Of a stretch of DNA of 64,000 nt, positions 1 to 64,000 are shown in pieces. The DNA is from Rubrobacter tropicus (GTDB lineage Bacteria; Actinomycetota; Rubrobacteria; Rubrobacterales; Rubrobacteraceae): the NCBI RefSeq assembly GCF_011492945.1, contig NZ_CP045119.1:4092001-4156000 (forward strand), read 5' to 3'. The notes under the pieces were generated by a model that saw only the letters and a program-made list of their open reading frames with translations, was not told where the DNA came from and made no database searches. The position numbers were made by a program, and so were the translations under genes. Positions within the stretch are counted from its first letter, which is position 1. Every line of letters starts with the position of its first letter.

Positions 1-428
1 TCCCCGTTCTCCACGGCCAGGCCGAACAGCCTGTGTTGCTGTTCGTAGCCGGCCTCCTCGAAAGTGAAATCGGGCCAGAAGCCGTAGATCGAGGCGATAA
101 CCGGCGCGGGCTCCCGGATGATGAACGTGTTGGTGAACTCCGAGACGAACTTCCTGCTCATGAAGCCGGCCACGTGGGAGGCCATGTCCTTTAAAAACAC
201 GGGCTTACCCCGGCGCCCGAGCAGCCGCGCCAACACCTCGTTGGGCTCGTACTCCTCCTTGGGCTCCGTGCCGGCGAAGCGGTCGCTGCGGCGCGAGGGC
301 GAGTAGTAGTAGGAGACGGAGAAAGGCTCGTGGAAGACCTCGAAATCCCCCCGCTCGACGAAGACCCGCTCCAGCGCGGTCGAGACGGACCGGGGCACGG
401 CCCAGAGGGCGACCGGCTTGCATGTCAT
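1..428 (-). CDS. Sulfotransferase-family protein, N-terminal part (runs off the window)
   Basis: An open frame starts at the ATG at 428-426 and stays open to base 1, about 142 residues. The N-terminus reads LWAVPRSVSTALERVF, the phosphosulfate-binding loop style of sulfotransferase-family P-loop proteins; HEPFSVSYYYSPSR follows. The start overlaps the stop of the upstream Usp gene as TGATG, so the two are probably co-transcribed and translationally coupled. The C-terminal acceptor-binding half is outside the window, so the substrate cannot be judged. The family call rests on the loop and general pattern only. Confidence 0.7.
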   Translation of the reverse strand, partial: MTCKPVALWAVPRSVSTALERVFVERGDFEVFHEPFSVSYYYSPSRRSDRFAGTEPKEEYEPNEVLARLLGRRGKPVFLKDMASHVAGFMSRKFVSEFTNTFIIREPAPVIASIYGFWPDFTFEEAGYEQQHRLFGLAVENG

Positions 429-1345
429 CAACGCGCCTCCCCGGATCTCTCCCGTGCCGGACAGACCAGAACCGGGCAGCGCGACGCCCTGACCACCTTC
501 GTGGAGACGCTGCCCAACCTGGCGTAACCGCGTTTTATGGTCTCGGCGCCCCCGAACCCGCGGCTTCCGACCGCCACGAGGGCCGGTTCCGTCTCCCGGG
601 CCACGCCCAGGATGAGCGCGGCGGCGTCGCCCACACCGACCTTGACCTCCGGCGCGCGTCCCAGGGGTCCCTTCAACGCCGCGGCCCTCTCCCGCAGGGT
701 CTCTTCCGCCCTTCGCAGCGCATCCTCGACCACGCGGGCGTCCGGAGTCTCCTCTTCCGAGACCTCCGGGAGCGAGGGATAGGCGTGGACCAGGAAGCCC
801 CGGGCGCCGAACAGACCGCCGATGCCCGCGGCGAGCTTTCCGGCCTCGGTGGACTCCCGGGAGGAGTCGTCACCCGTAACGACGCTGGCCGGCGGCCAGG
901 GTTTCCCATCCCCGCGCAGGATGAGGACCGGACAGAAAGACTTGTAGACGAGGTCCTCCGAGACGCTGCCCATGACGAGGCGCTCCACCGGCCCCCGCCC
1001 CCGGCTGCCGACGAGGATCATGCCCGCCTCGAGGTCTTTGGCGAGGTCCAGTATCTCCTCCGACGGCCGCCCGAACCTGAGATGGGCCCGGGCGACGACA
1101 CCTCCGGCATCCTCGATGCTCTTCGTCTGCCAACCCAACAACTCCTCGGCCTCCCGGGCGAACAGGAAGGAATAGTCCTTCGGTATGCTCTCCGGCCGGT
1201 CGTGGTCGGACAGGCTCCTGCCGACGTGTACGACGTGCAACCCGGCCCCGCTTCTGGTCGATAGGTCGACGGCGGCCGTGGTCGCGAGTTCGGCATCCGG
1301 CGAGCCGTCGGTGGCCAGGAGGATCTTGCCCGGTAGCACGCTCAT
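428..1345 (-). CDS. Universal stress protein, tandem UspA domains
   Basis: A 305-residue protein of two UspA folds. Domain 1 (about 5-145) opens with KILLATDGSPDAE and has the nucleotide loop GSRGRGPVERLVMGSVS, matching the G-2x-G-9x-G(S/T) ATP-binding pattern. Domain 2 (about 155-300) has GSRGFGGAETIKRGYARLGS, an expanded loop that departs from the canonical spacing, so ATP binding there is doubtful. Double-domain ATP-binding Usps are typical of actinobacteria and of the mycobacterial DosR regulon. A purine-rich RBS (gggggacgg) precedes the ATG. A paired palindromic operator lies at 1460-1497, about 115 bp upstream. The next gene downstream overlaps the stop codon. Confidence 0.95.
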   Translation of the reverse strand: MSVLPGKILLATDGSPDAELATTAAVDLSTRSGAGLHVVHVGRSLSDHDRPESIPKDYSFLFAREAEELLGWQTKSIEDAGGVVARAHLRFGRPSEEILDLAKDLEAGMILVGSRGRGPVERLVMGSVSEDLVYKSFCPVLILRGDGKPWPPASVVTGDDSSRESTEAGKLAAGIGGLFGARGFLVHAYPSLPEVSEEETPDARVVEDALRRAEETLRERAAALKGPLGRAPEVKVGVGDAAALILGVARETEPALVAVGSRGFGGAETIKRGYARLGSVSTKVVRASRCPVLVCPARERSGEAR

Positions 1346-1459
1346 CCGTCCCCCTTCCGGCTAGGGTTTGTCGGAGCCCCGCGCCCGACGACTTGCCCCC
1401 GGGCGCGAACCGCCTTCCGATGCTTTACGAAAGGTTAGTCGACGGTCGCGCGCCCCGAC

Positions 1460-1497
1460 TGGTCAGGTTGGCCCAAGACGCTGGTCACTATTGTCCA
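1460..1497 (-). promoter_or_regulatory. Tandem palindromic operator pair for the Usp gene
   Basis: Two 16-bp boxes, TGGTCAGGTTGGCCCA (1460-1475) and TGGTCACTATTGTCCA (1482-1497), start 22 bp apart. They are the leftward half of a four-box divergent control region; the gene-proximal box is centred about 122 bp before the Usp ATG. Confidence 0.8.
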
Positions 1498-1529
1498 AAA
1501 ACGACCTCGCGGGCGACGAGTTCCGGCAC

Positions 1530-1568
1530 TAGTCAACCTTGACCAGCAAGAACGGCAAATCTTGTCAT
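1530..1568 (+). promoter_or_regulatory. Tandem palindromic operator pair for the DUF4870 gene
   Basis: TAGTCAACCTTGACCA (1530-1545) and the weaker CGGCAAATCTTGTCAT (1553-1568) start 23 bp apart. This is the rightward half of the divergent region shared with the Usp gene. Confidence 0.75.
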
Positions 1569-1628
1569 GCAACGGGGGCCGCGGAGCGTCAGAGTAGTAG
1601 CGGTACAGAGATGCGGAAAGGGGTAGTC

Positions 1629-2051
1629 GTGCAGGCCGACAGGCAGAACCACGGATCCACGGGCGGTGGAGGCCTACGGGCGATGAGCGCGCAGGACGAG
1701 AGGACCTGGTCGATGCTCGCCCACCTGAGCATGTTCGTAAACCTCGTCACGGGGTTCCTTGGCCCGGTGGCGGCCCTCGTCATCTGGCTCGTCTACAAGG
1801 ACCGCTCGGAGAAGGTGGCGTTTCACGCGCTGCAGTCGATGTGGTACCAGATCGGGTGGCTCGTGATCCTGGCCGTCGGCTGGACCGTGACGGGCCTGCT
1901 GATGATCGTCATCGTCGGCTTCCTGCTCGTCCCGGTGATGGCCATAGTCTCCATCTTGCCGTTCGTACACGCCGGCTACGCGACCTACAAGGTGAACCAG
2001 GGCGAAGACTACCGCTATCCGTTCGCCGCGGATATCGCCGGGCCGCGCTAA
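1629..2051 (+). CDS. DUF4870-type (Tic20-like) small membrane protein
   Basis: About 140 residues from a GTG preceded by ggaaagggg; ATGs at 1611 and 1683 are alternatives. After a polar N-terminus it reads DERTWSMLAHLSMFVNL, then a run of hydrophobic segments and the closing AGYATYKVNQGEDYRYPF, the usual DUF4870 signature. The function of the family is not established. It sits directly behind a paired operator, so it is probably induced with the stress genes. The next gene is 130 bp downstream on the same strand. Confidence 0.85.
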   Translation: MQADRQNHGSTGGGGLRAMSAQDERTWSMLAHLSMFVNLVTGFLGPVAALVIWLVYKDRSEKVAFHALQSMWYQIGWLVILAVGWTVTGLLMIVIVGFLLVPVMAIVSILPFVHAGYATYKVNQGEDYRYPFAADIAGPR

Positions 2052-2181
2052 GGGAGATAGGTAGCCGGTGCTGCGTCTCCCGAGCGGGGAGCGCGGTGAA
2101 CGCGCCCTTCAGGAGCCGCGCCGATAACCGACCAGCCCTTGGACCTCACCGTAGTGACGGATCTCACCCGAGGAGGCGAGC

Positions 2182-2895
2182 ATGGCCGTTCAGACGAAGC
2201 GGGGCGGGGCGACGGGTGTGTGGGCGAGGTGGGTGATCGCCAACTCCCTGGCCGAGACCGTGGGGCTTGGCTCGGCCTTGGGCATTGGCGTCGTTCTTTT
2301 CCCGTACCTGCAGGCGCCGGGCGTTCTCGCGGCCCTGACGACGGCCGCGGCGGCGATACTGGCCGGCACCCTCATAGAGGGCGCGGTGGTCGGGACGGCA
2401 CAGTGGTTCGTTCTCCGCCGCCCGCTTCCGGACATCAGGTGGCGGTCCTGGGCGCTCGCGACCGCCGTGGGAGCTTTCATCGCCTGGACCGCGGGCATGC
2501 TGCCGGTAACCCTCCTGGGCGCGGACACGGAAGCGGGCGCCGGAGGCGCCGCCGAGCCGTCCGCCGCCGCGGTGTACGGCCTGGCCGCCGCGATGGGACT
2601 CCTCGCCGGCACGATACTCGGCACGCCCCAGTGGCTCGTGTTGCGGCGCCACGTCCCCCGGGCCGCGCTCTGGATACCCGCGAACGCCCTCGCCTGGGCG
2701 CCCGGGATGGTGATGGCCTTCGTCGCCGCGGACTTCCTGTTTTCGGGCAGCCCGGGGGCGACGATCGTCCTACTCGCCATCGCCACACTCGCCGCCATCG
2801 GGGCGGTGGTAGGGGCGATCCACGGCCTCGCGCTCGTCTGGCTGTTGCGTCTCGCCCGGCCGCTCGGTCCTCCCGTGTCTTTGTCCGCCGGCTAG
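2182..2895 (+). CDS. Polytopic membrane protein with an internal QW-x-VLRR repeat
   Basis: A 237-residue membrane protein with about six hydrophobic segments and a strong RBS (gaggaggcg) before the ATG. It contains an internal duplication: GTAQWFVLRRPLPDIRW near residue 73 and GTPQWLVLRRHVPRAALW near residue 150, each preceded by a Gly/Ala-rich helix. This suggests a two-fold repeat of a three-helix unit. I do not recognise a named family. It may be co-transcribed with the DUF4870 gene, since no separate paired operator is visible in the 130-bp gap. Confidence 0.75.
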   Translation: MAVQTKRGGATGVWARWVIANSLAETVGLGSALGIGVVLFPYLQAPGVLAALTTAAAAILAGTLIEGAVVGTAQWFVLRRPLPDIRWRSWALATAVGAFIAWTAGMLPVTLLGADTEAGAGGAAEPSAAAVYGLAAAMGLLAGTILGTPQWLVLRRHVPRAALWIPANALAWAPGMVMAFVAADFLFSGSPGATIVLLAIATLAAIGAVVGAIHGLALVWLLRLARPLGPPVSLSAG

Positions 2896-2987
2896 CGGAG
2901 ACGTGGCCCGTGCCGAAACCCTGGCGGCCAGGTCACAGAACGCTAGTTCCCGCGAGCCCGTCCTGGATTCTTCGCCGGTTCCGGGCC

Positions 2988-3968
2988 TCACCCTCTCCGG
3001 CGGTGCATGCCCGCCAGGGTGAGGGCGAGGTCGTACGTGTCCTCGTCGAGGTGTTTCTTGCCGGCGGCGACGTCTTCGAGGGGGAAGCGCTCCAGACGAC
3101 GCCCCGAAACCCCGACCATGATCCCGGGCTCGCCCTCGGCCAGCGCCCGCAGGGCGGCGGCACCGAGGCGGCTGCCGAGTAGACGGTCGTAGGCGGTGGG
3201 CGACCCACCCCTCTGGACGTGGCCGAGAATCGTCAGGCGCGACTCGAACGTGTCTTCCGCGGCGTTGACGTACTCGTGGAACTTCCGCGCGGGGAGCCCG
3301 GACCCCTCCGCGGCCACGACTATGAAGTGCGGTTTGCCCCGCTCGTAGGACGAGGCGAGCGCCCCCAGCAGGTCCTCGGGGTGAGGTTCGTGCTCGGGGA
3401 GCAGGACCGCCTCCGCGCCCGCTGCCAGGGCGCAGGCGAGGGCCAGGTAGCCGCAATTACGACCCATCACCTCGACCACGTGGGCCCGGCGGTGGGAGCT
3501 GGCCGTGTCCTTGATGCGGTCTATGGCCTCGAGCGCAGTGTTGAGCGCCGTGTCGACGCCGATCGACATGTCCGTAAACGGGACGTCGTTGTCGATGGTG
3601 GCCGGGACCCCGACGGTCGGCACCCCGAGTTTCGCGAGCGCGAGCGCCCCCTTGAGGCTGCCCCCGCCGCCGATGACGACGAGGCCCTCAACCCCGGCCC
3701 GTTTCAGGGCCGCGAGCCCCTGTCTCTGGCCCTCTTCCGTCAGCAGCTGTGGCTCCCTGGCCGTGCCGAGGATCGTGCCGCCCCGGTGCAGGATGCCGCC
3801 CATCGTCCGGTCCGTGAGGCGCCGGAAGCGGCCTTCGAGGAGCCCCCGGTAGCCGTCCGGGACGCCAAGCACCTCCCAGTCGCGGACGAAAGCCGTGCGG
3901 GTCGCCGCCCGGATCGCGCCGTTCATCCCCGGCGCGTCGCCCCCGCTGGTGAGGACCGCGACCCTCAC
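2988..3968 (-). CDS. pfkA: 6-phosphofructokinase, PfkA family, with an altered nucleotide site
   Basis: 326 residues from a GTG at 3968 reading VRVAVLTSGGDAPGMNGAIR, a normal PfkA length and N-terminus. Family landmarks are the catalytic TIDND (124-128, Asp126 as base), VEVMGRNCGYLALACALAAG, and GHVQRGGSPTAYDRLLG. At residues 100-104 the usual GGDGS reads GGGGS, so the Asp that helps bind Mg-ATP in E. coli PfkA is Gly. The expected role is fructose-6-phosphate to fructose-1,6-bisphosphate in glycolysis; the phosphoryl donor (ATP or PPi) is uncertain. No strong RBS is visible. A paired operator at 4104-4141 sits about 135 bp upstream. Confidence 0.9.
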   Translation of the reverse strand: MRVAVLTSGGDAPGMNGAIRAATRTAFVRDWEVLGVPDGYRGLLEGRFRRLTDRTMGGILHRGGTILGTAREPQLLTEEGQRQGLAALKRAGVEGLVVIGGGGSLKGALALAKLGVPTVGVPATIDNDVPFTDMSIGVDTALNTALEAIDRIKDTASSHRRAHVVEVMGRNCGYLALACALAAGAEAVLLPEHEPHPEDLLGALASSYERGKPHFIVVAAEGSGLPARKFHEYVNAAEDTFESRLTILGHVQRGGSPTAYDRLLGSRLGAAALRALAEGEPGIMVGVSGRRLERFPLEDVAAGKKHLDEDTYDLALTLAGMHRRRG

Positions 3969-4103
3969 GTACGGTCCGGGGCGGCGCGCGACCCGGCCTC
4001 GCGGGGTCGCGCCGCCGCGAACAACGTGCCGGCAGGAAACACGACAGCCTCCCAGATCGCCCGCATTGCGGTCCCAGGCTAACCCACCGGGGAGACTCCG
4101 CCC

Positions 4104-4141
4104 TGACCAGGGCGGGCCATTTGCCTGGTCAGGATTGACCA
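4104..4141 (-). promoter_or_regulatory. Tandem operator pair for pfkA, including a perfect palindrome
   Basis: TGGTCAGGATTGACCA (4126-4141) is a perfect inverted repeat. The partner TGACCAGGGCGGGCCA (4104-4119) starts exactly 22 bp away on the pfkA side. This is the leftward half of the second four-box divergent region. Confidence 0.85.
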
Positions 4142-4208
4142 ACGCCGCGCGCGATCTGCCGGCGAAAACCCGACATACGGCCCGGCTGCCGCCTAGCCCG
4201 ATCCGAAT

Positions 4209-4246
4209 TGGCCAATACGTGCCACCGAACAGGCAAGTCTTGTCCA
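4209..4246 (+). promoter_or_regulatory. Tandem operator pair for the flavin reductase-like operon
   Basis: TGGCCAATACGTGCCA (4209-4224) and AGGCAAGTCTTGTCCA (4231-4246) start 22 bp apart. They form the rightward half of the divergent region shared with pfkA, 106 bp before the ATG at 4352. Confidence 0.75.
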
Positions 4247-4351
4247 TGCCGCCGGCCGTCGGCGGAGGTAGGTTGTGCCCGAAGACGTCCGGCGACAGGA
4301 GGGCGAGATGGTTGGCCGGCGGCAGCCGGAGCGCGTATAGAGGAGGCGCAA

Positions 4352-4960
4352 ATGAAGAGCCACGTTCGCGAGGACCTCGTAACCCTCCCGCAGGACGCCC
4401 CGCCGTGGGACAGGTTCTTCACGGTAAACCCGCTGGTTCTGGTGGGTACGCGGGAGGGGGACGGCGGGTACGACCTTGCCCCCAAGCACGCGGCGTTCCC
4501 GCTGGGTTGGGGGAGTTTCTTCGGCTTCGTGTGCACCCCGCGCCACAACACCTACCACAACGTCCGCCGCGAGGGGGTCTTTACCATCAGCTATCCACGC
4601 CCGACGCAGGTGGTCCTCGCAAGCCTCGCGGCGGCGCCCCGCGAGGACGACGGCTCCAAACCGGCGCTCGGCGCCCTGGGCACCTTCCCGGCGGGCGAGG
4701 TGGACGGCCTCTTCGTCGAAGATGCCTACCTGTACCTGGAGTGCGCGCTCGACCGGGTGGTCGACGACTTCGGTGAGAATAGCCTGATCTGCGGCCGGAT
4801 CCTGGCGGCCCACATCCATCAGGACTACCTCAGGGTCTCGGAGAGGGACGACGGGGACCTGATCCACGCCTCCCCCCTCCTCGCTTACCTGAGCCCCGGA
4901 CGCTACGCAACCGTAACGGAGAGCTTCTCCTTCCCGTTTCCGGCCGGGTTCATGCGGTAG
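4352..4960 (+). CDS. Flavin reductase-like, FMN-binding split-barrel protein
   Basis: 202 residues from an ATG with an excellent RBS (aggaggcgca). The sequence has the look of the flavin reductase/PNPOx-like split barrel: FFTVNPLVLVGTREGDGGYDLAPKH (in parts), then FFGFVCTPRHNTYHNVRREGVF, then a small beta-barrel and an AAHIHQDYLRV strand. Such proteins bind FMN and often reduce flavins or quinones, but the substrate is not visible here. It is the first gene of a three-gene operon (11 bp to the M20 peptidase) driven by the operator at 4209-4246. Flavin/F420 nitroreductase-like proteins are also frequent in mycobacterial dormancy regulons. Confidence 0.75.
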   Translation: MKSHVREDLVTLPQDAPPWDRFFTVNPLVLVGTREGDGGYDLAPKHAAFPLGWGSFFGFVCTPRHNTYHNVRREGVFTISYPRPTQVVLASLAAAPREDDGSKPALGALGTFPAGEVDGLFVEDAYLYLECALDRVVDDFGENSLICGRILAAHIHQDYLRVSERDDGDLIHASPLLAYLSPGRYATVTESFSFPFPAGFMR

Positions 4961-4971
4961 GGGCCGGCGTT

Positions 4972-6141
4972 ATGGGGATGGCCCGCGACCTGTCGGATTA
5001 CCTTTGCGAGCACCGGCGGGCGATGGTCCGTTTTCTGGAACGTCTCGCCCTGGCCGAATCCCCATCCTCCGAGCCGGGGCGGCAAGGGGAGGTGCTTGCT
5101 CTCCTATCCGGCCCTCTCGCGGAAGCGGGCTACCGGGTCCGAAGAGTACCTGGCCGCCGGGGCGGCTGGCACCTCTACGCGAGGCCCAGCGGTCGGAGGC
5201 CCGGCGGTCCCGTGCAACTGCTGCTGGGCCACTGCGACACGGTCTGGCCCGTAGGAACGGCAAGGGGGATGCCAATCGTGGCCGGTGACGGGGTTGTCAG
5301 GGGGCCCGGCGTCTACGACATGAAGGGGGGGCTTACGCAGATGGTCTTCGCGCTGCGCGCTTTGCGGGCGCTGGGGCTGGAACCCTCCGTCGCCCCGGTC
5401 GTCTTCGTCAACTCGGACGAGGAGGTCGGAAGCCGGGACTCGACGCGCCACATCAGGCGCCTTTCGCGCGTGGCGGAGCGGGCTTTCGTCATGGAGCCCT
5501 CGCTGGGCATCTCGGGCAGGCTCAAGACGGCCCGCAAGGGCGTCGGCCGGTTTTCGGTGGTGGTCAGGGGGCAGGCGGCCCACGCGGGGCTCGACCCGGG
5601 GCGGGGAGCGAGCGCCATTCTGGAGCTTTCGTACATGATCCAGGCCCTCTTCGCCCTCAACGATCCGGCCCGGGGCGTGACCGTGAACGTGGGCACCATA
5701 GACGGCGGCCTCGGCCCGAACGTCGTCGCCCCACAGAGCCGGGCCGTGGTCGACGTCCGGGTGCCGACCCGCGCGGATGCCCGCCGCGTGGAGGAGGCCA
5801 TACTGAACCTCGCGCCCGTGACGCCGGGCGCGAAGGTAGTGGTCGAAGGGGGCGTCGGCCGGCCGCCCATGGAACCCACTCCCCGCAACAGGAGGCTCTG
5901 GGAGGCCGCCCGCCGGCTGGGCGAAGACCTCGGCCTGAAGCTCGAAGAGGGACTGGCCGGCGGCGCCTCGGACGGGAACACCGCGAGCCTCTTCACCGCC
6001 ACCCTCGACGGGCTCGGCGCGGTCGGCGACGGCGCCCACGCCAGCCACGAGTTCGTGTACGCGGACAGGATGGTCGAGAGGTGCGCCCTGCTCGCGCTGC
6101 TCGTGATGGAACCGCCACTCGGGAGAGGAGAACGCCGATGA
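4972..6141 (+). CDS. M20 family metallopeptidase (glutamate carboxypeptidase-like)
   Basis: 389 residues with the M20 metal ligands in order: GHCDTVWP (His87, Asp89), GPGVYDMKGG (bridging Asp116), NSDEEVGS (Glu150 base, Glu151 ligand), EPSLG, and the C-terminal SHEFVY His. A dimerisation insert with RGQAAHAGLDP lies in the middle. The domain order matches carboxypeptidase G2-like peptidases or deacylases that cleave N-acyl or glutamyl amides. ATG 4972 is taken as start; ATG 4978 is also possible. It overlaps the DUF1611 gene by ATGA, so the two products probably work on related substrates. Confidence 0.9.
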   Translation: MGMARDLSDYLCEHRRAMVRFLERLALAESPSSEPGRQGEVLALLSGPLAEAGYRVRRVPGRRGGWHLYARPSGRRPGGPVQLLLGHCDTVWPVGTARGMPIVAGDGVVRGPGVYDMKGGLTQMVFALRALRALGLEPSVAPVVFVNSDEEVGSRDSTRHIRRLSRVAERAFVMEPSLGISGRLKTARKGVGRFSVVVRGQAAHAGLDPGRGASAILELSYMIQALFALNDPARGVTVNVGTIDGGLGPNVVAPQSRAVVDVRVPTRADARRVEEAILNLAPVTPGAKVVVEGGVGRPPMEPTPRNRRLWEAARRLGEDLGLKLEEGLAGGASDGNTASLFTATLDGLGAVGDGAHASHEFVYADRMVERCALLALLVMEPPLGRGERR

Positions 6142-7169
6142 ACCCCAGGTACTTCTTTGCCTCGCTCACCAGGATCTCCGACCTTCCGGAAGTCTCGTTT
6201 TCGGTGGAGCGGCTACCCCGCAGGGCCTGGGGCACGGGAGACTACGTCGTCGGGGAGGTTGGTCTGCCCGCGAGCAGTCTGTCCCGGATCGAGCTCTCGA
6301 CGGGCCGCATGGTCGAGGTCGCCGAGGGAGACCTCGTCGTAGGGGCCCTAGGCGTGCGCTACGCCACCCTGGAGGCGGTCGGCGGCTGGCAGAACGTCGG
6401 GAACGACGGGCGGATGGAGGCGTTGACCGGCGCGGGCATCTTCGGAAAATCGACCTCAAGATCCGCCATGCTTCCGTCGCTCCTCTCGCTGGCGTACAAG
6501 GGGCACGTCCTGGTCGGGGAAGAGAAGGTGGCGATGGGGGACTACGTGACGCCAGCGCCCGGGCGCGCCTTCGAGCTGCCGGTGGTGCTCCTCATCGGCA
6601 CGTCCATGTCGGCGGGCAAGACCACCACGGCCAGGGCCGTAATAAGGCTGCTCAAGGGGGAAGGGCTGGAGGTGATCGGGGCCAAGCTGACGGGGGCCGG
6701 CCGCTACCGGGACATCCTCGCCATGCAGGACGCGGGCGCCGACCACATCTTCGACTTCGTCGACGCGGGGTTGCCCTCGACGGTGGTCCCCGAGCGGGAA
6801 TACCGGAAGACGTTGCGCAACCTCCTCTCGCGCATGGCCTCAGTAGAGGCGGACGTGCTCGTGGCGGAGATCGGGGCCTCGCCCCTCGAACCGTACAACG
6901 GCACCGCCGCCATCGAGGAGATCGGTCCCAACGTGCGCTGCACCGTGCTCGCCGCCTCCGACCCTTACGCCGTGACCGGGGTGACGGCGGCCTTCGGGCA
7001 CAACCCCGACCTCGTCACGGGCCTCGCCACGAGCACCCGGGCCGGCACCGAGCTTATAGAGAAGCTCTCGGGCGTAAAGGCCGTCAACGTCCTGGACCGG
7101 GACTCGCTCCCGAGGCTGAAGACGACCCTGGAACGAACGCTGGGTCTCAAGGCGGCGGCCCGGGCGTGA
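6138..7169 (+). CDS. DUF1611 (DgcN-like) P-loop protein
   Basis: 343 residues. The N-terminal half is the DUF1611 N domain; the C-terminal half starts with a Walker A loop GTSMSAGKTT (154-163) and continues GAKLTGAGRYRDILAMQDAG and ADVLVAEIGASPLEPYNG. Some DUF1611 members (DgcN) were described as N-acetyltransferases in D-glutamate breakdown. Whether this copy does that is inference, but its ATGA overlap with an M20 peptidase/deacylase would fit acyl-amino-acid turnover. The start is fixed by the overlap and by ggagaacgccg upstream. The operon's only operator pair is at 4209-4246. Confidence 0.8.
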   Translation: MNPRYFFASLTRISDLPEVSFSVERLPRRAWGTGDYVVGEVGLPASSLSRIELSTGRMVEVAEGDLVVGALGVRYATLEAVGGWQNVGNDGRMEALTGAGIFGKSTSRSAMLPSLLSLAYKGHVLVGEEKVAMGDYVTPAPGRAFELPVVLLIGTSMSAGKTTTARAVIRLLKGEGLEVIGAKLTGAGRYRDILAMQDAGADHIFDFVDAGLPSTVVPEREYRKTLRNLLSRMASVEADVLVAEIGASPLEPYNGTAAIEEIGPNVRCTVLAASDPYAVTGVTAAFGHNPDLVTGLATSTRAGTELIEKLSGVKAVNVLDRDSLPRLKTTLERTLGLKAAARA

Positions 7170-7188
7170 AGGAGCGTCGCCGTCACGT

Positions 7189-7226
7189 TCGTCAATCCTG
7201 CTCAAGAAGGTAGTCAGATCCGATCA
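7189..7226 (+). promoter_or_regulatory. Tandem operator pair before the SHOCT/multicopper oxidase genes
   Basis: TCGTCAATCCTGCTCA (7189-7204) and TAGTCAGATCCGATCA (7211-7226) start 22 bp apart, beginning 20 bp after the DUF1611 stop and ending 58 bp before the GTG at 7285. Confidence 0.75.
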
Positions 7227-7284
7227 GGGCAGCCGGGACTTGCACCGATAGATTGGAGGGGAAGAGAAGCGAGGAGGTTAGATC

Positions 7285-7677
7285 GTGAACGACGTCGTAA
7301 AGGTGGCGCTTGGTTTCTTTGGCGGCGTGCTCGCGCTGCTGGTGCTGTTCGCCCTCTTCCCCGGTGGCTCCACGTTCGGCGCGATGCCGATGATGCAGGG
7401 TTTCGGGGATGGTCCGGGCGGCATGATGGGCGGCGGGTTCGGCTCCTGGTGGATGCTGCTGCCGATCCTGTTCTGGGCGGGGCTGCTGGCGCTCATCGCG
7501 TGGGCGGTGATCAGTATCTTCCCGGCGAACCGCACCCGGGACCATCATCACGATTCGGCCGAGGATATCCTGCGCGAACGCTTCGCCCGCGGCGAGATAG
7601 ACCGCGACGAGTACGGGCGCGGCCTGGAGACCCTCCGAGGGGAAGAGTCTCCCAGGGCCGGTAGCCATAATCGGTGA
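7285..7677 (+). CDS. SHOCT-domain membrane protein with a Met/Gly-rich loop
   Basis: 130 residues from GTG with RBS gaggaggt. A first membrane helix (about 5-28) is followed by a Met-rich external loop (MPMMQGFGDGPGGMMGGGFG), a second helix (about 50-73), a His-rich turn (RDHHHDS) and a C-terminal SHOCT motif, AEDILRERFARGEIDRDEY (91-109). SHOCT tails are short oligomerisation motifs. The Met and His clusters could bind copper, which fits the adjacent secreted multicopper oxidase 16 bp downstream. A smaller protein with a similar GYGMMGGGMMGGG loop lies at 45769-45981. Confidence 0.8.
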   Translation: MNDVVKVALGFFGGVLALLVLFALFPGGSTFGAMPMMQGFGDGPGGMMGGGFGSWWMLLPILFWAGLLALIAWAVISIFPANRTRDHHHDSAEDILRERFARGEIDRDEYGRGLETLRGEESPRAGSHNR

Positions 7678-7693
7678 GCGGGACGCGAACAGG

Positions 7694-9175
7694 GTGAGGA
7701 CCGCCGGAGATCGCGGGCCCCGAAGGCCGACCCGAAGGGAGTTTCTCGGGCTGGCCGGCCTCGGGGCGCTCGCCGTTGGCGGCTGCGGCCTCCTACCCGG
7801 TGGGGAGAGCGACCCGCTGCCAGGAATCCCCCGCCCAGGCAAGACCGGGCACGTAGAGAAGTACACTTTCGGGGCCGCGCCGCTCGACTTCGACGTGGCG
7901 GGGCAGTCGTTCTCGACCTGGGGCTACAACGGGGACGTGCCAGGGCCCGAGGTACGGGTCAGGGAGGGCGACACCCTTCGCGTGAGGGTAGAGAACCGGC
8001 TCCCGGAGGAGACGACCATCCACTGGCACGGCCTGCCGGTTCCGGACGATATGGACGGGGTACCGGGCCTGTCGCAGGCCCCGATCCGGCCCGGCGAGGA
8101 CTTCGTCTACGAGTTCGTCGTGCCGATGTCGGGGACACACATGTACCACTCCCACGTCGGGCTTCAGCTCGACCGGGGACTCTACGGGCCCCTCATCGTC
8201 GAGCCCAAAAGCGAGGACCTCTCCTACGACCGCGAGTACACCCTCATACTCGACGACTGGCTCGACGGCGTCTCGGGCAGGGATCCCGAAAGGGCGCTCG
8301 AAGACTTGAGGAACGCCGGGGGCGGCATGATGGCCGGGGGCATGGGCGGCATGATGGGCGGGGGCCGGATAGAGTACCCGCTCTACCTCGTAAACGGCCG
8401 CCCACCCGAAGACCCGAAAAGTCTCCCGGTCAGGCGGGGGGAGAGGGTCAGGCTCAGGCTGATGAACCCCGCGGCCGAGACGATCTTTCGCTTCGCCGTC
8501 GACGGCCACCCGCTGACGGTCACCCACTCGGACGGCCTGCCGGTCGAGCCCGTCGAGGTTGACGCGCTGACGATCGGCATGGGCGAGCGCTACGACGTGC
8601 TCCTCGAAGCAAACGACCCCGGCGTCTGGCAGGTCGCGGCGGCCCCCGAGGAGAAGCCGGGCCTCGCGCGGGCCCTGCTCCGGTACGAAGAGGTTGGACA
8701 GTCGTCCCCACCGCCGGACCACCGGCCGCCGAACCTCGCCGGCAGGCTCCTCACGTACGCGGACCTCCGGGCAAAGGGGCTCGACTCGTTCCCGGGCGAC
8801 GGGGGACCCTTCACCGGGCCGGACCGCGTCCACCGGCTCACGCTCTCCGGCGGCATGGGCGCCTACGAGTGGAGGATAGACGGCCAGGTTTATCCGGGGG
8901 CGGAACCCCTGGAAGTGCGCGAGGGCGAATGGGTTAGGATCGAACTCCAGAACCAGAGCATGATGCGCCACCCGATGCACCTGCACGGCCATTCTTTCCA
9001 GTTGCTCAACGGCACGGGCCGCGGCCCGTTCAAGGACACGGCCCTCGTCCAGCCGCACATGGGCGGGTTGGCCCTCGACTTCCACGCGGACAACCCCGGC
9101 GAATGGTTCTTCCACTGCCACAACGCGTACCACATGGAGAGCGGCATGGCGCGCGTGATCTCCTACGAAACCTGA
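7694..9175 (+). CDS. Tat-exported multicopper oxidase (CueO/laccase type), probable lipoprotein
   Basis: 493 residues. The N-terminus has a twin-arginine motif TRREFLGLAG and then VGGCG (Cys31), so export by Tat and lipidation are likely. Copper ligands are complete: HWH (110-112), HSH (152-154), HPMHLH (426-431), and HCHNAYHMESGM (474-485), which carries the type-1 Cys, His and axial Met. A Met-rich insert (GGGMMAGGMGGMMGGG, 208-223) resembles the regulatory copper-binding segments of CueO-like cuprous oxidases. Expected activity is oxidation of Cu(I) or phenolic substrates with reduction of O2 to water, outside the membrane. It is co-transcribed with the SHOCT protein; a fresh operator follows 14 bp after its stop. 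Confidence 0.93.
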   Translation: MRTAGDRGPRRPTRREFLGLAGLGALAVGGCGLLPGGESDPLPGIPRPGKTGHVEKYTFGAAPLDFDVAGQSFSTWGYNGDVPGPEVRVREGDTLRVRVENRLPEETTIHWHGLPVPDDMDGVPGLSQAPIRPGEDFVYEFVVPMSGTHMYHSHVGLQLDRGLYGPLIVEPKSEDLSYDREYTLILDDWLDGVSGRDPERALEDLRNAGGGMMAGGMGGMMGGGRIEYPLYLVNGRPPEDPKSLPVRRGERVRLRLMNPAAETIFRFAVDGHPLTVTHSDGLPVEPVEVDALTIGMGERYDVLLEANDPGVWQVAAAPEEKPGLARALLRYEEVGQSSPPPDHRPPNLAGRLLTYADLRAKGLDSFPGDGGPFTGPDRVHRLTLSGGMGAYEWRIDGQVYPGAEPLEVREGEWVRIELQNQSMMRHPMHLHGHSFQLLNGTGRGPFKDTALVQPHMGGLALDFHADNPGEWFFHCHNAYHMESGMARVISYET

Positions 9176-9188
9176 ACCACGGCCCGGA

Positions 9189-9226
9189 TGGTCAATCCTG
9201 TCCGGACGAATGGGCACTCCTGCTCA
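9189..9226 (+). promoter_or_regulatory. Tandem operator pair before the 9297 gene
   Basis: TGGTCAATCCTGTCCG (9189-9204) and TGGGCACTCCTGCTCA (9211-9226) start 22 bp apart, just behind the multicopper oxidase stop and 71 bp before the ATG at 9297. Confidence 0.85.
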
Positions 9227-9296
9227 TGGCACGGCAATCCATAAGAAACACAATCCACGCACAGAAGCCGCCGGCGACGGAAGAGGGGTGACGGGC

Positions 9297-9812
9297 ATGG
9301 AGCAGTTGGTACCTTCGTTGGTGTTCTACCTGTTCGTCCTCGGTATCTGTCTCGTCAGGCCCGGCGCGGGGCGCGTCCTCGTCGGGGTCTTCTTCCTGAT
9401 CATGGCACTCGGGGTGAACGTGGTGCTGGTCCTGACGGCCCCCGAACTGTTCGTGGCGCTCGGGGCGGAGGCGCCCCTCGTTCCGCCCTACGGGTGGTTC
9501 TTCGAGAACGTGGTCGCGCTTGCGCCGCCGTTGTTCGGGCTCCTTGCCGCGGCTTTCGAGACAACCATCGCGCTGATGATCCTGAGCAGAAGCAGGTACG
9601 TGAAGTGGGGGCTCGTCGGCGGCGTCGCGTTTCTCGTAGGGATAACGCCGCTCGGGGTGTGGACGCTCGCCAACCCCGTGCTGGCGCTGGCGCTGGCCGT
9701 GCTGCTCAGGAGGGAATATATCCGGGGCCTCCCCGAGATGATCGGCGACGCGGTCCGTCCGGCCCGGTCCCACGCATCGGCGACGGTGGCCGGCCGGAGG
9801 GGAGAACGGTGA
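9297..9812 (+). CDS. Polytopic membrane protein of unknown function
   Basis: About 171 residues from the ATG at 9297 (RBS gaagaggggtgacgg). There are four or five hydrophobic helices, including SLVFYLFVLGICLV and VLVGVFFLIMALGVNVVLVL, and a basic cytoplasmic tail (RPARSHASATVAGRRGER). I recognise no domain. It is a single-gene unit with its own paired operator upstream and a stem-loop (9828-9868) just past the stop, so it looks like an individually induced member of the regulon. Confidence 0.75.
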   Translation: MEQLVPSLVFYLFVLGICLVRPGAGRVLVGVFFLIMALGVNVVLVLTAPELFVALGAEAPLVPPYGWFFENVVALAPPLFGLLAAAFETTIALMILSRSRYVKWGLVGGVAFLVGITPLGVWTLANPVLALALAVLLRREYIRGLPEMIGDAVRPARSHASATVAGRRGER

Positions 9813-9827
9813 CGGTCCTTGGCCGGC

Positions 9828-9868
9828 GGCGCACCAGATCTCGACGCTGACGATCTGCGTCGTGCGCC
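9828..9868 (+). terminator. Stem-loop after the 9297 gene
   Basis: A nested hairpin: GGCGCAC (9828-9834) pairs with GTGCGCC (9862-9868), and CAGATC (9835-9840) with GATCTG (9852-9857). There is no T-run, so it may terminate weakly or only protect the 3' end. Confidence 0.45.
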
Positions 9869-9957
9869 ACCGACGGCCGCCAGACGGCCCGTGGAAACCA
9901 ACGCGACCAGGCCGCGCCTTGGACGACCACCGGCACTCCAACCCGGTTCCTCGAAGA

Positions 9958-9995
9958 AGGTCAATATCGGCTACAAGCTTGGGCAGCCTTGCTCA
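9958..9995 (+). promoter_or_regulatory. Tandem operator pair before the eight-gene operon
   Basis: AGGTCAATATCGGCTA (9958-9973) and TGGGCAGCCTTGCTCA (9980-9995) start 22 bp apart and end 69 bp before the GTG at 10064. Confidence 0.75.
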
Positions 9996-10063
9996 CGCTG
10001 CGTCTTCCCGGCGGCGCTAACCTCGGTTACAGAACATGAAGCGGAGGCCGGCGAAGGAGATGC

Positions 10064-10768
10064 GTGATGGCCGAGAAGGTTCGGGAAGCGGTTCGGAAGC
10101 GCGGGCGTGGACCCGCCTCGCAAGCGCGGTTCCGCACGCCCCACAAAAAGCTGGCCGGGACGCTTTTGGCCGTCGCGGGGATGGTCGTCTTTATGGGGAT
10201 CATCACGGCCGAGGCCTTCATGCCGGCCGCGGCGGACTACAGCGCCTCGGCGAGCGACATCAGCCACCTTGCCGGCACGGACCCACCCGACAGCGTAATC
10301 GTCCAGCCCTCCGCGGCCATCTTCAATGCGGCGATGATCTCGGGCGGGCTCATGATCATGGCCGCCGCGTACTTCGTCCAGCGGGCGTTCGGTAGGCTCG
10401 GGGTCACGATACCCCTGACGGTCTGGGGGATCGGCGTCCTGGGCGTCGGCATCTTCCCCGCCCCAACCGGAGGCGTACACGACATCTTCGCGCTGCTCAC
10501 CTTCTTCGTGGGAGGCCTGGTCGCCGTCCTGGCCTACAAGGTCGAGGCGCCGCCGCTCAGGTACATCTCCGTGGTTCTGGGGGCGATCCCCATCTCGATC
10601 CTGGTCTCCATGACCGTGCTCGGGGGGTCGGGCGGGCTGACGGCCCTGCTTGGTCCGGGAGGGGCGGAGCGGTGGGTGGCCTACCCGATCGTGCTCTGGC
10701 TCGTGGCGTTCGGCGGCTACCTGATGGCAGGCCCGGACCAGCCACGGCGGAAGAGGCGGCCGGGGTGA
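10064..10768 (+). CDS. DUF998-type membrane protein
   Basis: About 234 residues (GTG 10064 or ATG 10067; RBS aaggaga). A basic N-terminus is followed by six or seven hydrophobic helices. The YSASASDISHL segment after helix 1, then PSAAIFNAAMISGGLMI, is the DUF998 pattern. The function is unknown. It is the first gene of a tightly packed operon reaching to 15554, in which most starts overlap or nearly touch the preceding stop. Confidence 0.8.
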   Translation: MMAEKVREAVRKRGRGPASQARFRTPHKKLAGTLLAVAGMVVFMGIITAEAFMPAAADYSASASDISHLAGTDPPDSVIVQPSAAIFNAAMISGGLMIMAAAYFVQRAFGRLGVTIPLTVWGIGVLGVGIFPAPTGGVHDIFALLTFFVGGLVAVLAYKVEAPPLRYISVVLGAIPISILVSMTVLGGSGGLTALLGPGGAERWVAYPIVLWLVAFGGYLMAGPDQPRRKRRPG

Positions 10769-11463
10769 ACGCGGCGGGCGCCAGGGGGGCATCGGTGGGG
10801 AGCTTTCCCGGCACGAGGAGCGCGACGAGGATAGGGGTCTCGACGTTCGGCGTCCTCGCGGGGCTGGCGGGTATCGAGCACGGTATAGGCGAGATACTCC
10901 AGGGCAACGTCGCGCCCGTCGGGATCGTGATCGAGTCGTGGCCGAGATCCGAAGCATTCCGCATCCTGGCCGGGGAGCCGGCGATGACCGTGGTTCCGAA
11001 CCTCCTCGCGACCGGAATCCTCGCCACCCTCGTCTCCCTGGTCTTCCTCGTGTGGGCCACCATGTTCGTTCAACGCGAGCACGGCGGCCTGATCCTGGTA
11101 TCGCTGTCCGTCGTCATGCTTCTGGTTGGCGCGGGCTTCGGACCACCGATACTCGGTCTCGTGCTGGGAGCGGCCGCTACCAGGATCAACGCACCACTAA
11201 CCTGGTGGCGCTCGCACCTTTCCGCAAACTCGCGACGTCTCCTGACAAACTTGTGGCCGTGGTCGTTCGCCGCCAGCTTTACCGCATGGCTGCTGGTGAT
11301 GCCCGGCACCATCATCCTCGACCGCACCGTCGGCGCGCCAAACCCGGACCTTCTCGTTCCGGTCCTCACGTTCTCCGCCCTTGGATTGCTTCTGTTGACG
11401 ATCCTCGCCGGGTTCGCGCGGGACATCGGGCGGCGGGATGATCCAGCCCCGGAAAGGCGGTGA
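10765..11463 (+). CDS. Polytopic membrane protein of unknown function
   Basis: 232 residues from a GTG that overlaps the previous stop as GTGA. About six hydrophobic segments, with GIEHGIGEILQGN in the first loop and a large soluble turn near RSHLSANSRRLLTNLW. I see no recognisable domain. The translational coupling with the DUF998 protein suggests they assemble together or respond to the same stimulus. Confidence 0.75.
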   Translation: MNAAGARGASVGSFPGTRSATRIGVSTFGVLAGLAGIEHGIGEILQGNVAPVGIVIESWPRSEAFRILAGEPAMTVVPNLLATGILATLVSLVFLVWATMFVQREHGGLILVSLSVVMLLVGAGFGPPILGLVLGAAATRINAPLTWWRSHLSANSRRLLTNLWPWSFAASFTAWLLVMPGTIILDRTVGAPNPDLLVPVLTFSALGLLLLTILAGFARDIGRRDDPAPERR

Positions 11464-11466
11464 GCG

Positions 11467-12384
11467 ATGGGTTTGAATAGATGGTTGTATCGTGGTGGAC
11501 GGCCCAATCGGGTTGCGCGCGCCCTCAACCGGTGGGGGGCGGCGGTCTACGCGCGCGGGGTCGCCCCGAACTACCTGGTGACCCTGGAGGTGCCCGGCCG
11601 GAGGTCTGGCCGGATCGTCCCCTTGCCGCTCGTCATGGTCGTCGTCGCGGGCGAACGCTATCTCGTGTCCATGCTTGGTGAGGGAGCGAACTGGGTTCGG
11701 AACCTGGAGGCAAACGGGGGCAACGCAACCCTCCGTCACGGTAGTCGCGAGGAGGTCCGCCTGGAAGAGGTGGCGCCGGATCTCCGGGCGCCCGTGCTGA
11801 AGTCTTACCTGCGGCAAGCTCCGGGAGCGCGACCCCACATTCCAATAGATAAGGATGCGCCGCTCGCCGAGTTCGGGCGGGTGTCCGGCCGGTTCCCCGT
11901 CTTCCGGGTCGCACCAAGGAACGCGGGCGTGCCGAACGAAACGTTTCACGGGTCTGGCGGGCTTCCCGCATCCAAGACTGCCGCCTGGCGCGGTGCGGCG
12001 ATCTTCGCCGTGAAGCTGGTCCACTCGGCGATCTTCCTCAGCGTCGCGGCCAGCATCCTGCAGTTTTTCTACGCCGGCGTCACCAACCGCGGGTCCCGGT
12101 GGACGAGGTTCTCGCTCGCCCTCGCGGTGGGCGAGAGCCTCGTGTTCGCGGCGAACCGCTTCCGCTGCCCGCTCACGGGGCTGGCCGAGAGCCTCGGGGC
12201 CGAGAGCGGGCAGGTCACGGACATCTTCCTTCCCCGCTGGCTTGCTGAGAGGATACCCTGGATCTTCACCCCGCCGCTCATCGCCGGAATACTAGCCCTG
12301 CTCTGGCACCACCGGCGTCCGACAGCACCCCGTCGAGGCAAGAGTTCCATAACCGCGAACGTCCGAAGGCGCGAGGTCTCATGA
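11467..12384 (+). CDS. Fusion: Ddn-like F420 nitroreductase domain plus DUF2784-like membrane domain
   Basis: 305 residues. Residues 1-150 (RWGAAVYARGVAPNYLVTLE, GRRSGRIVPLPLVMV, GEGANWVRNLEANGG) match the split-barrel deazaflavin (F420)-dependent nitroreductase family, like mycobacterial Ddn. Residues 180-285 are a four-helix membrane unit: KLVHSAIFLSVAASILQFF, then FRCPLTGLAESLGAESGQVT, then a final helix, resembling DUF2784. Ddn-type enzymes reduce menaquinone, so a membrane anchor would fit quinone reduction at the membrane. A separate, unfused Ddn homologue lies four genes later. The stop overlaps the next start by ATGA. Confidence 0.75.
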   Translation: MGLNRWLYRGGRPNRVARALNRWGAAVYARGVAPNYLVTLEVPGRRSGRIVPLPLVMVVVAGERYLVSMLGEGANWVRNLEANGGNATLRHGSREEVRLEEVAPDLRAPVLKSYLRQAPGARPHIPIDKDAPLAEFGRVSGRFPVFRVAPRNAGVPNETFHGSGGLPASKTAAWRGAAIFAVKLVHSAIFLSVAASILQFFYAGVTNRGSRWTRFSLALAVGESLVFAANRFRCPLTGLAESLGAESGQVTDIFLPRWLAERIPWIFTPPLIAGILALLWHHRRPTAPRRGKSSITANVRRREVS

Positions 12385-13301
12385 AGACCGCCCCCCAACC
12401 CACCGACCTCCCCGTCGAGCGGGACCTCACGCTCGCCTACCGCCTCTCGCTCGCCGTCGCGGCCCTGATGGCCGTCGCCTCCCCCGCCGGCGTCGTGATG
12501 GGGATCGCCGGGCTCTACGGCGCCGACCCGAAGCTCGCCCTCGGCGTTACCGAGGCCGAGGCAGGGCTTCTCTTGCCCGGCTTGCTGGGCCAGGACATCT
12601 TCGACCTCGCCGTTGGCCTACCGGTCCTGCTCGGCTCGATGTGGCTGGCCCGGCGCGGCTCTCTCGTGGGCCTTCTGTTATGGCCCGGCGCGCTCTTCTA
12701 CGCGCTCTACTGGGGCCTGCTCTACCTCGTAGGCGCGCCGTTCAGCGCGCTGTTCCTGCTGTACGTGCCCCTCGTCACCCTGAGCGCGTACGCGACCGTC
12801 GCCGTCGTGTCGAGCATCGACGGTGAGGGCACCCGGCGGAGGCTCGGCGGTGCCGCCCCGGCGCGGCTCGTCGGCGGCATCCTCGTCGTGCTCGGGCTCC
12901 TGACGCTCGGGCAGGACGCGGGCGGGGCCCTCGTCACCGCGCTTGCCAACGACGCGCCGGTAGACCCTGCGGCGCGCCCGGTCTGGATCTCCGACCTCGC
13001 CATCGAGGTCCCGGCGGTCCTCGCCGGCGGGGCGCTCCTGTGGCTGCGCAAGCCGCTGGGGTACGTGGCCGGCGCGGGCCTGCTCCTCCAGTACGGCCTC
13101 ACCCCCGTGGGCCTCGCAGCGGGCATGGGACTCGCATCCGTCCTGACCGGCTCCCCGCTCGAAGTCTCGACCGCCGTCGTGCTCCTCGTCTTCGGGGCCG
13201 TCTGCTTCGCGGCGCTCGCTTTCTTCGTCCGCGGCGCAAGGGCCACCGGGACGCGGAACGTCGCCGCAACCGGGGCGGAAAGGGAGGAGCTGACGCCATG
13301 A
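12381..13301 (+). CDS. Large polytopic membrane protein of unknown function
   Basis: 306 residues with eight or so hydrophobic helices and few charged loops. The first loop has GLYGADPKLALGVTEAEAG and then LLPGLLGQDIFDLAVGLP. No domain is recognised. It starts inside the previous gene's stop (ATGA) and its own stop overlaps the next ATG, so it belongs to the 10064-15554 operon. Confidence 0.75.
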   Translation: MKTAPQPTDLPVERDLTLAYRLSLAVAALMAVASPAGVVMGIAGLYGADPKLALGVTEAEAGLLLPGLLGQDIFDLAVGLPVLLGSMWLARRGSLVGLLLWPGALFYALYWGLLYLVGAPFSALFLLYVPLVTLSAYATVAVVSSIDGEGTRRRLGGAAPARLVGGILVVLGLLTLGQDAGGALVTALANDAPVDPAARPVWISDLAIEVPAVLAGGALLWLRKPLGYVAGAGLLLQYGLTPVGLAAGMGLASVLTGSPLEVSTAVVLLVFGAVCFAALAFFVRGARATGTRNVAATGAEREELTP

Positions 13302-14071
13302 AAGCACCCGACGCTAGAGTCGAGTTCGTGGGCCGCCCGCACGCGAGTAGGGCCGCGGGTTCGGGCTGGGGGGGTCTATACAAGATCGGTGGTGCGGCGG
13401 CCATGATCGGCGTTCTGCTCGTTCTGCTGGACATTCTTGCCGGAATATTGCTGCCGGGAGGAGAGGTGGAGCCGGGCGCCCGGTCCGCCGTCGAATGGTT
13501 CGAGCTGTTCCGGGACGACGCGTACCACGGGTTCCGGGAACTCGGCCTCCTGAACGTGCTGAACATCATCCTTGGCATCCCCCTGTTCCTCGCCCTCTAC
13601 GCGGTCCACCGGCGGGTAGAAGGGGCGTACGCGACGCTCGCCCTGGTGCTGTTCCTATTCGGCGGCGCGATCTACATATCCAACAACGCGGCCGTTCCGA
13701 TGTTCGTGCTGAGCGAGGAACACGCGGCCGCCACTACCGATGCCCAGAGGGCAGCACTGGCAGCCGCGGGAGAGGCGGTCCTGGCCCGGGGCGCGGACTT
13801 CACGCCGGGCAGCCTCGTCGGCTTCGTCCTGCCCTCGCTCGGACAGATTGTGATGTCCTTAGTCATGCTGCGGGGCGGAGTGTTCGGCAGGGCAACCGCC
13901 TACATGGGGATCGCGGGCTTCGCGCTCCTGCTCGTCTTCACGGTCTGGACGACGCTCGTTCCGGGGGCGCTGGGCGCGGCGATGCTGATCGCAGTTCCCG
14001 CGGGACTCCTGGTAGTGGCGTGGAACGTCCTCGTGGCCCTGCGTCTGTTCCGGCTGTCCGGGACGTCCTGA
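13298..14071 (+). CDS. DUF4386-like membrane protein, copy 1
   Basis: 257 residues with RBS gggaggagc. Seven or so helices with the family's regular pattern: GGAAAMIGVLLVLLDIL, a periplasmic loop ending ELFRDDAYHGFRELGLLNVL, and the EEHAAATTDAQRAALAAAGE loop, then LVMLRGGVFGRATAYMGI. A paralogue with the same DAQR/DARRAALLAAGE and VMLRGEVFGRVTAY signatures is three genes away at 14599. The function of DUF4386 is unknown. Confidence 0.8.
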   Translation: MKAPDARVEFVGRPHASRAAGSGWGGLYKIGGAAAMIGVLLVLLDILAGILLPGGEVEPGARSAVEWFELFRDDAYHGFRELGLLNVLNIILGIPLFLALYAVHRRVEGAYATLALVLFLFGGAIYISNNAAVPMFVLSEEHAAATTDAQRAALAAAGEAVLARGADFTPGSLVGFVLPSLGQIVMSLVMLRGGVFGRATAYMGIAGFALLLVFTVWTTLVPGALGAAMLIAVPAGLLVVAWNVLVALRLFRLSGTS

Positions 14072-14086
14072 AAGGAGGAACTCGCC

Positions 14087-14602
14087 GTGGCTAGACACCA
14101 GACGTCCGATACGAAAGCCCCGTCCACGAACCTCTCCCGCAAAGACAGGGCTCTGCTCCTGCTGGAGCGCGAAGGAAACAGGAGGCTCAGGAGCCTGGGC
14201 ACGGTCCTGTACCGGCTGACGGGTGGCCGGTTTACCCCCCGAGATCGGGACGTCCTGCTCCTCACGACGCGCGGCCGGAAGTCCGGACGGGAACATACCG
14301 TCCTCCTCCAGTCCTTCCCGGACGGCGAGAACAACATGGTAGTCGTGGCCACCAACAGCGGCAGGTCATCCCACCCGGATTGGTACCACAACCTGAAAGC
14401 CGACCCCACGGCCCGGGTCGAGATCATGGACCGCACCCTGCGGGTCCGCGCCGAAGATTTACCGGACGAGGAGGCGGCTGCCTTCTGGCCGCGCATCCTG
14501 CGCCGCGCGCCCAGCTACACCCGCTACCGAGAGGCCGCCAGACGCGACATACCGCTCGTGCGGCTCGTTACCCTCGGGCGAATCGAAGGAACCAGGCCAT
14601 GA
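14087..14602 (+). CDS. Ddn-family deazaflavin (F420)-dependent nitroreductase/quinone reductase
   Basis: 171 residues from GTG with RBS aaaggagga. It carries the family core RDVLLLTTRGRKSGREHTV, then NSGRSSHPDWYHNLKADPTA, RVEIMDRTLRVRAEDL and a closing basic helix. In mycobacteria this family uses reduced F420 to reduce quinones or nitro compounds; related genes are hypoxia-induced. This is the free-standing counterpart of the fused domain at 11467. It overlaps the next gene by ATGA. Confidence 0.85.
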   Translation: MARHQTSDTKAPSTNLSRKDRALLLLEREGNRRLRSLGTVLYRLTGGRFTPRDRDVLLLTTRGRKSGREHTVLLQSFPDGENNMVVVATNSGRSSHPDWYHNLKADPTARVEIMDRTLRVRAEDLPDEEAAAFWPRILRRAPSYTRYREAARRDIPLVRLVTLGRIEGTRP

Positions 14603-15324
14603 AGCCGTCCGACCACGGAAGCGCAGATCTCAGCCGGCGTTGGCTCTACGAGGTCGGTGGTTTGGCCGCGCTATTCGGGGTGGCGATCATACCGGTTCAA
14701 CTGGTCGTCTTCGTCGTTTGGGGCCAGCCCAACACGGTACCCGGCTGGTTCGATCTATTTGGAAGCAACAGGCTCGGTGGGCTCCTGGCGTTCGAGGTCC
14801 TGTTCGTCGTCAACGCGGTAGTCGGAATCTCGACTGCCCTCGCCCTCTACGTGATCCTCAGACGGCTCAGCGAGTCGTTCATGGCTATCGCCCTGGCCCT
14901 CGGCCTCCTGCAGGCCGTGTCCTTCGTCATGGCGCGTCCGGCCCTGGAGATGCTTTACTTGAGCAACCAGTACGCGGACGCGACGACCGACGCCCGGAGG
15001 GCCGCGCTGCTGGCGGCGGGGGAGACGATGCTGGCCACCTTCCACGGCACCGCTTTCCACGTCGGCATCAACCTCTTCAGCGTCTACTTCCTGATAGTCC
15101 CGATCGTCATGCTGCGGGGCGAAGTCTTCGGCAGGGTCACCGCCTACGCAGGGATCGCGGCGGCGATACTCAACTGGGGCCTCTACGTGCCCGGGGGGAT
15201 AGGGGTGTTCCTCCTCACCCTCTCGGTCATCCCTCTCGCGGTGTGGAACGTCCTGATCGCCCGGAGGCTCCTCCAGCTCGGGCGGGGAACCTTCGAAACG
15301 AGGAGTCTAGAGGTACCGACCTAG
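14599..15324 (+). CDS. DUF4386-like membrane protein, copy 2
   Basis: 241 residues, a paralogue of the 13298 gene: YEVGGLAALFGVAIIPVQLV, SNQYADATTDARRAALLAAGE and IVMLRGEVFGRVTAYAG. The conserved TTDA(Q/R)RAAL(A/L)AAGE loop in both copies may be the functional site. It is translationally coupled to the Ddn gene, so the gene order (membrane protein, Ddn, membrane protein) may mark a membrane-associated redox module. Confidence 0.8.
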   Translation: MKPSDHGSADLSRRWLYEVGGLAALFGVAIIPVQLVVFVVWGQPNTVPGWFDLFGSNRLGGLLAFEVLFVVNAVVGISTALALYVILRRLSESFMAIALALGLLQAVSFVMARPALEMLYLSNQYADATTDARRAALLAAGETMLATFHGTAFHVGINLFSVYFLIVPIVMLRGEVFGRVTAYAGIAAAILNWGLYVPGGIGVFLLTLSVIPLAVWNVLIARRLLQLGRGTFETRSLEVPT

Positions 15325-15338
15325 AAGGAGGAGGCATC

Positions 15339-15554
15339 GTGTGGTGGGCAGATCTGTTGTGGGGATTCTGGAACGGCCTTACGGCCTGGATCGTCTTTAT
15401 AGTCCACGTCTTCGGAGGCTGGGACCAGTTCCCGTTCTACAACTCCGCCAGGAGCGGCAACTGGTACGACCTGGGGTTCCTGCTCGGCGCCGGCTCTCCC
15501 CTTCTTGGCAGGTTGGGCGGACGGAGCCGGGGAGGCTCCGACCACCACGGCTGA
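15339..15554 (+). CDS. Small aromatic-rich membrane protein
   Basis: 71 residues from GTG with a consensus RBS (aaggaggag). The sequence VWWADLLWGFWNGLTAW is followed by a single strong membrane helix, then FGGWDQFPFYNSARSGNWYD and FLLGAGSPLLG. I recall similar short proteins in other actinobacterial genomes, but none with a known role. It is the last gene of the 10064 operon. The start is chosen for the RBS spacing. Confidence 0.75.
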   Translation: MWWADLLWGFWNGLTAWIVFIVHVFGGWDQFPFYNSARSGNWYDLGFLLGAGSPLLGRLGGRSRGGSDHHG

Positions 15555-15608
15555 GCCAGACCGTGATGCCGGGCCCGAGCAACTCGAAGATCTCGCCGGA
15601 GAGTGGAT

Positions 15609-16033
15609 CTACTCACCGGCGCACAGACGCCTCGCCGCATCCGTTATCTCGAGTACGCTGACGCACTTGCTCAACACGCCGGCAGCCCCTCGACCGGCTC
15701 CGAGATCAGGCCAATACCGTTGCCCTCGGGGAGCTGGAGGCCCACTATCGCCAGGTCGGCATCGCCGGGCGGCCCGCGCGCCTCCGCGAAGGTTCCGGCC
15801 TGCCCGATGACGATGATGTTCGGTTCTAAAGCGGTTTGCAAGGAGGTTGGGCCTCTTCGCAAGGCTATCAGCCTTCGGCGGTCAGCGGTCAGCTTTTTGC
15901 TCTTTCTGAAAGCTGATAGCTGAAAGCGTAGGCGAAGCCGGAGCGGGCTGACTGCAATCCGCTTTAGTTCCGATATAAGGGCCAACGCCTCTCTGAGGGC
16001 CGAGTGGTCCTCTATGAGGAGCACGCGATTCAA
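15609..16033 (-). pseudogene. Receiver-domain remnant split by a MITE
   Basis: The piece LNRVLLIEDHSALREALALIS is interrupted by a 140-bp element and resumes PNIIVIGQAGTFAEARG, then DLAIVGLQLPEGNGIGLI. After a frameshift and internal loss comes AAGVLSKCVSVLEITDAARR ending LCAGE-stop. These match the receiver domains of the two fused kinase-regulators in this window (VGQAGSLAEAR, AAGVLHK). The phospho-acceptor Asp is Gly (IVGLQLP). No kinase or HTH part remains nearby. Confidence 0.8.
15827..15966. mobile_element. 140-bp MITE-like element inserted in the receiver remnant
   Basis: It has 14-bp terminal inverted repeats, TAAAGCGGTTTGCA (15827-15840) and TGCAATCCGCTTTA (15953-15966), 13/14 matching, and is flanked by 4-bp direct repeats GTTC (15823-15826, 15967-15970). 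The interior has a TTGCAAGGAGG/CCTCTTCGCAA hairpin and GCTGATAGCTGAAAGC palindromes, but no coding capacity. Removing it with one GTTC restores the receiver reading frame. Confidence 0.85.
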
Positions 16034-16253
16034 TCCGGGGACCCGTCTTTTTGTGTTGGGTCGTGCCACGGCGTAGCAAGCGCGACCTGGCGTAGTGGTA
16101 GTAAACGGGTAAACGGCAACGACCTTCATATTTCATAACATCATCTGCCGTGGACGCGCAAGCCGGCGTGAGAGGGCGCCAGGTCGGGCACGCGGAACGG
16201 GGAGGTACGCGGGGTCAGAAAAAAGCGGGACGGATCTGCCGCCTGCGGCCCCT

Positions 16254-16679
16254 TTACGAAGACCGTGCCCGATCCGGGCCGGAAGACCGGGAGCGTCTCC
16301 TCGCGCTCGCGAGGTGGTCCATGAAACGGTCCCTGGCGAAGGTGACGAGGCCGACTGTCCCCCGGGCCACCATCTCCGGCAGTGGGTCGAGGGCCACCTC
16401 CTTCACGCATGCGCAGGGCCCGTAAAGAACGGAGATGAGACCCCCGGCCCGGATCTCGGTCACCCGCCATTCGTCGCCCGCTTGCCCGAGACGGAGGAAC
16501 ATCTCGGCCTCCTCCGCGTGGCTGAAGACCGGCAGCGTCTCCTCGCCGTCGTGGTAGAGGGTGTGCACCTCCATACGGGCGTCGGCGATCCTGGAAATCA
16601 GCCAATACGACGTCTCCGTCGGCCGACGGGTCGCCCGCCCGGTCTTTCTCCCCGTCCTTGGCGTCTCGGTCTGGACCAT
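16254..16679 (-). CDS. Conserved-looking protein of unknown function
   Basis: 141 residues. A basic N-terminus (TGRKTGRATRRP) precedes a compact alpha/beta domain: ETSYWLISRIADARMEVHTL, EETLPVFSHAEEAEMFLRLG, EWRVTEIRAGGLISVLYGPC and a basic Arg/Ser tail. The VFSHAEEAEMFL stretch recalls small SseB-like or 'score adjusting' domains, but I would not assign it. Codon positions are GC-biased as in real genes, and no competing frame is convincing. Confidence 0.6.
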   Translation of the reverse strand: MVQTETPRTGRKTGRATRRPTETSYWLISRIADARMEVHTLYHDGEETLPVFSHAEEAEMFLRLGQAGDEWRVTEIRAGGLISVLYGPCACVKEVALDPLPEMVARGTVGLVTFARDRFMDHLASARRRSRSSGPDRARSS

Positions 16680-16682
16680 GTG

Positions 16683-16862
16683 TCAGCTTGCCCCTTCCTC
16701 TTCCCAGTCGTCTTCGAAATCGCGCATGACGCAGTCCGGTACGCCCGGAGAATCGCTGTCGCGGTCGGTGGAACCCCTCTTCGTCCGACGTTCCTCTCCG
16801 CGATTTGTCTCGGGTTCTGGAGGTCGTTTTTCGGCTCCTCTGTCCGCCTTTTCGGCGTCCAA
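16683..16862 (-). CDS. Possible small, highly charged protein
   Basis: A 59-codon frame from TTG at 16862 with gggaggagg upstream, ending 3 bp before the ATG of the 16679 gene. The product is almost all charged residues (EKRPPEPETNRGEERRTKRG and FEDDWEEEGAS). There is no homology I recognise and third-position GC is only moderate, so this may be spurious. The position and RBS favour a two-gene unit. Confidence 0.35.
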   Translation of the reverse strand: MDAEKADRGAEKRPPEPETNRGEERRTKRGSTDRDSDSPGVPDCVMRDFEDDWEEEGAS

Positions 16863-17106
16863 CGGTTGTGTCGCCTCCTCCCATCTCGTATTTGGGTGCG
16901 TGATCGGGGCGAGGCGGCGTCCCGCTCGCGGAGGGGGGAAGCGGCGGAGAGCGCCGGCCTGCCCCGATCTTCCTCTCGAAGCCTGTGCTTCGAGGGACCC
17001 GGGTCCGTCCCTTTTGCGGAACAGCCTCTCAGGGGTCCCTACGTTACCGCCGGGGGAGACGCCGGTCGTCGGTCAGATGCGTCAATTCTCGCTAAGTCAC
17101 ATTCCC
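16863..17106. other. Intergenic stretch upstream of the small-gene pair
   Basis: Nothing convincing is seen here: no operator pair, and only short GC-rich hairpins such as CGAAGCCTGTGCTTCG. With the adjacent 202-bp repeat it separates the small-gene pair (leftward) from the 3' end of the first kinase-regulator gene. Confidence 0.5.
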
Positions 17107-17308
17107 TAGAGCGGTTCGCAAGGCGAACCGCTCTGTCAGCCGTCATCCGTCAGCGGTCAGCGTTTGCCCCAAGCTGACGACTGATCAGACGACAACGGTC
17201 CTTGATCGTGAGCCTGAGCTCCCCACGGCCGTCCGCGAAGCCGCAGGCCCCCACGGGAGACTGCCGCCAGAGTCCCAAGAAGCTGACCGCTGATAGCTGA
17301 CCGCTCTA
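17107..17308. repeat. 202-bp relative of the MITE family, abutting the kinase-regulator gene
   Basis: The ends are TAGAGCGGTT (17107) and GACCGCTCTA (17299-17308), inverted repeats with 9/10 identity. The left end forms a perfect hairpin, AGAGCGGTTCGC/GCGAACCGCTCT. The interior carries the family's CAGCGGTCAGC and GCTGATAGCTGACC words. No direct flanking repeat was found. The right end supplies the TAG stop codon of the adjacent gene. Confidence 0.65.
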
Positions 17309-20300
17309 AGAAATCTCTACGGCTCCGTGGCGCACGGCGAAGACCAGGGCCTGCAGCTGGGAGTGGACCCGGAGCTTCGTTAGGATGCTCGCCACGTGGT
17401 TGCGTTCGGTTCGGACGCTTATGTGCAACGTCTCGGCGATGCCCTCGCTGTCGAGGCCCTCGGCGAGTTTCTGCAGGACCTCCATCTCGCGGGGGGTGAG
17501 GCTCTCTAGGGCCCGGTGGGCTTCGTGCGCTTCGTCCTTCTTGGTCCCGGCGAAGCGGAGCAGCCCGACGACTTCCTCCAGGGGCATCAGCGTCTCGCCC
17601 GCCCCGAGCCGTTTCACGGCCCCGACGACCTCGTCTAGGTGGGCCGTCTTGTGCAAGACGCCCGCGGCCCCGCTCTGGACCGCGCGGGCCGTCTCGGCGC
17701 GGTCCAGGCTCGCGGAGAGCACGAGCGTCTGAGCCTCGGGGTTGGCGGCGCGGAGGTCCTCTATCAGGTCCCCCCCGTAGCCGTCCGGGAGGCCGAGGTC
17801 GACGACGGCGACGTCCACCCCTTCCTCGTCGATTACCCGGTGCGCCTCGGCCAGGGACCCCGCCTGACCCACAACCTCGAAGCCGGCCTCCCGCTCGAAC
17901 GAGGCGGCGACGGCCTCGCGGACGGCGACGTGATCCTCGACCAGCAGGACCCGCACGTCCGACTCCGGCTCCTCTCTCTTCCGCTCCAGGGCCATCTCGA
18001 AGCGCACCTTCGTGCCCATCGCGGGCTCGCTCTCGATCTTGAGTTCCCCGCCGAGGGCGCGCGCCCTCTCGCGCATCCCCTTTATCCCCACGCCGCCGGC
18101 GGGGGACGGCTGCCTCGGCGGGTGCACACCGCGCCCGTCGTCGGAGACCTCCGCAAAGAGCCTGCCGTCGGAGGTCGAGACCGAGACCCGGATGTTGCGG
18201 GCCGCGGAGTGTCGCCTGGCGTTGGTCAGCGCCTCGCCGACTATGCGCAGCGTCTCCCTGCCCACTCTCTTGAGGGGGCCTTCGAGGGCGCCGTCGCGCA
18301 GGTCCAGACGTATGTCGAGATCCGGGGCCATGGCGCGGTGCAGCTCGACGAGCGATGCCAAGAGCTCCGAGAAGGGTTTGTCGTGCTCCGCCTCCAGGCG
18401 CAGGTCGTAGATGGCGCCGCGCAGTTGCTGCTCGACGCGCGTGAGCGCAGCGGCCAACCCGACCGAACGGTTCGCGGTCTCTTCGCCCGCGGGCGCGGCG
18501 TGTACGATCTGGGCCTGGGTCATCGCGTGGGCCAGGTCCTGGAGGGCCTCGTCGTGGAGGTCGCGGGCTATGCGGCTGCGCTCGGCCTCCCTGACCTCGC
18601 CCAGCTCCCTCTCGGCCGTCTCGCGCTCGATCGCCGTGGCGAGCACGTTGGCTACCGCCTGCAGGAAGTTCACGTCGTCGACCGAGAAGACCCGGCGGGT
18701 GCCCGTGTGTGCTCCCAACGCCCCGAAGGGTCCGTGCCTGCCGGGAACGAGGACGGTCATGCCGCTTACCACCCCGTGCGACAAGAGCACGGGGTCCGGC
18801 TCGAAGCGCGTCTCCGTTTCGAGGTCCTCGAAGATCACGGGCTCGCTCGCGTCCAGGGTGTAGGAGACCTGGGGGTCTGTCTCGGCCGTGCTCCCGACGG
18901 CCCCCTCCTGCCAGCCAAACCCCGCGCGCAGCGTCAGCTCTTCGCCTCCGGGCAGGACCTCAACGATCTTGCAGAACTCCGCGTCCAGGGTCCGGGCTAC
19001 GAGGGCCACGGTGTCGTCCAGCAGAGACCCGAGGCCGTCGTTCGCCAGCGCCCTAAGGCCCAGGTCCGCGACGACCGCCTGCTGGAGAGTCCGCGCCCGG
19101 ATCGCCTCCTCGGTTCGCTTGCGCTCCGTTACGTCCTGGAAGTAGATCGACAGGCCCTGTTCTGAGGGGTAGGCGTGCACCTCGAAGATCGGGCCGCCCC
19201 CGGGGTAGGGGTATTCGAAGACGGCGGTCCGCCTCTCGCGGACGGCGCGACGGTACTCGTCCTCGATCGAGGTGCCCACGGTGGCGGGTAGCGTCTCCCA
19301 GAGCGTTCGGCCGATCAGGTCATCCAGCGTAAACTCCTCGCCCGCCAGTTGCGAGGCGAAGCGCAGCGCCCGCCCGTTTAGGTAGGTGAGGCGCCACTCG
19401 TGGTCGAGGGTGTAGAAGGCGTCGGTTACGCTCTCCAGGATGTTCTCGGTGCGCCGGCTCGATGCTCTGAGCGCCTCCTCGTCCCGCTTGCGCTCGGTGA
19501 CGTCCCTGACGAGGACCTGCACCGCGGGGTCGTCCTCGCGGACGATGGGTATCGCCGACACCTCCACGTCCACGGCGCCCCCGTCGGACCGGAGCGCCCT
19601 CGCTTCGAACGGCCCCACGGTCTCGCCCCCGAGCGCCCGCGATACCCCCGCTTCCACAGCCGCCCGCGAGCCCGGGTGGAAGAGGTCGAGGTAGGGCACG
19701 CCCAAAAGCTCGCCCGGGCTTCCCGCGCCGACGAGCCTCGCCCCGGCGGGGCTCACGAAGGCGATGCTGCCCTCGGCCAAGACGGCTATGGCGTCCGGGG
19801 AGTTCTCGACCAGCCGCCGGTAGCGCTCCTCGCTCTCGCGCAGCCTCTCCTCTGCCTCTCTGCGCCCACCTATGTCTCGCATGATGCACAGGTAGCCCGT
19901 GGTTTCGTCCCGCCCTCCGCGCAAGGCGACGGTTATCCCTTCGGCCTGGACCGGCGCGCCGTCCTTTCGGTACCAGGTCCTCTCGCCACGCCACCGACCC
20001 GTCTCTGTCAACTCCCGGAGCTCCTGGGCAAGTTCCTCGTCGCCGTAGTCTCTGGCGATTACCTCAATTACCGAACGACCCAGCGCCTCGTCGGCCGTCC
20101 AGCCGAACATCCGCTCTGCGCCCTTGTTCCAGGCCGTCAGCACGAACCGCGCGTCCGTGGCCAGGACGGCGTCGTGGATGTTCTCCAGCAGGCCTGCGTC
20201 GTAGCGGCGCCTCTCCTCGGCCCGCTTCTCCTCGGTCACGTCGCGCACGAGGAGTACACCAGCGACGACGCGCCCCTCGTCGTCGTAGATGGGCGAGGCG

Positions 20301-20644
20301 TCGCAGCGCATCGTGCCCCGGGTGCCGTCGGCGGCGACGTAGTCGTACTCCTCGTCGCTCACCTCCTCGCCCGTCCTGATGGACCTCATCACGGCCCACT
20401 CTTCGAGTTCGTAAGCGTCTCCGTCGGGGCGGTACAGCTTGAAGTCACCGGCGTCGCGAAGATCCCTGAAATCTTCCAACCTCGAGGGCACGGGCGCGGT
20501 CAGCATCCGCCTCATCATGGCCTTCGCCTCTTCGTTGGCGAGGATGACCTCCCCCGAGGCGGCCTCGACGATGGTGACCGCCGCGGGCACCTGCCGGATC
20601 GCTTTTTCCAGGCCTGCACCCCGGATCTTCTGAAGGTCAAACAC
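17306..20644 (-). CDS. Single-chain two-component system: 4 PAS - GAF - HisKA_3 kinase - receiver - LuxR HTH
   Basis: About 1112 residues from GTG 20644. Order: four PAS domains (about 15-140, 150-265, 275-390, 400-512), GAF (about 532-675), HisKA_3 dimerisation helix with ARDLHDEALQDL (His697), HATPase_c (about 795-888; N-box GEALTNARRHS, G-box SDDGRG), receiver (about 897-1012; LLVEDH, phospho-site VVDLGLPDG Asp949) and a NarL-type HTH (about 1047-1107; LTPREMEVLQKLAEG, SVRTERNHVASILTKL). The histidine kinase and complete response regulator, separate proteins in DosS/DosR, are one polypeptide. PAS/GAF inputs suggest redox or ligand sensing; no membrane helix is seen, so it is cytosolic. It ends GAVEIS like its paralogue at 31806. 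No operator pair is visible in the 595-bp leader. Confidence 0.93.
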   Translation of the reverse strand: MFDLQKIRGAGLEKAIRQVPAAVTIVEAASGEVILANEEAKAMMRRMLTAPVPSRLEDFRDLRDAGDFKLYRPDGDAYELEEWAVMRSIRTGEEVSDEEYDYVAADGTRGTMRCDASPIYDDEGRVVAGVLLVRDVTEEKRAEERRRYDAGLLENIHDAVLATDARFVLTAWNKGAERMFGWTADEALGRSVIEVIARDYGDEELAQELRELTETGRWRGERTWYRKDGAPVQAEGITVALRGGRDETTGYLCIMRDIGGRREAEERLRESEERYRRLVENSPDAIAVLAEGSIAFVSPAGARLVGAGSPGELLGVPYLDLFHPGSRAAVEAGVSRALGGETVGPFEARALRSDGGAVDVEVSAIPIVREDDPAVQVLVRDVTERKRDEEALRASSRRTENILESVTDAFYTLDHEWRLTYLNGRALRFASQLAGEEFTLDDLIGRTLWETLPATVGTSIEDEYRRAVRERRTAVFEYPYPGGGPIFEVHAYPSEQGLSIYFQDVTERKRTEEAIRARTLQQAVVADLGLRALANDGLGSLLDDTVALVARTLDAEFCKIVEVLPGGEELTLRAGFGWQEGAVGSTAETDPQVSYTLDASEPVIFEDLETETRFEPDPVLLSHGVVSGMTVLVPGRHGPFGALGAHTGTRRVFSVDDVNFLQAVANVLATAIERETAERELGEVREAERSRIARDLHDEALQDLAHAMTQAQIVHAAPAGEETANRSVGLAAALTRVEQQLRGAIYDLRLEAEHDKPFSELLASLVELHRAMAPDLDIRLDLRDGALEGPLKRVGRETLRIVGEALTNARRHSAARNIRVSVSTSDGRLFAEVSDDGRGVHPPRQPSPAGGVGIKGMRERARALGGELKIESEPAMGTKVRFEMALERKREEPESDVRVLLVEDHVAVREAVAASFEREAGFEVVGQAGSLAEAHRVIDEEGVDVAVVDLGLPDGYGGDLIEDLRAANPEAQTLVLSASLDRAETARAVQSGAAGVLHKTAHLDEVVGAVKRLGAGETLMPLEEVVGLLRFAGTKKDEAHEAHRALESLTPREMEVLQKLAEGLDSEGIAETLHISVRTERNHVASILTKLRVHSQLQALVFAVRHGAVEIS

Positions 20645-21239
20645 GCCTAGCCCTCTCGTCCCGCGCACGCGGGCGTCCGAAGCAGAGCGCCCGGTCGTAT
20701 TCGTCCTGTTCGCTGCTCGAACCGCCTACCCCGGCCGTAAGATGCTTCGTCAGGGGTGGCGGTCTGAATGGGCTCGACGCCGTGGCGGAGTCCTTCCGGA
20801 AATCGGAGAGGCGGGGGGGTGATCTAGCCTCCCTTCGGGATCTGCCTTGCACAGATCGTCTCGCAACTTCATCTTATTAGTCTACAGTTCTGTGTGTAAC
20901 GTTACAATTTTCTGTGTCGGATCTACCCCATGTGAAACCTCCGCAGGCCCCCTCCGGGATGGATATACCGGTGTTTCGTGGGTGATCTGTCCCGCACAAA
21001 CATGAACTCTCTTCTTCACGACCGTCCGACCCTCCGGGTGGAATATATGTCCGGAGCACACTGTCCCGGCGAAGCGAAGTGGTCGGACGTGGCAGGCGTT
21101 CGTAGTGAATTTACCCCACACGAAAACGACACATATTGCTCACTTTAGATCGCCCCTCAAAGGGTAAGCGTTGAAATAGGCGGGGGGGTGGCGTTTGCCC
21201 TTCGCTGGACAAGGTAGGCCGGACACAGAGGAGGACGGC
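20645..21239. other. 595-bp intergenic leader with a palindrome and degenerate direct repeats
   Basis: No convincing gene. It holds a perfect 12-bp palindrome TGTAACGTTACA (20895-20906) and two degenerate copies of a unit about 77 bp apart, with cores CCCTCCGGGATGGATATACC (20954-20973) and CCCTCCGGGTGGAATATATG (21031-21050). It is unusually AT-rich near 20870-20930, consistent with the promoter of the leftward kinase gene. Confidence 0.5.
20895..20906. promoter_or_regulatory. Perfect palindrome TGTAACGTTACA
   Basis: A 12-bp perfect inverted repeat within an AT-rich patch, about 250 bp upstream of the kinase-regulator start. It looks like a TetR- or LuxR-type operator, but the protein that binds it is unknown. 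It differs from the TGGNCA boxes. Confidence 0.45.
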
Positions 21240-22388
21240 GTGAAAGCACTCGTGTACCACGGGCCGCGCAAGGTGAGCGTGGACAACGTGGACGACGCGA
21301 AGATCGAGCATCCCAACGACGCGGTGGTGAGGATCACGGCCACCAACATCTGCGGCTCGGACCTGCACATGTACGAGGGGCGGACCGACTTCGAGGAGGG
21401 GCGGACCTTCGGCCACGAGAACGTCGGCGAGGTGGTCGAGGTCGGCGACGGGGTAGACAAGATACAGGTCGGCGACATGGTCTCGGCGCCGTTCAACATC
21501 TCCTGCGGCCACTGCCGCAACTGCGAGCACGGCCTGACCAACTACTGCATCAGGATGCAACCCTTGGAGGGCTGGGCCGGTGCCGCCTACGGGTTCGCCG
21601 ACATGGGACCCTACCAGGGCGGTCAGGCCGAGTACCTGCGCGTCCCTTACGCGGACTTCAACCTCCTGCGCCTGCCGGAAGACGCGCGGGAGAAGCAGGA
21701 CGACTACGTGATGCTCTCGGACATCTTCCCGACCGGCTACCACGCGACCGAGATGGCCGACGTGAGTCCTGGCGACTCCGTCGTGGTCTACGGCTCCGGG
21801 CCCGTGGGGCTCATGGCGGCGTACTCGGCGACCATCAGGGGGGCCGGCAAGGTCATGGTCGTGGACCGCCACCCCGACCGCCTCAGGCTAGCCGAAGAGA
21901 TCGGCGCCATCCCCATCGACGACTCGAAGGGCTCTCCGGTGGATGCGGTATTGAACGAGACCGACGGTGTGGGCGCGGACAAGGGCTGCGAGTGCGTGGG
22001 ATACCAGGCGCACGACCCGGATGGCAACGAGGACCCCGCCATGACCATGAACAACCTCGTCAACTCCGTGAAGTTCACCGGCAGGATCGGCTGCGTGGGG
22101 GTGTTCGTACCGCAGGATCCCGGGGGGCCAGACCAGATGGCCCAGCAGGGAAAGGCCGCCTTCGATTTCGGCATGTTCTGGTTCAAGGGCCAGCAGCTGG
22201 GCGTCGGCCAGGCCCCGGTCAAGCGCTACAACCGCCAGCTCCGGGAGCTGATCCACCTGGGCAAGGCCAAGCCGTCGTGGATCGTCTCGCATAATCTCAC
22301 GCTTGACCAGGGACCCAACGCCTACGAGCACTTCGACAAGCGCGAAGACGGCTGGACCAAGGTCGTCCTCCACCCGAACGGGTCGTAG
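21240..22388 (+). CDS. Zinc-dependent dehydrogenase, formaldehyde dehydrogenase-like
   Basis: 382 residues from GTG 21240 (RBS gaggagga). It has the medium-chain dehydrogenase layout: catalytic zinc ligands ICGSDLH (Cys38) and GHEN (His59-Glu60), structural zinc cysteines 89, 92, 95 and 103 (SCGHCRNCEHG, NYC), and a Rossmann motif VVVYGSGPVGLMAAYSA. Features such as GWAGAAYGF and CVGYQAHDPDGNEDPA are typical of the glutathione-independent formaldehyde dehydrogenase-like branch, with a longer insert before the C-terminus. The true substrate is not known. It starts a loose rightward cluster with a DJ-1 protein and a second dehydrogenase. Confidence 0.9.
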   Translation: MKALVYHGPRKVSVDNVDDAKIEHPNDAVVRITATNICGSDLHMYEGRTDFEEGRTFGHENVGEVVEVGDGVDKIQVGDMVSAPFNISCGHCRNCEHGLTNYCIRMQPLEGWAGAAYGFADMGPYQGGQAEYLRVPYADFNLLRLPEDAREKQDDYVMLSDIFPTGYHATEMADVSPGDSVVVYGSGPVGLMAAYSATIRGAGKVMVVDRHPDRLRLAEEIGAIPIDDSKGSPVDAVLNETDGVGADKGCECVGYQAHDPDGNEDPAMTMNNLVNSVKFTGRIGCVGVFVPQDPGGPDQMAQQGKAAFDFGMFWFKGQQLGVGQAPVKRYNRQLRELIHLGKAKPSWIVSHNLTLDQGPNAYEHFDKREDGWTKVVLHPNGS

Positions 22389-22515
22389 AAGGGCGATCTA
22401 GAACGAACCCGGGTGGGTTTCGAGGCCGAGGCAAGGGCGAGGCCCACCCGTACACACCGGACGACGGAAGACGCGTACTAGCAGCACCCGCCCGCTATCT
22501 CGGAAGGAGTCATGC

Positions 22516-23088
22516 ATGGCTAACGAACTACAGGGGCGCAAGGTCGCCATCCTCGCCGCCGACGGGGTCGAGCGCGTCGAGCTCGAGCAGCCGCGCCAGG
22601 CGATCGAGGACGCCGGCGCCCAGACCACGCTCCTCTCCATCCACGAAGGCGAGATCCAGGCCCGCAACCACGACATCGAGGAGGCCGGGACCTTCACGGT
22701 CGACGGCCTCGTCTCCGAGGCTTCGGTCGCCGACTACGACGCCCTGCTCCTCCCGGGCGGCACGGTGAACCCCGACCAGCTACGCATCGACGACGACGCG
22801 GTGGGCTTCGTGCGGGACTGGTTCGAGACCGGCAAGCCGGTCGGCGTGATCTGCCACGGCCCCTGGACGCTCATCACCGCGGGCGTCGCCGAGGGTCGGC
22901 GGCTCACCTCCTGGCCCAGCGTCCGCGTCGACCTGGCGAACGCCGGCGCCGAGGTGCTCGACCAGGAGGTCGTCACCGACGAGGGCCTCGTCTCCAGCCG
23001 CAGCCCCGACGACCTGCCGGCGTTCTGCTCCAAGATCGTCGAGGAGTTCGCCGAGGGCAAGCACCCGGTCAAGGCGGGCAGCGCCTAG
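22516..23088 (+). CDS. DJ-1/PfpI family stress protein (YfkM-like)
   Basis: 190 residues, RBS ggaaggagtc. It has the DJ-1/PfpI fold signatures: KVAILAADGVERVELEQPR with the conserved Glu of the nucleophile elbow network, YDALLLPGGTVNPDQLR, and the elbow GVICHGPWTLI with nucleophile Cys113-His114. Members act as deglycases, glyoxalases or chaperones in general stress. The aldehyde-handling theme agrees with the two flanking zinc dehydrogenases. Confidence 0.93.
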   Translation: MANELQGRKVAILAADGVERVELEQPRQAIEDAGAQTTLLSIHEGEIQARNHDIEEAGTFTVDGLVSEASVADYDALLLPGGTVNPDQLRIDDDAVGFVRDWFETGKPVGVICHGPWTLITAGVAEGRRLTSWPSVRVDLANAGAEVLDQEVVTDEGLVSSRSPDDLPAFCSKIVEEFAEGKHPVKAGSA

Positions 23089-23116
23089 AGAGTAGGAGAT
23101 CCGTAAAGGAGCAGGA

Positions 23117-23150
23117 CCGGCCCGAGACCGTCGATTTGGTCTCGGGCCGG
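23117..23150 (+). terminator. Strong stem-loop after the DJ-1 gene
   Basis: CCGGCCCGAGACC (23117-23129) pairs perfectly with GGTCTCGGGCCGG (23138-23150) around an 8-nt loop. There is no T-run. Confidence 0.6.
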
Positions 23151-23198
23151 GCTGCCCGAACACCACGCGCCCCACGAGAGGCGCGGAAGGGACGAAGG

Positions 23199-23714
23199 AT
23201 GAAGGTAAAAAAGGTCGTGGCTATAGGCGGGCTTGCCGCCGCGGGCGGGGGGGCGGCCCTGCTGATTGGGCGCCTCACCGGCAACAGGTGGGCCGGACGG
23301 GTAGTCGGCAATGGCTACCGCCCGACGGGCACGGCGCGCGCGTTCTCCGTGAACGGAGAGTCTTCCGCCGACAGTAAGACGGACCGTTGGCTCGCCGTCA
23401 CGGTGAACCGCCCGCCGCAGGAGATCCCGACAGAGGACGGCCTGCCTGGGCCGCTCGCGGATCTTGGCGACGGGGTAGAGGTGCGGATACAGCCCGCCCC
23501 CGCTGACAAGGGGACAGAGATCTCCGCCCTTCCGCGTGGCTCCTCCAGCAAGGACTACCGCCAGAAGGTGCGAAAAGCGCTCAGGGAAACCAAGCAGATC
23601 CTGGAGACCGGCGAGGTCTTGAGCCCGGACTGGCCGCCGACGACGAAGGACACACCGGGCGGGAAGCTACTCGGCGCGGCAACCAGCCGCTCGAGAAGGG
23701 AAGGTTTGCTTTGA
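23199..23714 (+). CDS. Membrane-anchored protein, partner of the downstream dehydrogenase
   Basis: 171 residues from ATG (RBS ggaagggacgaagg). A short N-terminal hydrophobic helix (VVAIGGLAAAGGGAALLIG) is followed by a soluble domain: DRWLAVTVNRPPQEIPTED, LADLGDGVEVRIQPAPADKG, YRQKVRKALRETKQILETGE. The beta-strand/long-helix pattern is reminiscent of small SRPBCC-like domains, and I recall comparable proteins beside zinc dehydrogenases in actinobacteria. Its stop overlaps the next start (TTGA), a strong sign of a functional pair. The role is unknown. Confidence 0.75.
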   Translation: MKVKKVVAIGGLAAAGGGAALLIGRLTGNRWAGRVVGNGYRPTGTARAFSVNGESSADSKTDRWLAVTVNRPPQEIPTEDGLPGPLADLGDGVEVRIQPAPADKGTEISALPRGSSSKDYRQKVRKALRETKQILETGEVLSPDWPPTTKDTPGGKLLGAATSRSRREGLL

Positions 23715-24904
23715 AGGCGCTCGTCTGGAACGGCATAAACGAGCTCGGCGTGGAGCAGGTCCCCGACCCCCAGATACTGAACTCCGGGGACGCCATCGTG
23801 AAGGTGAAGCTGAGCTCGGTCTGCGGCTCGGACCTGCACCTGCTGGGCGGCTACATCCCGGCCATGCGCGCGGGCGACGTCCTGGGACACGAGTTTCTCG
23901 GCGAGATCGTCGAGGTCGGATCGGGGGTACAGAAACACTCCGTCGGCGACCGGGTGGTCGTCTGCTCCTTCATCGCCTGCGGCGAGTGCTGGTACTGCAA
24001 GAAGGGCCTGTACTCCTGCTGCGACAACGGGAACACGAACCCCGCGATCACCGAGGCCTTATGGGGCTTCGCCCCCGGCGGCTGCTTCGGCTACTCCCAC
24101 GCCATGGGCGGCAACGCCGGAAGCCACGCCGAGTACATCCGCATCCCCTACGCCGACGTGGGCGCCTTCTCCGTGCCCGAGGGCCTCTCTGACGAGACGG
24201 CCCTCTTCGCCTCGGACGCGGCGCCTACCGGGTGGACGGGCGCCGACGTGGGCGGCGTCCAGCCCGGCGACGTGGTCGCCGTGTGGGGCTGCGGCGGGGT
24301 CGGGCAGATGGCGGCCCGCGCGGCGATGCTCCTCGGTGCCGAGCGCGTCATCGCCATCGACCGCTACCCGGAGCGTATGTCGATGACCGAGCGCTTTATC
24401 GGGTGCGAGACCCTGGACTACACCAAGCAGGACATCCAGGGCGAACTCAGGGAGATGACCGGCGGGCGAGGGCCCGACGTGTGCATCGAGGCCGTGGGGA
24501 TGGAGGCCCACTCCGACAGCCCTTCGTTCGCCTACGACTGGATCAAGCAGCAGGCCTTCCTCCAGACCGACAGGCCCACGGCGCTGCGCGAGGCCATCTA
24601 CGCCTGCCGCAAGGGCGGCTCGATCTTCGCGCTAGGCGTCTTCGCCGGGGCCGTGGACAAGTTTCCGATGGGGGCACTCATGAACAAGGGCTGCACGCTG
24701 CGCGGAGCCCAGCAGCACGGGCACGGCTACATACCGATGATCCTGGAGCGCATGGCCGCCGGGGAGATAAAGACGGACCACCTCATGACCCACCCGATGT
24801 CGCTCGACGACGGTGCCCGCGGCTACGACATGTTCAAGAACAAGATCGACGGCTGCGTCCGCTCGGTCTTCACGCTCGACGGCCACTCCAACGGTCACTC
24901 TTGA
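23711..24904 (+). CDS. Zinc-dependent alcohol dehydrogenase
   Basis: 397 residues from TTG overlapping the previous stop. Catalytic zinc site: VCGSDLHLL (Cys38) and GHEFLGE (His60-Glu61). Structural zinc: ACGECWYCKKGLYSCCDNG. Rossmann motif: VVAVWGCGGVGQMAARAA with DRYPER following. The sequence WGFAPGGCFGYSHAMGGNAG and the long C-terminal domain place it with glutathione-independent medium-chain dehydrogenases. It is a distant paralogue of the 21240 enzyme. The substrate is unassigned, probably an alcohol or aldehyde produced under stress. Confidence 0.9.
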   Translation: MKALVWNGINELGVEQVPDPQILNSGDAIVKVKLSSVCGSDLHLLGGYIPAMRAGDVLGHEFLGEIVEVGSGVQKHSVGDRVVVCSFIACGECWYCKKGLYSCCDNGNTNPAITEALWGFAPGGCFGYSHAMGGNAGSHAEYIRIPYADVGAFSVPEGLSDETALFASDAAPTGWTGADVGGVQPGDVVAVWGCGGVGQMAARAAMLLGAERVIAIDRYPERMSMTERFIGCETLDYTKQDIQGELREMTGGRGPDVCIEAVGMEAHSDSPSFAYDWIKQQAFLQTDRPTALREAIYACRKGGSIFALGVFAGAVDKFPMGALMNKGCTLRGAQQHGHGYIPMILERMAAGEIKTDHLMTHPMSLDDGARGYDMFKNKIDGCVRSVFTLDGHSNGHS

Positions 24905-24905
24905 C

Positions 24906-24924
24906 CCGAGGGCTCGGACCTTTT
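24906..24924 (+). terminator. Possible weak terminator after the alcohol dehydrogenase
   Basis: CCGAG-GG-CTCGG (24906-24917) is followed by ACCTTTTG, immediately past the stop codon. The stem is short. Confidence 0.4.
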
Positions 24925-25003
24925 GTCCTCGGCGCTACGGCGTCGGGGGCAGGGGTGCCGAGACCATTACGAAACAGAAAGGGGAACTTAAAGGAGATGG
25001 AGG

Positions 25004-25316
25004 ATGGCCGAGAACACCGTCACCGTAGGCTTGTTGCTCCAGCTGGAGGCGACGCCGGGAAGGGAGAACAACATCCGGAGCCTCCCGGAGGGGGGCGATC
25101 TCGATGGTTAACGAGGAGCCGAAGGCCATGGCATGGTTCGGGGTCCGCTTCGGTCCCTCAACGTTCGGCGTCTTCGACGTCCTCCCAGACGTAGTGGGCC
25201 GCGAAGCCCACCTCTCCGGCGGCGTGGCCCAGGCGACCCAGCACAACGCCGCTCTCTTCGCGGACCCGCCCGGCATCCAGAGGATAGACGTCCTCGCGTC
25301 CAAGCTGCCAGAGTAG
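25004..25316 (+). pseudogene. ABM-domain (quinol monooxygenase-like) gene with a frameshift
   Basis: The frame from ATG 25004 reads MAENTVTVGLLLQLEATPG, then LPEGGDLDG and a stop. The other frame carries the rest of the fold: MVNEEPKAMAWFGVRFGPST, DVLPDVVGREAHLSGGVAQA and IDVLASKLPE. Deleting one G from the six-G run at about 25091-25096 joins them into a single ABM-like domain of about 103 residues. It may be a real mutation, a sequencing error or a slippage site. Its stop is immediately followed by the ATG of the membrane protein (tagatg). Confidence 0.75.
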
Positions 25317-26531
25317 ATGAGCTCCGCAGGACATCCGGGTTCCGCCGGGGAAACCGACGCGACCTCCGGGGCACACAAGCGTCGTCGGGTGGGCCGTCCG
25401 CGGGCAGACCATCCTGGCGAGACCGTGGTGCTGGGTCTGTTGGCGCCCCCACAGGTGCCCAGGGAGGTCGTCGAGGATCTCGCGGCCGAGCTGCCCAGGG
25501 CGCTCTCCGAGCGCATCAGCGAGCGCGTTTCCTGGGAGGTGCCGACCATGCGCGACCCGCGCCTCCCGGACGCCGAAGACACCGAGGACGACAACGGAAC
25601 AGTCGACGACCTCCGTGAGTGGAGGCGGCAGGAAGGGTGGGATTTCGCGGTCTGCGTCACGGACCTGCCGCTGCTGCGTGGCGATGGGCGGGCCGTCGTG
25701 GCCGAGGCATCCTCCGAGCGGGACGCGGTGCTGGTCTCGCTGCCAGCCCTCGGGGTACTGCGCAGGCGCGCGCATGCCCGAGAGGCCATCGTCCGATTCG
25801 TCGGCGAGGTCCTTGGAGACCGGATAGGGATCGGCCCGGAGGACGCGGCGCGTGACGGCGACGGCCGACGCCCCAAGCAGCCGGCGACCACCTTCGGTAA
25901 TGCCGCGCGGGGCGGCGAAGGTGGCGACAACTTCCAGCTCGCCATGCCGGCGGGGCTCGGCCAGGCACGTCTTCTGGCCGGGATGGTGCGCGCCACCCGC
26001 CCCTTCCGGGTCGTCCTCGGCCTCTCCTACGCGCTCACCGCGGCCCTCGGCACGGCGGCCTTCACGCTCATCACCAGCACCATATGGCAACTGAGCGGCG
26101 CGTTTAGCTGGGCGAGGCTCTCAGGGCTGGTGGCCGCCTCGGTGGCGACGATGATCGCCTACCTCATCGTCCGCCACGGCATGTGGCACCGTTCGGACGG
26201 CCAGACGAACCGGCAGCTCGCGGTGCTCTTCAACGCGACGACCCTGATCACGCTGACCATAGGAGCGTTGTCTTTCTTCGCCGCTTTGTTCGTGCTAACA
26301 CTCGCCGCGGCGGGGTTCCTCATAGATGCCGGCGTGCTCGGGAAGACCATCGGACGTCCGGCCGGCGCGGGCGAATTCGTGGCCCTGGCCTTGATGACGA
26401 GCTCGCTGGCCACGCTCGGAGGCACCCTCGGCTCGGGACTGCAGACCTCGGACGACGTGCACGAGGCCGCCTATACCTACCACAGAGAGCGCCGCCACAA
26501 AGAGGGTCAGAGCCAGGACGGTTCGGGCTGA
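25317..26531 (+). CDS. Membrane protein with a large N-terminal soluble domain, copy A
   Basis: 404 residues. The soluble part (about 35-185) contains GETVVLGLLAPPQVPREVVE, ERVSWEVPTMRD, WDFAVCVTDLPLLRGDGRAV and LPALGVLRRRAHARE. The C-terminal half has about four membrane helices (YALTAALGTAAFTLITSTIW and following). It is paralogous to the 26719 protein along its length. No named family is recognised; the TDLPL segment between strands may be a conserved active or binding loop. It forms a module with the ABM-domain gene, whose stop it touches. Confidence 0.75.
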   Translation: MSSAGHPGSAGETDATSGAHKRRRVGRPRADHPGETVVLGLLAPPQVPREVVEDLAAELPRALSERISERVSWEVPTMRDPRLPDAEDTEDDNGTVDDLREWRRQEGWDFAVCVTDLPLLRGDGRAVVAEASSERDAVLVSLPALGVLRRRAHAREAIVRFVGEVLGDRIGIGPEDAARDGDGRRPKQPATTFGNAARGGEGGDNFQLAMPAGLGQARLLAGMVRATRPFRVVLGLSYALTAALGTAAFTLITSTIWQLSGAFSWARLSGLVAASVATMIAYLIVRHGMWHRSDGQTNRQLAVLFNATTLITLTIGALSFFAALFVLTLAAAGFLIDAGVLGKTIGRPAGAGEFVALALMTSSLATLGGTLGSGLQTSDDVHEAAYTYHRERRHKEGQSQDGSG

Positions 26532-26610
26532 CGCGACAGCAGCCGCCGCGGAGGAGGTGCTGAGATGGTCTCGTAAACGTCCAGAACCGCCAAGACAAAG
26601 TGAATGTACC

Positions 26611-26718
26611 AGCATCTCGGGCCGGGTCGCCGCGGCGCTGATGGATGATGTCGGCGAGCTTTCCCAGGAGCCCATCATCGAGAGGATCGACATCGTCGCG
26701 TCCAAGCTTCCCGGGTAG
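26611..26718 (+). pseudogene. C-terminal remnant of a second ABM-domain gene
   Basis: An open stretch ISGRVAAALMDDVGELSQEP then IERIDIVASKLPG-stop. It matches the end of the 25004 ABM gene (HLSGGVAQA, RIDVLASKLPE) and is likewise followed directly by tagatg and a paralogous membrane protein. The N-terminal two thirds of the gene are gone. Confidence 0.8.
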
Positions 26719-27924
26719 ATGCCGGAGACGAGGAGGGGAGAAAACGTGGCCTCTACGGACCCCAGGGAGGGCGAATCGCGAACGGTACGCTCGCGCGGGA
26801 ACCAGTCCGCAAACGGTAGCACCGTCACGCTGGGGTTGATACCCGCCCCCGAAATCCCGGAGAAGATCGCCAGGGAACTCGCGGCCGAACTGCCCCAGCT
26901 CCTCGACCGGCGCGTCGACGTCCGCCTTTCCTGGGACGTGTCGGTTTTTGTGGACCCGCTCACGGGCAGCGCGCGGGACGCCCCGGAGATCCTGGACGTC
27001 TGCCACGACCGCAGGGTGCGGGAGGGCTGGGACATGGCCGTCTGCCTGACCGACCTGCCGATCTACAGGAACGGGCACCTCGTCGTGGCCGACGCGAGCG
27101 CTTCGCGGGGGGTCGCCGGGCTCTCGCTGCCGGCCCTGGGGACGTTCAGGCTGCGTTCCAGGGCCAAGGAGGCGACCCTCCGGCTCGTCGAGGAGCTGCA
27201 CGCCAGGATGCTCGGACCCGAGGAGAACGCCGACACGTCCGGGCGACGGGAGGGCGGGTTCCTCGCCCCGTACCGTCGGATAGAGCCCCCCGACGAGGAC
27301 ATGAAGAACATGGGCGTGGACGTGCGTTTCGCCGCCCCGAGGGTGAATGGACACCCGCGGCTTTTGGCCGGCATGGTCCTAGCCAACCGGCCCTGGAAGC
27401 TCTTCCCCAGCTTCAAGGGCGCGCTCGCCGCCGCTTTCGCCACGGGCGCCTACGCCCTTATAACCCCGACCATCTGGACCCTGAGCGACGCGGTCGGCTG
27501 GGCCCGCCTCCTGCTGCTCATGGTCGCGGCGGTAGTGGCGATGGTCGCCTGGGTCGTCGTCGCCCATGGGCTCTGGGAACGCCCCGGGGACGGGGAGCCC
27601 CGGCGCTGGGCGAGGCTGTACAACGGCGCGACCGCCCTCACCGTGACGGCGGCGACGCTGCTCTCGTACGCCACGCTCTTCTTGCTGGTGCTCGTCGCGG
27701 CCTGGGTCTTCGTGCCGGGCGGCTACCTCCAGAGCACCCTCCGCCACCCGGTCGGCTTCGGGGAGTACCTGATCCTCTCTTGGCTCACAGCCTCGCTGGC
27801 CCTGGTCGCGGGCGCTCTGGGGTCCTCGCTGGAGGACGAGGACACCGTGCGCGAAGCGGCCTACGGCTATCGTCAGAGACGCCGCAACGAGGACGCCGAC
27901 GAAGACGGGTCCGACGCGTCCTGA
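26719..27924 (+). CDS. Membrane protein with a large N-terminal soluble domain, copy B
   Basis: 401 residues, collinear with the 25317 protein: STVTLGLIPAPEIPEKIARE, VRLSWDVSVFVDPLTG, GWDMAVCLTDLPIYRNGHLV, LPALGTFRLRSRAKE, then four helices starting near ALAAAFATGAYALITPTIW. Conservation between copies is highest around the CxTDLP loop and the GMV(L/R)A(N/T)RP linker before the membrane part. The function is unknown. It is followed by a GC stem-loop. Confidence 0.75.
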   Translation: MPETRRGENVASTDPREGESRTVRSRGNQSANGSTVTLGLIPAPEIPEKIARELAAELPQLLDRRVDVRLSWDVSVFVDPLTGSARDAPEILDVCHDRRVREGWDMAVCLTDLPIYRNGHLVVADASASRGVAGLSLPALGTFRLRSRAKEATLRLVEELHARMLGPEENADTSGRREGGFLAPYRRIEPPDEDMKNMGVDVRFAAPRVNGHPRLLAGMVLANRPWKLFPSFKGALAAAFATGAYALITPTIWTLSDAVGWARLLLLMVAAVVAMVAWVVVAHGLWERPGDGEPRRWARLYNGATALTVTAATLLSYATLFLLVLVAAWVFVPGGYLQSTLRHPVGFGEYLILSWLTASLALVAGALGSSLEDEDTVREAAYGYRQRRRNEDADEDGSDAS

Positions 27925-27960
27925 CCCCGCCCCCTTAGCGCACCGCTGCACGCCGCAAGA

Positions 27961-27978
27961 CGGGCCCGAGAGGGCCCG
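27961..27978 (+). terminator. Stem-loop after copy B
   Basis: CGGGCCC-GAGA-GGGCCCG is a perfect 7-bp stem with a 4-nt loop, 37 bp past the stop codon. No T-run is present. Confidence 0.45.
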
Positions 27979-27995
27979 GACCGACTGTCGAGGAA

Positions 27996-28710
27996 TTAGC
28001 GGTCCACGTCGACCGGAGACCCGTCGGCCTGGCCAGGCCCTTGCCGGTGACGACGATGGGCCCGAGAGGCCGGAGTTCGTGTCTTCCGACTCGTCCACGT
28101 GGGAGTGGTACATCCACATCACCGAGCTCGGGGCCATCGGGCCGGGGCCGGCCCGGTCCGGGATCTTCCAGGTGTAGGTGTGGGTTCCACCCGGCTCGAC
28201 TATGTCGTCTGCCTTGTTCGCGCCGGAGGTTCCGTCGTTGTAGGGAGCGCCCTCGGAGTTCTTGTTGTAGAAGACGCCGTGCGGATGGACGCTCGCTGGA
28301 TGGTTGGTGTTGTTCTTGAACACCACCTTTATGGTGTCCCCCACCGCCCCCCGGAGCACAGGCCCCAGCGTGCCCAGGTATTCCTCGCTGGCCGGGCGAG
28401 GCTTGAGCCTGGAGAAGCTGGCATTGGTGTATTCCCTTTAGAGGGACTTGGTGTAGACCTTGCCGATGCGGTCGGGGCCCTGCTGGGCAAAAACGTTCTC
28501 GTCCTCGCCGAAGGACTGGCCGGTGATCTGGTTGGAGCCCGTCGGCGCGTAGTCCCACTCGACCTTGTCCGCCCCTATAAAGTAGGTGCGGGTCACCGGG
28601 GCCGCCGCGGCCCGTTGCCGGGTGGTCTGGGTAGCGCCTTCTTCTTTGCCAAGCAGGGTGAACGCCACGACCGCGAGCGCAGCGAACACGAGGCCCAACA
28701 ACCCTCCCAC
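27996..28710 (-). pseudogene. Broken multicopper oxidase gene
   Basis: The N-terminus looks intact (GGLLGLVFAALAVVAFTLLG, RTYFIGADKVEWDYAPTG). At 28438-28440 a TAA replaces the expected codon in VYTKSL-stop-REYTNASFSRL. The frame then continues GAVGDTIKVVFKNNTNHPAS, HPHGVFYNKNSEG, SVMWMYHSHVDE. Further frameshifts occur around GPIVVTGKGLAR and SPVDVDR, and a stop follows. The C-terminal cupredoxin domains are missing. The surviving HPHG and HSH ligands identify a multicopper oxidase different from the intact one at 7694. Confidence 0.85.
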
Positions 28711-28727
28711 CAGCGGCCCTGACCTGC

Positions 28728-28928
28728 GTCGGCAAGATGCTGCTCGGCATAAGGGTCGTTCGGGAAGGCGGGGGGACGCCGGGCCTAAGGGCCGCCGTCG
28801 TCAGGACGGCGCTCCGCCTGGTGGATAGCCTGTTCGGCTATCTGGTGGCCTTCGTGACCGTGCTGGTCTCGGGCAAGAACCAACGCCTGGGAGATATGGC
28901 GGCGCACACCCTCGTGGTTCGCCGGTAA
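28728..28928 (+). pseudogene. C-terminal remnant of an RDD-family membrane protein
   Basis: VGKMLLGIRVVREGGGTPGL then TALRLVDSLFGYLVAFVTVL and SGKNQRLGDMAAHTLVVRR is the typical second half of an RDD domain, including the (N)QRLGDMAAHT signature. The first helix and start are absent. It begins 18 bp from the broken multicopper oxidase's ATG on the other strand, so a deletion probably removed the N-terminal half and the oxidase promoter together. Confidence 0.8.
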
Positions 28929-29006
28929 CGCGGCCGGGCGGTGCGCGTGGTCCTTCGGTTCGGGCGTGTGGTCGCGGGATCTTGCCCCACCGGCAACCCC
29001 GCTAAT

Positions 29007-29044
29007 TGGTTTATCTTGACCGGAAGATTGGTTCGGCCTGCTCA
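29007..29044 (+). promoter_or_regulatory. Tandem operator pair before the 29139 gene
   Basis: TGGTTTATCTTGACCG (29007-29022) and TGGTTCGGCCTGCTCA (29029-29044) start 22 bp apart and end 95 bp before the ATG at 29139. Confidence 0.7.
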
Positions 29045-29138
29045 GGTCGGCGTTCCTCGCGTGGCCTAGTCTTCCGCTATGAAGCTAGAGGCGCGAAGGA
29101 CGCGTCGTGTTGTAGAGAAGGGGACAAGGAGGCGCAAG

Positions 29139-29525
29139 ATGGACGAGAAGCGCAGGCCCGTCATCGAGAGGATCCTGAAGAGGATCGAAGACCACGTGGA
29201 AGAGTACCGCGCGCAGGAGAAGACCCGTCAGGCCGAGGCGGACGCCCGCAGGGCCGAGTTGTGGGAAGAGGCTGCCGAGCGGCAACGGCTCCTCGCCGAG
29301 GCCGTCGCCGAGGGCGAAGGCGACCGGGCGTCCATCGAAGAGATGACCAAGCAGCAGCGGGTAGTCTTCGTCCTGCACAGGGAAGACCTTACCGGCACGC
29401 TGGAAGACTTCGCCGGCGAGGGTGATCGCCTGGTGAAGGTGGTGCCCGGAAAGGGCGACTTCGGCGGCGGGCGGGGAATCGAGGGCATCAAGGGCTCGTG
29501 GCTAGTGTTCGAGGCTCCTGAATAG
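29139..29525 (+). CDS. Coiled-coil protein of unknown function
   Basis: 128 residues from ATG with RBS aaggaggcg. The N-terminal two thirds form a charged coiled coil (ERILKRIEDHVEEYRAQEKT, ELWEEAAERQRLLAEAVAEG). The C-terminal part is a small domain, QQRVVFVLHREDLTGTLEDF then GKGDFGGGRGIEG and GSWLVFEAPE. I know no family. The paired operator directly upstream makes it a likely stress-induced cytosolic protein. Confidence 0.75.
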   Translation: MDEKRRPVIERILKRIEDHVEEYRAQEKTRQAEADARRAELWEEAAERQRLLAEAVAEGEGDRASIEEMTKQQRVVFVLHREDLTGTLEDFAGEGDRLVKVVPGKGDFGGGRGIEGIKGSWLVFEAPE

Positions 29526-29586
29526 GGGAGCGCCGGATGCGGTAGCCGGGGAGCGGATAGGGAACTTCGAACAAGGGGGCACGGCC

Positions 29587-29802
29587 TTGGCGAAAACCAG
29601 GTGGAGCGAACTGAGCGACAGAGAGAAAACCGCGGTCCTGACGGTAGGTTCGGTCCAGATCTCGCTGCTCCTGACGGCCCTCGCGGACATCTACCGGCGT
29701 CCGGCGGGGGAGATCCGGGGCAACAAATGGGCGTGGGTGGCCGTCTCCTTCGTCAACTTCATAGGCCCGATCTCCTACTTCACGTTCGGGCGCAAGCGGT
29801 GA
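29587..29802 (+). CDS. Small membrane protein, PLDc_N type
   Basis: 71 residues from TTG (gggggcacgg upstream). Two membrane helices surround DIYRRPAGEIRGNKWAWV, and the end reads FVNFIGPISYFTFGRKR. This is the two-helix module found at the N-terminus of cardiolipin synthases (PLDc_N), here free-standing as in many actinobacteria. Its role alone is unknown. Confidence 0.75.
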   Translation: MAKTRWSELSDREKTAVLTVGSVQISLLLTALADIYRRPAGEIRGNKWAWVAVSFVNFIGPISYFTFGRKR

Positions 29803-29875
29803 AGTAGACTCAAGGAAAGACCCCGGATCTGCCGATGCTCCGGCGCGCGCGTCCGACCTCGAAAGGACGTACCAC

Positions 29876-30763
29876 GTGAACAAGGATTACCGGCGCCGCA
29901 AGAGAACATTGGGCGTCTTCCTGGCAGCGGGCGTACTGGGCTTCGTCGCCGTCCTATTGTGCGTTCGTCTCTACGGAGAGTACCGCTGGAACGCCGGCAC
30001 AAGGGAACTGCGCGGCCAACTGGACGCGGCCAAAGAGTCCATCCGGCCTCAGACGGTGGACTTCGACGAATTGGAAAGGTTGCCTGCGCCGGTCCAGCGC
30101 TACTTGGGCCGGGTGCTCGAAGAGGGCCAGCCGATGGTGGCCGAAGCAAGCGTGCGGCACACGGGCACCTTCAACATGGGCGAGACCACCGACAACTGGA
30201 AGCCCTTCACGTCCGACCAGAAGGTGATCACCCAGCGCCCCGGCTTCGACTGGGACGGGCGCGTCGAGATGATGCCGCTCCTGCCCGTGCACGTGCACGA
30301 CGCCTATGTCGCGGGCGAGGGTATCCTCAACGGCTCTATCATTGGACTCTTCTCCGTGGTCGACATGGGCGGCACAGGAGAGGTGGCCGAGGGGGAGCTT
30401 ATGCGCTTCTTCGCCGAGGCGGCCTGGTACCCGACCGCGTTGCTACCGAGCCAGGGGGTGCGCTGGGAAGCCGTCGATGGCCACTCGGCCCGGGCCACGC
30501 TGGCCGAGGGCGAGACCTCCATAACCATGCTCTTCACCTTCGACGAAGAAGACCTCATCGACACCGTGCGCGCGGAGGCGCGCGGCCGGACGGTAGGCGA
30601 CAAGATCGTCCCTACGCCGTGGCACGGGCGCTTCTGGAACTACGAAGAGCGCGGCGGCATGCGAGTGCCGCTCGACGGCGAGGTGGCCTGGCTGCTCCCT
30701 GACGGCGCGAAGCCCTACTGGCGGGGTCATATCACCGAGATCGACTACGAGGAAGCGCTGTAA
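29876..30763 (+). CDS. Membrane-anchored DUF6544-like protein
   Basis: 295 residues from GTG. A basic N-terminus and one helix (LGVFLAAGVLGFVAVLLCV) anchor a beta-rich domain: LPAPVQRYLGRVLEEGQP, VRHTGTFNMG, ITQRPGFDWDGRVEMMP, WYPTALLPSQGVRWEAVDG, and WNYEERGGMRVPLDGEVAWL. These motifs fit the family formerly left unnamed and now called DUF6544. The function is unknown. It is probably the last gene of the operon starting at 29139. Confidence 0.7.
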   Translation: MNKDYRRRKRTLGVFLAAGVLGFVAVLLCVRLYGEYRWNAGTRELRGQLDAAKESIRPQTVDFDELERLPAPVQRYLGRVLEEGQPMVAEASVRHTGTFNMGETTDNWKPFTSDQKVITQRPGFDWDGRVEMMPLLPVHVHDAYVAGEGILNGSIIGLFSVVDMGGTGEVAEGELMRFFAEAAWYPTALLPSQGVRWEAVDGHSARATLAEGETSITMLFTFDEEDLIDTVRAEARGRTVGDKIVPTPWHGRFWNYEERGGMRVPLDGEVAWLLPDGAKPYWRGHITEIDYEEAL

Positions 30764-30766
30764 AGT

Positions 30767-30982
30767 ATCGCAAGCCCCTTCGTAACCGCCGCGTACCACC
30801 TCGGGTACGCGGAGTTCCGCGGTCCGGAGTTGGCGAGCCCCCTGATCGGGAACGGCATCATGACGCTCGGTTACCTGCTCACCTTCAACCCGCTCACCGC
30901 GATCGGCGCGCACGCGGCCCTGCACGTGGCCTCGGTGCTGCACGGCGTGGACACCACCGTAACGCTCCCGCCCCACTACTAG
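30767..30982 (+). pseudogene. C-terminal fragment of a polytopic membrane protein
   Basis: An open frame with no start codon follows the previous stop by 3 bp: IASPFVTAAYHLGYAEFRGP, ELASPLIGNGIMTLGYLLTF, NPLTAIGAHAALHVASVLHG, ending TLPPHY. The hydrophobic pattern and coding bias look like a real protein end. The N-terminal part and start are missing, so a deletion fused it to the end of the 29876 gene. Confidence 0.65.
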
Positions 30983-31062
30983 CGGACCCGTGCCTCTTCC
31001 GCCCAGGATGAAGGCGCCCGCCACCAGCAGGAAGCACCGGTTGCGGGGCGGCCCGTGGAAGA

Positions 31063-31100
31063 TGGTCGATCTTGTCCATGCGGATGGGCAAGTTTGCGCT
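31063..31100 (+). promoter_or_regulatory. Tandem operator pair before the small secreted protein
   Basis: TGGTCGATCTTGTCCA (31063-31078) and TGGGCAAGTTTGCGCT (31085-31100) start 22 bp apart and end 86 bp before the GTG at 31187. Confidence 0.75.
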
Positions 31101-31186
31101 GCCCCCAACCAGACCGCGCTGCTACCGTTCCCCCGATGCAAAGACGACCACAGATCGGACGCCACGAAAGTGGCGGGGCGAGGCCC

Positions 31187-31312
31187 GTGAAGGCGCGAAT
31201 CCTTCTGGTCCTGGTAGCGGGCATGTTCCTCGCCAGCAGCGCCCTTTTCTCCGTAGATGCTTCGGCCCAGGAAGGGCGGCGCAGGGCCCTCCCGATCCAG
31301 AAAATCGTTTAG
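31187..31312 (+). CDS. Very short secreted peptide or truncated secreted protein
   Basis: 41 codons from GTG. A signal peptide KARILLVLVAGMFLASSAL ends with VDASA-Q, leaving a mature peptide of about 14 residues, QEGRRRALPIQKIV. Its stop overlaps the stop of the convergent GerW-like gene. The strong operator and clear signal peptide argue for a real gene, but the abrupt end suggests it may be the stump of a longer secreted protein. Confidence 0.55.
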   Translation: MKARILLVLVAGMFLASSALFSVDASAQEGRRRALPIQKIV

Positions 31313-31632
31313 GCCGCCAATGCTATGCCCGCCAGGGCCATTCGGGTGACATCCAGGACCGGCTCGAACCTCGCCCCTTCGAAAGAGATTCGGATGTAGC
31401 CTTTGGGAGACGCCCGTCCGCCCAACCCGCTTCCACCGCCGCTGCCCTCGTCCGCGCCCGGAGCGTCTTCTGCGGAGCGTCCGGAGCCGTGCCCGTAACC
31501 GAGGCGGACCTCGGCCACGGGGATGACCGTAACGTCACCTTCCCTGACGGGCTCGCCGAAGACGGCGTTGACCCCCAGGCGCTCCACCGCCTTCTCTACG
31601 GGCTCGAGGTTCGGTTTCGCATCGTCTTTCAT
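31309..31632 (-). CDS. GerW/YtfJ-like sporulation-family protein
   Basis: 107 residues: NAVFGEPVREGDVTVIPVAE then VRLGYGHGSGRSAED, a Gly/Ser-rich linker, and ASPKGYIRISFEGARFEPVL. The G-x-P-i-x-x-g-d-(v/t)-x-x-I-P-v and (l/f)Gxg.G motifs are those of GerW/YtfJ. In Bacillus the founding member acts in spore germination; homologues are common in actinobacteria that do not form endospores, where their role is unknown. It converges on the short secreted peptide. Confidence 0.8.
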   Translation of the reverse strand: MKDDAKPNLEPVEKAVERLGVNAVFGEPVREGDVTVIPVAEVRLGYGHGSGRSAEDAPGADEGSGGGSGLGGRASPKGYIRISFEGARFEPVLDVTRMALAGIALAA

Positions 31633-31686
31633 CTCACCACCTCCTACGAGTTGTATAGTGGCTCCAGGGGCTCACCGTATAGAGCA

Positions 31687-31804
31687 GATTGCGGGGAGGT
31701 TGGACCTCCCCGCAATCGTTGTCAGCTTTCAGCGATCAGCTCCCTTTTCTTTGGCCGATGGCTGTTTGCGTGGGTTGCGGTGGTTCAATACCACCGCAAC
31801 CCAC
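31687..31804. repeat. MITE-family relative made of two perfect long hairpins
   Basis: Hairpin 1: GATTGCGGGGAGGT (31687-31700), TGG, ACCTCCCCGCAATC (31704-31717). Hairpin 2: GTGGGTTGCGGTGG (31770-31783), TTCAATA, CCACCGCAACCCAC (31791-31804). CAGCTTTCAGCGATCAGC words lie between. Both 14-bp stems are perfect. The element fills the gap between the GerW-like gene and the 3' end of the second kinase-regulator, where hairpin 2 may also end transcription. Confidence 0.75.
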
Positions 31805-31805
31805 T

Positions 31806-34544
31806 TCAAGATATCTCGACCGCGCCGTGGCGGGCGGCGAAGATGACAGCCTGCAGCCGGGAGTGGGCGCCCAGCTTGGATAGGATGCGCGACACGTGGT
31901 TGCGCTCCGTCTTGGCGCTGATGTGGAGCCGGGCGGAGATCTCCGCGGCGTCCAGGCCCTCGGCCAGTAGGGCGAGTACCTCCCGCTCGCGGTCCGTGAG
32001 GCTTTCCAGGGCCCGGCGGGCTTCCTGCTCCTGCTCCTTGTGGGTTCCGGCGAAACGCAACAGCTCGACGACCTCCCCGAGCGGCAGGATCGTCTCGCCG
32101 GCGCCGAGGCGTCTTACGGCGTCAACTATCTCGGCCATGCTCGACGCCTTGTGGAGCAGCCCCGCCGCCCCGAGTTCGACGGCCCGGGCGATCTCGGCCC
32201 GGTCGAGGGTTGCGCTCAGGACTACGGCCTGCGCCCGCGGGTTGGCGGCGCGCAAACTGACTATGATCTCCGCGCCGTAACCGTCCGGGAGCCCGAGGTC
32301 GATAACCGCAACGTCCACCGGGGGCCCCGACGCGAGCGCCTCCCGCGCCCCGGCCAGCGACCCCGCCTGGCCCACCACCTCGATGTCCGGCTGCGCCCGC
32401 AGTACCGAGGCGACGCCCTCCCGAAACGAGGCGTGATCGTCTATCAGCAACACCCTGGCCCGCTGGGCCGGGGCTTCGGCGACGCCGTCCGCGCCGTAAG
32501 GCACCTCGGCCGTCACCCGGGTACCATCGCCGGGGGCGCCGGTGACGGTGAGGTCACCCCCCAGGGCGCGCACCCTCTCGCGCATCGCCCTGGTCCCTAT
32601 CCCCGCCAGGACCTTCTCCGGGTCGAAGCCCTTCCCGTTGTCGGAGATCTCAACCCTCAGCTTCCCAACCCGGTCGGTCCCGGCGAAGACTTTGACCCTG
32701 TCCGCCTCGGAGTGCCGGCGGGCGTTCGCGAGGGCCTCCTGCACCACGCGCAGAAGCTCCTTGGAGGTCTTGCCGGGCAACTCGCCCGGGAACGATTCGT
32801 GTACCTCGAGGTCCACCCGGCAGCCCGGGTTCATCTGACGGTTGAGCTCGACGAGGGCCTCCACCGAGCGGCGGAACGGCCCGCCCGCGTCGGGCTCCAG
32901 GCTCAGGTCGTGGACGGCGGATCTTAGCCCGCGGACCGAGCGGTTCAGGGCCGCCTCGGCCTCTTTCAACCCGGCGACGCCTTTTCCTTCGGGCGTGGCC
33001 GCCGTCCCGGAGAGCTGCACCTCCTGCAGGGCGTAGGTGAGGTCCTGTAGGACCTCGTCGTGCAGGTCGCGGGCTATGCGGTTGCGTTCGGCCTCCCGGA
33101 TCTCCTGCAGGGCGGCCTCGGCCTTCTTGAGCTCCGTGATGTCCGAGGCCACGCCGATCAGGCCCGCCACCTCGCCGCTGTCGCCCCGGTAAGGGGCCTT
33201 GGTCGAGAGGAACGAGCGGACCGCTCCCTTGACCGGCACCTCCTCCTCCACCCTCCGCGTCTCCCCGGACGCCATGATCTCGCGGTCGGCCTCCATCAGC
33301 GGGCGGGCAACCCCGGCCGGCAAGAATTGCGTGTCGTCCTTGCCGATGACCTCCCCGGCCGCGCACGGCCGGCCGGCTATGATCTCGGCGGCGGCGGAGT
33401 TGACCAGAACGTACCTGCCGTCCAGATCCTTGACGAAGATGGCCTCGCTGGTTCCTTCGATGACGGAGTTCAAGAGGGCGTTGCTCTCGCGCAGCTCCTC
33501 CTCCGTCTTTTTCCGGTCCGTGATCTCGTGCCGGATCGCGACGTACTGGTACGGCTTTCCCCTGCTGTTCAGGAACGGAACGATGGTCGTGTCGACCCAG
33601 TAGACCGAGCCGTCCTTGGCGCGGTTTCTGAGCTCACCCCGCCAGACGCGCCCCCGCGCTATGGTCCGCCAGAGGTCCTTTATGAAATCCTTTGGATGGA
33701 AGTTGGAGTTGACGATCCGGTGGTCCTGGCCGATAAGCTCGTTCCTGGAGTATTTGGAGATCTCGCAGAACTTGTCGTTGACGTACGTGATCCTGCCGCG
33801 CTGGTCGGTGAAGGCCACGATGGTCGACTCGTCGAGGGCGAACTTGAGGTCGGCGAGCTCCTTGAGCGTCTGATCCAGCCGCTCCCCCGATTCTTTGCGC
33901 CGCGTGATGTCGCGGAAGTAAACGGACAGGCCTTCTTCGGAGGGGTAGACGGTCACCTCGAACCAGGCTTCGAGGGGCTCGTAGTACTCCTCGAACTGTA
34001 CGGTTCTTCCCTCCGCGAGCGCCCTGTGATACTCCCGGTGGAACTTGAGATCCGAGGCCTCCGGGAACTCCTCCCAGATGTTCTTCCCGAGCAACGTCTC
34101 CCGACTGCCGGACAACAACCGCTCGGCCGTCTTGTTGAGGTAGGTGAAGCGCCACCCGCGGTCGAGCGCGTAGAAGGCGTCCGTGATCCCCTCGACGACG
34201 TCCTGACCCCGCGCCCCAGACGGACGCCAACTCTCGTCGGCCTCACCCATCACCGCGGCAAAGCCGCGCAGAAGACCCGCCCCATCCCTCAGCGCAAAGA
34301 CGAGCACGTTCGCCTGAAAGCCGGCACCGCGCTTGCCCACCCACGAGGCCCCCTCTTCGTGGTCGCCCGCGGTTTCGGCGCCCGTGAGGACCCGGTGCGC
34401 CACCTCGACGCCACCGGCAAGGAGGTCGGATAGGTGCCACCCGAGCACTTCTTCGGCCGGGTAGCCCGTCGCCAGGCGGGCGGCCTCGCTCCACGAGTCG
34501 ACCCGCCCTTCTGCGTCGAGCGTAAAGACGGCGCGTCGTTTCAT
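31806..34544 (-). CDS. Single-chain two-component system: PAS array - HisKA_3 kinase - receiver - DosR-like HTH
   Basis: 912 residues from ATG 34544. Four PAS regions (about 1-100, 110-215, 225-345, 350-475), HisKA_3 with ARDLHDEVLQDLTYAL (His495), HATPase_c (about 590-685; QEALANARRHS, SDNGKG), receiver (about 695-815; LLIDDH, phospho-site VIDLGLPDG Asp749) and a LuxR/NarL HTH (about 845-905). The recognition-helix region AKTERNHVSRILSKLGAHSR is strikingly close to M. tuberculosis DosR (EKTVKNYVSRLLAKLG), making this the best candidate to bind the TGGNCA boxes. The third PAS (NSNFHPKDFIKDLWRTI) belongs to a class often holding a cofactor. No membrane segment is seen. It is a shorter paralogue of the 17306 protein, lacking the GAF domain. 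Confidence 0.93.
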   Translation of the reverse strand: MKRRAVFTLDAEGRVDSWSEAARLATGYPAEEVLGWHLSDLLAGGVEVAHRVLTGAETAGDHEEGASWVGKRGAGFQANVLVFALRDGAGLLRGFAAVMGEADESWRPSGARGQDVVEGITDAFYALDRGWRFTYLNKTAERLLSGSRETLLGKNIWEEFPEASDLKFHREYHRALAEGRTVQFEEYYEPLEAWFEVTVYPSEEGLSVYFRDITRRKESGERLDQTLKELADLKFALDESTIVAFTDQRGRITYVNDKFCEISKYSRNELIGQDHRIVNSNFHPKDFIKDLWRTIARGRVWRGELRNRAKDGSVYWVDTTIVPFLNSRGKPYQYVAIRHEITDRKKTEEELRESNALLNSVIEGTSEAIFVKDLDGRYVLVNSAAAEIIAGRPCAAGEVIGKDDTQFLPAGVARPLMEADREIMASGETRRVEEEVPVKGAVRSFLSTKAPYRGDSGEVAGLIGVASDITELKKAEAALQEIREAERNRIARDLHDEVLQDLTYALQEVQLSGTAATPEGKGVAGLKEAEAALNRSVRGLRSAVHDLSLEPDAGGPFRRSVEALVELNRQMNPGCRVDLEVHESFPGELPGKTSKELLRVVQEALANARRHSEADRVKVFAGTDRVGKLRVEISDNGKGFDPEKVLAGIGTRAMRERVRALGGDLTVTGAPGDGTRVTAEVPYGADGVAEAPAQRARVLLIDDHASFREGVASVLRAQPDIEVVGQAGSLAGAREALASGPPVDVAVIDLGLPDGYGAEIIVSLRAANPRAQAVVLSATLDRAEIARAVELGAAGLLHKASSMAEIVDAVRRLGAGETILPLGEVVELLRFAGTHKEQEQEARRALESLTDREREVLALLAEGLDAAEISARLHISAKTERNHVSRILSKLGAHSRLQAVIFAARHGAVEIS

Positions 34545-34640
34545 TCCTGCCCACCCCCGGCATCCACCGCCGACCCCACCGCCTCTCTCTTCGCCCGTGA
34601 TCCCCCAAAAGCCCGGACGTGAAGGTAGATAAGGTCTCTC

Positions 34641-34668
34641 GCCCCGCCGGATCGTCTCCGGGCGGGGC
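34641..34668. terminator. Hairpin in the kinase leader
   Basis: GCCCCGCC (34641-34648) pairs with GGCGGGGC (34661-34668), about 100 bp upstream of the leftward ATG at 34544. It could be a leader hairpin or attenuator. Confidence 0.35.
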
Positions 34669-34707
34669 TGTTTCCTACGCGTCAAGGATAACCCACGACA
34701 CCGCTCG

Positions 34708-34770
34708 TGGGCAATATTGCCCACGGGTCGACGGGCGTTGCGCCCCCGCAAAGATGACCACCGTTGCCCA
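34708..34770 (+). promoter_or_regulatory. Triple operator before the PAS-LuxR regulator, with the best palindrome
   Basis: TGGGCAATATTGCCCA (34708-34723) is a perfect 16-bp palindrome and TGACCACCGTTGCCCA (34755-34770) a second good box, 47 bp apart. A degenerate middle site (CGGGCGTTGCGCCCCC, 34732-34747) would make the spacing 24/23. It lies between the divergent kinase and PAS-LuxR genes. Confidence 0.85.
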
Positions 34771-34835
34771 CGACGGGCGGGGCCGGACGAGGGATCATAC
34801 CTTCAGAAGGAAGCGAGAGTAGAGGGAGAGGCGCG

Positions 34836-35552
34836 ATGCTCGAAACGATCATCCAGCGGGGGACCACGAACCCGGCCGAAGGATCCCGGAGCGTCGTCTC
34901 CGCGCCGCCCCCGGCCGTCGAGTGCCTGATAAACGCCCGGACGGCGGACGCCGTCTTCGTGGTGGCGCCCGACCACCGGATAGTCCACTGGGACGCCCGG
35001 GCCGAGGCCCTCACGGGGCTTTTGGCCGAAGAGGTGGTCGGCAGGCGGTGCCACGAGACTTTGCGCGGTGAGTGCGAAGGCGGAGGCCGGCTGTGCGCCC
35101 AGGGGTGCCCCGTCATGGCCCTGGCCCGCACGGGACACGCGGTCCCGAGCTACGACACGCGCATCGAGACCAGGGTCGGCGGGAGGCGCTGGGTGAACGT
35201 GAGCGTGCTCTGCGTGGACTCCGAAGAGGGTCCGTACCTGATCCACCTCCTCCGCGACGCCCAGGGGGCGCACGAGGCTCTGGAGATGGCCCGCGACCTC
35301 GTGCGGCTCTCCTCGGGCGGCGGGGAGGCCCGCGCCCCGCGGAGGGTGGACGTCCCCGATCTCACGCCGCGGCAGGCCGAGGTCCTGGCGCTGCTGGCCG
35401 GTGGCAAGTCGGCCCGCGAGATCGGCCAGGAACTCTACCTCTCGCAGGCCACGGTTCGTAACCACATCCGCGCGCTGCTCCTGGCCCTCGGGGCGCACTC
35501 GCAACTCGAAGCCCTGGCCCGGGCGCGCGAGGCGGGCCTTCTGGCCGGGTAG
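34836..35552 (+). CDS. PAS-LuxR one-component transcription regulator
   Basis: 238 residues from ATG 34836 (RBS gagggagagg). The PAS domain (about 25-150; TADAVFVVAPDHRIVHWDAR, ALTGLLAEEVVGRRCHETL) carries a cysteine cluster RRCHETLRGECEGGGRLCAQ followed by GCP, which suggests metal, Fe-S or thiol-based sensing. A LuxR HTH (about 175-235; LTPRQAEVLALLAGGKSARE, SQATVRNHIRALLLALGAHS) follows. There is no receiver domain. The paired boxes in its promoter suggest autoregulation or control by the fused kinases. Two Usp genes follow on the same strand. Confidence 0.9.
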   Translation: MLETIIQRGTTNPAEGSRSVVSAPPPAVECLINARTADAVFVVAPDHRIVHWDARAEALTGLLAEEVVGRRCHETLRGECEGGGRLCAQGCPVMALARTGHAVPSYDTRIETRVGGRRWVNVSVLCVDSEEGPYLIHLLRDAQGAHEALEMARDLVRLSSGGGEARAPRRVDVPDLTPRQAEVLALLAGGKSAREIGQELYLSQATVRNHIRALLLALGAHSQLEALARAREAGLLAG

Positions 35553-35601
35553 ACGAACCGCGACCGCCACCATCGCACCCGGCGCAGAAAGGAGCAAAGA
35601 G

Positions 35602-36579
35602 ATGACCGGAACCCAGGACGGCATCCTGCGCCCGAACAGGATCCTGCTCGCCACGGACGGCTCGTCCGACGCGGACCTCGCCGCCAGGGCGGCAACGGAC
35701 CTCGCCCGCAAGATCGGCGCCGAGCTGCACGTGGCCCACGCCTGGCACCAAAACGTTCAGGGCATCGGCTACCCGGCGGTGGCGTGGGCCGACTACTCGC
35801 ACCTGTACGAGCGGGAGGCGAGGAAGCTGCTCGCCTCCCAGGTGGACGCCATCGAGGCGGCGGGCGGCGCGGTGGCCGAACCGCACCTCCTGCAAGGCCG
35901 GACGATAGACGTCCTGCTCGACCTCTGTGAAGAGCTGCAACCCGGCCTGCTGGTAATGGGCAGCCGCGGCCTCGGTCCCGTGGGACGGCTGGTGGTCGGC
36001 AGCGTCTCCGAGGGCGTCGTCCACCACGCGCACGTCCCCGTGCTCGTCGTGCGCGGCGGCGAAGCGGCCTGGCCTCCCCTGCGTGTGATCTCGGGCGACG
36101 ACGGCTCGGAAGGCGCCGGGCGGGCGGCGAAGCTGGGTACGAGCATCGCCGCCCTGTACGGCGCCGGGAACCTTCTCGTGCGGGCCCACCGCAACCCCCC
36201 GGAGCCGATCGGCGGGTGGAGCGCCGAAGACCGCCGCAGGCTAGACGAGGCGAGGGCGGGTATCGAGAGGAACCTCGACGAGCGGGCCGACGCCCTCGGC
36301 CGGGAATCGGGACGAAGGCCGGAGATCAGGGCGATGGATGGCGACGCCACCCTGGCCTTGCTCGTGGCCGCCGAGGATAGCGACGAGACGCGGACCCTGA
36401 TCTCCGTGGGCAGCCGCGGGCTTGGCGTAATCGGGCGGGCGAGGCTCGGCAGCGTCTCGACCAACATCCTGAGGGTCGCGAGGGGTCCGGTCTTGATCTG
36501 CCCGCTTCCGAGGGAGCCCGCGACGCGGGCCGACCGCGAGGCCGCGCGCGGCGCCCAACCCGTGCGGGCGGCGCCGTGA
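35602..36579 (+). CDS. Universal stress protein, tandem UspA domains
   Basis: 325 residues from ATG (RBS aaaggagc). Domain 1: RILLATDGSSDADLAARA and GSRGLGPVGRLVVGSVSEG with canonical G-2x-G-9x-GS. Domain 2: GDDGSEGAGRAAKLG and GSRGLGVIGRARLGSVSTN, also canonical. ATP binding is expected in both. It lies 49 bp after the PAS-LuxR gene without an operator of its own, so it is probably co-transcribed with it. It is similar to the next Usp; the two arose by duplication. Confidence 0.95.
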   Translation: MTGTQDGILRPNRILLATDGSSDADLAARAATDLARKIGAELHVAHAWHQNVQGIGYPAVAWADYSHLYEREARKLLASQVDAIEAAGGAVAEPHLLQGRTIDVLLDLCEELQPGLLVMGSRGLGPVGRLVVGSVSEGVVHHAHVPVLVVRGGEAAWPPLRVISGDDGSEGAGRAAKLGTSIAALYGAGNLLVRAHRNPPEPIGGWSAEDRRRLDEARAGIERNLDERADALGRESGRRPEIRAMDGDATLALLVAAEDSDETRTLISVGSRGLGVIGRARLGSVSTNILRVARGPVLICPLPREPATRADREAARGAQPVRAAP

Positions 36580-36643
36580 AGGCGTCTGCCCACGAACCGG
36601 CGCGCGGAGAAAGCAATTTCGGCAGCGAGGAAAGGGCCCAGGC

Positions 36644-37540
36644 ATGACCGAAGCGTTCCCCACGAGCATCCTGCTCGCCACGGACGGCTCCGACAGCGCG
36701 GCGACCGCGGGACGTGCCGCGGCCGACCTGTCGGCCAGCACCGGCTCGGAGTTGCACGTAGTCCACGCCTGGCATTACCCGGGCATGGTAGACCCGGCGC
36801 CGGTCCCCACCGAACTCTTCGAACAAGACGCCAGGAGGCTACTCGATAGGGAGGCCGAGCGTATCGCCGCCGGCGGCGCGGCGAGCGTCTCCCAGACTCA
36901 CCTCAAAAGGGACTACCCGGTAGACGCGATACTCGGTCTCGCAGACGAGCTGGGGGTTGGCCTGATCGTCGTCGGCAGCCGCGGCCGGGGCCCGCTCGGG
37001 CGGCTCGTCCTGGGCAGCGTCTCCGAGGGCGTCGTCCACCACGCGCACGTCCCCGTGCTCGTCGTGCGAGGCGGCGAAGCAGCCTGGCCGCCGGGGCGCA
37101 TCGTGGTGGGCGACGACGGCTCCGAGGCGGCGCGGGCGGCCGGAGACCTCGCGGCCCGCATCGGCAAGACCTTCGGGAGCCGGGCCGTCCTGGTGCGCGC
37201 CTCCTCCAGGCAGCCCCTCCCGATGGCGTTGCCCGAGTACGAGCAGGATCTCTACGAACGGCTGATCGAAGACAACAGGCGTATAGGCGAGAGGGCCCTC
37301 AAGGAGAGGGCAGCCGAGCTGGAAGAACTCCTCGGAACGACCCCGGAGACCGCGCTAGTGACGGGCGACGCGACGGTGACGATCCTGGAGGCCGCCGCGA
37401 GAGAACCGGCGACCCTAGTCGCCGTCGGCTCCAGGGGCCTCGGGACGGCCAAGAGGGTCATCCTCGGCAGCGTCTCGACGAAACTGCTGAGGACCACGGA
37501 GGGATCCATCCTGGTCAACCCCCGCCCGGGCGGCGACTGA
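36644..37540 (+). CDS. Universal stress protein, tandem UspA domains
   Basis: 298 residues. Domain 1: SILLATDGSDSAATAGRA and GSRGRGPLGRLVLGSVSEG. Domain 2: VVGDDGSEAARAAGDLAARI and GSRGLGTAKRVILGSVSTK. Both nucleotide loops are canonical. The stretch VVHHAHVPVLVVRGGEAAWP is nearly identical to the preceding Usp, showing recent duplication. Sixty-five bases separate the two genes. Confidence 0.95.
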   Translation: MTEAFPTSILLATDGSDSAATAGRAAADLSASTGSELHVVHAWHYPGMVDPAPVPTELFEQDARRLLDREAERIAAGGAASVSQTHLKRDYPVDAILGLADELGVGLIVVGSRGRGPLGRLVLGSVSEGVVHHAHVPVLVVRGGEAAWPPGRIVVGDDGSEAARAAGDLAARIGKTFGSRAVLVRASSRQPLPMALPEYEQDLYERLIEDNRRIGERALKERAAELEELLGTTPETALVTGDATVTILEAAAREPATLVAVGSRGLGTAKRVILGSVSTKLLRTTEGSILVNPRPGGD

Positions 37541-37590
37541 AGTGTCCAGTGGAGTGCGTTGAGGCCGCAGATCCGGAGGGGTCGAAGACG

Positions 37591-38586
37591 ATGCGGGCCA
37601 TGATCCTGGATGCCCCAGGGAAGCCGCTCCGGGCCGCGGAGGCGCCGAAACCGGAGGCCGGGCCGGGACAGGTCCTCGTCCGGGTCCGGGCCTGCGGCGT
37701 GTGCCGGACGGACCTCCACGTCGTCGACGGGGAGCTTCCGGGGCCGAAGCTGCCCCTGATCCCGGGCCACCAGATCGTCGGCGTCGTGGAGGAGACCGGC
37801 GCCGGCGCGGAACGTTTCGCCATGGGCGACCGGGTGGGCGTCCCCTGGCTCGGCCACACCGACGGCACCTGCCGCTACTGCCTCTCGGGCAGGGAGAACC
37901 TCTGCGACGCGGCCCGCTTTACCGGCTACGAGATCGACGGCGGCTACGCGGAGTACGCCACGGCCGACGAGCGTTTCTGCTTCCCGATCCCCGACGGGTA
38001 TCCGGACCTCCAGGCGGCACCCCTACTCTGCGCCGGCCTGATCGGCTACCGTTCCCTCCGCTTCGCCGGCGCCGCACAACGCCTCGGCCTTTTCGGCTTC
38101 GGCGCCTCGGCCCACATCGTCGCCCAGGTCGCCGCCCACCAGGGCCGCCGCACCTTCGCCTTCACCCGTCCCGGCGACGAGGAGGGACAGCGCTTCGCCC
38201 GCGAGGTCGGCGCCGAATGGGCCGGCGACTCCGACGAGTATCCGCCCGAAGAGCTGGACGCGGCCATAATATTCGCCCCCGTGGGCGCCCTGATACCGGC
38301 CGCGCTCCGGACCGTGGCGAAGGGTGGGACCGTGGTCTGCGCGGGCATCCACATGAGCGACGTCCCCTCGTTCTCCTACGATCTGCTGTGGGGCGAGCGG
38401 TCCGTCCGCTCGGTCGCAAACCTTACCCGTAAAGACGGAGAGGAGTTTCTTGCCCTCGCCCCCCAGGTGCCGATACAAACCGAGGTTGCGACCTTCCTAC
38501 TCGAGGAGGCCAACGCGGCGCTCGGGGCGTTGCGGGCCGGCGAAACAAAGGGCGCCGCCGTGCTCGCCGTGGAACCTTCGGCGTGA
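37591..38586 (+). CDS. Zinc-dependent alcohol dehydrogenase (AdhA-like), one structural Cys replaced
   Basis: 331 residues from ATG 37591 (RBS ggaggggtcg). Medium-chain fold: ACGVCRTDLH (Cys38), IPGHQIVG (His60), Rossmann region LGLFGFGASAHIVAQ. The structural zinc lobe reads WLGHTDGTCRYCLSGRENLC; three cysteines remain, but the position where related AdhA proteins usually have the first Cys is Asp. It may bind zinc with Asp or lack the structural zinc. It is probably in the same unit as the two Usps (50 bp gap). Confidence 0.88.
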   Translation: MRAMILDAPGKPLRAAEAPKPEAGPGQVLVRVRACGVCRTDLHVVDGELPGPKLPLIPGHQIVGVVEETGAGAERFAMGDRVGVPWLGHTDGTCRYCLSGRENLCDAARFTGYEIDGGYAEYATADERFCFPIPDGYPDLQAAPLLCAGLIGYRSLRFAGAAQRLGLFGFGASAHIVAQVAAHQGRRTFAFTRPGDEEGQRFAREVGAEWAGDSDEYPPEELDAAIIFAPVGALIPAALRTVAKGGTVVCAGIHMSDVPSFSYDLLWGERSVRSVANLTRKDGEEFLALAPQVPIQTEVATFLLEEANAALGALRAGETKGAAVLAVEPSA

Positions 38587-38712
38587 GACCTTTGAGGCAA
38601 AGAGCCCGCGCTGATGGCAAAGGCCCTCCATCAGCCCATCACCGGGGGAAAGCCCGGGATGATCGAACGCAACCAAGCCCCGAGAGGCGGGCGGGTCTCT
38701 ACAGGTTGACGG

Positions 38713-39378
38713 ATGACCGGCGGGCTGGACAGCGGCGCGCGGGCCCCCGAGCCGGCACCGGGAGCTCTGACGAGGTTGTTCCCGGCCTACGGGTGGCTCA
38801 AGGGATACGGGCGGGAGGACCTCTCCAAAGATTTCACCGCGGCGCTGGTCATAACCGTGCTGCTGGTCCCGCAGAGCATGGCCTACGCGATGCTGGCGGG
38901 CCTGCCGCCCATCTACGGCCTCTACGCCTTGATCGTCCCGACGGTCGTCTACGCCCTGTTCGGTACCTCCAGGCACATGCCGGTGGGCCCGCCGGCATTG
39001 ATGGCCCTCCTCACCCTGACGTCGGTCTCGGCCCTCGCAAGGCCCGGAACGGAGGAGTACATAGGACTCGTCCTCCTCCTCGCGCTGATGGTCGGGGTCT
39101 TGCAACTCGCCATAGGGCCCCTCGGGATGGGCTTCATCACCAACTTCATCTCCCGCCCCGTCTTGAGCGGGTTCGTCTACGCCTCCGCGGTCATCATCCT
39201 GCTCAGCCAGGCGAAGCACCTGCTCGGGATACGCCTCCCGGACGAGCCATCGACCCCGATGCTTGCCGTCGAGATCTCACGCAACATCGTCTCGAAGTAC
39301 CGCGCCGCCGACATCGAAGTCCTGTTTACCCACGTAAAGCTCCAGGTCCGGGAGCCCCTCGAAACCGCCGGATGGTAA
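38713..39378 (+). pseudogene. SulP anion transporter collapsed by an internal deletion
   Basis: The first 190 residues are a normal SulP N-terminus: AALVITVLLVPQSMAYAMLA, GLPPIYGLYALIVPTVVYAL, LLSQAKHLLG. It then jumps to SRNIVSKYRAADIEVLFTHV, KLQVREPLETAGW-stop, the last strand and helix of a STAS domain. About 300 residues (most helices and the STAS core) are missing, with the frame kept. An intact SulP lies at 41478. Confidence 0.8.
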
Positions 39379-39543
39379 GAAAATTTCGAAAGCAGCACGA
39401 GGTACCCCACCATGAGAGACGCCCTCCGACGCATCGGCCGGCTCGACCAACAGGACACCAGCAGCACCCAAAGCCCCCACCGGAACACAGCAAGAAGGTT
39501 GCCCCTGTACCCGCAAACCCCCGGAGATTGGGCCATACGTTTA

Positions 39544-39569
39544 TATTACTATATTGAAATATAATAATA
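39544..39569. promoter_or_regulatory. AT-rich operator/promoter of the persulfide dioxygenase gene
   Basis: An inverted repeat TATTACTATATT-GA-AATATAATAATA (11/12 match) sits in a 50-bp island that is almost pure A/T, 60-85 bp before the ATG at 39629. AT-rich palindromes in front of persulfide dioxygenase genes are known targets of BigR/SqrR-type ArsR repressors. The link to the ArsR at 45304 is inference. Confidence 0.6.
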
Positions 39570-39628
39570 AATAGCTATCATGAGGTCGACGCCGAACGGG
39601 TGGGTCGAGGGCGTGAAAGGAGACGGGG

Positions 39629-41032
39629 ATGTTGTTCGAGAGGATTTACGACGAGGATCTGGCCCAGGCCAGCTACTTTATAGGTTGCCAGCGGGCCGGT
39701 ACGGCTGTGGTGGTGGATCCCAGGCGAGACGTGGGGGTTTACCTGGACGTGGCCGAGAAAAACGGCATGGAGATCGTCGCCGTGACGGAGACGCACATCC
39801 ATGCCGACTTTCTCTCGGGCTCGCGGGAGCTCGCGGCCGCCACGGGGGCGACGCTGTACCTCTCCGACGAGGGCGACGCCGACTGGAAGTACGGCTTCGA
39901 GGGCGAGAAGCTCCACGACGGGGGTGAGATCCGGGTGGGCAACGTGGTGCTCCGGGCGGTCCACACGCCGGGCCATACCCCCGAGCACCTCTCTTTCCTC
40001 GTCACCGACGGCGCGACGAGCGAGGAGCCCGGGTTCATGCTAACGGGCGACTTCGTCTTCGTTGGCGACCTTGGCAGGCCCGACCTGTTGGACGAGGCCG
40101 CCGGCGGGAAGGACACGCGCTTCGTGGGGGCGAGGCAGTTGTACGCCAGCCTTCGCGACAAGTTCCTGGTCCTGCCGGACTACGTCCAGGTCTGGCCGGG
40201 TCACGGCGCGGGGAGCGCCTGCGGCAAGGCGCTTGGGGCCGTGCCGGCATCGACGGTCGGCTACGAGCGGCTCTTCTCGTGGTGGGGCGCCCACCTGGAA
40301 CGTCGGGACGAAGAGGGGTTCGTCGAGGCCCTTCTCGAGGGGCAGCCGGACGCGCCGGTGTACTTCGGGCGCATGAAGCGCCAGAACAAGTCCGGCCCCG
40401 CGCTGCTCGGGGAGAGGTCTGCGCCCGTCCACTACGACGCCCGCAAGCTCGGGGAGAAGCTGGAGCGGGGCGAGGTCGCGTTCATCGACACCCGGTCCCG
40501 TGAGGCCCTCGCCGGGGGTATGGTGCCCGGCGCATTGAACGTCCCGGCCGGCAGCAGCTTCGCCACCTGGGCATCGTGGGTGATAGATCCCGAAGAAGAC
40601 GAGAGGCCCATCGTGGTGCTCGCCGACGACGAGGCCGACGCGAAGGCCCTGCGCGACAGGCTCTCCTACGTCGGCATCGACGGCGTGGAAGGCTACGTCA
40701 CGGGCCTCGAAGGACTCGAAAAGGAGCCCGTGCCCACGATCCCACCATCCGAGCTCGACGAGATGGAAGACCCGTTCGTGCTCGACGTGCGCGCCAGGAG
40801 CGAGTACGAGGCCGGGCACATCCCGGGGGCGACGCGCCTGCACGGCGGGCGCGTGATGTGGCACCTCGACGAGCTGCCGACGGGCGGGACCATCGTCATA
40901 CACTGCCAGTCCGGCGCGCGCGCAGCCGTGGTCGCCAGCGCCCTCAGGGCCGCCGGGTTCCGCTCGGTGCTCGAGCTCGAAGGCAGCTACGAAGGTTGGG
41001 AGAACACGCGCAAGCAGCGGGTCTCTGCGTAG
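39629..41032 (+). CDS. Persulfide dioxygenase-rhodanese fusion (MBL fold plus two rhodanese domains)
   Basis: 467 residues. The N-terminal metallo-beta-lactamase domain of the ETHE1 type has THIHADFLSG (His56, His58, Asp60), VHTPGHTPEHLSF (His112, His116) and TGDFVFVGDLGRPDL. A first rhodanese domain (about 265-355) lacks the catalytic Cys (VVLADDEADA). The second (about 365-460) has HCQSGARAAVVASAL with the active Cys. It should oxidise persulfides to sulfite and pass sulfur to thiosulfate, detoxifying sulfide in the cytosol. RBS aaaggagac; AT-rich operator upstream; a rhodanese and SulP follow. Confidence 0.93.
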   Translation: MLFERIYDEDLAQASYFIGCQRAGTAVVVDPRRDVGVYLDVAEKNGMEIVAVTETHIHADFLSGSRELAAATGATLYLSDEGDADWKYGFEGEKLHDGGEIRVGNVVLRAVHTPGHTPEHLSFLVTDGATSEEPGFMLTGDFVFVGDLGRPDLLDEAAGGKDTRFVGARQLYASLRDKFLVLPDYVQVWPGHGAGSACGKALGAVPASTVGYERLFSWWGAHLERRDEEGFVEALLEGQPDAPVYFGRMKRQNKSGPALLGERSAPVHYDARKLGEKLERGEVAFIDTRSREALAGGMVPGALNVPAGSSFATWASWVIDPEEDERPIVVLADDEADAKALRDRLSYVGIDGVEGYVTGLEGLEKEPVPTIPPSELDEMEDPFVLDVRARSEYEAGHIPGATRLHGGRVMWHLDELPTGGTIVIHCQSGARAAVVASALRAAGFRSVLELEGSYEGWENTRKQRVSA

Positions 41033-41126
41033 GACGCGACCTCGTCAGGGAGGCGTCGCGGGATGGACTTTCACCCCGCGCGGAGCCTCCCGTGCGTTTC
41101 GACTTCTATACAACGGAGGCATGGAC

Positions 41127-41459
41127 ATGTACCAGAGAGAACCTGTCGGAGAAGGAGCCCACCAGGAGATCTTCCCCGAAGAGGTCGAACGGTGGCGGCG
41201 GAGGGGCGCCAGCATCGTCGACGTGCGCGAGGGCTGGGAGTACGAGCGGGGCCATCTGCCCGGCGCGGCAAACGTACCGCTCGGTGAGCTGCCCGAACGT
41301 ATGGGGGAGCTAGGTAAAGGCCCTATCGTCCTCGTCTGCGCCAGCGGGAACCGTTCGGAGCAGGGCGCGCGCTTCTTGAGCCGCAGCGGCTTCGGCGAGG
41401 TGGCGAACCTCCTCGGTGGCACCGTCGGTTGGGCGCGACGCGGCCGTCCTCTGGAGTAG
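41127..41459 (+). CDS. Single-domain rhodanese (sulfurtransferase)
   Basis: 110 residues from ATG 41127; the upstream in-frame ATG at 41121 is only one base from the ggagg RBS and is unlikely. Motifs: ASIVDVREGWEYERGHLPGA, ANVPLGELPER and the active loop VLVCASGNRSEQGARFL with nucleophilic Cys. The active loop CASGNRS is the six-residue thiosulfate-type loop. Its place between the persulfide dioxygenase and the anion transporter supports a role in moving sulfane sulfur. Confidence 0.92.
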   Translation: MYQREPVGEGAHQEIFPEEVERWRRRGASIVDVREGWEYERGHLPGAANVPLGELPERMGELGKGPIVLVCASGNRSEQGARFLSRSGFGEVANLLGGTVGWARRGRPLE

Positions 41460-41477
41460 GGTCCGGGAGGTCTGGGC

Positions 41478-43178
41478 GTGTTGGAGAAGATTATCCCGGC
41501 GGCCGGCTGGCTGCGCCGCTACCGGCGCGAGGACCTGGCCGGGGACCTCTCGGCGGGCCTGATCGTGGCGGTAATGCTCGTCCCGCAGGGGATGGCCTAC
41601 GCGATGCTGGCGGGCCTGCCGCCCGTGTTCGGGCTGTATTCCTCGATCATGCCCCTGTTCGTGTACGCGCTGTTCGGCTCCTCGCGCCAACTCGCCGTCG
41701 GGCCCGTCGCCATCGTCTCCCTCTTGACGCTCTCGGGCGTCTCGGCCGTGGCCGAGCCCGGCTCGGGAGAGTTCGTGGCCCTGGCCGCGCTGCTAGCGTT
41801 GATGGTGGGGGTCATCCAGTTCGGGCTCGGGCTCGTGCGGGCGGGGTTCGTGGTGAACTTTCTCTCGCACGCGGTCGTCAGCGGGTTCACCTCGGCGGCG
41901 GCGGTCGTGATCGGCCTGAGCCAGCTCGGGCCCCTGCTGGGCGTGAAGCTCGAAGCCGGCCACTCGGTCCTCGCGCAGTTGTGGGAGGCGGGTGGAAGGC
42001 TCGCGGAGGTCAACCCGGTCACCCTCGCCATCGGCGTCGGGAGCATCGCCGCGCTTGTCCTGTTCAAGAAGATCTCGCCGCGCTTCCCGGCGCCGCTCCT
42101 CGTGGTGGCCGCCTCGGCGCTGGCGGTCTACGCCTTCGGCCTGGAAGGGCGGGGGGTGGGCATCGTCGGCGAGGTCCCCGGCGGCCTGCCGGGCCTCTCC
42201 GTGCCAGCGCTCGATCCCGGCTCCGTAGTCGCCCTGATCCCCACGGCCCTCACCATCGCGTTCGTCGGCTTCATGGAGTCCATAGCCGTCGCCAAGTCCA
42301 TCGCCGCTAAAGGGAGGTACGAGGTAGACGCCAACCGGGAGCTTGTGGGGCTCGGGCTCGCCAACGTCTTCGGCTCGGCGTTCTCGGCCTACCCGGTGAC
42401 GGGCGGGTTCTCGCGCTCGGCCGTGAACTACGCGGCCGGGGCGCGCACGCCGCTGGCCTCGGTCATCACGGCGGGGCTCGTGTTGCTGACGCTCGTCCTC
42501 TTTACCCCGCTCTTCTACTACCTGCCGGACGCGGTCCTGGCGGTGATAGTCATGGTCGCCGTCTACGGCCTGATCGACGCGGGGGAGCCCGTACGCCTCT
42601 TCAAGGTCAAGCGGGCCGACGGCTGGGCGCTCGTCGTGACGTTCGCCGTGACGCTGCTCGTCGGGATCGAGCAGGGGATAGTCGTGGGTGTCGCCTTCTC
42701 GCTGCTGGTCTTCGTGTGGCGCAGCGCCCGGCCGCACACGACGGAGGTAGGCTACCTGCCCGAGGAGGACGTCTTCCGGAACGTGAACCGCTACCCCAAG
42801 ACGAGAACCTTCCCTGGGGCCTTCATCGTGCGGGTCGACGCCTCACTCTACTTCGCGAACATGGCGTTCCTGAAGAACTGGCTCGAGGATGCGGTCTCGG
42901 CCCGGCCTGGGTTGAGCTACCTGATCCTGGACTTCTCCGCCGTCAACGACGTCGACGCGGTGGCGATCGAAACGCTGGCAGAGTTCGCCAAGGACCTCCG
43001 CTCGCGCGGGATCATGCTTCACGTGGCCGGCATGAAGGGGCCGGTGCGGGACGTCGTTGCCAGGTCGGGATGGCCGGATGGGCTGGGGCAGAACGCGTCC
43101 CACCTCTCCGTGAAGCACGCGCTGAGGCATCTGGACCTCTGGCCGGAGCCGAACGTCGCGAGACTACCCACGGCATGA
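41478..43178 (+). CDS. SulP family anion transporter with STAS domain
   Basis: 566 residues from GTG. Residues 1-430 form the SulP membrane domain: AGLIVAVMLVPQGMAYAMLA, GLPPVFGLYSSIMPLFVYAL, and the GFMESIAVAKSIAAKGRYEV motif, followed by NELVGLG-like NRELVGLGLANVFGSAFSAY. The C-terminal STAS domain (about 445-555) has DASLYFANMAFLKNWLEDAV and LILDFSAVNDVDAVAIETLA. Likely cargo is sulfate, sulfite or another anion; with the neighbouring sulfur genes, export or import of sulfur oxyanions is plausible. It begins 18 bp after the rhodanese stop. Confidence 0.93.
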   Translation: MLEKIIPAAGWLRRYRREDLAGDLSAGLIVAVMLVPQGMAYAMLAGLPPVFGLYSSIMPLFVYALFGSSRQLAVGPVAIVSLLTLSGVSAVAEPGSGEFVALAALLALMVGVIQFGLGLVRAGFVVNFLSHAVVSGFTSAAAVVIGLSQLGPLLGVKLEAGHSVLAQLWEAGGRLAEVNPVTLAIGVGSIAALVLFKKISPRFPAPLLVVAASALAVYAFGLEGRGVGIVGEVPGGLPGLSVPALDPGSVVALIPTALTIAFVGFMESIAVAKSIAAKGRYEVDANRELVGLGLANVFGSAFSAYPVTGGFSRSAVNYAAGARTPLASVITAGLVLLTLVLFTPLFYYLPDAVLAVIVMVAVYGLIDAGEPVRLFKVKRADGWALVVTFAVTLLVGIEQGIVVGVAFSLLVFVWRSARPHTTEVGYLPEEDVFRNVNRYPKTRTFPGAFIVRVDASLYFANMAFLKNWLEDAVSARPGLSYLILDFSAVNDVDAVAIETLAEFAKDLRSRGIMLHVAGMKGPVRDVVARSGWPDGLGQNASHLSVKHALRHLDLWPEPNVARLPTA

Positions 43179-43385
43179 GCCCCGCAAAAAGCGTGCCACC
43201 CCAGGCCCCGGCACGACCTGCGCCGTCTGGCTCCCCGCCTCGTGGCCTCGATCTGCCGGCGCCCCGTACGAAGTGGATGGTTTTGTCCAGAGCAGGGGCG
43301 AACTCGGGGGCTGCTGAATCCCAAGATGGGGACCATCGTCCGGACATCACCTCGGGCGATCAGACCCAACCGATCCAGAACCACT

Positions 43386-44027
43386 TTACTCAGCGAGGTT
43401 GACTTTTGGCCGTTCCACGGGGTCGCGCAAGAGGGCGACGGCCAGCACCACGACCCAGAGCATGTAGGCGTAGATGTTGACGCGCTCCCAGACCCCCATC
43501 CACGGCGTGGGCCCGTTTGTCGCGAGTTGCGGGGCGTCCAGTCCCGTCAGGAGGCCGCCCACGAGAAGGAGCAGGATGGTCCCGATCGAATAGAAGCGGA
43601 ACCGATTCCCGAACGCCGCGGCCCCGGACCCCAATGCCAGCAGCATAAAGAGGACGCCCGCGAACGTGAGGGTTCCGTGCATGGTGTCGGTGAGCGTTGC
43701 CTCGACCCCGCGCAGGTGCATCGGGAAGTAGAGCGTCACCACCAGGCCGAGCACCTCCTTCCCGGCCAGCCCGACCGCCGCGAAGCGCAGGGCGCGCTTG
43801 CGGCCGGCCGATAGCCAGACGCCGAACCCGAACGCGATCACGAGCGCGCTGTACGCGACGAAGAGGGGAACGACGAGCGGCCTCGTCGGGGCATCGATGG
43901 CGATCAGCTCGCTGACGGTCTGGGAGGCGGAACTGTAGCCTTCCCACTGCGCGGGCGAGAGCACGACCGTAGCGACGTAGACCAGCGAAGAGAGGATGCC
44001 GCAGACGAGCAAGACCTTTCGTGCCAT
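43386..44027 (-). CDS. DUF998 membrane protein
   Basis: 213 residues with about six helices: VLLVCGILSSLVYVATVVLS, then the family motif YSSASQTVSELIAIDAPTRP, LFVAYSALVIAFGFGVWLS and a last loop TPWMGVWERVNIYAYMLWVV. The YSxxSQTVSELIA(I/Y)xAPTRP block is diagnostic for DUF998. The function is unknown. It is the second gene of a leftward unit headed by the CPBP protein. Confidence 0.85.
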   Translation of the reverse strand: MARKVLLVCGILSSLVYVATVVLSPAQWEGYSSASQTVSELIAIDAPTRPLVVPLFVAYSALVIAFGFGVWLSAGRKRALRFAAVGLAGKEVLGLVVTLYFPMHLRGVEATLTDTMHGTLTFAGVLFMLLALGSGAAAFGNRFRFYSIGTILLLLVGGLLTGLDAPQLATNGPTPWMGVWERVNIYAYMLWVVVLAVALLRDPVERPKVNLAE

Positions 44028-44073
44028 CGTTTATCCCCTTCCGCTGTTTACTTGTTCCTCTTTAGTCGCCCTA

Positions 44074-44946
44074 TCAAGCCACTCGCCTCCGCAGCGATTC
44101 CCGCGAGAGTCGCCCGCCGTTGGCCGCGGCGGCCGTCGCGACGAAGGCCCACAGCGCGGCGGCCAACACCAGGTACGAGGTCAAGAGGGGGATTCCTCTT
44201 GCCGGAGGCAGGAGGATCAGGGGCAAGCTCGCCGTGAGGCTCGCGTGCATGAGCATCGCCACGGGCAGGCTGCGGGTACGGTCGTGGACCCACACCATGA
44301 GCACCCTGTAGGCCGGCAGCACCCCCACGTAGAAGAGGAGCTGGGGAAGGAAGAGGAGCAGGGAGAACGCCCCGGTGGAGGTGCCGCTTCCCCAGAGGGC
44401 CACGAGGAAGTGCCACGCTCCCCACACGAGGCCCAAGGTGAGCCCGGTGGCGAGGATGCCGTACCGTAGCCTCAGCCCGGGCACGGCGAACCCCGTCCAG
44501 CCCAGCTCCTCGAACACGCCCGCCGCCAGCCCTCCCGCGATACCGACGAGTAAAAGGGTGGCCTTGTCGTCGGATGTGAATGCCGCGGGGAGGAATACCG
44601 GGGAGGTTAGCGAGAGCGCAAGGAGTACCGCCGTTGCCAGGAGCGGGGCGGTCAGGAGCGCCACCGCGTACCAGCGAGCGCCCACCCGCCATTCGAGCAA
44701 CCGGTATAGAAGGTCGCGAAGGCCCGCCCTCCCGTAGACGAGGCCGGTCAAGAGGATGCCCGCCACGCTGGGGCCGACGAGCATCGCCAGGACCACTAAC
44801 GGGAGCAACGCCTCGGTTTGCTCAGTGGAGCCCGGGATCCTGCCGGGACCGACCACGACGAGGACGCCGCCCCACGAGATGGCGAACGCCAGGACAAAGT
44901 AGGCCGCCACCGGGTGCCTCTCGATGGAAGACCTTATGGCCGTCAC
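44074..44946 (-). CDS. CPBP family intramembrane protease (Abi/CAAX type)
   Basis: About 290 residues from GTG 44946, chosen because ggaaaggaggg sits just upstream; the longer frame to 45012 would run into the operator. Eight or so helices carry the family motifs EELGWTGFAVPGL (the paired Glu), HFLVALWGSG (first His) and MLMHASLTASLPL (second His). CPBP proteins are glutamic-type intramembrane proteases or, in some cases, binding scaffolds. The operator pair at 45012-45049 lies 66 bp upstream. Confidence 0.88.
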   Translation of the reverse strand: MTAIRSSIERHPVAAYFVLAFAISWGGVLVVVGPGRIPGSTEQTEALLPLVVLAMLVGPSVAGILLTGLVYGRAGLRDLLYRLLEWRVGARWYAVALLTAPLLATAVLLALSLTSPVFLPAAFTSDDKATLLLVGIAGGLAAGVFEELGWTGFAVPGLRLRYGILATGLTLGLVWGAWHFLVALWGSGTSTGAFSLLLFLPQLLFYVGVLPAYRVLMVWVHDRTRSLPVAMLMHASLTASLPLILLPPARGIPLLTSYLVLAAALWAFVATAAAANGGRLSRESLRRRVA

Positions 44947-45011
44947 GACACCCTCCTTTCCGGCCAGAGGTATGTTCGGTACCAGAGTGCTACAGAGAAG
45001 ATGCGCTGCCA

Positions 45012-45049
45012 TGGTTCACCTTGACGTTTACAATGGTCAATCCTGATCA
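45012..45049 (-). promoter_or_regulatory. Tandem operator pair before the CPBP gene
   Basis: TGGTCAATCCTGATCA (45034-45049) and TGGTTCACCTTGACGT (45012-45027) start 22 bp apart. They support GTG 44946 as start of the leftward gene. Confidence 0.8.
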
Positions 45050-45303
45050 AATCCTCGATTAGGCGGCCACCAGGACCAGCCATCGGGTTGCCCAGAGGCC
45101 GCGCCTCTCCTGTATCGAGCGCGCAGGTATTCCGCAGCAGGACTTACGGTGCACCGCCGCCGGCCATCTCGACGGCGTTCCGGGTCCACGGGCGGGGACG
45201 CCTTTAGAGCGGCTCCTTTACTGCCGATCCCGTGGCACGCACGCGCCGGACAAGCCACGGCCAGGTTCGAGGAGCCCGGGACCCCGGGGGTTCCGCCGTC
45301 CTG

Positions 45304-45651
45304 CTACGCGGTCTCTTGCCCAGTGGTGGCGGGTGAGAAGCCCTCCAGTTCGCCGGAGAGGCGTTGTTGCAGGGAGCCGCAGACCAGGTCGCACAGATCG
45401 TAGACGGTATCGTCCGTGATCCTGTAGAAGGAGCTAGTCCCCTGCTTGCGCCGGCCCACCACCCCGGCGTCGAGCAGCAGACCCAGATGCTTGCTGACGT
45501 TTGCCTGCAACCCTCCGGTCTCCCCTACAAGATCCGAGACCGTCTTCTCCCCGCCCATCAAGGCCCGCAAAAGCTTCAGCCTCATAGGCTCCGCCATGAC
45601 CTTGAACCGCTCGGCAACCAACCACAGAGCGTCGTCGGAGAGCCTCTCCAT
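45304..45651 (-). CDS. ArsR-family repressor with a C-x3-C pair in the last helix
   Basis: 115 residues from ATG 45651; a longer frame uses TTG 45735. Winged helix: AERFKVMAEPMRLKLLRALM, EKTVSDLVGETGGLQANVSK, HLGLLLDAGVVGRRKQGTSS. The only cysteines are in the C-terminal dimer helix, DLCDLVC, so it could sense persulfide, thiols or a metal through a C-terminal pair. It lies at the end of a leftward run with SQR-like, DoxX and DUF2892 genes, which favours sulfide/persulfide sensing, but that is inference. A palindrome lies about 70 bp upstream. Confidence 0.85.
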   Translation of the reverse strand: MERLSDDALWLVAERFKVMAEPMRLKLLRALMGGEKTVSDLVGETGGLQANVSKHLGLLLDAGVVGRRKQGTSSFYRITDDTVYDLCDLVCGSLQQRLSGELEGFSPATTGQETA

Positions 45652-45720
45652 CCTAGTGCCCGTTCCCAATCTCGCCTTCCCTGCCGATCGCCGACCGCCC
45701 GACTCACGGCGGATTGTACC

Positions 45721-45736
45721 ATTGCCGCATGGCAAT
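45721..45736. promoter_or_regulatory. Palindrome upstream of arsR
   Basis: ATTGCCGCATGGCAAT is a 16-bp inverted repeat (ATTGCC/GGCAAT arms around GCAT), 70 bp before the ATG at 45651 and between arsR and the small membrane protein gene. It is a good candidate autoregulatory operator. Confidence 0.55.
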
Positions 45737-45768
45737 AGAGTGTTGAAAGGACGGACGGGTGCCGGAAC

Positions 45769-45981
45769 CTATCGTCGGTGCAGGGTCGTGAAGACGTAGA
45801 CGACGGCCGCGACCAGCAGCGCGGCGAGCGCCGCCCACAGCAGCAGGGCGAAAAGCCCGCCGCCCATCATGCCGCCGCCCATCATGCCGTAGCCCGTGGC
45901 GTTCTGGAATAAGCCGACGAGCAGCAGCGCCAGTAGCGCGCCGCCCGCCGCGCCGAGCAGGACCTTCAGGTAGTCGCTCAT
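45769..45981 (-). CDS. Small membrane protein with a Met/Gly loop
   Basis: 70 residues with RBS aaaggagta. Two helices, LKVLLGAAGGALLALLLVGL and LFALLLWAALAALLVAAVVY, flank GYGMMGGGMMGGG. It resembles the SHOCT protein at 7285 without the SHOCT tail. The Met loop could bind copper. It sits 48 bp after the SQR-like gene. Confidence 0.75.
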   Translation of the reverse strand: MSDYLKVLLGAAGGALLALLLVGLFQNATGYGMMGGGMMGGGLFALLLWAALAALLVAAVVYVFTTLHRR

Positions 45982-46029
45982 GGGGTTACTCCTTTCTCTC
46001 TCGCCGGAGACGCACCTCCGGGTGCGGCC

Positions 46030-47298
46030 TCACTTCGCCAGCAGGCCGCTCATGGCCTTCAGGCCTGCCTCCATGCCCTTCCAGGGCACCCCGGCGTGGA
46101 ACGGGTTGCCGAGGCCGAAGCGGAACGGCAGGTAGTAGGCGAGCATCTTCTTGCCCAGCCGCCAGGCCGGGTACGAGCCGACCTTGTAGGCTTCCGGCGC
46201 GTCCGGGTCGACCTCGATGGGCCTCTCCGGTACGCCCGTCAGCCTGAGCGGCACCTGGGCAAAAGTCGCCTTGTCGAACTGCTCCATCACGCACATGCTG
46301 GTCGGCTCGAAGGCAAGCTCCGGCTCCACGCCGAGCACGCGGGAGGAGATGTGTTCGGCCGCCGCGTCGGCCTGGAGGAAGGCCAGGAAGGCCTGTTTGA
46401 CCGGGAAGTTGCCCGCGTCGCCCACGGCGTAGACGTCCGGGTGGCCGACGACCTGTCGGGTGCCGAGCTCCGTCTCTACGAAGCCCCGGTCGTCGCCCGG
46501 CAGCGTCGGGTAGTCGACCTCGGCCACGTAGGGGGAGAAGGTGATCAGGAGGTCGTACGGAAGTGTCTCGCCGTTGGTGTAGTGGACCTCGCCGCTTTCG
46601 ACCTTCTCGGCCGCGTATTCGGTGTGACCTGCGACTACCCGGCGCTCGAACTCGCCGGTAACGACCTCGTGCAGCCTGGGGCCGAAGGCCTGGATGTAGG
46701 TCTGCTCGTAGGTGGACCAGGTGAGATCCACGTTGGCGCGGACCTTCTTGCGCCGGAGGTGGGTGTCGAGCATGAAGACGAGTTCGTAGAGCGGGCCCGC
46801 GCACTTGTTGTTCGGGGCGACCAGGAAGAGGACCCTCTTGTGTTCGCCGCGCCGCGCGGCCTCGATCAGATCGTAGAGCGCCAGCCTGAGGCGCAGCATC
46901 TCGCGCGGCGTCCAGATGGTCTGGGCGTTCTCTTTGAGGCCCGGCACCTCCTCCGGGCGCATGTCGGCGCCGGTGGCGACCACCAGGAAGTCGTGGGGGA
47001 TCTTGCGGCCTCCTTCGGTGGACACGGTCCTCGCATCCGGGTCTATCTCGCGCGCGCGGTCCTCGACGAAGGCTATGTTCTTGCGGCGGGTGGGCCGCTG
47101 TAGGCCCACCTTCAACTTGTCCGGGTCGAGGCCGAAGGGGATGTAGATGGTGTTCGGCTTGAACAGGAAGTAGTCCCGGTCGGAGACGAGGGTTATGTTC
47201 GCCCGGTCCTCGAGCTTCATCCGCAGGTAGAAGGCCGCCTCCAGGCCGCCGAAGCCGCCGCCAAGGACGGTTATGTTGGTCTTGCTCCCGTTCAGCAT
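46030..47298 (-). CDS. Sulfide:quinone oxidoreductase-like FAD protein
   Basis: 422 residues. FAD motif ITVLGGGFGGLEAAFYLRMK at the N-terminus; second motif HDFLVVATGADMRPEEVPGL; C-terminal FAD contact VYAVGDAGNFPVKQAFLAFL. Two cysteines are placed like the redox pair of SQR: NNKCAGPLYEL (Cys166) and TSMCVMEQFDKA (Cys336). The C-terminal stretch WRLGKKMLAYYLPFRFGLG could dock on the membrane. Expected role: oxidise sulfide to persulfide and reduce quinone, feeding the persulfide dioxygenase. DoxX upstream is the usual neighbour of sulfur oxidation enzymes. Confidence 0.9.
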   Translation of the reverse strand: MLNGSKTNITVLGGGFGGLEAAFYLRMKLEDRANITLVSDRDYFLFKPNTIYIPFGLDPDKLKVGLQRPTRRKNIAFVEDRAREIDPDARTVSTEGGRKIPHDFLVVATGADMRPEEVPGLKENAQTIWTPREMLRLRLALYDLIEAARRGEHKRVLFLVAPNNKCAGPLYELVFMLDTHLRRKKVRANVDLTWSTYEQTYIQAFGPRLHEVVTGEFERRVVAGHTEYAAEKVESGEVHYTNGETLPYDLLITFSPYVAEVDYPTLPGDDRGFVETELGTRQVVGHPDVYAVGDAGNFPVKQAFLAFLQADAAAEHISSRVLGVEPELAFEPTSMCVMEQFDKATFAQVPLRLTGVPERPIEVDPDAPEAYKVGSYPAWRLGKKMLAYYLPFRFGLGNPFHAGVPWKGMEAGLKAMSGLLAK

Positions 47299-47326
47299 CG
47301 CCGATGCTCCTTTCGATCATCTAGAA

Positions 47327-47358
47327 AGAGGGCCGGCCTCCCCGGAGGCCGGCCCTCT
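47327..47358 (-). terminator. Perfect hairpin between DoxX and SQR-like genes
   Basis: AGAGGGCCGGCCTC (47327-47340) pairs perfectly with GAGGCCGGCCCTCT (47345-47358), loop CCCG, with short A/T flanks on both sides. It may terminate part of the transcription or act as a processing/stability site. Confidence 0.65.
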
Positions 47359-47367
47359 TTGCCCCAC

Positions 47368-47970
47368 CTACGCGGTGGTCGCGCCACCGGCCTGGCTTCC
47401 GCCGCGGCGACCGCGGAATGCCCTGCCCGGGGCTCCGGGGACACCGAGGAAGGGGAGCGCCCACCGGTCGAGGCCCCAGTACCCGGCGACCCGCCAGGAC
47501 AGCATGAGCCCGATCGCCAGGATGAACATCAGCGGGTTCGCGCCGGCGGTTCCGGCGAAGATAAAGCTCGCGTTCATGAAGCCGCCGAAGAACGCGGCGA
47601 TGCCGGTGAAGAGGCCGAAGATCAGGCCCAGACCCACCGCTATCTCGCCGAAGACGACCAGGTAGGAGAACAGGGCGGCGTTGGGCATGACGACGCCCTC
47701 CAGGAATCCCGCGTACCACTGGGTGACCTGTGGGTGCTCGCCCGTGGTCTGGGCGATCGCGCCCTGCGCGAAGCCCTGGACGGCGCCGCCCGCGCCCTCG
47801 CCGATCCAGCCGCCCTCCGTGACCTTGCCCCATCCGGCCAGCAGCCAGAGGGCGCCGAGGTAGACCCGGGCGATCAACCACACAGGCGCCATCCGCGTGT
47901 CCGCGAACAGGAACCTGGTTATGTTCGGCTCGGGGACCTGAGTCTCCCTCATATTCGTAGCCGCGCTCAA
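47368..47970 (-). CDS. DoxX family membrane protein
   Basis: 200 residues (TTG 47970 with RBS gaggagcgacg; ATG 47952 is an alternative). DoxX layout: MAPVWLIARVYLGALWLLAG then WGKVT, TQWYAGFLEGVVMPNAALFS, LVVFGEIAVGLGLIFGLFTG, AFFGGFMNASFIFAGTAGAN. This longer DoxX type is related to thiosulfate:quinone oxidoreductase subunits. With the SQR-like gene it probably feeds electrons from reduced sulfur into the quinone pool. Confidence 0.9.
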   Translation of the reverse strand: MSAATNMRETQVPEPNITRFLFADTRMAPVWLIARVYLGALWLLAGWGKVTEGGWIGEGAGGAVQGFAQGAIAQTTGEHPQVTQWYAGFLEGVVMPNAALFSYLVVFGEIAVGLGLIFGLFTGIAAFFGGFMNASFIFAGTAGANPLMFILAIGLMLSWRVAGYWGLDRWALPFLGVPGAPGRAFRGRRGGSQAGGATTA

Positions 47971-47988
47971 CGTCGCTCCTCTCTGTTG

Positions 47989-48014
47989 GGGGCGGGCCGC
48001 CCACGGCCCGCCCC
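47989..48014 (-). terminator. Hairpin between DUF2892 and DoxX genes
   Basis: GGGGCGGGCCG (47989-47999) pairs with CGGCCCGCCCC (48004-48014). It lies in the 53-bp gap of the leftward run, similar to the hairpin at 47327. Confidence 0.5.
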
Positions 48015-48023
48015 TTTACCGTC

Positions 48024-48284
48024 TCAGTGCTGGGGCGACCCTCGGTGGCGCCCTTCGGGCGCGACGCCCTCCAGGTTCTTGCGCCCGTCGAAGTAGCCGC
48101 CGATCAGCGGCCCGACCAGGCAGAAGTTGAAGACCCCGGCGGCCACCGGCACGAAGCCGATCAAGCCGACGACCGTCCCCGCCGTACCCCCGATGACGAA
48201 GAAGCCGATAAGGATCAGCGCCAGTCCCGCAACCGCCCGGATGACCCGGCCCGTCGGCGTGGACATGAACCTTGCGAACGCCAT
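48024..48284 (-). CDS. DUF2892 (YgaP-type) inner membrane protein
   Basis: 86 residues. MSTPTGRVIRAVAGLALILI, then a second helix FVPVAAGVFNFCLVGPLIGG with the conserved N-F-C. DUF2892 is the two-helix module fused to rhodanese in YgaP; here it is separate and leads a sulfur operon (DoxX, SQR-like). The operator pair 48353-48390 is 69 bp upstream. Confidence 0.85.
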   Translation of the reverse strand: MAFARFMSTPTGRVIRAVAGLALILIGFFVIGGTAGTVVGLIGFVPVAAGVFNFCLVGPLIGGYFDGRKNLEGVAPEGRHRGSPQH

Positions 48285-48352
48285 TTCGGCACCTCCTGGT
48301 TAGCCGACGTTCTCTCTGATCCAGAGTCTATTCTGGGGGAGTCTTCCGACCC

Positions 48353-48390
48353 TGAGCATCCTTGCCCCTTCCGCTGGTCAGGATTGACTA
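48353..48390 (-). promoter_or_regulatory. Tandem operator pair before the sulfur operon
   Basis: TGGTCAGGATTGACTA (48375-48390) and TGAGCATCCTTGCCCC (48353-48368) start 22 bp apart. The rest of the 435-bp gap to the hydrogenase gene has a TATAAT (48616-48621), a possible -10 for the rightward transcript. Confidence 0.8.
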
Positions 48391-48719
48391 TTCACCCATA
48401 ACTGCGCCTCGTTCCCCGCGTGGCGCAAGGGGCGAACGGCGGCCGAAAAGGTCCGAACCTCGCGGGACTGCCTCTTGCCGAAGACGTTCCCGCCGGATGA
48501 GAACGCCGCCCGGCGGAACGCGCCGGCGAAGGAGGTCCTGTTCGTGCCGGGCCACGTTCGGGGATGCCGCCGGGACCGCCCCGGGTCGCCTCCTGCGTCG
48601 GACCGTGACGGCCCGTATAATCGTGACGTAAGGCACTTGCTCTTGCGCGTCAGCCGGGTGGGTTTCTGGTGCCGTCGCCGGGGCGACACGGGATACTCTT
48701 TCGGACGGGGAGGGTGGTT

Positions 48720-49247
48720 GTGGATCGGGCACTGCAGCGGGCGGACGCGGGCCACGGACACCGCAAGCTGGCCGTGGGTTGGTTCTCTTTCACCTGTTGC
48801 GAGGACAGCACCATCCTCCTGGCGGAGCTATTGAACGACCACCTCGACGAATGGACGAAAGTGGTCGAGTTCCGGCACATGAAGACGCTCAAGTCCAGGA
48901 ACTCTATGGAGGACCTCGACGTGGCGTTCGTCGAGGGGGCGATCTCTTCGGATTCACAGGCCGAAGAGGTGCGGCGCATCCGGGAGAACGCGCGGTACGT
49001 GGTGGCGATAGGCGCCTGCGCCTGTACCGGGAAGCCTTCGACGAGCCGCAACCAGTTCGTCGACGAGCAGATAAACGAACGCATCAGGTGGTACCTGGAC
49101 CACTTCGACTACGGCAGGGACGTGAAGCCCCTGGACGGTGTCATAAAGGTCGACGACATGGTGCGCGGTTGCCCGATGAAGGTGCAGTCTTTCGAGCAGA
49201 CGTTGAACAAGTACCTGGAGCTGTTCGAGGTTACCCGGCATGGCTAA
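48720..49247 (+). CDS. NiFe hydrogenase small subunit-like protein, minimal form
   Basis: 175 residues from GTG 48720 (ggacggggagggtg upstream). It has the small-subunit core: GWFSFTCCEDSTILLAELL (Cys26, Cys27), a long helix, VVAIGACACTGKPS (Cys100, Cys102) and MVRGCPMK (Cys151), enough for one proximal [4Fe-4S] cluster. No medial or distal cluster domain, signal peptide or membrane helix, so it is cytosolic and closest to group 3 hydrogenases or related bidirectional enzymes. The CCED arrangement departs from the normal CxxC. It overlaps the large-subunit gene by 8 bp. Confidence 0.8.
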   Translation: MDRALQRADAGHGHRKLAVGWFSFTCCEDSTILLAELLNDHLDEWTKVVEFRHMKTLKSRNSMEDLDVAFVEGAISSDSQAEEVRRIRENARYVVAIGACACTGKPSTSRNQFVDEQINERIRWYLDHFDYGRDVKPLDGVIKVDDMVRGCPMKVQSFEQTLNKYLELFEVTRHG

Positions 49248-50541
49248 CAGGAACATAGTCATAGACGCCATCACGAAGATCGAGGGCAACGCCGGGCTCG
49301 AGGTGGTGGTCGAGGACGGGGCGGTCAAGGACCTGCGGTTCAAGATCACGGACTACAGGCGGTTTTTGACGGTGGCGGCCAGGGGCAAGCGGACCGTCGC
49401 GGTCCCGTCTTTTCTCTCCCGCATCTGCGGCACCTGCTCCGTCTCCCACCTCTTCGCCTCGCTGATGGCGATAGAGAGCGCGCAGGGTATAGAGGTTACG
49501 GAGCAGACCAGGACGCTTCGCCGGCTGGCTTACGACGGGCTCATGATCCGGGACCACGCCCTGCACCTGTATTTCTTCGTGCTGCCCGACGTCCTCGGCG
49601 TCGATTCGATCTTCGACATCCCGGACGACCCGGGCTCCTTGGGCCACACGCTCCTGCGCGACTCGTTCGACATCAAGCGCCTCGGCACGGATATATCCAA
49701 CGCCGTCGCGGGCGCCGCGATCCACGCCCCCCTTCCGACCGTGGGCGGGTTTCTGAGGAACCCAGATCAGACGAAGTTCCCCGACCTGGCCACGCGCCTG
49801 GAAGCCGTCCGCCCGCAAGTGCTGAGGGGCATAGAGGCGTTCCTGGAGTGGGACGCGAGCCTCGTCCGAAACTCGGACTACCTGTGCCTCCGGAACGACG
49901 AGCGGTTCGATTTCCTCGAAGGGGACGTGCTGAACTCGAACGGCGAGAGGGTCTCCGAGTCCCGGTTCGCGGACTACCTGCAGTACGTACGAATCCCCCA
50001 CTCGCAGGCGGAGGGCTACCGGTTCTCCGACACCCAGGAGGACTACCTCGTTGGCGCGCTCGCGCGGATCAACCTGAGCCGGGACATCCTCCACCCGAGA
50101 ACGCGGGCCGACGCGGCTGACGCCCTCTCGGCCTTCCCCTCCGACAACATCTACCACAATAACCTCGCCCAGGCCGTCGAGGTCCTTCACTGCGTGGACG
50201 AGGCGATAGACATCCTGAACACGATACGGGTGGCCGACGAGGGGCCCGTGCGAGATCCCGCGCGGTCCGGCAGGGGCGTGGCCCTGATCGAAGCCCCGCG
50301 GGGCCTGCTCTGCCATTCTGCGACGGTAAGCGACGAAGGAATAGTCGAAGACTACGACGTGGTGGTTCCGACGGCCCAGAACCAGATAAACATCGAAAAC
50401 GACCTGAGGTACCACTTCGAACGGAACCTCGACAAAGACGACGACAGCCTGAAGCTGGACGCCGAGGGCATCATCCGCGCCTACGACCCCTGCATGTCCT
50501 GCGCCACCAACTTCCTCAAGATGGACCTGACGCGGAGGTAG
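49240..50541 (+). CDS. NiFe hydrogenase large subunit-like protein
   Basis: 433 residues. N-terminal KIEGNAG (Glu15), L1 motif RICGTCSVSH (Cys63, Cys66, His70) and L2 motif DPCMSCATN (Cys418, Cys421), so all four nickel cysteines are present. The residue that is normally His in DPCxxCxxH is Asn424, and only nine residues follow, a very short tail for protease-dependent maturation. It pairs with the small subunit upstream and probably oxidises or produces H2 with a soluble electron carrier; no diaphorase subunit gene is nearby. Confidence 0.88.
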   Translation: MANRNIVIDAITKIEGNAGLEVVVEDGAVKDLRFKITDYRRFLTVAARGKRTVAVPSFLSRICGTCSVSHLFASLMAIESAQGIEVTEQTRTLRRLAYDGLMIRDHALHLYFFVLPDVLGVDSIFDIPDDPGSLGHTLLRDSFDIKRLGTDISNAVAGAAIHAPLPTVGGFLRNPDQTKFPDLATRLEAVRPQVLRGIEAFLEWDASLVRNSDYLCLRNDERFDFLEGDVLNSNGERVSESRFADYLQYVRIPHSQAEGYRFSDTQEDYLVGALARINLSRDILHPRTRADAADALSAFPSDNIYHNNLAQAVEVLHCVDEAIDILNTIRVADEGPVRDPARSGRGVALIEAPRGLLCHSATVSDEGIVEDYDVVVPTAQNQINIENDLRYHFERNLDKDDDSLKLDAEGIIRAYDPCMSCATNFLKMDLTRR

Positions 50542-50882
50542 TCGATCTCCCCCTCCTGGGGCAAGCCGATAACCGCGACATCCCCCACCCTGCCTATCTT
50601 CTTGAGGTACCTGAGCTGGAAGGCGAGGTCGAAGTCGTGGACGGTCCCGCGGGGGGATAGGGCGAACCCGTGTATCTCGTCGTCCGGGATCAGGGCCACG
50701 CCCGGTATCCCGCGGACCGTATCGAGGATCACCACGCGGTCTTCGCCCGCGAAGGGGACGTCCTCGTTCGGTTCGACGAAGACGAACGAGACGTCCCCCA
50801 TGGTGCCCTTCAAGTGTTCAGCGACCTCTATCGCCTTACTATCTTCCGGGACGTCCGGGTTTCCGAGAACATAGACCTTCAT
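50481..50882 (-). CDS. Hydrogenase maturation protease
   Basis: 133 residues: MKVYVLGNPDVPEDSKAIEV then VSFVFVEPNEDVPFAGEDRV, VILDTVRGIPGVALIPDDEI and AVIGLPQEGEI. The (L/V)GN(P/x)D N-terminus, the ILDxVRG strand and overall size fit the HyaD/HycI peptidase family that trims the large-subunit C-terminus after nickel insertion. It is transcribed toward the large-subunit gene and the two coding ends overlap by 61 bp, so each antisense end is constrained by the other. Confidence 0.8.
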   Translation of the reverse strand: MKVYVLGNPDVPEDSKAIEVAEHLKGTMGDVSFVFVEPNEDVPFAGEDRVVILDTVRGIPGVALIPDDEIHGFALSPRGTVHDFDLAFQLRYLKKIGRVGDVAVIGLPQEGEIDYLRVRSILRKLVAQDMQGS

Positions 50883-50954
50883 CCGGCCTCGATCCTAACC
50901 GCGGGGCATGGATCGTGCCACGGGCCGAATCCCGGGGGTCCCCCCCGGGGGTCC

Positions 50955-50977
50955 CCGGGCCCGTACTCCGGGCCCGG
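50955..50977 (-). terminator. GC hairpin downstream of hsp20
   Basis: CCGGGCCCG (50955-50963) pairs with CGGGCCCGG (50969-50977), loop TACTC, between the hsp20 stop and the protease start, in a run of C and G tracts. Confidence 0.5.
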
Positions 50978-51004
50978 TCCGCCGCCTTGCGGAAGCTCCG
51001 AGCG

Positions 51005-51445
51005 CTAGCCGCCTTCTATCTCTATGGTCTTCGGTCCTTCCTGGAGCGGCTTACCGGCGGCCTTGACCTTGACCTCGAGCACGCCGTCGGAGAAGCTCGC
51101 CTTTATGTCGTCCTCCTGGACGCCCTCCGGCAGGCTCATGCTCCGCCGGAAAGACCCGTAGCGGCGCTCCCGGATCAGGTACCCAGATCCGGACTTCTTT
51201 TCTTCCTCTTCTTTGCGCTCTCCTGAGACCGTCAGGACGCCGTTGTGGAAGTCCACGTTTACGTCCTCGCGCTTTACTCCGGGCAGTTCGGCCCGGATCT
51301 TCAAATCCCCGTCTTCGGTGACGACGTCCATCGCGGGGCTCCATTCGGCGCCACCGGTCGTCATCGCCGCGCGACCGAAAGCCTGGCCAAACAGACGATC
51401 CATCTCGCTCTGCATGTCTCTGAATCCCCTGAAGGGGCTCAACAT
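51005..51445 (-). CDS. Hsp20/alpha-crystallin small heat shock protein
   Basis: 146 residues from ATG (RBS aaaggagaaga). N-terminus MLSPFRGFRDMQSEMDRLFG, then the alpha-crystallin domain (about 40-135): WSPAMDVVTEDGDLKIRAEL, GVLTVSGERKEEEEKKSGSG, RYGSFRRSMSLPEGVQEDD, and the closing GVLEVKVKA. The C-terminal I-x-I-type anchor is TIEIEGG. ATP-independent holdase, the counterpart of HspX/Acr in the mycobacterial dormancy regulon. The operator pair 51627-51664 is about 180 bp upstream, a longer leader than for most other units here. Confidence 0.95.
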   Translation of the reverse strand: MLSPFRGFRDMQSEMDRLFGQAFGRAAMTTGGAEWSPAMDVVTEDGDLKIRAELPGVKREDVNVDFHNGVLTVSGERKEEEEKKSGSGYLIRERRYGSFRRSMSLPEGVQEDDIKASFSDGVLEVKVKAAGKPLQEGPKTIEIEGG

Positions 51446-51789
51446 GGTCTCTTCTCCTTTACTCGCAACGAATCGTTGGCCTGGGTCTTGCTCCCAGGGT
51501 TATCGATACCCGGCCTCCTTCCGCCGCTCGGGTTTTCGCGGCGCGGGCCGGCAAAGAGGGAGGGGAAACGGTCGTATGCCGGCCCGCGTCATACCCGCAT
51601 TCTGGGCCCGCGCGCCCCGCGCTCAATGAGCAACCTTGACCAATGTTCCGGCCAAGATCGACCATCCGGCGTTCGGGACTGCCGCCCCCTCGCGGCATGG
51701 GCAAGTACGCCGGTCGGGATCCAGGCGAAGTGGAGGGACGTCGAGGTCTCGCCCCCGGTTGCCTCGGAGCGGCCGCGGCAGGGGGTGGT
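51446..51789. other. 344-bp intergenic region between hsp20 and Usp
   Basis: It contains the operator pair at 51627-51664. The 180 bp between the boxes and hsp20 hold no recognisable gene, only short GC repeats (GCGGCGCGGGCC). The longer leader may include an untranslated thermosensor-like region, but no specific fold is supported. Confidence 0.5.
51627..51664 (-). promoter_or_regulatory. Tandem operator pair before hsp20
   Basis: CGGCCAAGATCGACCA (51649-51664) and TGAGCAACCTTGACCA (51627-51642) start 22 bp apart. Confidence 0.8.
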
Positions 51790-52752
51790 CTACCCCCCGA
51801 CCGGCATGGTGCCGGACTTCTCGCCGACCTCCTCCCCGCCGGTCCCGCGGCCCCGACCCCTCTCCCTGACGACCAGGACGGGGCAATGGGCGTGGCGCAC
51901 CACGGCCTCGGAGACGCTGCCCGTGAGGGCCCGGGCCAGGCCGCCGAGGCCGCGGCTGCCGACCACGACGAGGCCGGCGTCGAGCTCCTCGCCGAGCCTC
52001 ACTATCTCCTTCTGGGGCTCGCCCAGGACGAGATGGGCATCCTTGAGGGTGACGCCTGCGGCCTCTAGCTCCGCAGCCTTCTCGTCCACGAACTGTCTGG
52101 CCGCGCGCCTGGCCCGGTCGTTCTGCGCCGCCCACTCCTCGCGGGTGAAGGGGAAGGGCGCTATCGGGTCGGTCGGCAGGGCGAAGGCGACGTGCAGCTC
52201 CGAGCCGGTCGCGGCCGAGATCTCCGCCGCGACCCCGGCCGCGGCGTCCGCCTCTCCCGAGCCGTCCACGGCCGCCAGGATTCGCCCGGACAAGTTGCTG
52301 TGCCCGCCGTCCCTGACCACGAGGACCGGGCAGGGGGCGTGGCGCACGACGCTCGCCGAAGTGCTGCCGAGCAGCGCGCGCCGGACGCCGCCGAGGCCGC
52401 GACTGCCGACGACTATGAGGCCGGCGTCGAGCTCCTCGGCCAGACGCACGATCTCGACGTCGGGCCTGCCGATCCTCGCGTGGGCGCCCGACACCTCACC
52501 CAGGCCCCCGACCTTCATCGTCTCCTCGTCGAGCCTCTCGTCGGCCCTTTGGCTGGCGGTCTCACGCACCGGCGGGAGGTTTTCGGGATTGTAGAGCGTT
52601 GCCTGGACGACCGGGTACGGGTCGTGCAAGGGCTCGACGTAGACGACGTGCAAAGGAGAGTCAAGCCTCTCCGAGAGCCCGACGGCCACGCGCGCGGCGC
52701 GGGCCGCCTCCTCCGAGCCGTCGGTTGCGAGCAGTACCTTCGTGGGGAACAT
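51790..52752 (-). CDS. Universal stress protein, tandem UspA domains
   Basis: 320 residues. Domain 1: KVLLATDGSEEAARAARVAV and GSRGLGGVRRALLGSTSAS. Domain 2: ILAAVDGSGEADAAAGVAAE and GSRGLGGLARALTGSVSEA. Both ATP loops are canonical. A Gly/Glu-rich tail follows (RGRGRGTGGEEVGEKSG). It is probably co-transcribed with the 96-residue protein 34 bp upstream, behind the operator pair at 53147-53184. Confidence 0.95.
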   Translation of the reverse strand: MFPTKVLLATDGSEEAARAARVAVGLSERLDSPLHVVYVEPLHDPYPVVQATLYNPENLPPVRETASQRADERLDEETMKVGGLGEVSGAHARIGRPDVEIVRLAEELDAGLIVVGSRGLGGVRRALLGSTSASVVRHAPCPVLVVRDGGHSNLSGRILAAVDGSGEADAAAGVAAEISAATGSELHVAFALPTDPIAPFPFTREEWAAQNDRARRAARQFVDEKAAELEAAGVTLKDAHLVLGEPQKEIVRLGEELDAGLVVVGSRGLGGLARALTGSVSEAVVRHAHCPVLVVRERGRGRGTGGEEVGEKSGTMPVGG

Positions 52753-52786
52753 CCGTCTCCTCCGTATCGCCTTTTCGCCCGGTCCT

Positions 52787-53077
52787 TCAGCCGCCCTCGG
52801 CGCCCGAGAGCAGGTGCGCGGTCCACGTCCGGATCACGGCCTCGAAGCTCCTCGTCTCCCGCGACCCCACCCGGCATTCGTCCCTGAGCCTCGCCAATCG
52901 GGGCAGACCGTCAGGGGTGGCCGCCAGTAGCCTGGCGCACTCGCCAAGCTCCAGCCGCGCCACGTACTGGGCTATCTGGTGCTCCCCCTTGAAGCGCGCG
53001 TGGGCCGCCCGAACGTGCCGCCCTACGACGTCGCCCCCGGTCCGTCCTCCCCTACCGAGTCTACCGATAGTCTCCAT
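52787..53077 (-). CDS. Small soluble protein of unknown function
   Basis: 96 residues: VRAAHARFKGEHQIAQYVAR then LELGECARLLAATPDGLPRL, RLRDECRVGSRETRSFEAVI. All-helical, two cysteines, no recognised domain. It sits 70 bp behind an operator pair and 34 bp before a Usp gene, the usual position for a first gene in these units, which supports it being real. Confidence 0.6.
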   Translation of the reverse strand: METIGRLGRGGRTGGDVVGRHVRAAHARFKGEHQIAQYVARLELGECARLLAATPDGLPRLARLRDECRVGSRETRSFEAVIRTWTAHLLSGAEGG

Positions 53078-53146
53078 GGTTCACCGTGCCTCCGCGCTTC
53101 TTGCTCGTCTACCGGGCCACTGTAGCGCGGCGGCCTGGTCGTAGCC

Positions 53147-53184
53147 TGAACAAATTGGCCCAAAGGGGTGGCAAGAATGGACCA
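53147..53184 (-). promoter_or_regulatory. Tandem operator pair before the 53077/Usp unit
   Basis: TGGCAAGAATGGACCA (53169-53184) and TGAACAAATTGGCCCA (53147-53162) start 22 bp apart. Leftward half of the third four-box divergent region. Confidence 0.7.
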
Positions 53185-53248
53185 GATGCGCCACAGCCCA
53201 AGGATCCCGGCAGGAGCGGCGCGGCCCAGCTCCTTGCCAGTTGCCAGT

Positions 53249-53286
53249 TGGGCCATTTTGACCCCAACGATGCCCGATATTGCTCA
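53249..53286 (+). promoter_or_regulatory. Tandem operator pair before the zinc-ribbon/ATPase genes
   Basis: TGGGCCATTTTGACCC (53249-53264) and TGCCCGATATTGCTCA (53271-53286) start 22 bp apart, 55 bp before the TTG at 53341. Rightward half of the third divergent region. Confidence 0.75.
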
Positions 53287-53340
53287 TGCCGGCACGGCCG
53301 GGTTCCGACTAACCTGATGTGCAAACAAAGGAGGTGCGCG

Positions 53341-53652
53341 TTGACGAAGGTGAAGGTGAAGATAGAGGGGCATTACGAGGTCGAGGAGATCCCTTACGGC
53401 AAAGACTACAAGTGGGTGCCGGCCCACGCTCTCATCGAGTGCGACTGCGGGCGGGTGATGGACGCTGACTCCCACCACACCGTCTGCCCCGGCTGCGGCT
53501 CCGACCACGCGGCGGTGATGAAAGAGATCGCCGGGCGGCATCTTTCGGACGAGGACCTGCGGCCCTGGCGCCGGGACTACGAGGCCTGGGTGAGGAGCGG
53601 GAAGGGCCACAGGGAGGACCAGGAGTGGCTGGAACAAAGGTCGCTCGATTAA
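53341..53652 (+). CDS. Small zinc-ribbon protein
   Basis: 103 residues from TTG with a consensus RBS (aaaggaggtg). A beta-rich start (KVKVKIEGHYEVEEIPYGKD) leads to a zinc ribbon, CDCGRVMDADSHHTVCPGCG (four cysteines, with two His between), and a helical C-terminus (HLSDEDLRPWRRDYEAWVRS). Possible nucleic-acid or protein-binding adaptor; no specific family recognised. It lies 44 bp before the P-type ATPase and shares its operator. Confidence 0.75.
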   Translation: MTKVKVKIEGHYEVEEIPYGKDYKWVPAHALIECDCGRVMDADSHHTVCPGCGSDHAAVMKEIAGRHLSDEDLRPWRRDYEAWVRSGKGHREDQEWLEQRSLD

Positions 53653-53696
53653 CCCCGTGACCCCGTAGTCCCCGACCCGAAGGAGCGATAGGCGCC

Positions 53697-56315
53697 GTGG
53701 AGCCGCGCGCGGTCGAGGATCGCTGGCGGGGCCTGACGTCCTCCCAGGCGGCCGCCCGCCTGCGCAAGGATGGCCCGAACGTACTCCCCACCGCGCCGCC
53801 CCCGCCTGCGTGGCGCCTGCTCGCGGGCCAGATGGTCCACTTCTTCGCCGTCCTGTTGTGGGTCGCGGGCGGCCTCGCGTTCGTGGCCAGGATGCCCGAA
53901 CTCGGGGTCGCCATCTTCGCCGTGGTGATCATCAACGGCCTCTTCTCCTTTTTCCAGGAGTACAGGGCCGAGCGCGCGGCGGAGCGCCTGCGCGACCTGC
54001 TGCCCCGCCGCGCGACCGTCTTGCGCAACGGGGAGCCCGTGGAGGTGGACGCGGGCGGGCTGGTGGTGGGCGACGTGGTCCTGCTCTCGGCGGGGGACCG
54101 GATCTCCGCCGACCTGCGGGTGGGGGTGGCGCACGCTTTGAGCCTCGACACCTCGACCCTGACCGGCGAGAGCGTGCCCGAGTCCGTCGGGGCCGGGGAC
54201 GACGCCCCCGCCGGGACGTTCGTCGTGGAGGGCGAGGGGGTCGCCACCGTGACGGCGACGGGATCTGCGACCCGGCTCGCCGGCATCGCGCGCCTGACCG
54301 GGGAGAGCCGCCGTCCCAAGAGCCCGCTCACGAGGGAGCTCGACCGGGTGGTGCGCTCGGTGGCCCTCATAGCCCTCCTCGTCGGCACGACCTTCTTCGT
54401 CGTCGCCCTCCTGGTCGGCACGCCGGCGAGCGCCGGGTTCCTCTTCGCCATCGGGGTCACGGTCGCCCTGGTGCCCGAGGGGCTGCTCCCCACCGTCACC
54501 CTCTCGCTCGCCATGGGCGGCCAGCGCATGGCCGCGCGCCACGCGCTCGTCCGGCGGCTGGAGTCCGTCGAGACCCTCGGCTCGACCACCTTTATCTGCA
54601 CCGACAAGACCGGCACCCTCACCCGCAACGAGATGTCCGTCGTCGAGGCGTGGACGCCGGACGGGGCAGCGCGGGTCTCGGGCCGCGGCTACGATCCGGA
54701 GGGAAGCGTCGAGGCGGGGGAGGCGGCCTACCCCGCGTTGCGGGGCATGGCGCGGGCCGCGGCGCGGTGCTCGACCGGCAGGGCCGTCAGGGAGGGCGAC
54801 GGGTGGGTCGCCCGGGGGGACCCAATGGAGGCCGCGCTCGACGCGTTCGCCCGCAGGCTCGGCGTGGACGTCGCGGCCGACGAACGGAGCGCCCTGGAGA
54901 CCAGGCGTTTCCCGTTCGACCCCCACCGCAGGAGGATGTCCGTGGTGGCCGGGGACAAGCTGCTGGTCAAGGGCGCCCCCGACAGCGTGCTTCCCCGTTG
55001 CCGAGAGGCGGATGGTGCCGCGGACGCGCTGCGGAAGATGGCGCGCCGGGGGCTGCGCGTGATGGCCGTCGCCGCCCGGAGCGCGGACGGAATCCCCGGC
55101 GACGCCGGGGGGGCGGAATCCCGCCTGGACCTGCTCGGCCTCGTCGGCCTGGAAGACCCGCCCCGGGCCGGGGCGGCCGAGTCCGTGGCCGCCTGCCGGG
55201 GGGCCGGAATCCGGGTCGCCATGGTCACCGGCGACCACCCCGAGACCGCCAGGGCAATTGCGCGAGAGACCGGGCTGCTCGGAGAAGGGGGCCTGGTCGT
55301 AGAGGGAGGCGAGCTCCCGCGAGACGAAGCCCTCCTCGGCGCCCTCCTCGACCGGGACGGGGTCGTGGTGAGCCGGGTCGCGCCCGAGGACAAACTCAGG
55401 ATCGCGCGTGCCCTCCAGCAGCGGGGCCACGTCGTCGCGATGACGGGCGACGGGGTCAACGACGGGCCGGCGCTGCAGCAGGCCGACATCGGCGTCGCGA
55501 TGGGACGCTCCGGCACCGACGTCGCCAGGGAGGCGGCGGACCTCGTCCTGCTCGACGACGATTTCGCCACCATCGTCGCCGCCGTGGAGCAGGGCCGGGC
55601 GACGTTCGAGAACGTCCGGCGCTTCCTCACCTACCATCTCACCGACAACGTCGCCGAGCTCACGCCGTTCGTGTTCTGGGCCCTCTCCGGCGGCAGCTTT
55701 CCGCTCGCCCTCGGCGTCCTGCAGATCCTCGCGCTCGACATCGGCACCGACCTGTTGCCGGCGCTCGCCCTTGGCGCGGAACCGCCGAGGAAGGACGCGC
55801 TGAAGAGGCCGCCTGGGGGGAGACACCTGGTCGACGGCGCCCTCCTCAGGCGGGTCTTCGGGGTGCTCGGAGCCGCCGAGGCCCTGGTCGAGATGGCCGC
55901 CTTCGTGGCGACGTTCGTGGCCTTCGGGTGGCGCCCGGGAGAAGGGTTTCCGGGCGGAGGCGTCCTCCTCGCCGCATCCGGGGCGGCCTTCTCGGCGGTC
56001 GTGCTCGGCCAGATGGCGAACGCCTTCGCCTGCCGCAGCACCACGCGGTGGCCCGGCTCTTTGGGCTGGACCACAAACCGGCTCCTGGTGGGCGCGGTCG
56101 CGACGGAGCTCGTGGCGCTGGCCGGCTTCCTGTTCGTTGGACCCCTGGCCTCGTTGCTGGGCCACGCGCCGCCGCCCCTCTGGGGCTGGGCCGTGGCCGC
56201 GCTGGCCGTACCCGCCGTCCTCGCCGCCGACGCCGCCCACAAGGCGTCGAGGTCCGGGGGCGGCAAGAAGGGCGCGAACGCACCAAGAGGCCGAGCCCAG
56301 AGCCCGGGCAGGTAA
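53697..56315 (+). CDS. P-type (type II) cation ATPase, CtpF-like
   Basis: 872 residues from GTG with RBS aaggagcg. Order: N-terminal cation-ATPase domain (GLTSSQAAARLRKDGPNVLP), actuator domain with TLTGES (155-159), membrane helix with the PEGL motif VALVPEGLLPTVTLSLAMGG, phosphorylation site CTDKTGTLTRNEMSVVEAWT (Asp303), nucleotide domain (KGAPDSVLPRC), hinge MVTGDHPETARAIA and MTGDGVNDGPALQQADIGVA, and the C-terminal helices. P-type II calcium/cation pumps of this kind include CtpF of M. tuberculosis, a DosR regulon member. Ion specificity cannot be read from sequence alone. Confidence 0.93.
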   Translation: MEPRAVEDRWRGLTSSQAAARLRKDGPNVLPTAPPPPAWRLLAGQMVHFFAVLLWVAGGLAFVARMPELGVAIFAVVIINGLFSFFQEYRAERAAERLRDLLPRRATVLRNGEPVEVDAGGLVVGDVVLLSAGDRISADLRVGVAHALSLDTSTLTGESVPESVGAGDDAPAGTFVVEGEGVATVTATGSATRLAGIARLTGESRRPKSPLTRELDRVVRSVALIALLVGTTFFVVALLVGTPASAGFLFAIGVTVALVPEGLLPTVTLSLAMGGQRMAARHALVRRLESVETLGSTTFICTDKTGTLTRNEMSVVEAWTPDGAARVSGRGYDPEGSVEAGEAAYPALRGMARAAARCSTGRAVREGDGWVARGDPMEAALDAFARRLGVDVAADERSALETRRFPFDPHRRRMSVVAGDKLLVKGAPDSVLPRCREADGAADALRKMARRGLRVMAVAARSADGIPGDAGGAESRLDLLGLVGLEDPPRAGAAESVAACRGAGIRVAMVTGDHPETARAIARETGLLGEGGLVVEGGELPRDEALLGALLDRDGVVVSRVAPEDKLRIARALQQRGHVVAMTGDGVNDGPALQQADIGVAMGRSGTDVAREAADLVLLDDDFATIVAAVEQGRATFENVRRFLTYHLTDNVAELTPFVFWALSGGSFPLALGVLQILALDIGTDLLPALALGAEPPRKDALKRPPGGRHLVDGALLRRVFGVLGAAEALVEMAAFVATFVAFGWRPGEGFPGGGVLLAASGAAFSAVVLGQMANAFACRSTTRWPGSLGWTTNRLLVGAVATELVALAGFLFVGPLASLLGHAPPPLWGWAVAALAVPAVLAADAAHKASRSGGGKKGANAPRGRAQSPGR

Positions 56316-56415
56316 GACCGGGCCGCACATCGTGGGACGCGCGGCCGCGATGAACGGCCTCCGGGTGGACGAAGCCCCGGACTCCCGGCAGTTCCCCGCA
56401 CGCGGCCTTCGCCAT

Positions 56416-56453
56416 TGGGCAATCCTGACCACGACGATGAGGCGAGTTGCTCA
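56416..56453 (+). promoter_or_regulatory. Tandem operator pair before the 56518 Usp
   Basis: TGGGCAATCCTGACCA (56416-56431) and TGAGGCGAGTTGCTCA (56438-56453) start 22 bp apart and end 65 bp before the ATG. Confidence 0.85.
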
Positions 56454-56517
56454 TGACCGGTCGCCGCGGCGGCCGTAAGGTTGGGACGGGCCACATCCCG
56501 AGGGCGAAGGAGAGGCT

Positions 56518-56988
56518 ATGAGCGCACAGCCAAGAAAGATACTGCTCGCAACCGACGGCTCGGAGGAGGCGGACCTGGCGGCGAAGGCGGCGTCAGACCT
56601 CGCGGAGGATCCGGGCTCGGAGTTGCACGTGGTGATCGTGGGGCCGGGATACCCGCTGTACATGCTGCCGGACAGCACGGGCCGCTTCCGGGAAGTCTAC
56701 GAGGAAGAGCAGCGGCAGACCAGGGAGGTGCTCGACGCGCAGGTGAGCAAGATCGAGGCCTCGGGAGGAAAGGTTCACGAGGCGCACCAGCGCTCCGGCA
56801 GGCCGGACAGGGAGATACTCGCCCTGGCCGACGACCTCGACGCGGACCTGGTGGTGATCGGCAGCCGGGGCCTCGGCGGCCTGCGCCGGGCCCTCATGGG
56901 GAGCGTCTCGACCTCCGTCGTCCGCCACGCCCACTGCCCGGTTCTCGTCGTCAGGGGGAAGGAAGACGGGAGGGTTGAACAATCCTGA
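56518..56988 (+). CDS. Universal stress protein, single UspA domain
   Basis: 156 residues (RBS cgaaggagagg). KILLATDGSEEADLAAKAAS at the N-terminus and the canonical ATP loop GSRGLGGLRRALMGSVSTS near residue 120, then VVRHAHCPVLVVRGKED. Its last codons and stop lie inside the first box of the next operator (56976-56991), so the coding end and the PEP synthase promoter overlap. Confidence 0.95.
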   Translation: MSAQPRKILLATDGSEEADLAAKAASDLAEDPGSELHVVIVGPGYPLYMLPDSTGRFREVYEEEQRQTREVLDAQVSKIEASGGKVHEAHQRSGRPDREILALADDLDADLVVIGSRGLGGLRRALMGSVSTSVVRHAHCPVLVVRGKEDGRVEQS

Positions 56989-57013
56989 TCAGGGGATTGG
57001 ACGATCCTGGTCA
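56976..57013 (+). promoter_or_regulatory. Tandem operator pair before PEP synthase, overlapping the Usp stop
   Basis: TGAACAATCCTGATCA (56976-56991) and TGGACGATCCTGGTCA (56998-57013) start 22 bp apart; the Usp TGA is part of the first box. The boxes end 62 bp before the ATG at 57076. Confidence 0.85.
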
Positions 57014-57075
57014 GGCCGCAGAAGCCGTCTCCGAATAGGGTTCGGTCGAAAACAGGACCGGGAGGTCGAGCCGGA

Positions 57076-59508
57076 ATGTTGAGGACGCGATGGACGCGCC
57101 GGTTGGGGGAACTTGGGATAGACGACGTGCCCGTCGTTGGCGGGAAGAACGCCTCCCTCGGCGAGATGACCCGCGAGCTCGGAGACCTCGGGGTGAGGGT
57201 GCCCGACGGGTACGCGGTCACGGCCGACGCGTACCGGCACTTCCTCGAAGCCAACGGGCTGACGGGCCGTATCCGCGAGACCATGGCCGGGCTCGACGAG
57301 GACGACGTCGAGGACCTTACCCGCCGCAGCCGCGAGGTCCAGAACCTGGTGCTCGGCGGGGCCTTCCCGGATGACCTCAAGACAGAAATCATCGCCGGCT
57401 ATGAAGAGCTCTCGTCCCGGTACGGGGCGAAGCACACGGACGTCGCGGTCCGCTCTTCGGCGACGGCCGAGGACCTGCCGACGGCCAGCTTCGCCGGGCA
57501 GCAGGAGAGCTTCCTCAACGTCCACGGCGACGCGCAGCTCCTCGAGTCCGTCAAGAAGTGTTTCGCCAGCCTCTTCACGCCGCGGGCCATCAGCTACCGC
57601 GCGGACATGGGCTTCGACCACTTCGCGGTGGCCCTCTCCGTCGGCGTGCAGAAGATGGTCCGCTCGGACCTTGCCAGCTCCGGCGTTATCTTCACGTTGG
57701 ATACGGAATCGGGCTTCCGGGACGTGGTCTTCGTAACCTCGACGTGGGGGCTCGGGGAGAACATAGTCCAGGGGCGCGTGGTCCCTGACGGCTTCTACGT
57801 CCACAAGCCGACCCTCAAGGAGGGCTACCGGCCCCTGATCCGGCGCCGACTCGGCACCAAGGAACTGAAGCTCGTCTACGACAGGTCCGGCCACCGCCTG
57901 GTCGAGAACGTCCCGACCACGCCGGAGGAGCGGGCCGCCCTCTCCGCCTCCGACGACGACGTGCTCCGGCTCGCCGAATGGGCCGTCGCCATCGAGGACC
58001 ACTACGGCCAAAAGCACGGGACGAAGACGTTCATGGACGTCGAGTGGGCGAAAGACGGGATAACCGGCGAACTCTTTATCGTGCAGGCGCGCCCCGAGAC
58101 GGTCCACGGCCGCAAAGAAGCCCCGACGGTCAGGCTCTACAGGATCAAGGAGAGGTCGGAAGTCCTCGTCGAGGGGCTCGCGGTCGGAAACGCCATCGCC
58201 TCCGGGGAGGCCAGGATTCTCGCGGATCCGAGCCGCATCCGCGACTTCAGGCCGGGTGAGGTGCTTGTCACCGAGATCACGGACCCTGACTGGGAGCCGA
58301 TCATGAAGGTCGCCTCGGCCATCGTGACCGAGCGGGGCGGGCGCACCTCCCACGCGGCCATAGTGGCCCGCGAGCTCGGAATACCTGCGATCCTCGGCAC
58401 CACCGACGCCACCCGCAGGCTCCATACGGGCCAGCCCGTTACGGTCTCCTGCTGCGAGGGGGATGTCGGCCGGGTCTACGAGGGCATCCTGGACCACGAG
58501 GTCACCGAGGTAGACCCGGCCTCCGTGGTCCGCCCGAGAACGAAGATCATGATGAACGTCGCCAACCCAGAGAGGGTCTTCGAGCTCGCCCAGATCCCGA
58601 ACGACGGCGTCGGCCTGGCCCGCATGGAGTTCATCTTCGCCGGCTGGGTCGGCGTGCACCCGCTCGCCCTCACCCGCTTCGACGGCCTTCCCCCGAAGGT
58701 AAGGCTCGAAGTACAGCGCCTCACCGGAGGCCAGGAGGACAAGACCGAGTTCTTCATCGACAGGCTCGCCCAGGGCATCGGCACGATAGCGGCGGCCTAC
58801 TGGCCGAAGGACGTGATCCTGCGCTTCTCCGACTTCAAGACCAACGAGTACGCCCACCTCCTGGGCGGCGACCTCTTCGAACCGCACGAGGAGAACCCCA
58901 TGCTCGGCTGGCGCGGCGCGAGCCGCTACTACCACCCGGACTTCAAGGAGGGCTTCCTGCTGGAGCTGAAAGCCATTAAGCGGGTGCGCGAGACGTTCGG
59001 CCTCAAGAACCTGAAGGTGATGGTCCCCTTCTGCCGCACGCCCGAGGAGGGCAAGAGCGTGCTCGAGGTAATGGAAGAAGGCGGCCTCGTGCGGGGCGAG
59101 GACGGCCTGGAAGTCTACGTGATGGCCGAGATACCGTCGAACGTCGTGCTCGCCAGAGACTTCGCGGACCTCTTCGACGGCTTCTCCATCGGCTCCAACG
59201 ACCTCACCCAGCTCGTCCTCGGCGTGGACCGAGACTCCGAGAGGGTGGCCCCCCTCTTCGACGAGCGAAACGGGGCCGTAAAGAAGATGTGCGCGACGCT
59301 GATAGAAGAGGCCCACGCCGTGGGACGGAAGGTGGGGATCTGCGGCCAGGCCCCCTCCGACTACCCGGACTTCGCCGCCTTCCTGGTCGAGAAGGGCATC
59401 GACTCCATCAGCCTCAGCCCCGACGCGGTGGTCCCGACGACGCTACGGGTACTGGAAGCGGAAGGGACAGGTCACGATGCGGGCGACGGACGGGAGGAGC
59501 AGCCGTGA
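57076..59508 (+). CDS. ppsA: Phosphoenolpyruvate synthase
   Basis: 810 residues. N-terminal ATP-grasp domain (VGGKNASLGEMTRELGDLGV, DVAVRSSATAEDLPTASFAG, STWGLGENIVQGRVVPDGFY), swivelling phospho-His domain GGRTSHAAIVARELGIPAIL (His426), and C-terminal PEP/pyruvate barrel ending KVGICGQAPSDYPDFAAFLV (Cys756) and LSPDAVVPT. The length and motifs fit PpsA rather than pyruvate, phosphate dikinase. It converts pyruvate and ATP to PEP, AMP and Pi, so it supports gluconeogenesis when glycolysis slows. A Usp gene starts in its stop codon (GTGA). Confidence 0.93.
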   Translation: MLRTRWTRRLGELGIDDVPVVGGKNASLGEMTRELGDLGVRVPDGYAVTADAYRHFLEANGLTGRIRETMAGLDEDDVEDLTRRSREVQNLVLGGAFPDDLKTEIIAGYEELSSRYGAKHTDVAVRSSATAEDLPTASFAGQQESFLNVHGDAQLLESVKKCFASLFTPRAISYRADMGFDHFAVALSVGVQKMVRSDLASSGVIFTLDTESGFRDVVFVTSTWGLGENIVQGRVVPDGFYVHKPTLKEGYRPLIRRRLGTKELKLVYDRSGHRLVENVPTTPEERAALSASDDDVLRLAEWAVAIEDHYGQKHGTKTFMDVEWAKDGITGELFIVQARPETVHGRKEAPTVRLYRIKERSEVLVEGLAVGNAIASGEARILADPSRIRDFRPGEVLVTEITDPDWEPIMKVASAIVTERGGRTSHAAIVARELGIPAILGTTDATRRLHTGQPVTVSCCEGDVGRVYEGILDHEVTEVDPASVVRPRTKIMMNVANPERVFELAQIPNDGVGLARMEFIFAGWVGVHPLALTRFDGLPPKVRLEVQRLTGGQEDKTEFFIDRLAQGIGTIAAAYWPKDVILRFSDFKTNEYAHLLGGDLFEPHEENPMLGWRGASRYYHPDFKEGFLLELKAIKRVRETFGLKNLKVMVPFCRTPEEGKSVLEVMEEGGLVRGEDGLEVYVMAEIPSNVVLARDFADLFDGFSIGSNDLTQLVLGVDRDSERVAPLFDERNGAVKKMCATLIEEAHAVGRKVGICGQAPSDYPDFAAFLVEKGIDSISLSPDAVVPTTLRVLEAEGTGHDAGDGREEQP

Positions 59509-59954
59509 GCGATCTACCGAGAAAGATCCTGGTCGCCACCGACGGTTCGCCGGACGCTGCGATGGCGGCCCGCCGGGCGGCCGACATCTCCCGCGCGTTC
59601 GGCTCCGAGTTGCACGTGGTCCACGTGGTGCCCGTGTCCGAGCCTTACCACCTGTTCGCGGAAGAGGCCGATGGCCCCAGCATCTACGAGGAAGACCGCC
59701 AGCGCGCCAGGAAGGTGCTCGACGGGGAGGTAAAGAAGGTGAGGGCGGCGGGCGGCGAGGTCGCGAAAGACTACCTCCAAGAAGGGGACCCGGACGCCGA
59801 AGTCGTCAACCTGGCCGAGAGGATCGGGGCCGACCTGATAGTGGCCGGCAGCAGGGGCGTCGGTACGCTGCGCCGGCCCATAGGAAGCGTGTCGAGCAGC
59901 ATCACGGCCCACGCCCACTGCCCGGTATTGATCGTGCGTTCGGAGCGGCAGTGA
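59505..59954 (+). CDS. Universal stress protein with a shortened nucleotide loop
   Basis: 149 residues from GTG overlapping the ppsA stop. KILVATDGSPDAAMAARRAA at the start; the ATP loop reads GSRGVGTLRRPIGSVSSS, with eight residues instead of nine between the second Gly and GS. ATP binding may be impaired. Coupled translation with PEP synthase suggests a linked function. Confidence 0.92.
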   Translation: MSDLPRKILVATDGSPDAAMAARRAADISRAFGSELHVVHVVPVSEPYHLFAEEADGPSIYEEDRQRARKVLDGEVKKVRAAGGEVAKDYLQEGDPDAEVVNLAERIGADLIVAGSRGVGTLRRPIGSVSSSITAHAHCPVLIVRSERQ

Positions 59955-60012
59955 GCCCGAACGACGGACAGGCCTGACGCCGGGGCGAAGCGAGGGGCCT
60001 GAGAGGAGAGGG

Positions 60013-60948
60013 ATGTTCCCGACGAAGATCCTGCTGGCGGTCGACGGGTCGACGGGTTCCGATCACGCGGCCCGGACGGCGACGAATCTCTCTAGAGCCC
60101 TCGACTCGGAGCTGCGCGTCGTCCTGGTCGGGGCGCGGGCGGTGGATCCGGGCACGCTCGCGGCCATCCCGCTGCTCGGCGGGGAGCCCGGCACGCGGGC
60201 CCGGGAAGCTCTGGAACGGGACGCCCGCGCGAGGCTCGAAGGAGCGGTGGAGAAGATCCGGGCCTCGGGCGGCGAAGTCTCGGAAGCCCGCGTCGAGTTC
60301 GGAAGCCCGGACGTCGAGATCGTGCGCCTCGCCGAGGAGCTCGACGCCGGCTTGGTCGTGGTCGGCAGCCGCGGCCTCGGCCCCCTGAGGCGCGCCGTGA
60401 TGGGGGGCGTCTCCCGCAGCGTCGTGAGACACGCCCACTGCCCGGTACTGGTCGCCCGAGGAGGACATTCCGGGCCCTCCTTGGGACCGATCCTCGTCTG
60501 CCTCGACGGTTCGAGGCGGTCCGCGGTGGCGGCCGGGGCGGGGGCCGAGATCTCGGCCGCCACCGGCGCCGCTTTGCACGTCGTCTACGTCATGCGCCCC
60601 GAACGGTACAGGCCCCAGTTCGGCCCCGAGGCCTGGGAGGGCTGGCAGGAGAACCTGAAGCGGGCCTCGCGCGATGCCGCATCCTGGGTCGAGGAGCGGG
60701 CGGCTCGGCTTCGCGAGGAGGCCGGGGTGAAGTCCGCGGAGGCGCACCTGGCCTTCGGCGAGCCGGCCCGCGAGGTCGTCCGCCTGGCGGAGGAGGTCGG
60801 GGCCGGGATGGTGGTGGTCGGCAGCCGGGGCCTCGGGGGAGTCCGCCGGATGCTCCTTGGCAGCGTCTCCGATGCCGTTGTCGAGCACGCCCCCTGCCCG
60901 GTTATGGTCGTGCGCGCCGGCGTGCCGGGACGTAAGACGGAGGGGTGA
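60013..60948 (+). CDS. Universal stress protein, tandem UspA domains
   Basis: 311 residues. Domain 1: KILLAVDGSTGSDHAARTAT and GSRGLGPLRRAVMGGVSRS, where the usual GS is GG. Domain 2: ILVCLDGSRRSAVAAGAGAE and the canonical GSRGLGGVRRMLLGSVSDA. Its stop overlaps the next start (GTGA). It belongs to the PEP synthase unit. Confidence 0.95.
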   Translation: MFPTKILLAVDGSTGSDHAARTATNLSRALDSELRVVLVGARAVDPGTLAAIPLLGGEPGTRAREALERDARARLEGAVEKIRASGGEVSEARVEFGSPDVEIVRLAEELDAGLVVVGSRGLGPLRRAVMGGVSRSVVRHAHCPVLVARGGHSGPSLGPILVCLDGSRRSAVAAGAGAEISAATGAALHVVYVMRPERYRPQFGPEAWEGWQENLKRASRDAASWVEERAARLREEAGVKSAEAHLAFGEPAREVVRLAEEVGAGMVVVGSRGLGGVRRMLLGSVSDAVVEHAPCPVMVVRAGVPGRKTEG

Positions 60949-61673
60949 GCATCGTGGGTGGGCGCGGTTCGTCGGACTCCCCGCCTGGAGGGACGCCACG
61001 CCGGGCGCTCGCCTGGCGACTCGGTGAGGGCCCGAGGCTGGGGAGCGGCCCGCTGGCGGCGCTGGATACGCTCGCCCGCTCCGGGTTGCCGGTGCTCGAA
61101 GGGGTTGTGCTCTCCAGGGAGGCCCACGAAGTGTACCTGCGCGAGACCGGGCTGGCGCTCGCCCTGCGTTCCTGCGACCCGGCCGGGGAGCTTCAAGGGC
61201 AGGCCCGGCTCCTCCGCCAGGCCTACGCCCCGGCCCCGGTCGGGAGGGTGATACACGAGCTGATCACGGAGACGCTAATCGGTCTCGAAGCCTTCAGCGT
61301 CCGCGTCCTGTCGGAAGACGGCGCGTGGCAGGACCTGCGCGCCATCCCCGAAGTCCGGGACGCCGTGAGGGAGGCCTGGCTCCACCCGGCGGGCCTGAAG
61401 CGGCAGGTGCGGGCCGCCGCCGCCGGACCTCCCCCGACCTGGCCCGTGCTTATGCAAAGGGAGGCCCGCCCGGACCACGTGGGCTGGACGCTCGCAGGAG
61501 GCGAGAGGCCCGGGGCGCTGTACGACGTGCGGCCCGCGCGGGACGATTCGCCCCCAGGGCGGGGCCTCGAGGATCTCACGGTCGAAGCGGGCGCCGCGCT
61601 CGAAGGCCCGGCCAGGCTGCGCTGGGGCCTCGAAGGCGGGAAGTGGTACGTGCTCGGCGTGGAACCCGGATAA
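60945..61673 (+). CDS. PEP-synthase N-domain-like companion protein, degenerate
   Basis: 242 residues from GTG. The beginning (GSGPLAALDTLARSGLPVLE, GVVLSREAHEVYLRETGL) mirrors the N-terminal part of PEP synthases (GGKNASLGEM, GVRVPDGYAVTADAYRHFLE). The end (LMQREARPDHVGWTLAGGER, LRWGLEGGKWYVLGVEPG) mirrors the end of the ATP-grasp domain (IQARPE-like). The central catalytic strands and the phospho-His and barrel domains are missing. It may be a remnant, or a regulatory partner of the PEP synthase upstream. Only its position and partial motifs support this. Confidence 0.6.
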   Translation: MSIVGGRGSSDSPPGGTPRRALAWRLGEGPRLGSGPLAALDTLARSGLPVLEGVVLSREAHEVYLRETGLALALRSCDPAGELQGQARLLRQAYAPAPVGRVIHELITETLIGLEAFSVRVLSEDGAWQDLRAIPEVRDAVREAWLHPAGLKRQVRAAAAGPPPTWPVLMQREARPDHVGWTLAGGERPGALYDVRPARDDSPPGRGLEDLTVEAGAALEGPARLRWGLEGGKWYVLGVEPG

Positions 61674-61708
61674 GCCTGTTTGGTTCACAGGAATGATCGA
61701 ATCTGTCC
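61671..61708 (+). promoter_or_regulatory. Orphan tandem operator pair
   Basis: TAAGCCTGTTGGTTCA (61671-61686, weak; includes the previous TAA stop) and TGATCGAATCTGTCCA (61693-61708) start 22 bp apart. No convincing rightward gene follows for 300 bp. Confidence 0.5.
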
Positions 61709-61942
61709 AGGAAGGGACCGGTATTCCGGGGCTACATGAGGGAAGGTCATCCGGAGGGTGGAGACAGGACCAGGGCCGTGGCACCGGAGGCGGCGTGTTT
61801 GGCGGGGCTGGAGCCCGTGGCTCCGGCCGGAGCCTTCGGGGGGTAGTCTCTCGGTAGGAGGAAGCGGGCGGCGGTAGTTGCTGGTCCCCAGGGGCCGGGT
61901 ACAGGCGGCCTCCCGACGCTCCTGCGCGCCCCGGACGGGCCC
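61709..61942. other. Gene-free stretch behind the orphan operator
   Basis: Short open frames exist (for example ATG 61736, 36 codons) but lack an RBS or protein-like composition. A decayed gene or a small RNA is possible; nothing specific can be shown. Confidence 0.4.
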
Positions 61943-62097
61943 TAAAGCGGTTTGCGAAGAGGTTGGGCCTCTTTGCAAGGCTATCAGCCTTCGGCGGTCA
62001 GCTTTCTTGCTCTTGCTGAAAGCGGAGGCGAAGCCGCAGCGGGCTGATGGCTGATAGCGCTGATCGCAGTGGCTCAATGCCACTGCAATCGGCTTTA
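61943..62097. mobile_element. Second, 155-bp copy of the MITE family
   Basis: Starts TAAAGCGGTTTGCGAAGAGG (61943) and ends CAATCGGCTTTA (62086-62097). It shares GGTTGGGCCTCTTTGCAAGG, CTATCAGCCTTCGGCGGTCA and the AGCGGAGGCGAAGCC words with the 15827 element. It adds an inner hairpin GCAGTGG-CTCAAT-GCCACTGC. No flanking direct repeat was recognised. Confidence 0.75.
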
Positions 62098-62100
62098 TTA

Positions 62101-62124
62101 CGGCCCCGTCTTCCGGCGGGGCCG
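62101..62124 (-). terminator. Hairpin downstream of the small basic protein
   Basis: CGGCCCCG (62101-62108) pairs with CGGGGCCG (62117-62124); it lies 24 bp past the leftward stop codon at 62148. Confidence 0.5.
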
Positions 62125-62147
62125 TCGAGTGTCGAGCATGGTCTTTA

Positions 62148-62288
62148 CTACTGGTGGTTGGGGCCGTGGGTGTTGCGGCGGTGGTGGCGGCGGCCGTGGG
62201 TGTGGCGCCTCCTGCGCCTCCTGCCGTCCTCACGCCTGCGCCGAGAGCCAGACCGGCCCGCCGGTGCCATCCGGGTGAATTTTGCCAT
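62148..62288 (-). CDS. 46-residue Arg/His-rich basic protein
   Basis: ATG at 62288 is preceded by an almost perfect Shine-Dalgarno, AAAGGAGGT (62296-62304). The product starts MAKFTRMAPAGRSGSRRRRE and continues with clusters RRRRRRHTHGRRHHRRNTHG before the stop. It is strongly basic, with Arg and His making up about half of all residues. It likely binds nucleic acid or polyphosphate, but no family is recognised. A hairpin follows the stop. Confidence 0.65.
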   Translation of the reverse strand: MAKFTRMAPAGRSGSRRRREDGRRRRRRHTHGRRHHRRNTHGPNHQ

Positions 62289-62665
62289 CTTGCTTACCTC
62301 CTTTCGTCTCTATCTGTACGTTACTCTCCGTGGCCGGGGGAACAAGGCCGGGACGATTAACTTCCTGTCATAAGCGTCTGCTGGCGATTAATAGGTTTTC
62401 ATGGAACCGAGAACCGCCCGATCTGCGCAGATCGGGCGGCTCCACAGCGGTTCGCGGAAGGATGGGGCCCGTGGCGAACGGGCCACGAGGTAGGGAGGTT
62501 TTTAGGCTTTCAGGTTCTGGAGGCTTTTAGGGGTGGAGGGTCGGGGCCCCCTTTCGGTTTCGTGACGCACCCCCCAAGACCTCTATGCCTCAAAACCTAA
62601 AAACCTTACCAACACCAGGGTTCGGTCCTTACGCAACCCGCTATCAGGACCCTTTTGGGGTGGCG
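62289..62665. other. Intergenic region with a long inverted repeat
   Basis: It holds the RBS and promoter side of the leftward small gene, and an imperfect inverted repeat, GGTTTTTAGGCTTTCAGG (62497-62514) against CCTCAAAACCTAAAAACC (62588-62605), 16/18 matching around a 73-bp spacer. No gene is supported. Confidence 0.55.
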
Positions 62666-63142
62666 TTAGCCGGGCTGGTGGACTATCAGGACCGGGCGTT
62701 TGGAGTAGCGCGCCAGGCTCTCCGATTCGCTTCCGATCAGGGCTCGCTCCAGCGAGGTCATCCCGGTGGAGCCTATGACTACAAGGTCGGCGTCCACCTC
62801 GTCGCAGACCTGGATGATCGCGCGGTGGGGCCTGCCGGTGGTGAGGATCTCCTCGCACTCCACACCGGCCGAATCTGCCATGGCCTTGACGGCCGCGGTC
62901 GCCTCCCTACCGTTCTTCTCGAGCTCGGCCACCGCCTCGCCGAAGTGTATGCCCGCCGAGAAGGCCCGTTCGACGTTGACGGAGTTGACGGCGTACAACC
63001 GCGCGCCGAGTTCGCCGGCCAGGTAGACGGCGTGCGCCGCAGCCCTCTCAGAGCAACCGGAGCCGTCGGTGCCAACGAGTATCCTCCGGTACGGAACCGA
63101 AGCTCCGGCCGTCTCCGCGATGACCTTCTCTTGCCGATCCAT
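62666..63142 (-). CDS. Universal stress protein, divergent single-domain type
   Basis: 158 residues: RRILVGTDGSGCSERAAAHA and the ATP loop GSTGMTSLERALIGSESES (G-2x-G-9x-GS). The C-terminal SKRPVLIVHQ differs from the HCPVLVVR of the other Usps. It has more helix at the N-terminus and a conserved-looking FGEAVAELEKNGREATAAVK helix. No operator pair is seen upstream, so it may not belong to the box-controlled set. Confidence 0.93.
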   Translation of the reverse strand: MDRQEKVIAETAGASVPYRRILVGTDGSGCSERAAAHAVYLAGELGARLYAVNSVNVERAFSAGIHFGEAVAELEKNGREATAAVKAMADSAGVECEEILTTGRPHRAIIQVCDEVDADLVVIGSTGMTSLERALIGSESESLARYSKRPVLIVHQPG

Positions 63143-63274
63143 GTAGTCAGAGCTCCTCTCGTTTTGGCTGAAGCCGCGAACGAGCAGTGGCCTCGTAATC
63201 GGGGCCGGTCCTGGTCTCCGGAAGGACCGACCCTTCCCGGCCGCCGCCCGGTCGAAGATCGGGGTGGCGCTGGC

Positions 63275-64000
63275 CTAACCCTGGGCCGTCTCCTCGGTCG
63301 TCCGGGCGGGTGCGCCTTCGTCGTATTGGGTACTCCGCACCACCAGGACGGGGCAGTGGGCGTGACGGACCACGGAATCCGAGACGCTGCCGACGAGCGC
63401 GCGGCGGACGCCCCCGAGGCCGCGGCTGCCGATCACCACCATCCCCGCGTCGATCTCTTCGGCGAGTTCCACTATCTCCTCGTCGGGACGGCCCACTCCG
63501 AGGTACGTCTGGGCGACCGCGCCCCCGGCCGAGCGCACGCTTTCGGCCTGCTCGTCGAGGAACCTCCTCGCCTGCGCCCTGGCCTCTTCCAGGAGGGACT
63601 TCTTTACGTCCTCCGAGTACGAGTGGTGGCCGTAGAGCCGGGACTCGGTCGGCATCACGTAGATCACGTGCACGGGAGAGCCGGAGGCGGCGGAGATCTC
63701 GGCCGCGGCCCGGACCGCCCGTTTCGACTCCTCCGAACCGTCCACGGCGAGCACGACCGGGCCGCCCAGATCGGCGCCGTCTCTGCCACCGTCGCGCACG
63801 ACCAAGACCGGGCAGTGGGCGTGGTGGACCACGGAGCCGGAGACGCTACCCATGACGGCCCGCCTTATGGGGCCGAGGCCCCGGCTGCCCACGACGATCA
63901 GCCCGGCCCGAACCTCCTCGGCGACCCGCACTATCTCGGCGTCGGGCCGTCCGACCGGGGCGTGGGTGGCCGCCACTCTGCCCGACGCTCCGACGGCCTC
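63275..64000 (-). CDS. Universal stress protein, tandem UspA domains, start outside the window
   Basis: At least 241 residues; the frame is open to the window edge (upstream residues EAVGASGRVAATHAPVG are visible). The end of domain 1 has GSRGLGPIRRAVMGSVSGS; domain 2 has VVLAVDGSEESKRAVRAAAE and GSRGLGGVRRALVGSVSDS. Both ATP loops are canonical. The N-terminal strand of domain 1 lies beyond base 64000. Confidence 0.93.
   Translation of the reverse strand, partial: EAVGASGRVAATHAPVGRPDAEIVRVAEEVRAGLIVVGSRGLGPIRRAVMGSVSGSVVHHAHCPVLVVRDGGRDGADLGGPVVLAVDGSEESKRAVRAAAEISAASGSPVHVIYVMPTESRLYGHHSYSEDVKKSLLEEARAQARRFLDEQAESVRSAGGAVAQTYLGVGRPDEEIVELAEEIDAGMVVIGSRGLGGVRRALVGSVSDSVVRHAHCPVLVVRSTQYDEGAPARTTEETAQG

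Follow-up and report, generated by a model that had tools for sequence, protein, structure and literature searches.

A probable hyd2-type [NiFe]-hydrogenase in Rubrobacter tropicus, with a predicted maturation protease encoded antisense across its cleavage site

We examined three adjoining genes within a 64,000-nucleotide stretch of the Rubrobacter tropicus genome (hereafter the window), and consider it probable that the host gained them by horizontal transfer and that together they specify a cytosolic [NiFe]-hydrogenase that is catalytic and belongs to the hyd2 type of Patescibacteria. In the account that we favor, the large subunit would hold the NiFe site and the short small subunit a single proximal [4Fe-4S] cluster, probably bound through Cys-x-x-Asp instead of Cys-x-x-Cys, which would deliver electrons directly to a soluble partner with a potential close to that of ferredoxin. 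Following metal insertion, a dedicated protease is predicted to cut behind Asn425 and remove nine residues. The native Hyp cluster of the host, orphaned by loss of the hydrogenase usual in its family, would most likely mature the enzyme.

The predicted catalytic large subunit (49240..50541, + strand; 433 aa) is encoded by a gene that shares 8 bp with that of the small subunit. It matched Pfam NiFeSe_Hases at E 3e-25 and aligned over its full length with the alpha subunit of P. furiosus soluble hydrogenase I (SHI) at E 4e-57; the alpha and delta subunits of SHI are the closest solved relatives of the pair. Both Ni-Fe ligand motifs (RxCGxC and DPCxxC) are present, as RICGTC and DPCMSC, and residues C63, C66, C418, C421 and R354 are invariant in the large-subunit alignment (A1), with E15 nearly so. 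The protein ends in DPCMSCATN-FLKMDLTRR. As a preliminary description of this DNA had noted, an Asn (Asn425) stands where His is usual (His or Arg being expected three residues behind the last Cys) and only nine residues follow; this codon, the tail and the stop occupy 50512..50541 on the + strand, with cleavage predicted behind Asn425. In FrhA, the C-terminal His and two Glu together bind an ion (PMC3591093), and by analogy an Asn side chain might take over this role. Among more distant Patescibacteria large subunits, those at loci L103, L104, L106 and L108 end exactly at the terminal His, lack a tail and therefore would need no protease, while that at L105 ends in Gln.

The small subunit (48720..49247, + strand; 175 aa) lies in an open frame spanning 48669-49247 and probably starts at GTG 48720, behind GGAGG at 48709-48713. 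It matched Pfam Oxidored_q6 at E 2e-20, and its fold, comprising one Fe-S cluster domain, resembles that of SHI delta and HoxY-type subunits. The preliminary description read CCED in place of the normal CxxC. Those residues are present, within the motif FTC43-C44-E-D46-S47 (FTCCEDS), but the alignment of hyd2-type small subunits (A2) changes how they are understood. In these proteins FTC[CS]ED[SN] replaces the canonical FTxCxGC: Ser often stands in for the first Cys of the canonical motif and Ser or Asn for the second, and a Cys one position ahead of the first is nearly invariant. The motif thus appears better read as C-x-E-D, shifted by one residue from CxxC, and the variants at L036 (FTCCEGC) and at L055 and L058 (TCDEGC) look intermediate. 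A tandem CC as in NuoB of complex I is less likely, since Ser replaces the second Cys in many members, with the first Cys retained and the Asp mostly so. Because the remaining two ligand positions, C117 and C168, are invariant and the C-terminal ferredoxin-like part is missing, a single Fe-S cluster is expected. Asp is a likely candidate ligand for it, with precedent in FrhG of the group 3a F420-reducing hydrogenase, where Asp60 takes the place of one proximal-cluster Cys (PMC3591093); FrhG differs, however, in possessing further clusters and an F420 partner, and in hyd2 the motif is offset by one position.

We next consider where the enzyme belongs. The NCBIfam group 3b models HydA and ShyA matched the large subunit over its full length, albeit with 217.7 and 219.9 bits against cut-offs of 880 and 700, respectively. 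Across the bacterial and archaeal genomes scanned, relatives sharing 62-67% identity were nearly confined to Patescibacteria (Woese-, Davies-, Collier-, Shapiro- and Amesbacteria, WWE3 and unnamed bins), the exception being one on a short contig assigned by binning to Lokiarchaeota; an outer group of relatives, at 41-51% identity, came from Patescibacteria and DPANN archaea. In a tree of 70 large subunits, the two-subunit clade received a support of 100/100 on a branch of 1.31, apart from ordinary group 3b. Within it, an Asn subclade (also 100/100) contained the host sequence on a long branch (0.45) lacking a supported sister. The terminal Asn and tail, as judged from these sequences, define one subclade and so are features of a lineage rather than oddities of a single gene; a subgroup sharing both does exist, as the preliminary description had considered it might, but it is little known instead of well known.

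From size, subunit content and distribution, rather than from sequences of that paper, we infer that this clade is the hyd2 of Jaffe et al. 2020, described there as specific to CPR bacteria and as having an uncertain function (PMC7304191). As far as that description extends, the two agree in having two subunits, a short small subunit (~164 aa in hyd2), no adjacent beta or gamma subunit, and a separate long-branch clade beside group 3b, which bears out the earlier suggestion of an unusual two-subunit cytosolic class. HypC is reported near some hyd2 loci (PMC7304191). Unlike the hyd2 loci described there, the host copy belongs to a genome that is not from Patescibacteria, is much larger, and encodes a complete complement of Hyp proteins. 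The main text of that paper does not mention a protease, and we did not find the terminal Asn, the C-x-E-D motif or the antisense overlap described there.

Might these genes instead encode an NAD(P)H-linked hydrogenase of the ordinary group 3b kind, with its diaphorase subunits located elsewhere in the genome? SHI, itself of group 3b, aligns with the large subunit end to end and with the small subunit over its N-terminal domain, and the HydA and ShyA models span the full length. Nevertheless, the score falls far below the model cut-off (220 versus 700 bits), the clade is distinct and long-branched, and the small subunit is 175 aa with CCEDS, as opposed to ~250 aa with a canonical CxxC. It lacks the part that carries two further clusters, so that one cluster is expected where SHI has three. 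Unlike SHI, the host has no beta and gamma subunits and bears Asn for the terminal His, and no beta or gamma genes adjoin the Patescibacteria relatives, in agreement with what PMC7304191 relates of hyd2. We therefore regard an ordinary group 3b enzyme as very unlikely.

We give almost no credence to the other function proposed in the preliminary description, a regulatory H2 sensor reporting to a signalling partner. Two subunits and no obvious electron partner near the host genes would suit such a role, but the large subunit retains its tail and a dedicated protease, whereas regulatory hydrogenases are not known to have such a tail. Moreover, neither a kinase nor a PAS protein was present among the neighbors scanned, and clade members in Patescibacteria adjoin metabolic genes.

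The host genome (4.58 Mb, two contigs) contains a single PF00374 gene. For 20 kb of the second contig, the best match was a plasmid of Rubrobacter marinus (36% coverage at 79%), in keeping with a host from the Rubrobacteraceae. A homolog was absent from 38 genomes of the same genus or family at the threshold used, and none of the 395 other genomes sampled from the phylum contains a hyd2-type hydrogenase, the next best match among the 396 (host included) being 33% identical. On this basis, a transfer of the hydrogenase from Patescibacteria is very probable. We rejected the possibility that a Patescibacteria contig contaminates the assembly, as the gene sits on a 4.38 Mb contig, with GC 0.64 and third-position GC 0.88. 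The hydrogenase genes have a GC content of 0.62-0.64 (0.88 at third positions of the large-subunit gene), compared to 0.68 for the window as a whole and 0.33-0.46 at four Patescibacteria loci.

A transferred set of genes could be a mere passenger, unmatured or devoid of any physiological role. Its restriction to one genome, its long branch, and the failure to find the donor-side neighbor genes adjacent or POR in the host would fit this explanation. Set against it are three intact frames, retained catalytic residues, the retention of the antisense overlap together with its stop, and a base composition that, overall and at third positions, lies far from that of the Patescibacteria loci, which argues that the genes have long been kept. 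We therefore consider a passenger distinctly unlikely. A sigma-70 promoter scan returned nothing, and a dormancy-regulon-like box near the genes was dismissed, since the window held 5 matches versus 9.9 expected. Positions 36644-61000 of the window are rich in stress and sulfur genes, which encode three universal stress proteins, Hsp20, a P-type cation ATPase, a PEP-synthase-like enzyme, a metallo-beta-lactamase/rhodanese fusion, a sulfate permease, DoxX and an SQR-like flavoprotein.

The third gene (50481..50882, - strand; 133 aa) is convergent with that of the large subunit and is predicted to encode a maturation protease of the HycI/HybD type. It narrowly passed the Pfam HycI model (PF01750; 23.1 versus a cut-off of 23 bits), while NCBIfam returned no match. 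Foldseek matched its modelled fold to HybD (1cfz; E 8e-6), and the metal-ligand positions D14, D54 and H82 are invariant in the protease alignment (A4). It thus resembles HybD and HycI in modelled fold and in these three positions, but differs from them in being short, in sitting at the Pfam threshold, and in lying antisense across the cleavage site of its own substrate. The overlap, which the preliminary description had correctly given as 61 bp, spans 50481..50541: the + strand encodes the large-subunit C-terminus with its cleavage site, and the - strand the C-terminal helix and stop of the protease. The overlapped stretch encodes helix 115-132, which is confidently modelled.

Among the 27 Asn-subclade members with a locatable protease, all end in Asn and 24 have an overlap of exactly 61 bp; at the other three (L036, L042 and L043) the overlap is lost and the protease is relocated or ends earlier. 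Chance is a poor explanation, as Asn, the length of the tail and the 61-bp overlap all recur in two dozen genomes besides that of the host. The remaining members of the larger clade end in His, and in these lineages the overlap is absent or measures 14 to 62 bp in a different frame. Within the Asn clade, the wobble positions of both genes fall on the same base, and as a result conservation of the large subunit alone dictates most of the overlapped protease residues. Selection on the protease tail was for this reason rejected as a conclusion from amino-acid conservation, and synonymous sites were compared instead with expectations drawn from the codon usage of each gene. At the three sites where a change synonymous in the large subunit would alter the protease, 23 mutually related rows that had been picked for having the overlap carried the protease-neutral codon in 19 (P417; 10.5 expected), 20 (S420; 11.9) and 22 (T423; 13.3) cases. 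In those same rows, the codon of A414 that keeps the antisense stop occurred in 23/23 (12.4 expected) and that of a control site, A422, in 17/23 (12.4 expected), while the 61-bp overlap was present in 23/23 versus 10.7 expected upon synonymous codon resampling. The codon type of Ser420 (TCN in 26/26 Asn-clade rows) was set aside, since all other invariant Ser codons there are also TCN.

The overlap may be passive, the protease having lost its stop and read through into its neighbor to gain an extension devoid of a role. That most residues of the extension follow from the conserved large-subunit sequence is compatible with this possibility, as are the relatedness of the rows and the fact that L036, L042 and L043 still have the codon responsible for the antisense stop. 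The synonymous choices at P417, S420, T423 and A414, the excess of retained 61-bp overlaps, and the participation of the stretch in a modelled C-terminal helix point the other way, and although a passive origin carries real weight we lean against it. Because the rows are related and selected for the overlap, and because the three relocated loci keep the stop-making codon, the bias of synonymous codons toward the antisense frame and its stop provides support for, but not proof of, a maintained overlap. The overlap also bears on the terminal residue. The preceding Thr codon is ACT in 5/18 loci by one count and 8/26 rows by another, and following ACT a His codon would introduce TGA into the protease frame, so that the protease would end nine residues earlier; accordingly, we hypothesize that the change from His to Asn may have been fixed along with overprinting. 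A literature search for antisense overlaps between hydrogenase and protease genes returned nothing relevant.

The absence of a nearby electron-transfer subunit, also noted previously, is correct for the host: no subunit of the beta or gamma type occurs among the neighbor genes scanned, and the nearest redox protein is a divergently oriented sulfide:quinone-reductase-like flavoprotein (46030-47298). It does not extend to the Patescibacteria relatives, where likely partner genes adjoin. At about ten Asn-clade loci, the order is small subunit, large subunit, protease, DUF6390, EamA transporter, single-cluster ferredoxin, KorB, KorA and a fusion of acyl-CoA synthetase with a flavin reductase, single members being missing from some. 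The fusion (941-972 aa) joins an ADP-forming acyl-CoA synthetase to a C-terminal FNR-like FAD/NAD(P) reductase (L035:7289-10135, L038:12677-15523, L046:8420-11245 and others; minus strand); it weakly matched the SHI gamma model and is a candidate for the missing electron-transfer module. Since genes for ferredoxin, 2-oxoacid:ferredoxin oxidoreductase and the synthetase-reductase adjoin, the neighborhood suggests fermentative H2 production, in which a 2-oxoacid would yield acyl-CoA, the acyl-CoA an acid together with ATP, and the electrons would be disposed of as H2. The partner in Patescibacteria would probably be the adjoining ferredoxin or 2-oxoacid:ferredoxin oxidoreductase, and perhaps also the fused flavin-reductase domain. 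An engineered SHI alpha-delta dimer, active without beta and gamma, takes electrons directly from POR (PMC3200332), which shows the principle of such direct transfer. PF01558, a POR domain, had no match in the host, in contrast to 11/14 control genomes, and the host partner would thus differ from that in Patescibacteria. The lack of this POR gamma domain and of the Patescibacteria neighbor genes counts against our hyd2-type account, as do the long branch of the host gene and the scarcity of HypD and HypF in the Patescibacteria relatives (below).

A search for hyp maturation genes, as the preliminary description had proposed, located a full native set in the host. HypB, HypE, HypD, HypC and HypF are clustered ~1.58 Mb from the hydrogenase genes, together with a frame that reads as HypA, and are 73-91% identical to those of relatives. 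The cluster also contains a second HycI-type protease (L065:12923-13375, at about 2.561 Mb in C1 of the host genome). In the relative G024, a ~600 aa hydrogenase of a different kind is encoded no more than about 6 kb from the Hyp cluster; that hydrogenase is missing from the host, which has none besides the acquired enzyme. We infer that an orphan native Hyp set, left by a lost family hydrogenase, most likely serves the acquired enzyme.

The Patescibacteria relatives differ. HypC was found in 24 of the 26 Patescibacteria genomes with this hydrogenase and HypF in one, while HypD was detected in 2/46 genomes with the hydrogenase and in 0/24 of the Asn clade. Of 20 genomes from Patescibacteria whose large subunits are more distant, 6 gave HypD matches (two being fragments), which indicates that the search can detect the protein, and incomplete genomes seem unlikely to account easily for the scarcity of HypD and HypF. 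Seven Patescibacteria HypC proteins, from genomes without a HypD match (L035:78-329, L037:7261-7551, L049, L071, L073, L074 and L078), keep Cys2 but read VQMGI versus the canonical VHVGF, and thus lack the proposed iron-ligand His, which is thought to aid iron binding on the HypCD scaffold (PMC12134894). In most relatives the hydrogenase genes have DUF6390 as a neighbor (L034:4525-5232 and 18 other loci), and in alignment A3 the 27 columns at its C-terminus bear a weak resemblance to HypC (GDxVAVHWG). From its position and sequence it is a candidate maturation factor; a search for it gave 0 matches in the host, and 0 in control genomes as well.

These observations call into question a standard active site in the relatives. 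One joint reading, which we offer tentatively and think rather unlikely to hold as a whole, is that Patescibacteria assemble the hydrogenase in the absence of HypD and HypF, relying on a HypC devoid of the proposed iron-ligand His and possibly aided by DUF6390, such that the active site would arise by an unknown route, be supplied by partner cells, or not be the standard Fe(CN)2CO; that His-to-Asn was fixed through antisense overprinting; and that the host represents the one known member outside small-genome lineages, equipped with a complete canonical Hyp set.

Taken together, the overlap between substrate and protease represents a conserved case in which two interdependent genes share the very DNA that encodes the site of action of one product on the other. 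With HypD and HypF so scarce beside a kept hydrogenase, HypC and protease, formation of a [NiFe] site without HypD becomes a directly testable question. Finally, hyd2 has so far been an enzyme without a function, and a copy in a bacterium with a large genome, assembled in two contigs and encoding Hyp proteins, offers a practical route to make and assay it.
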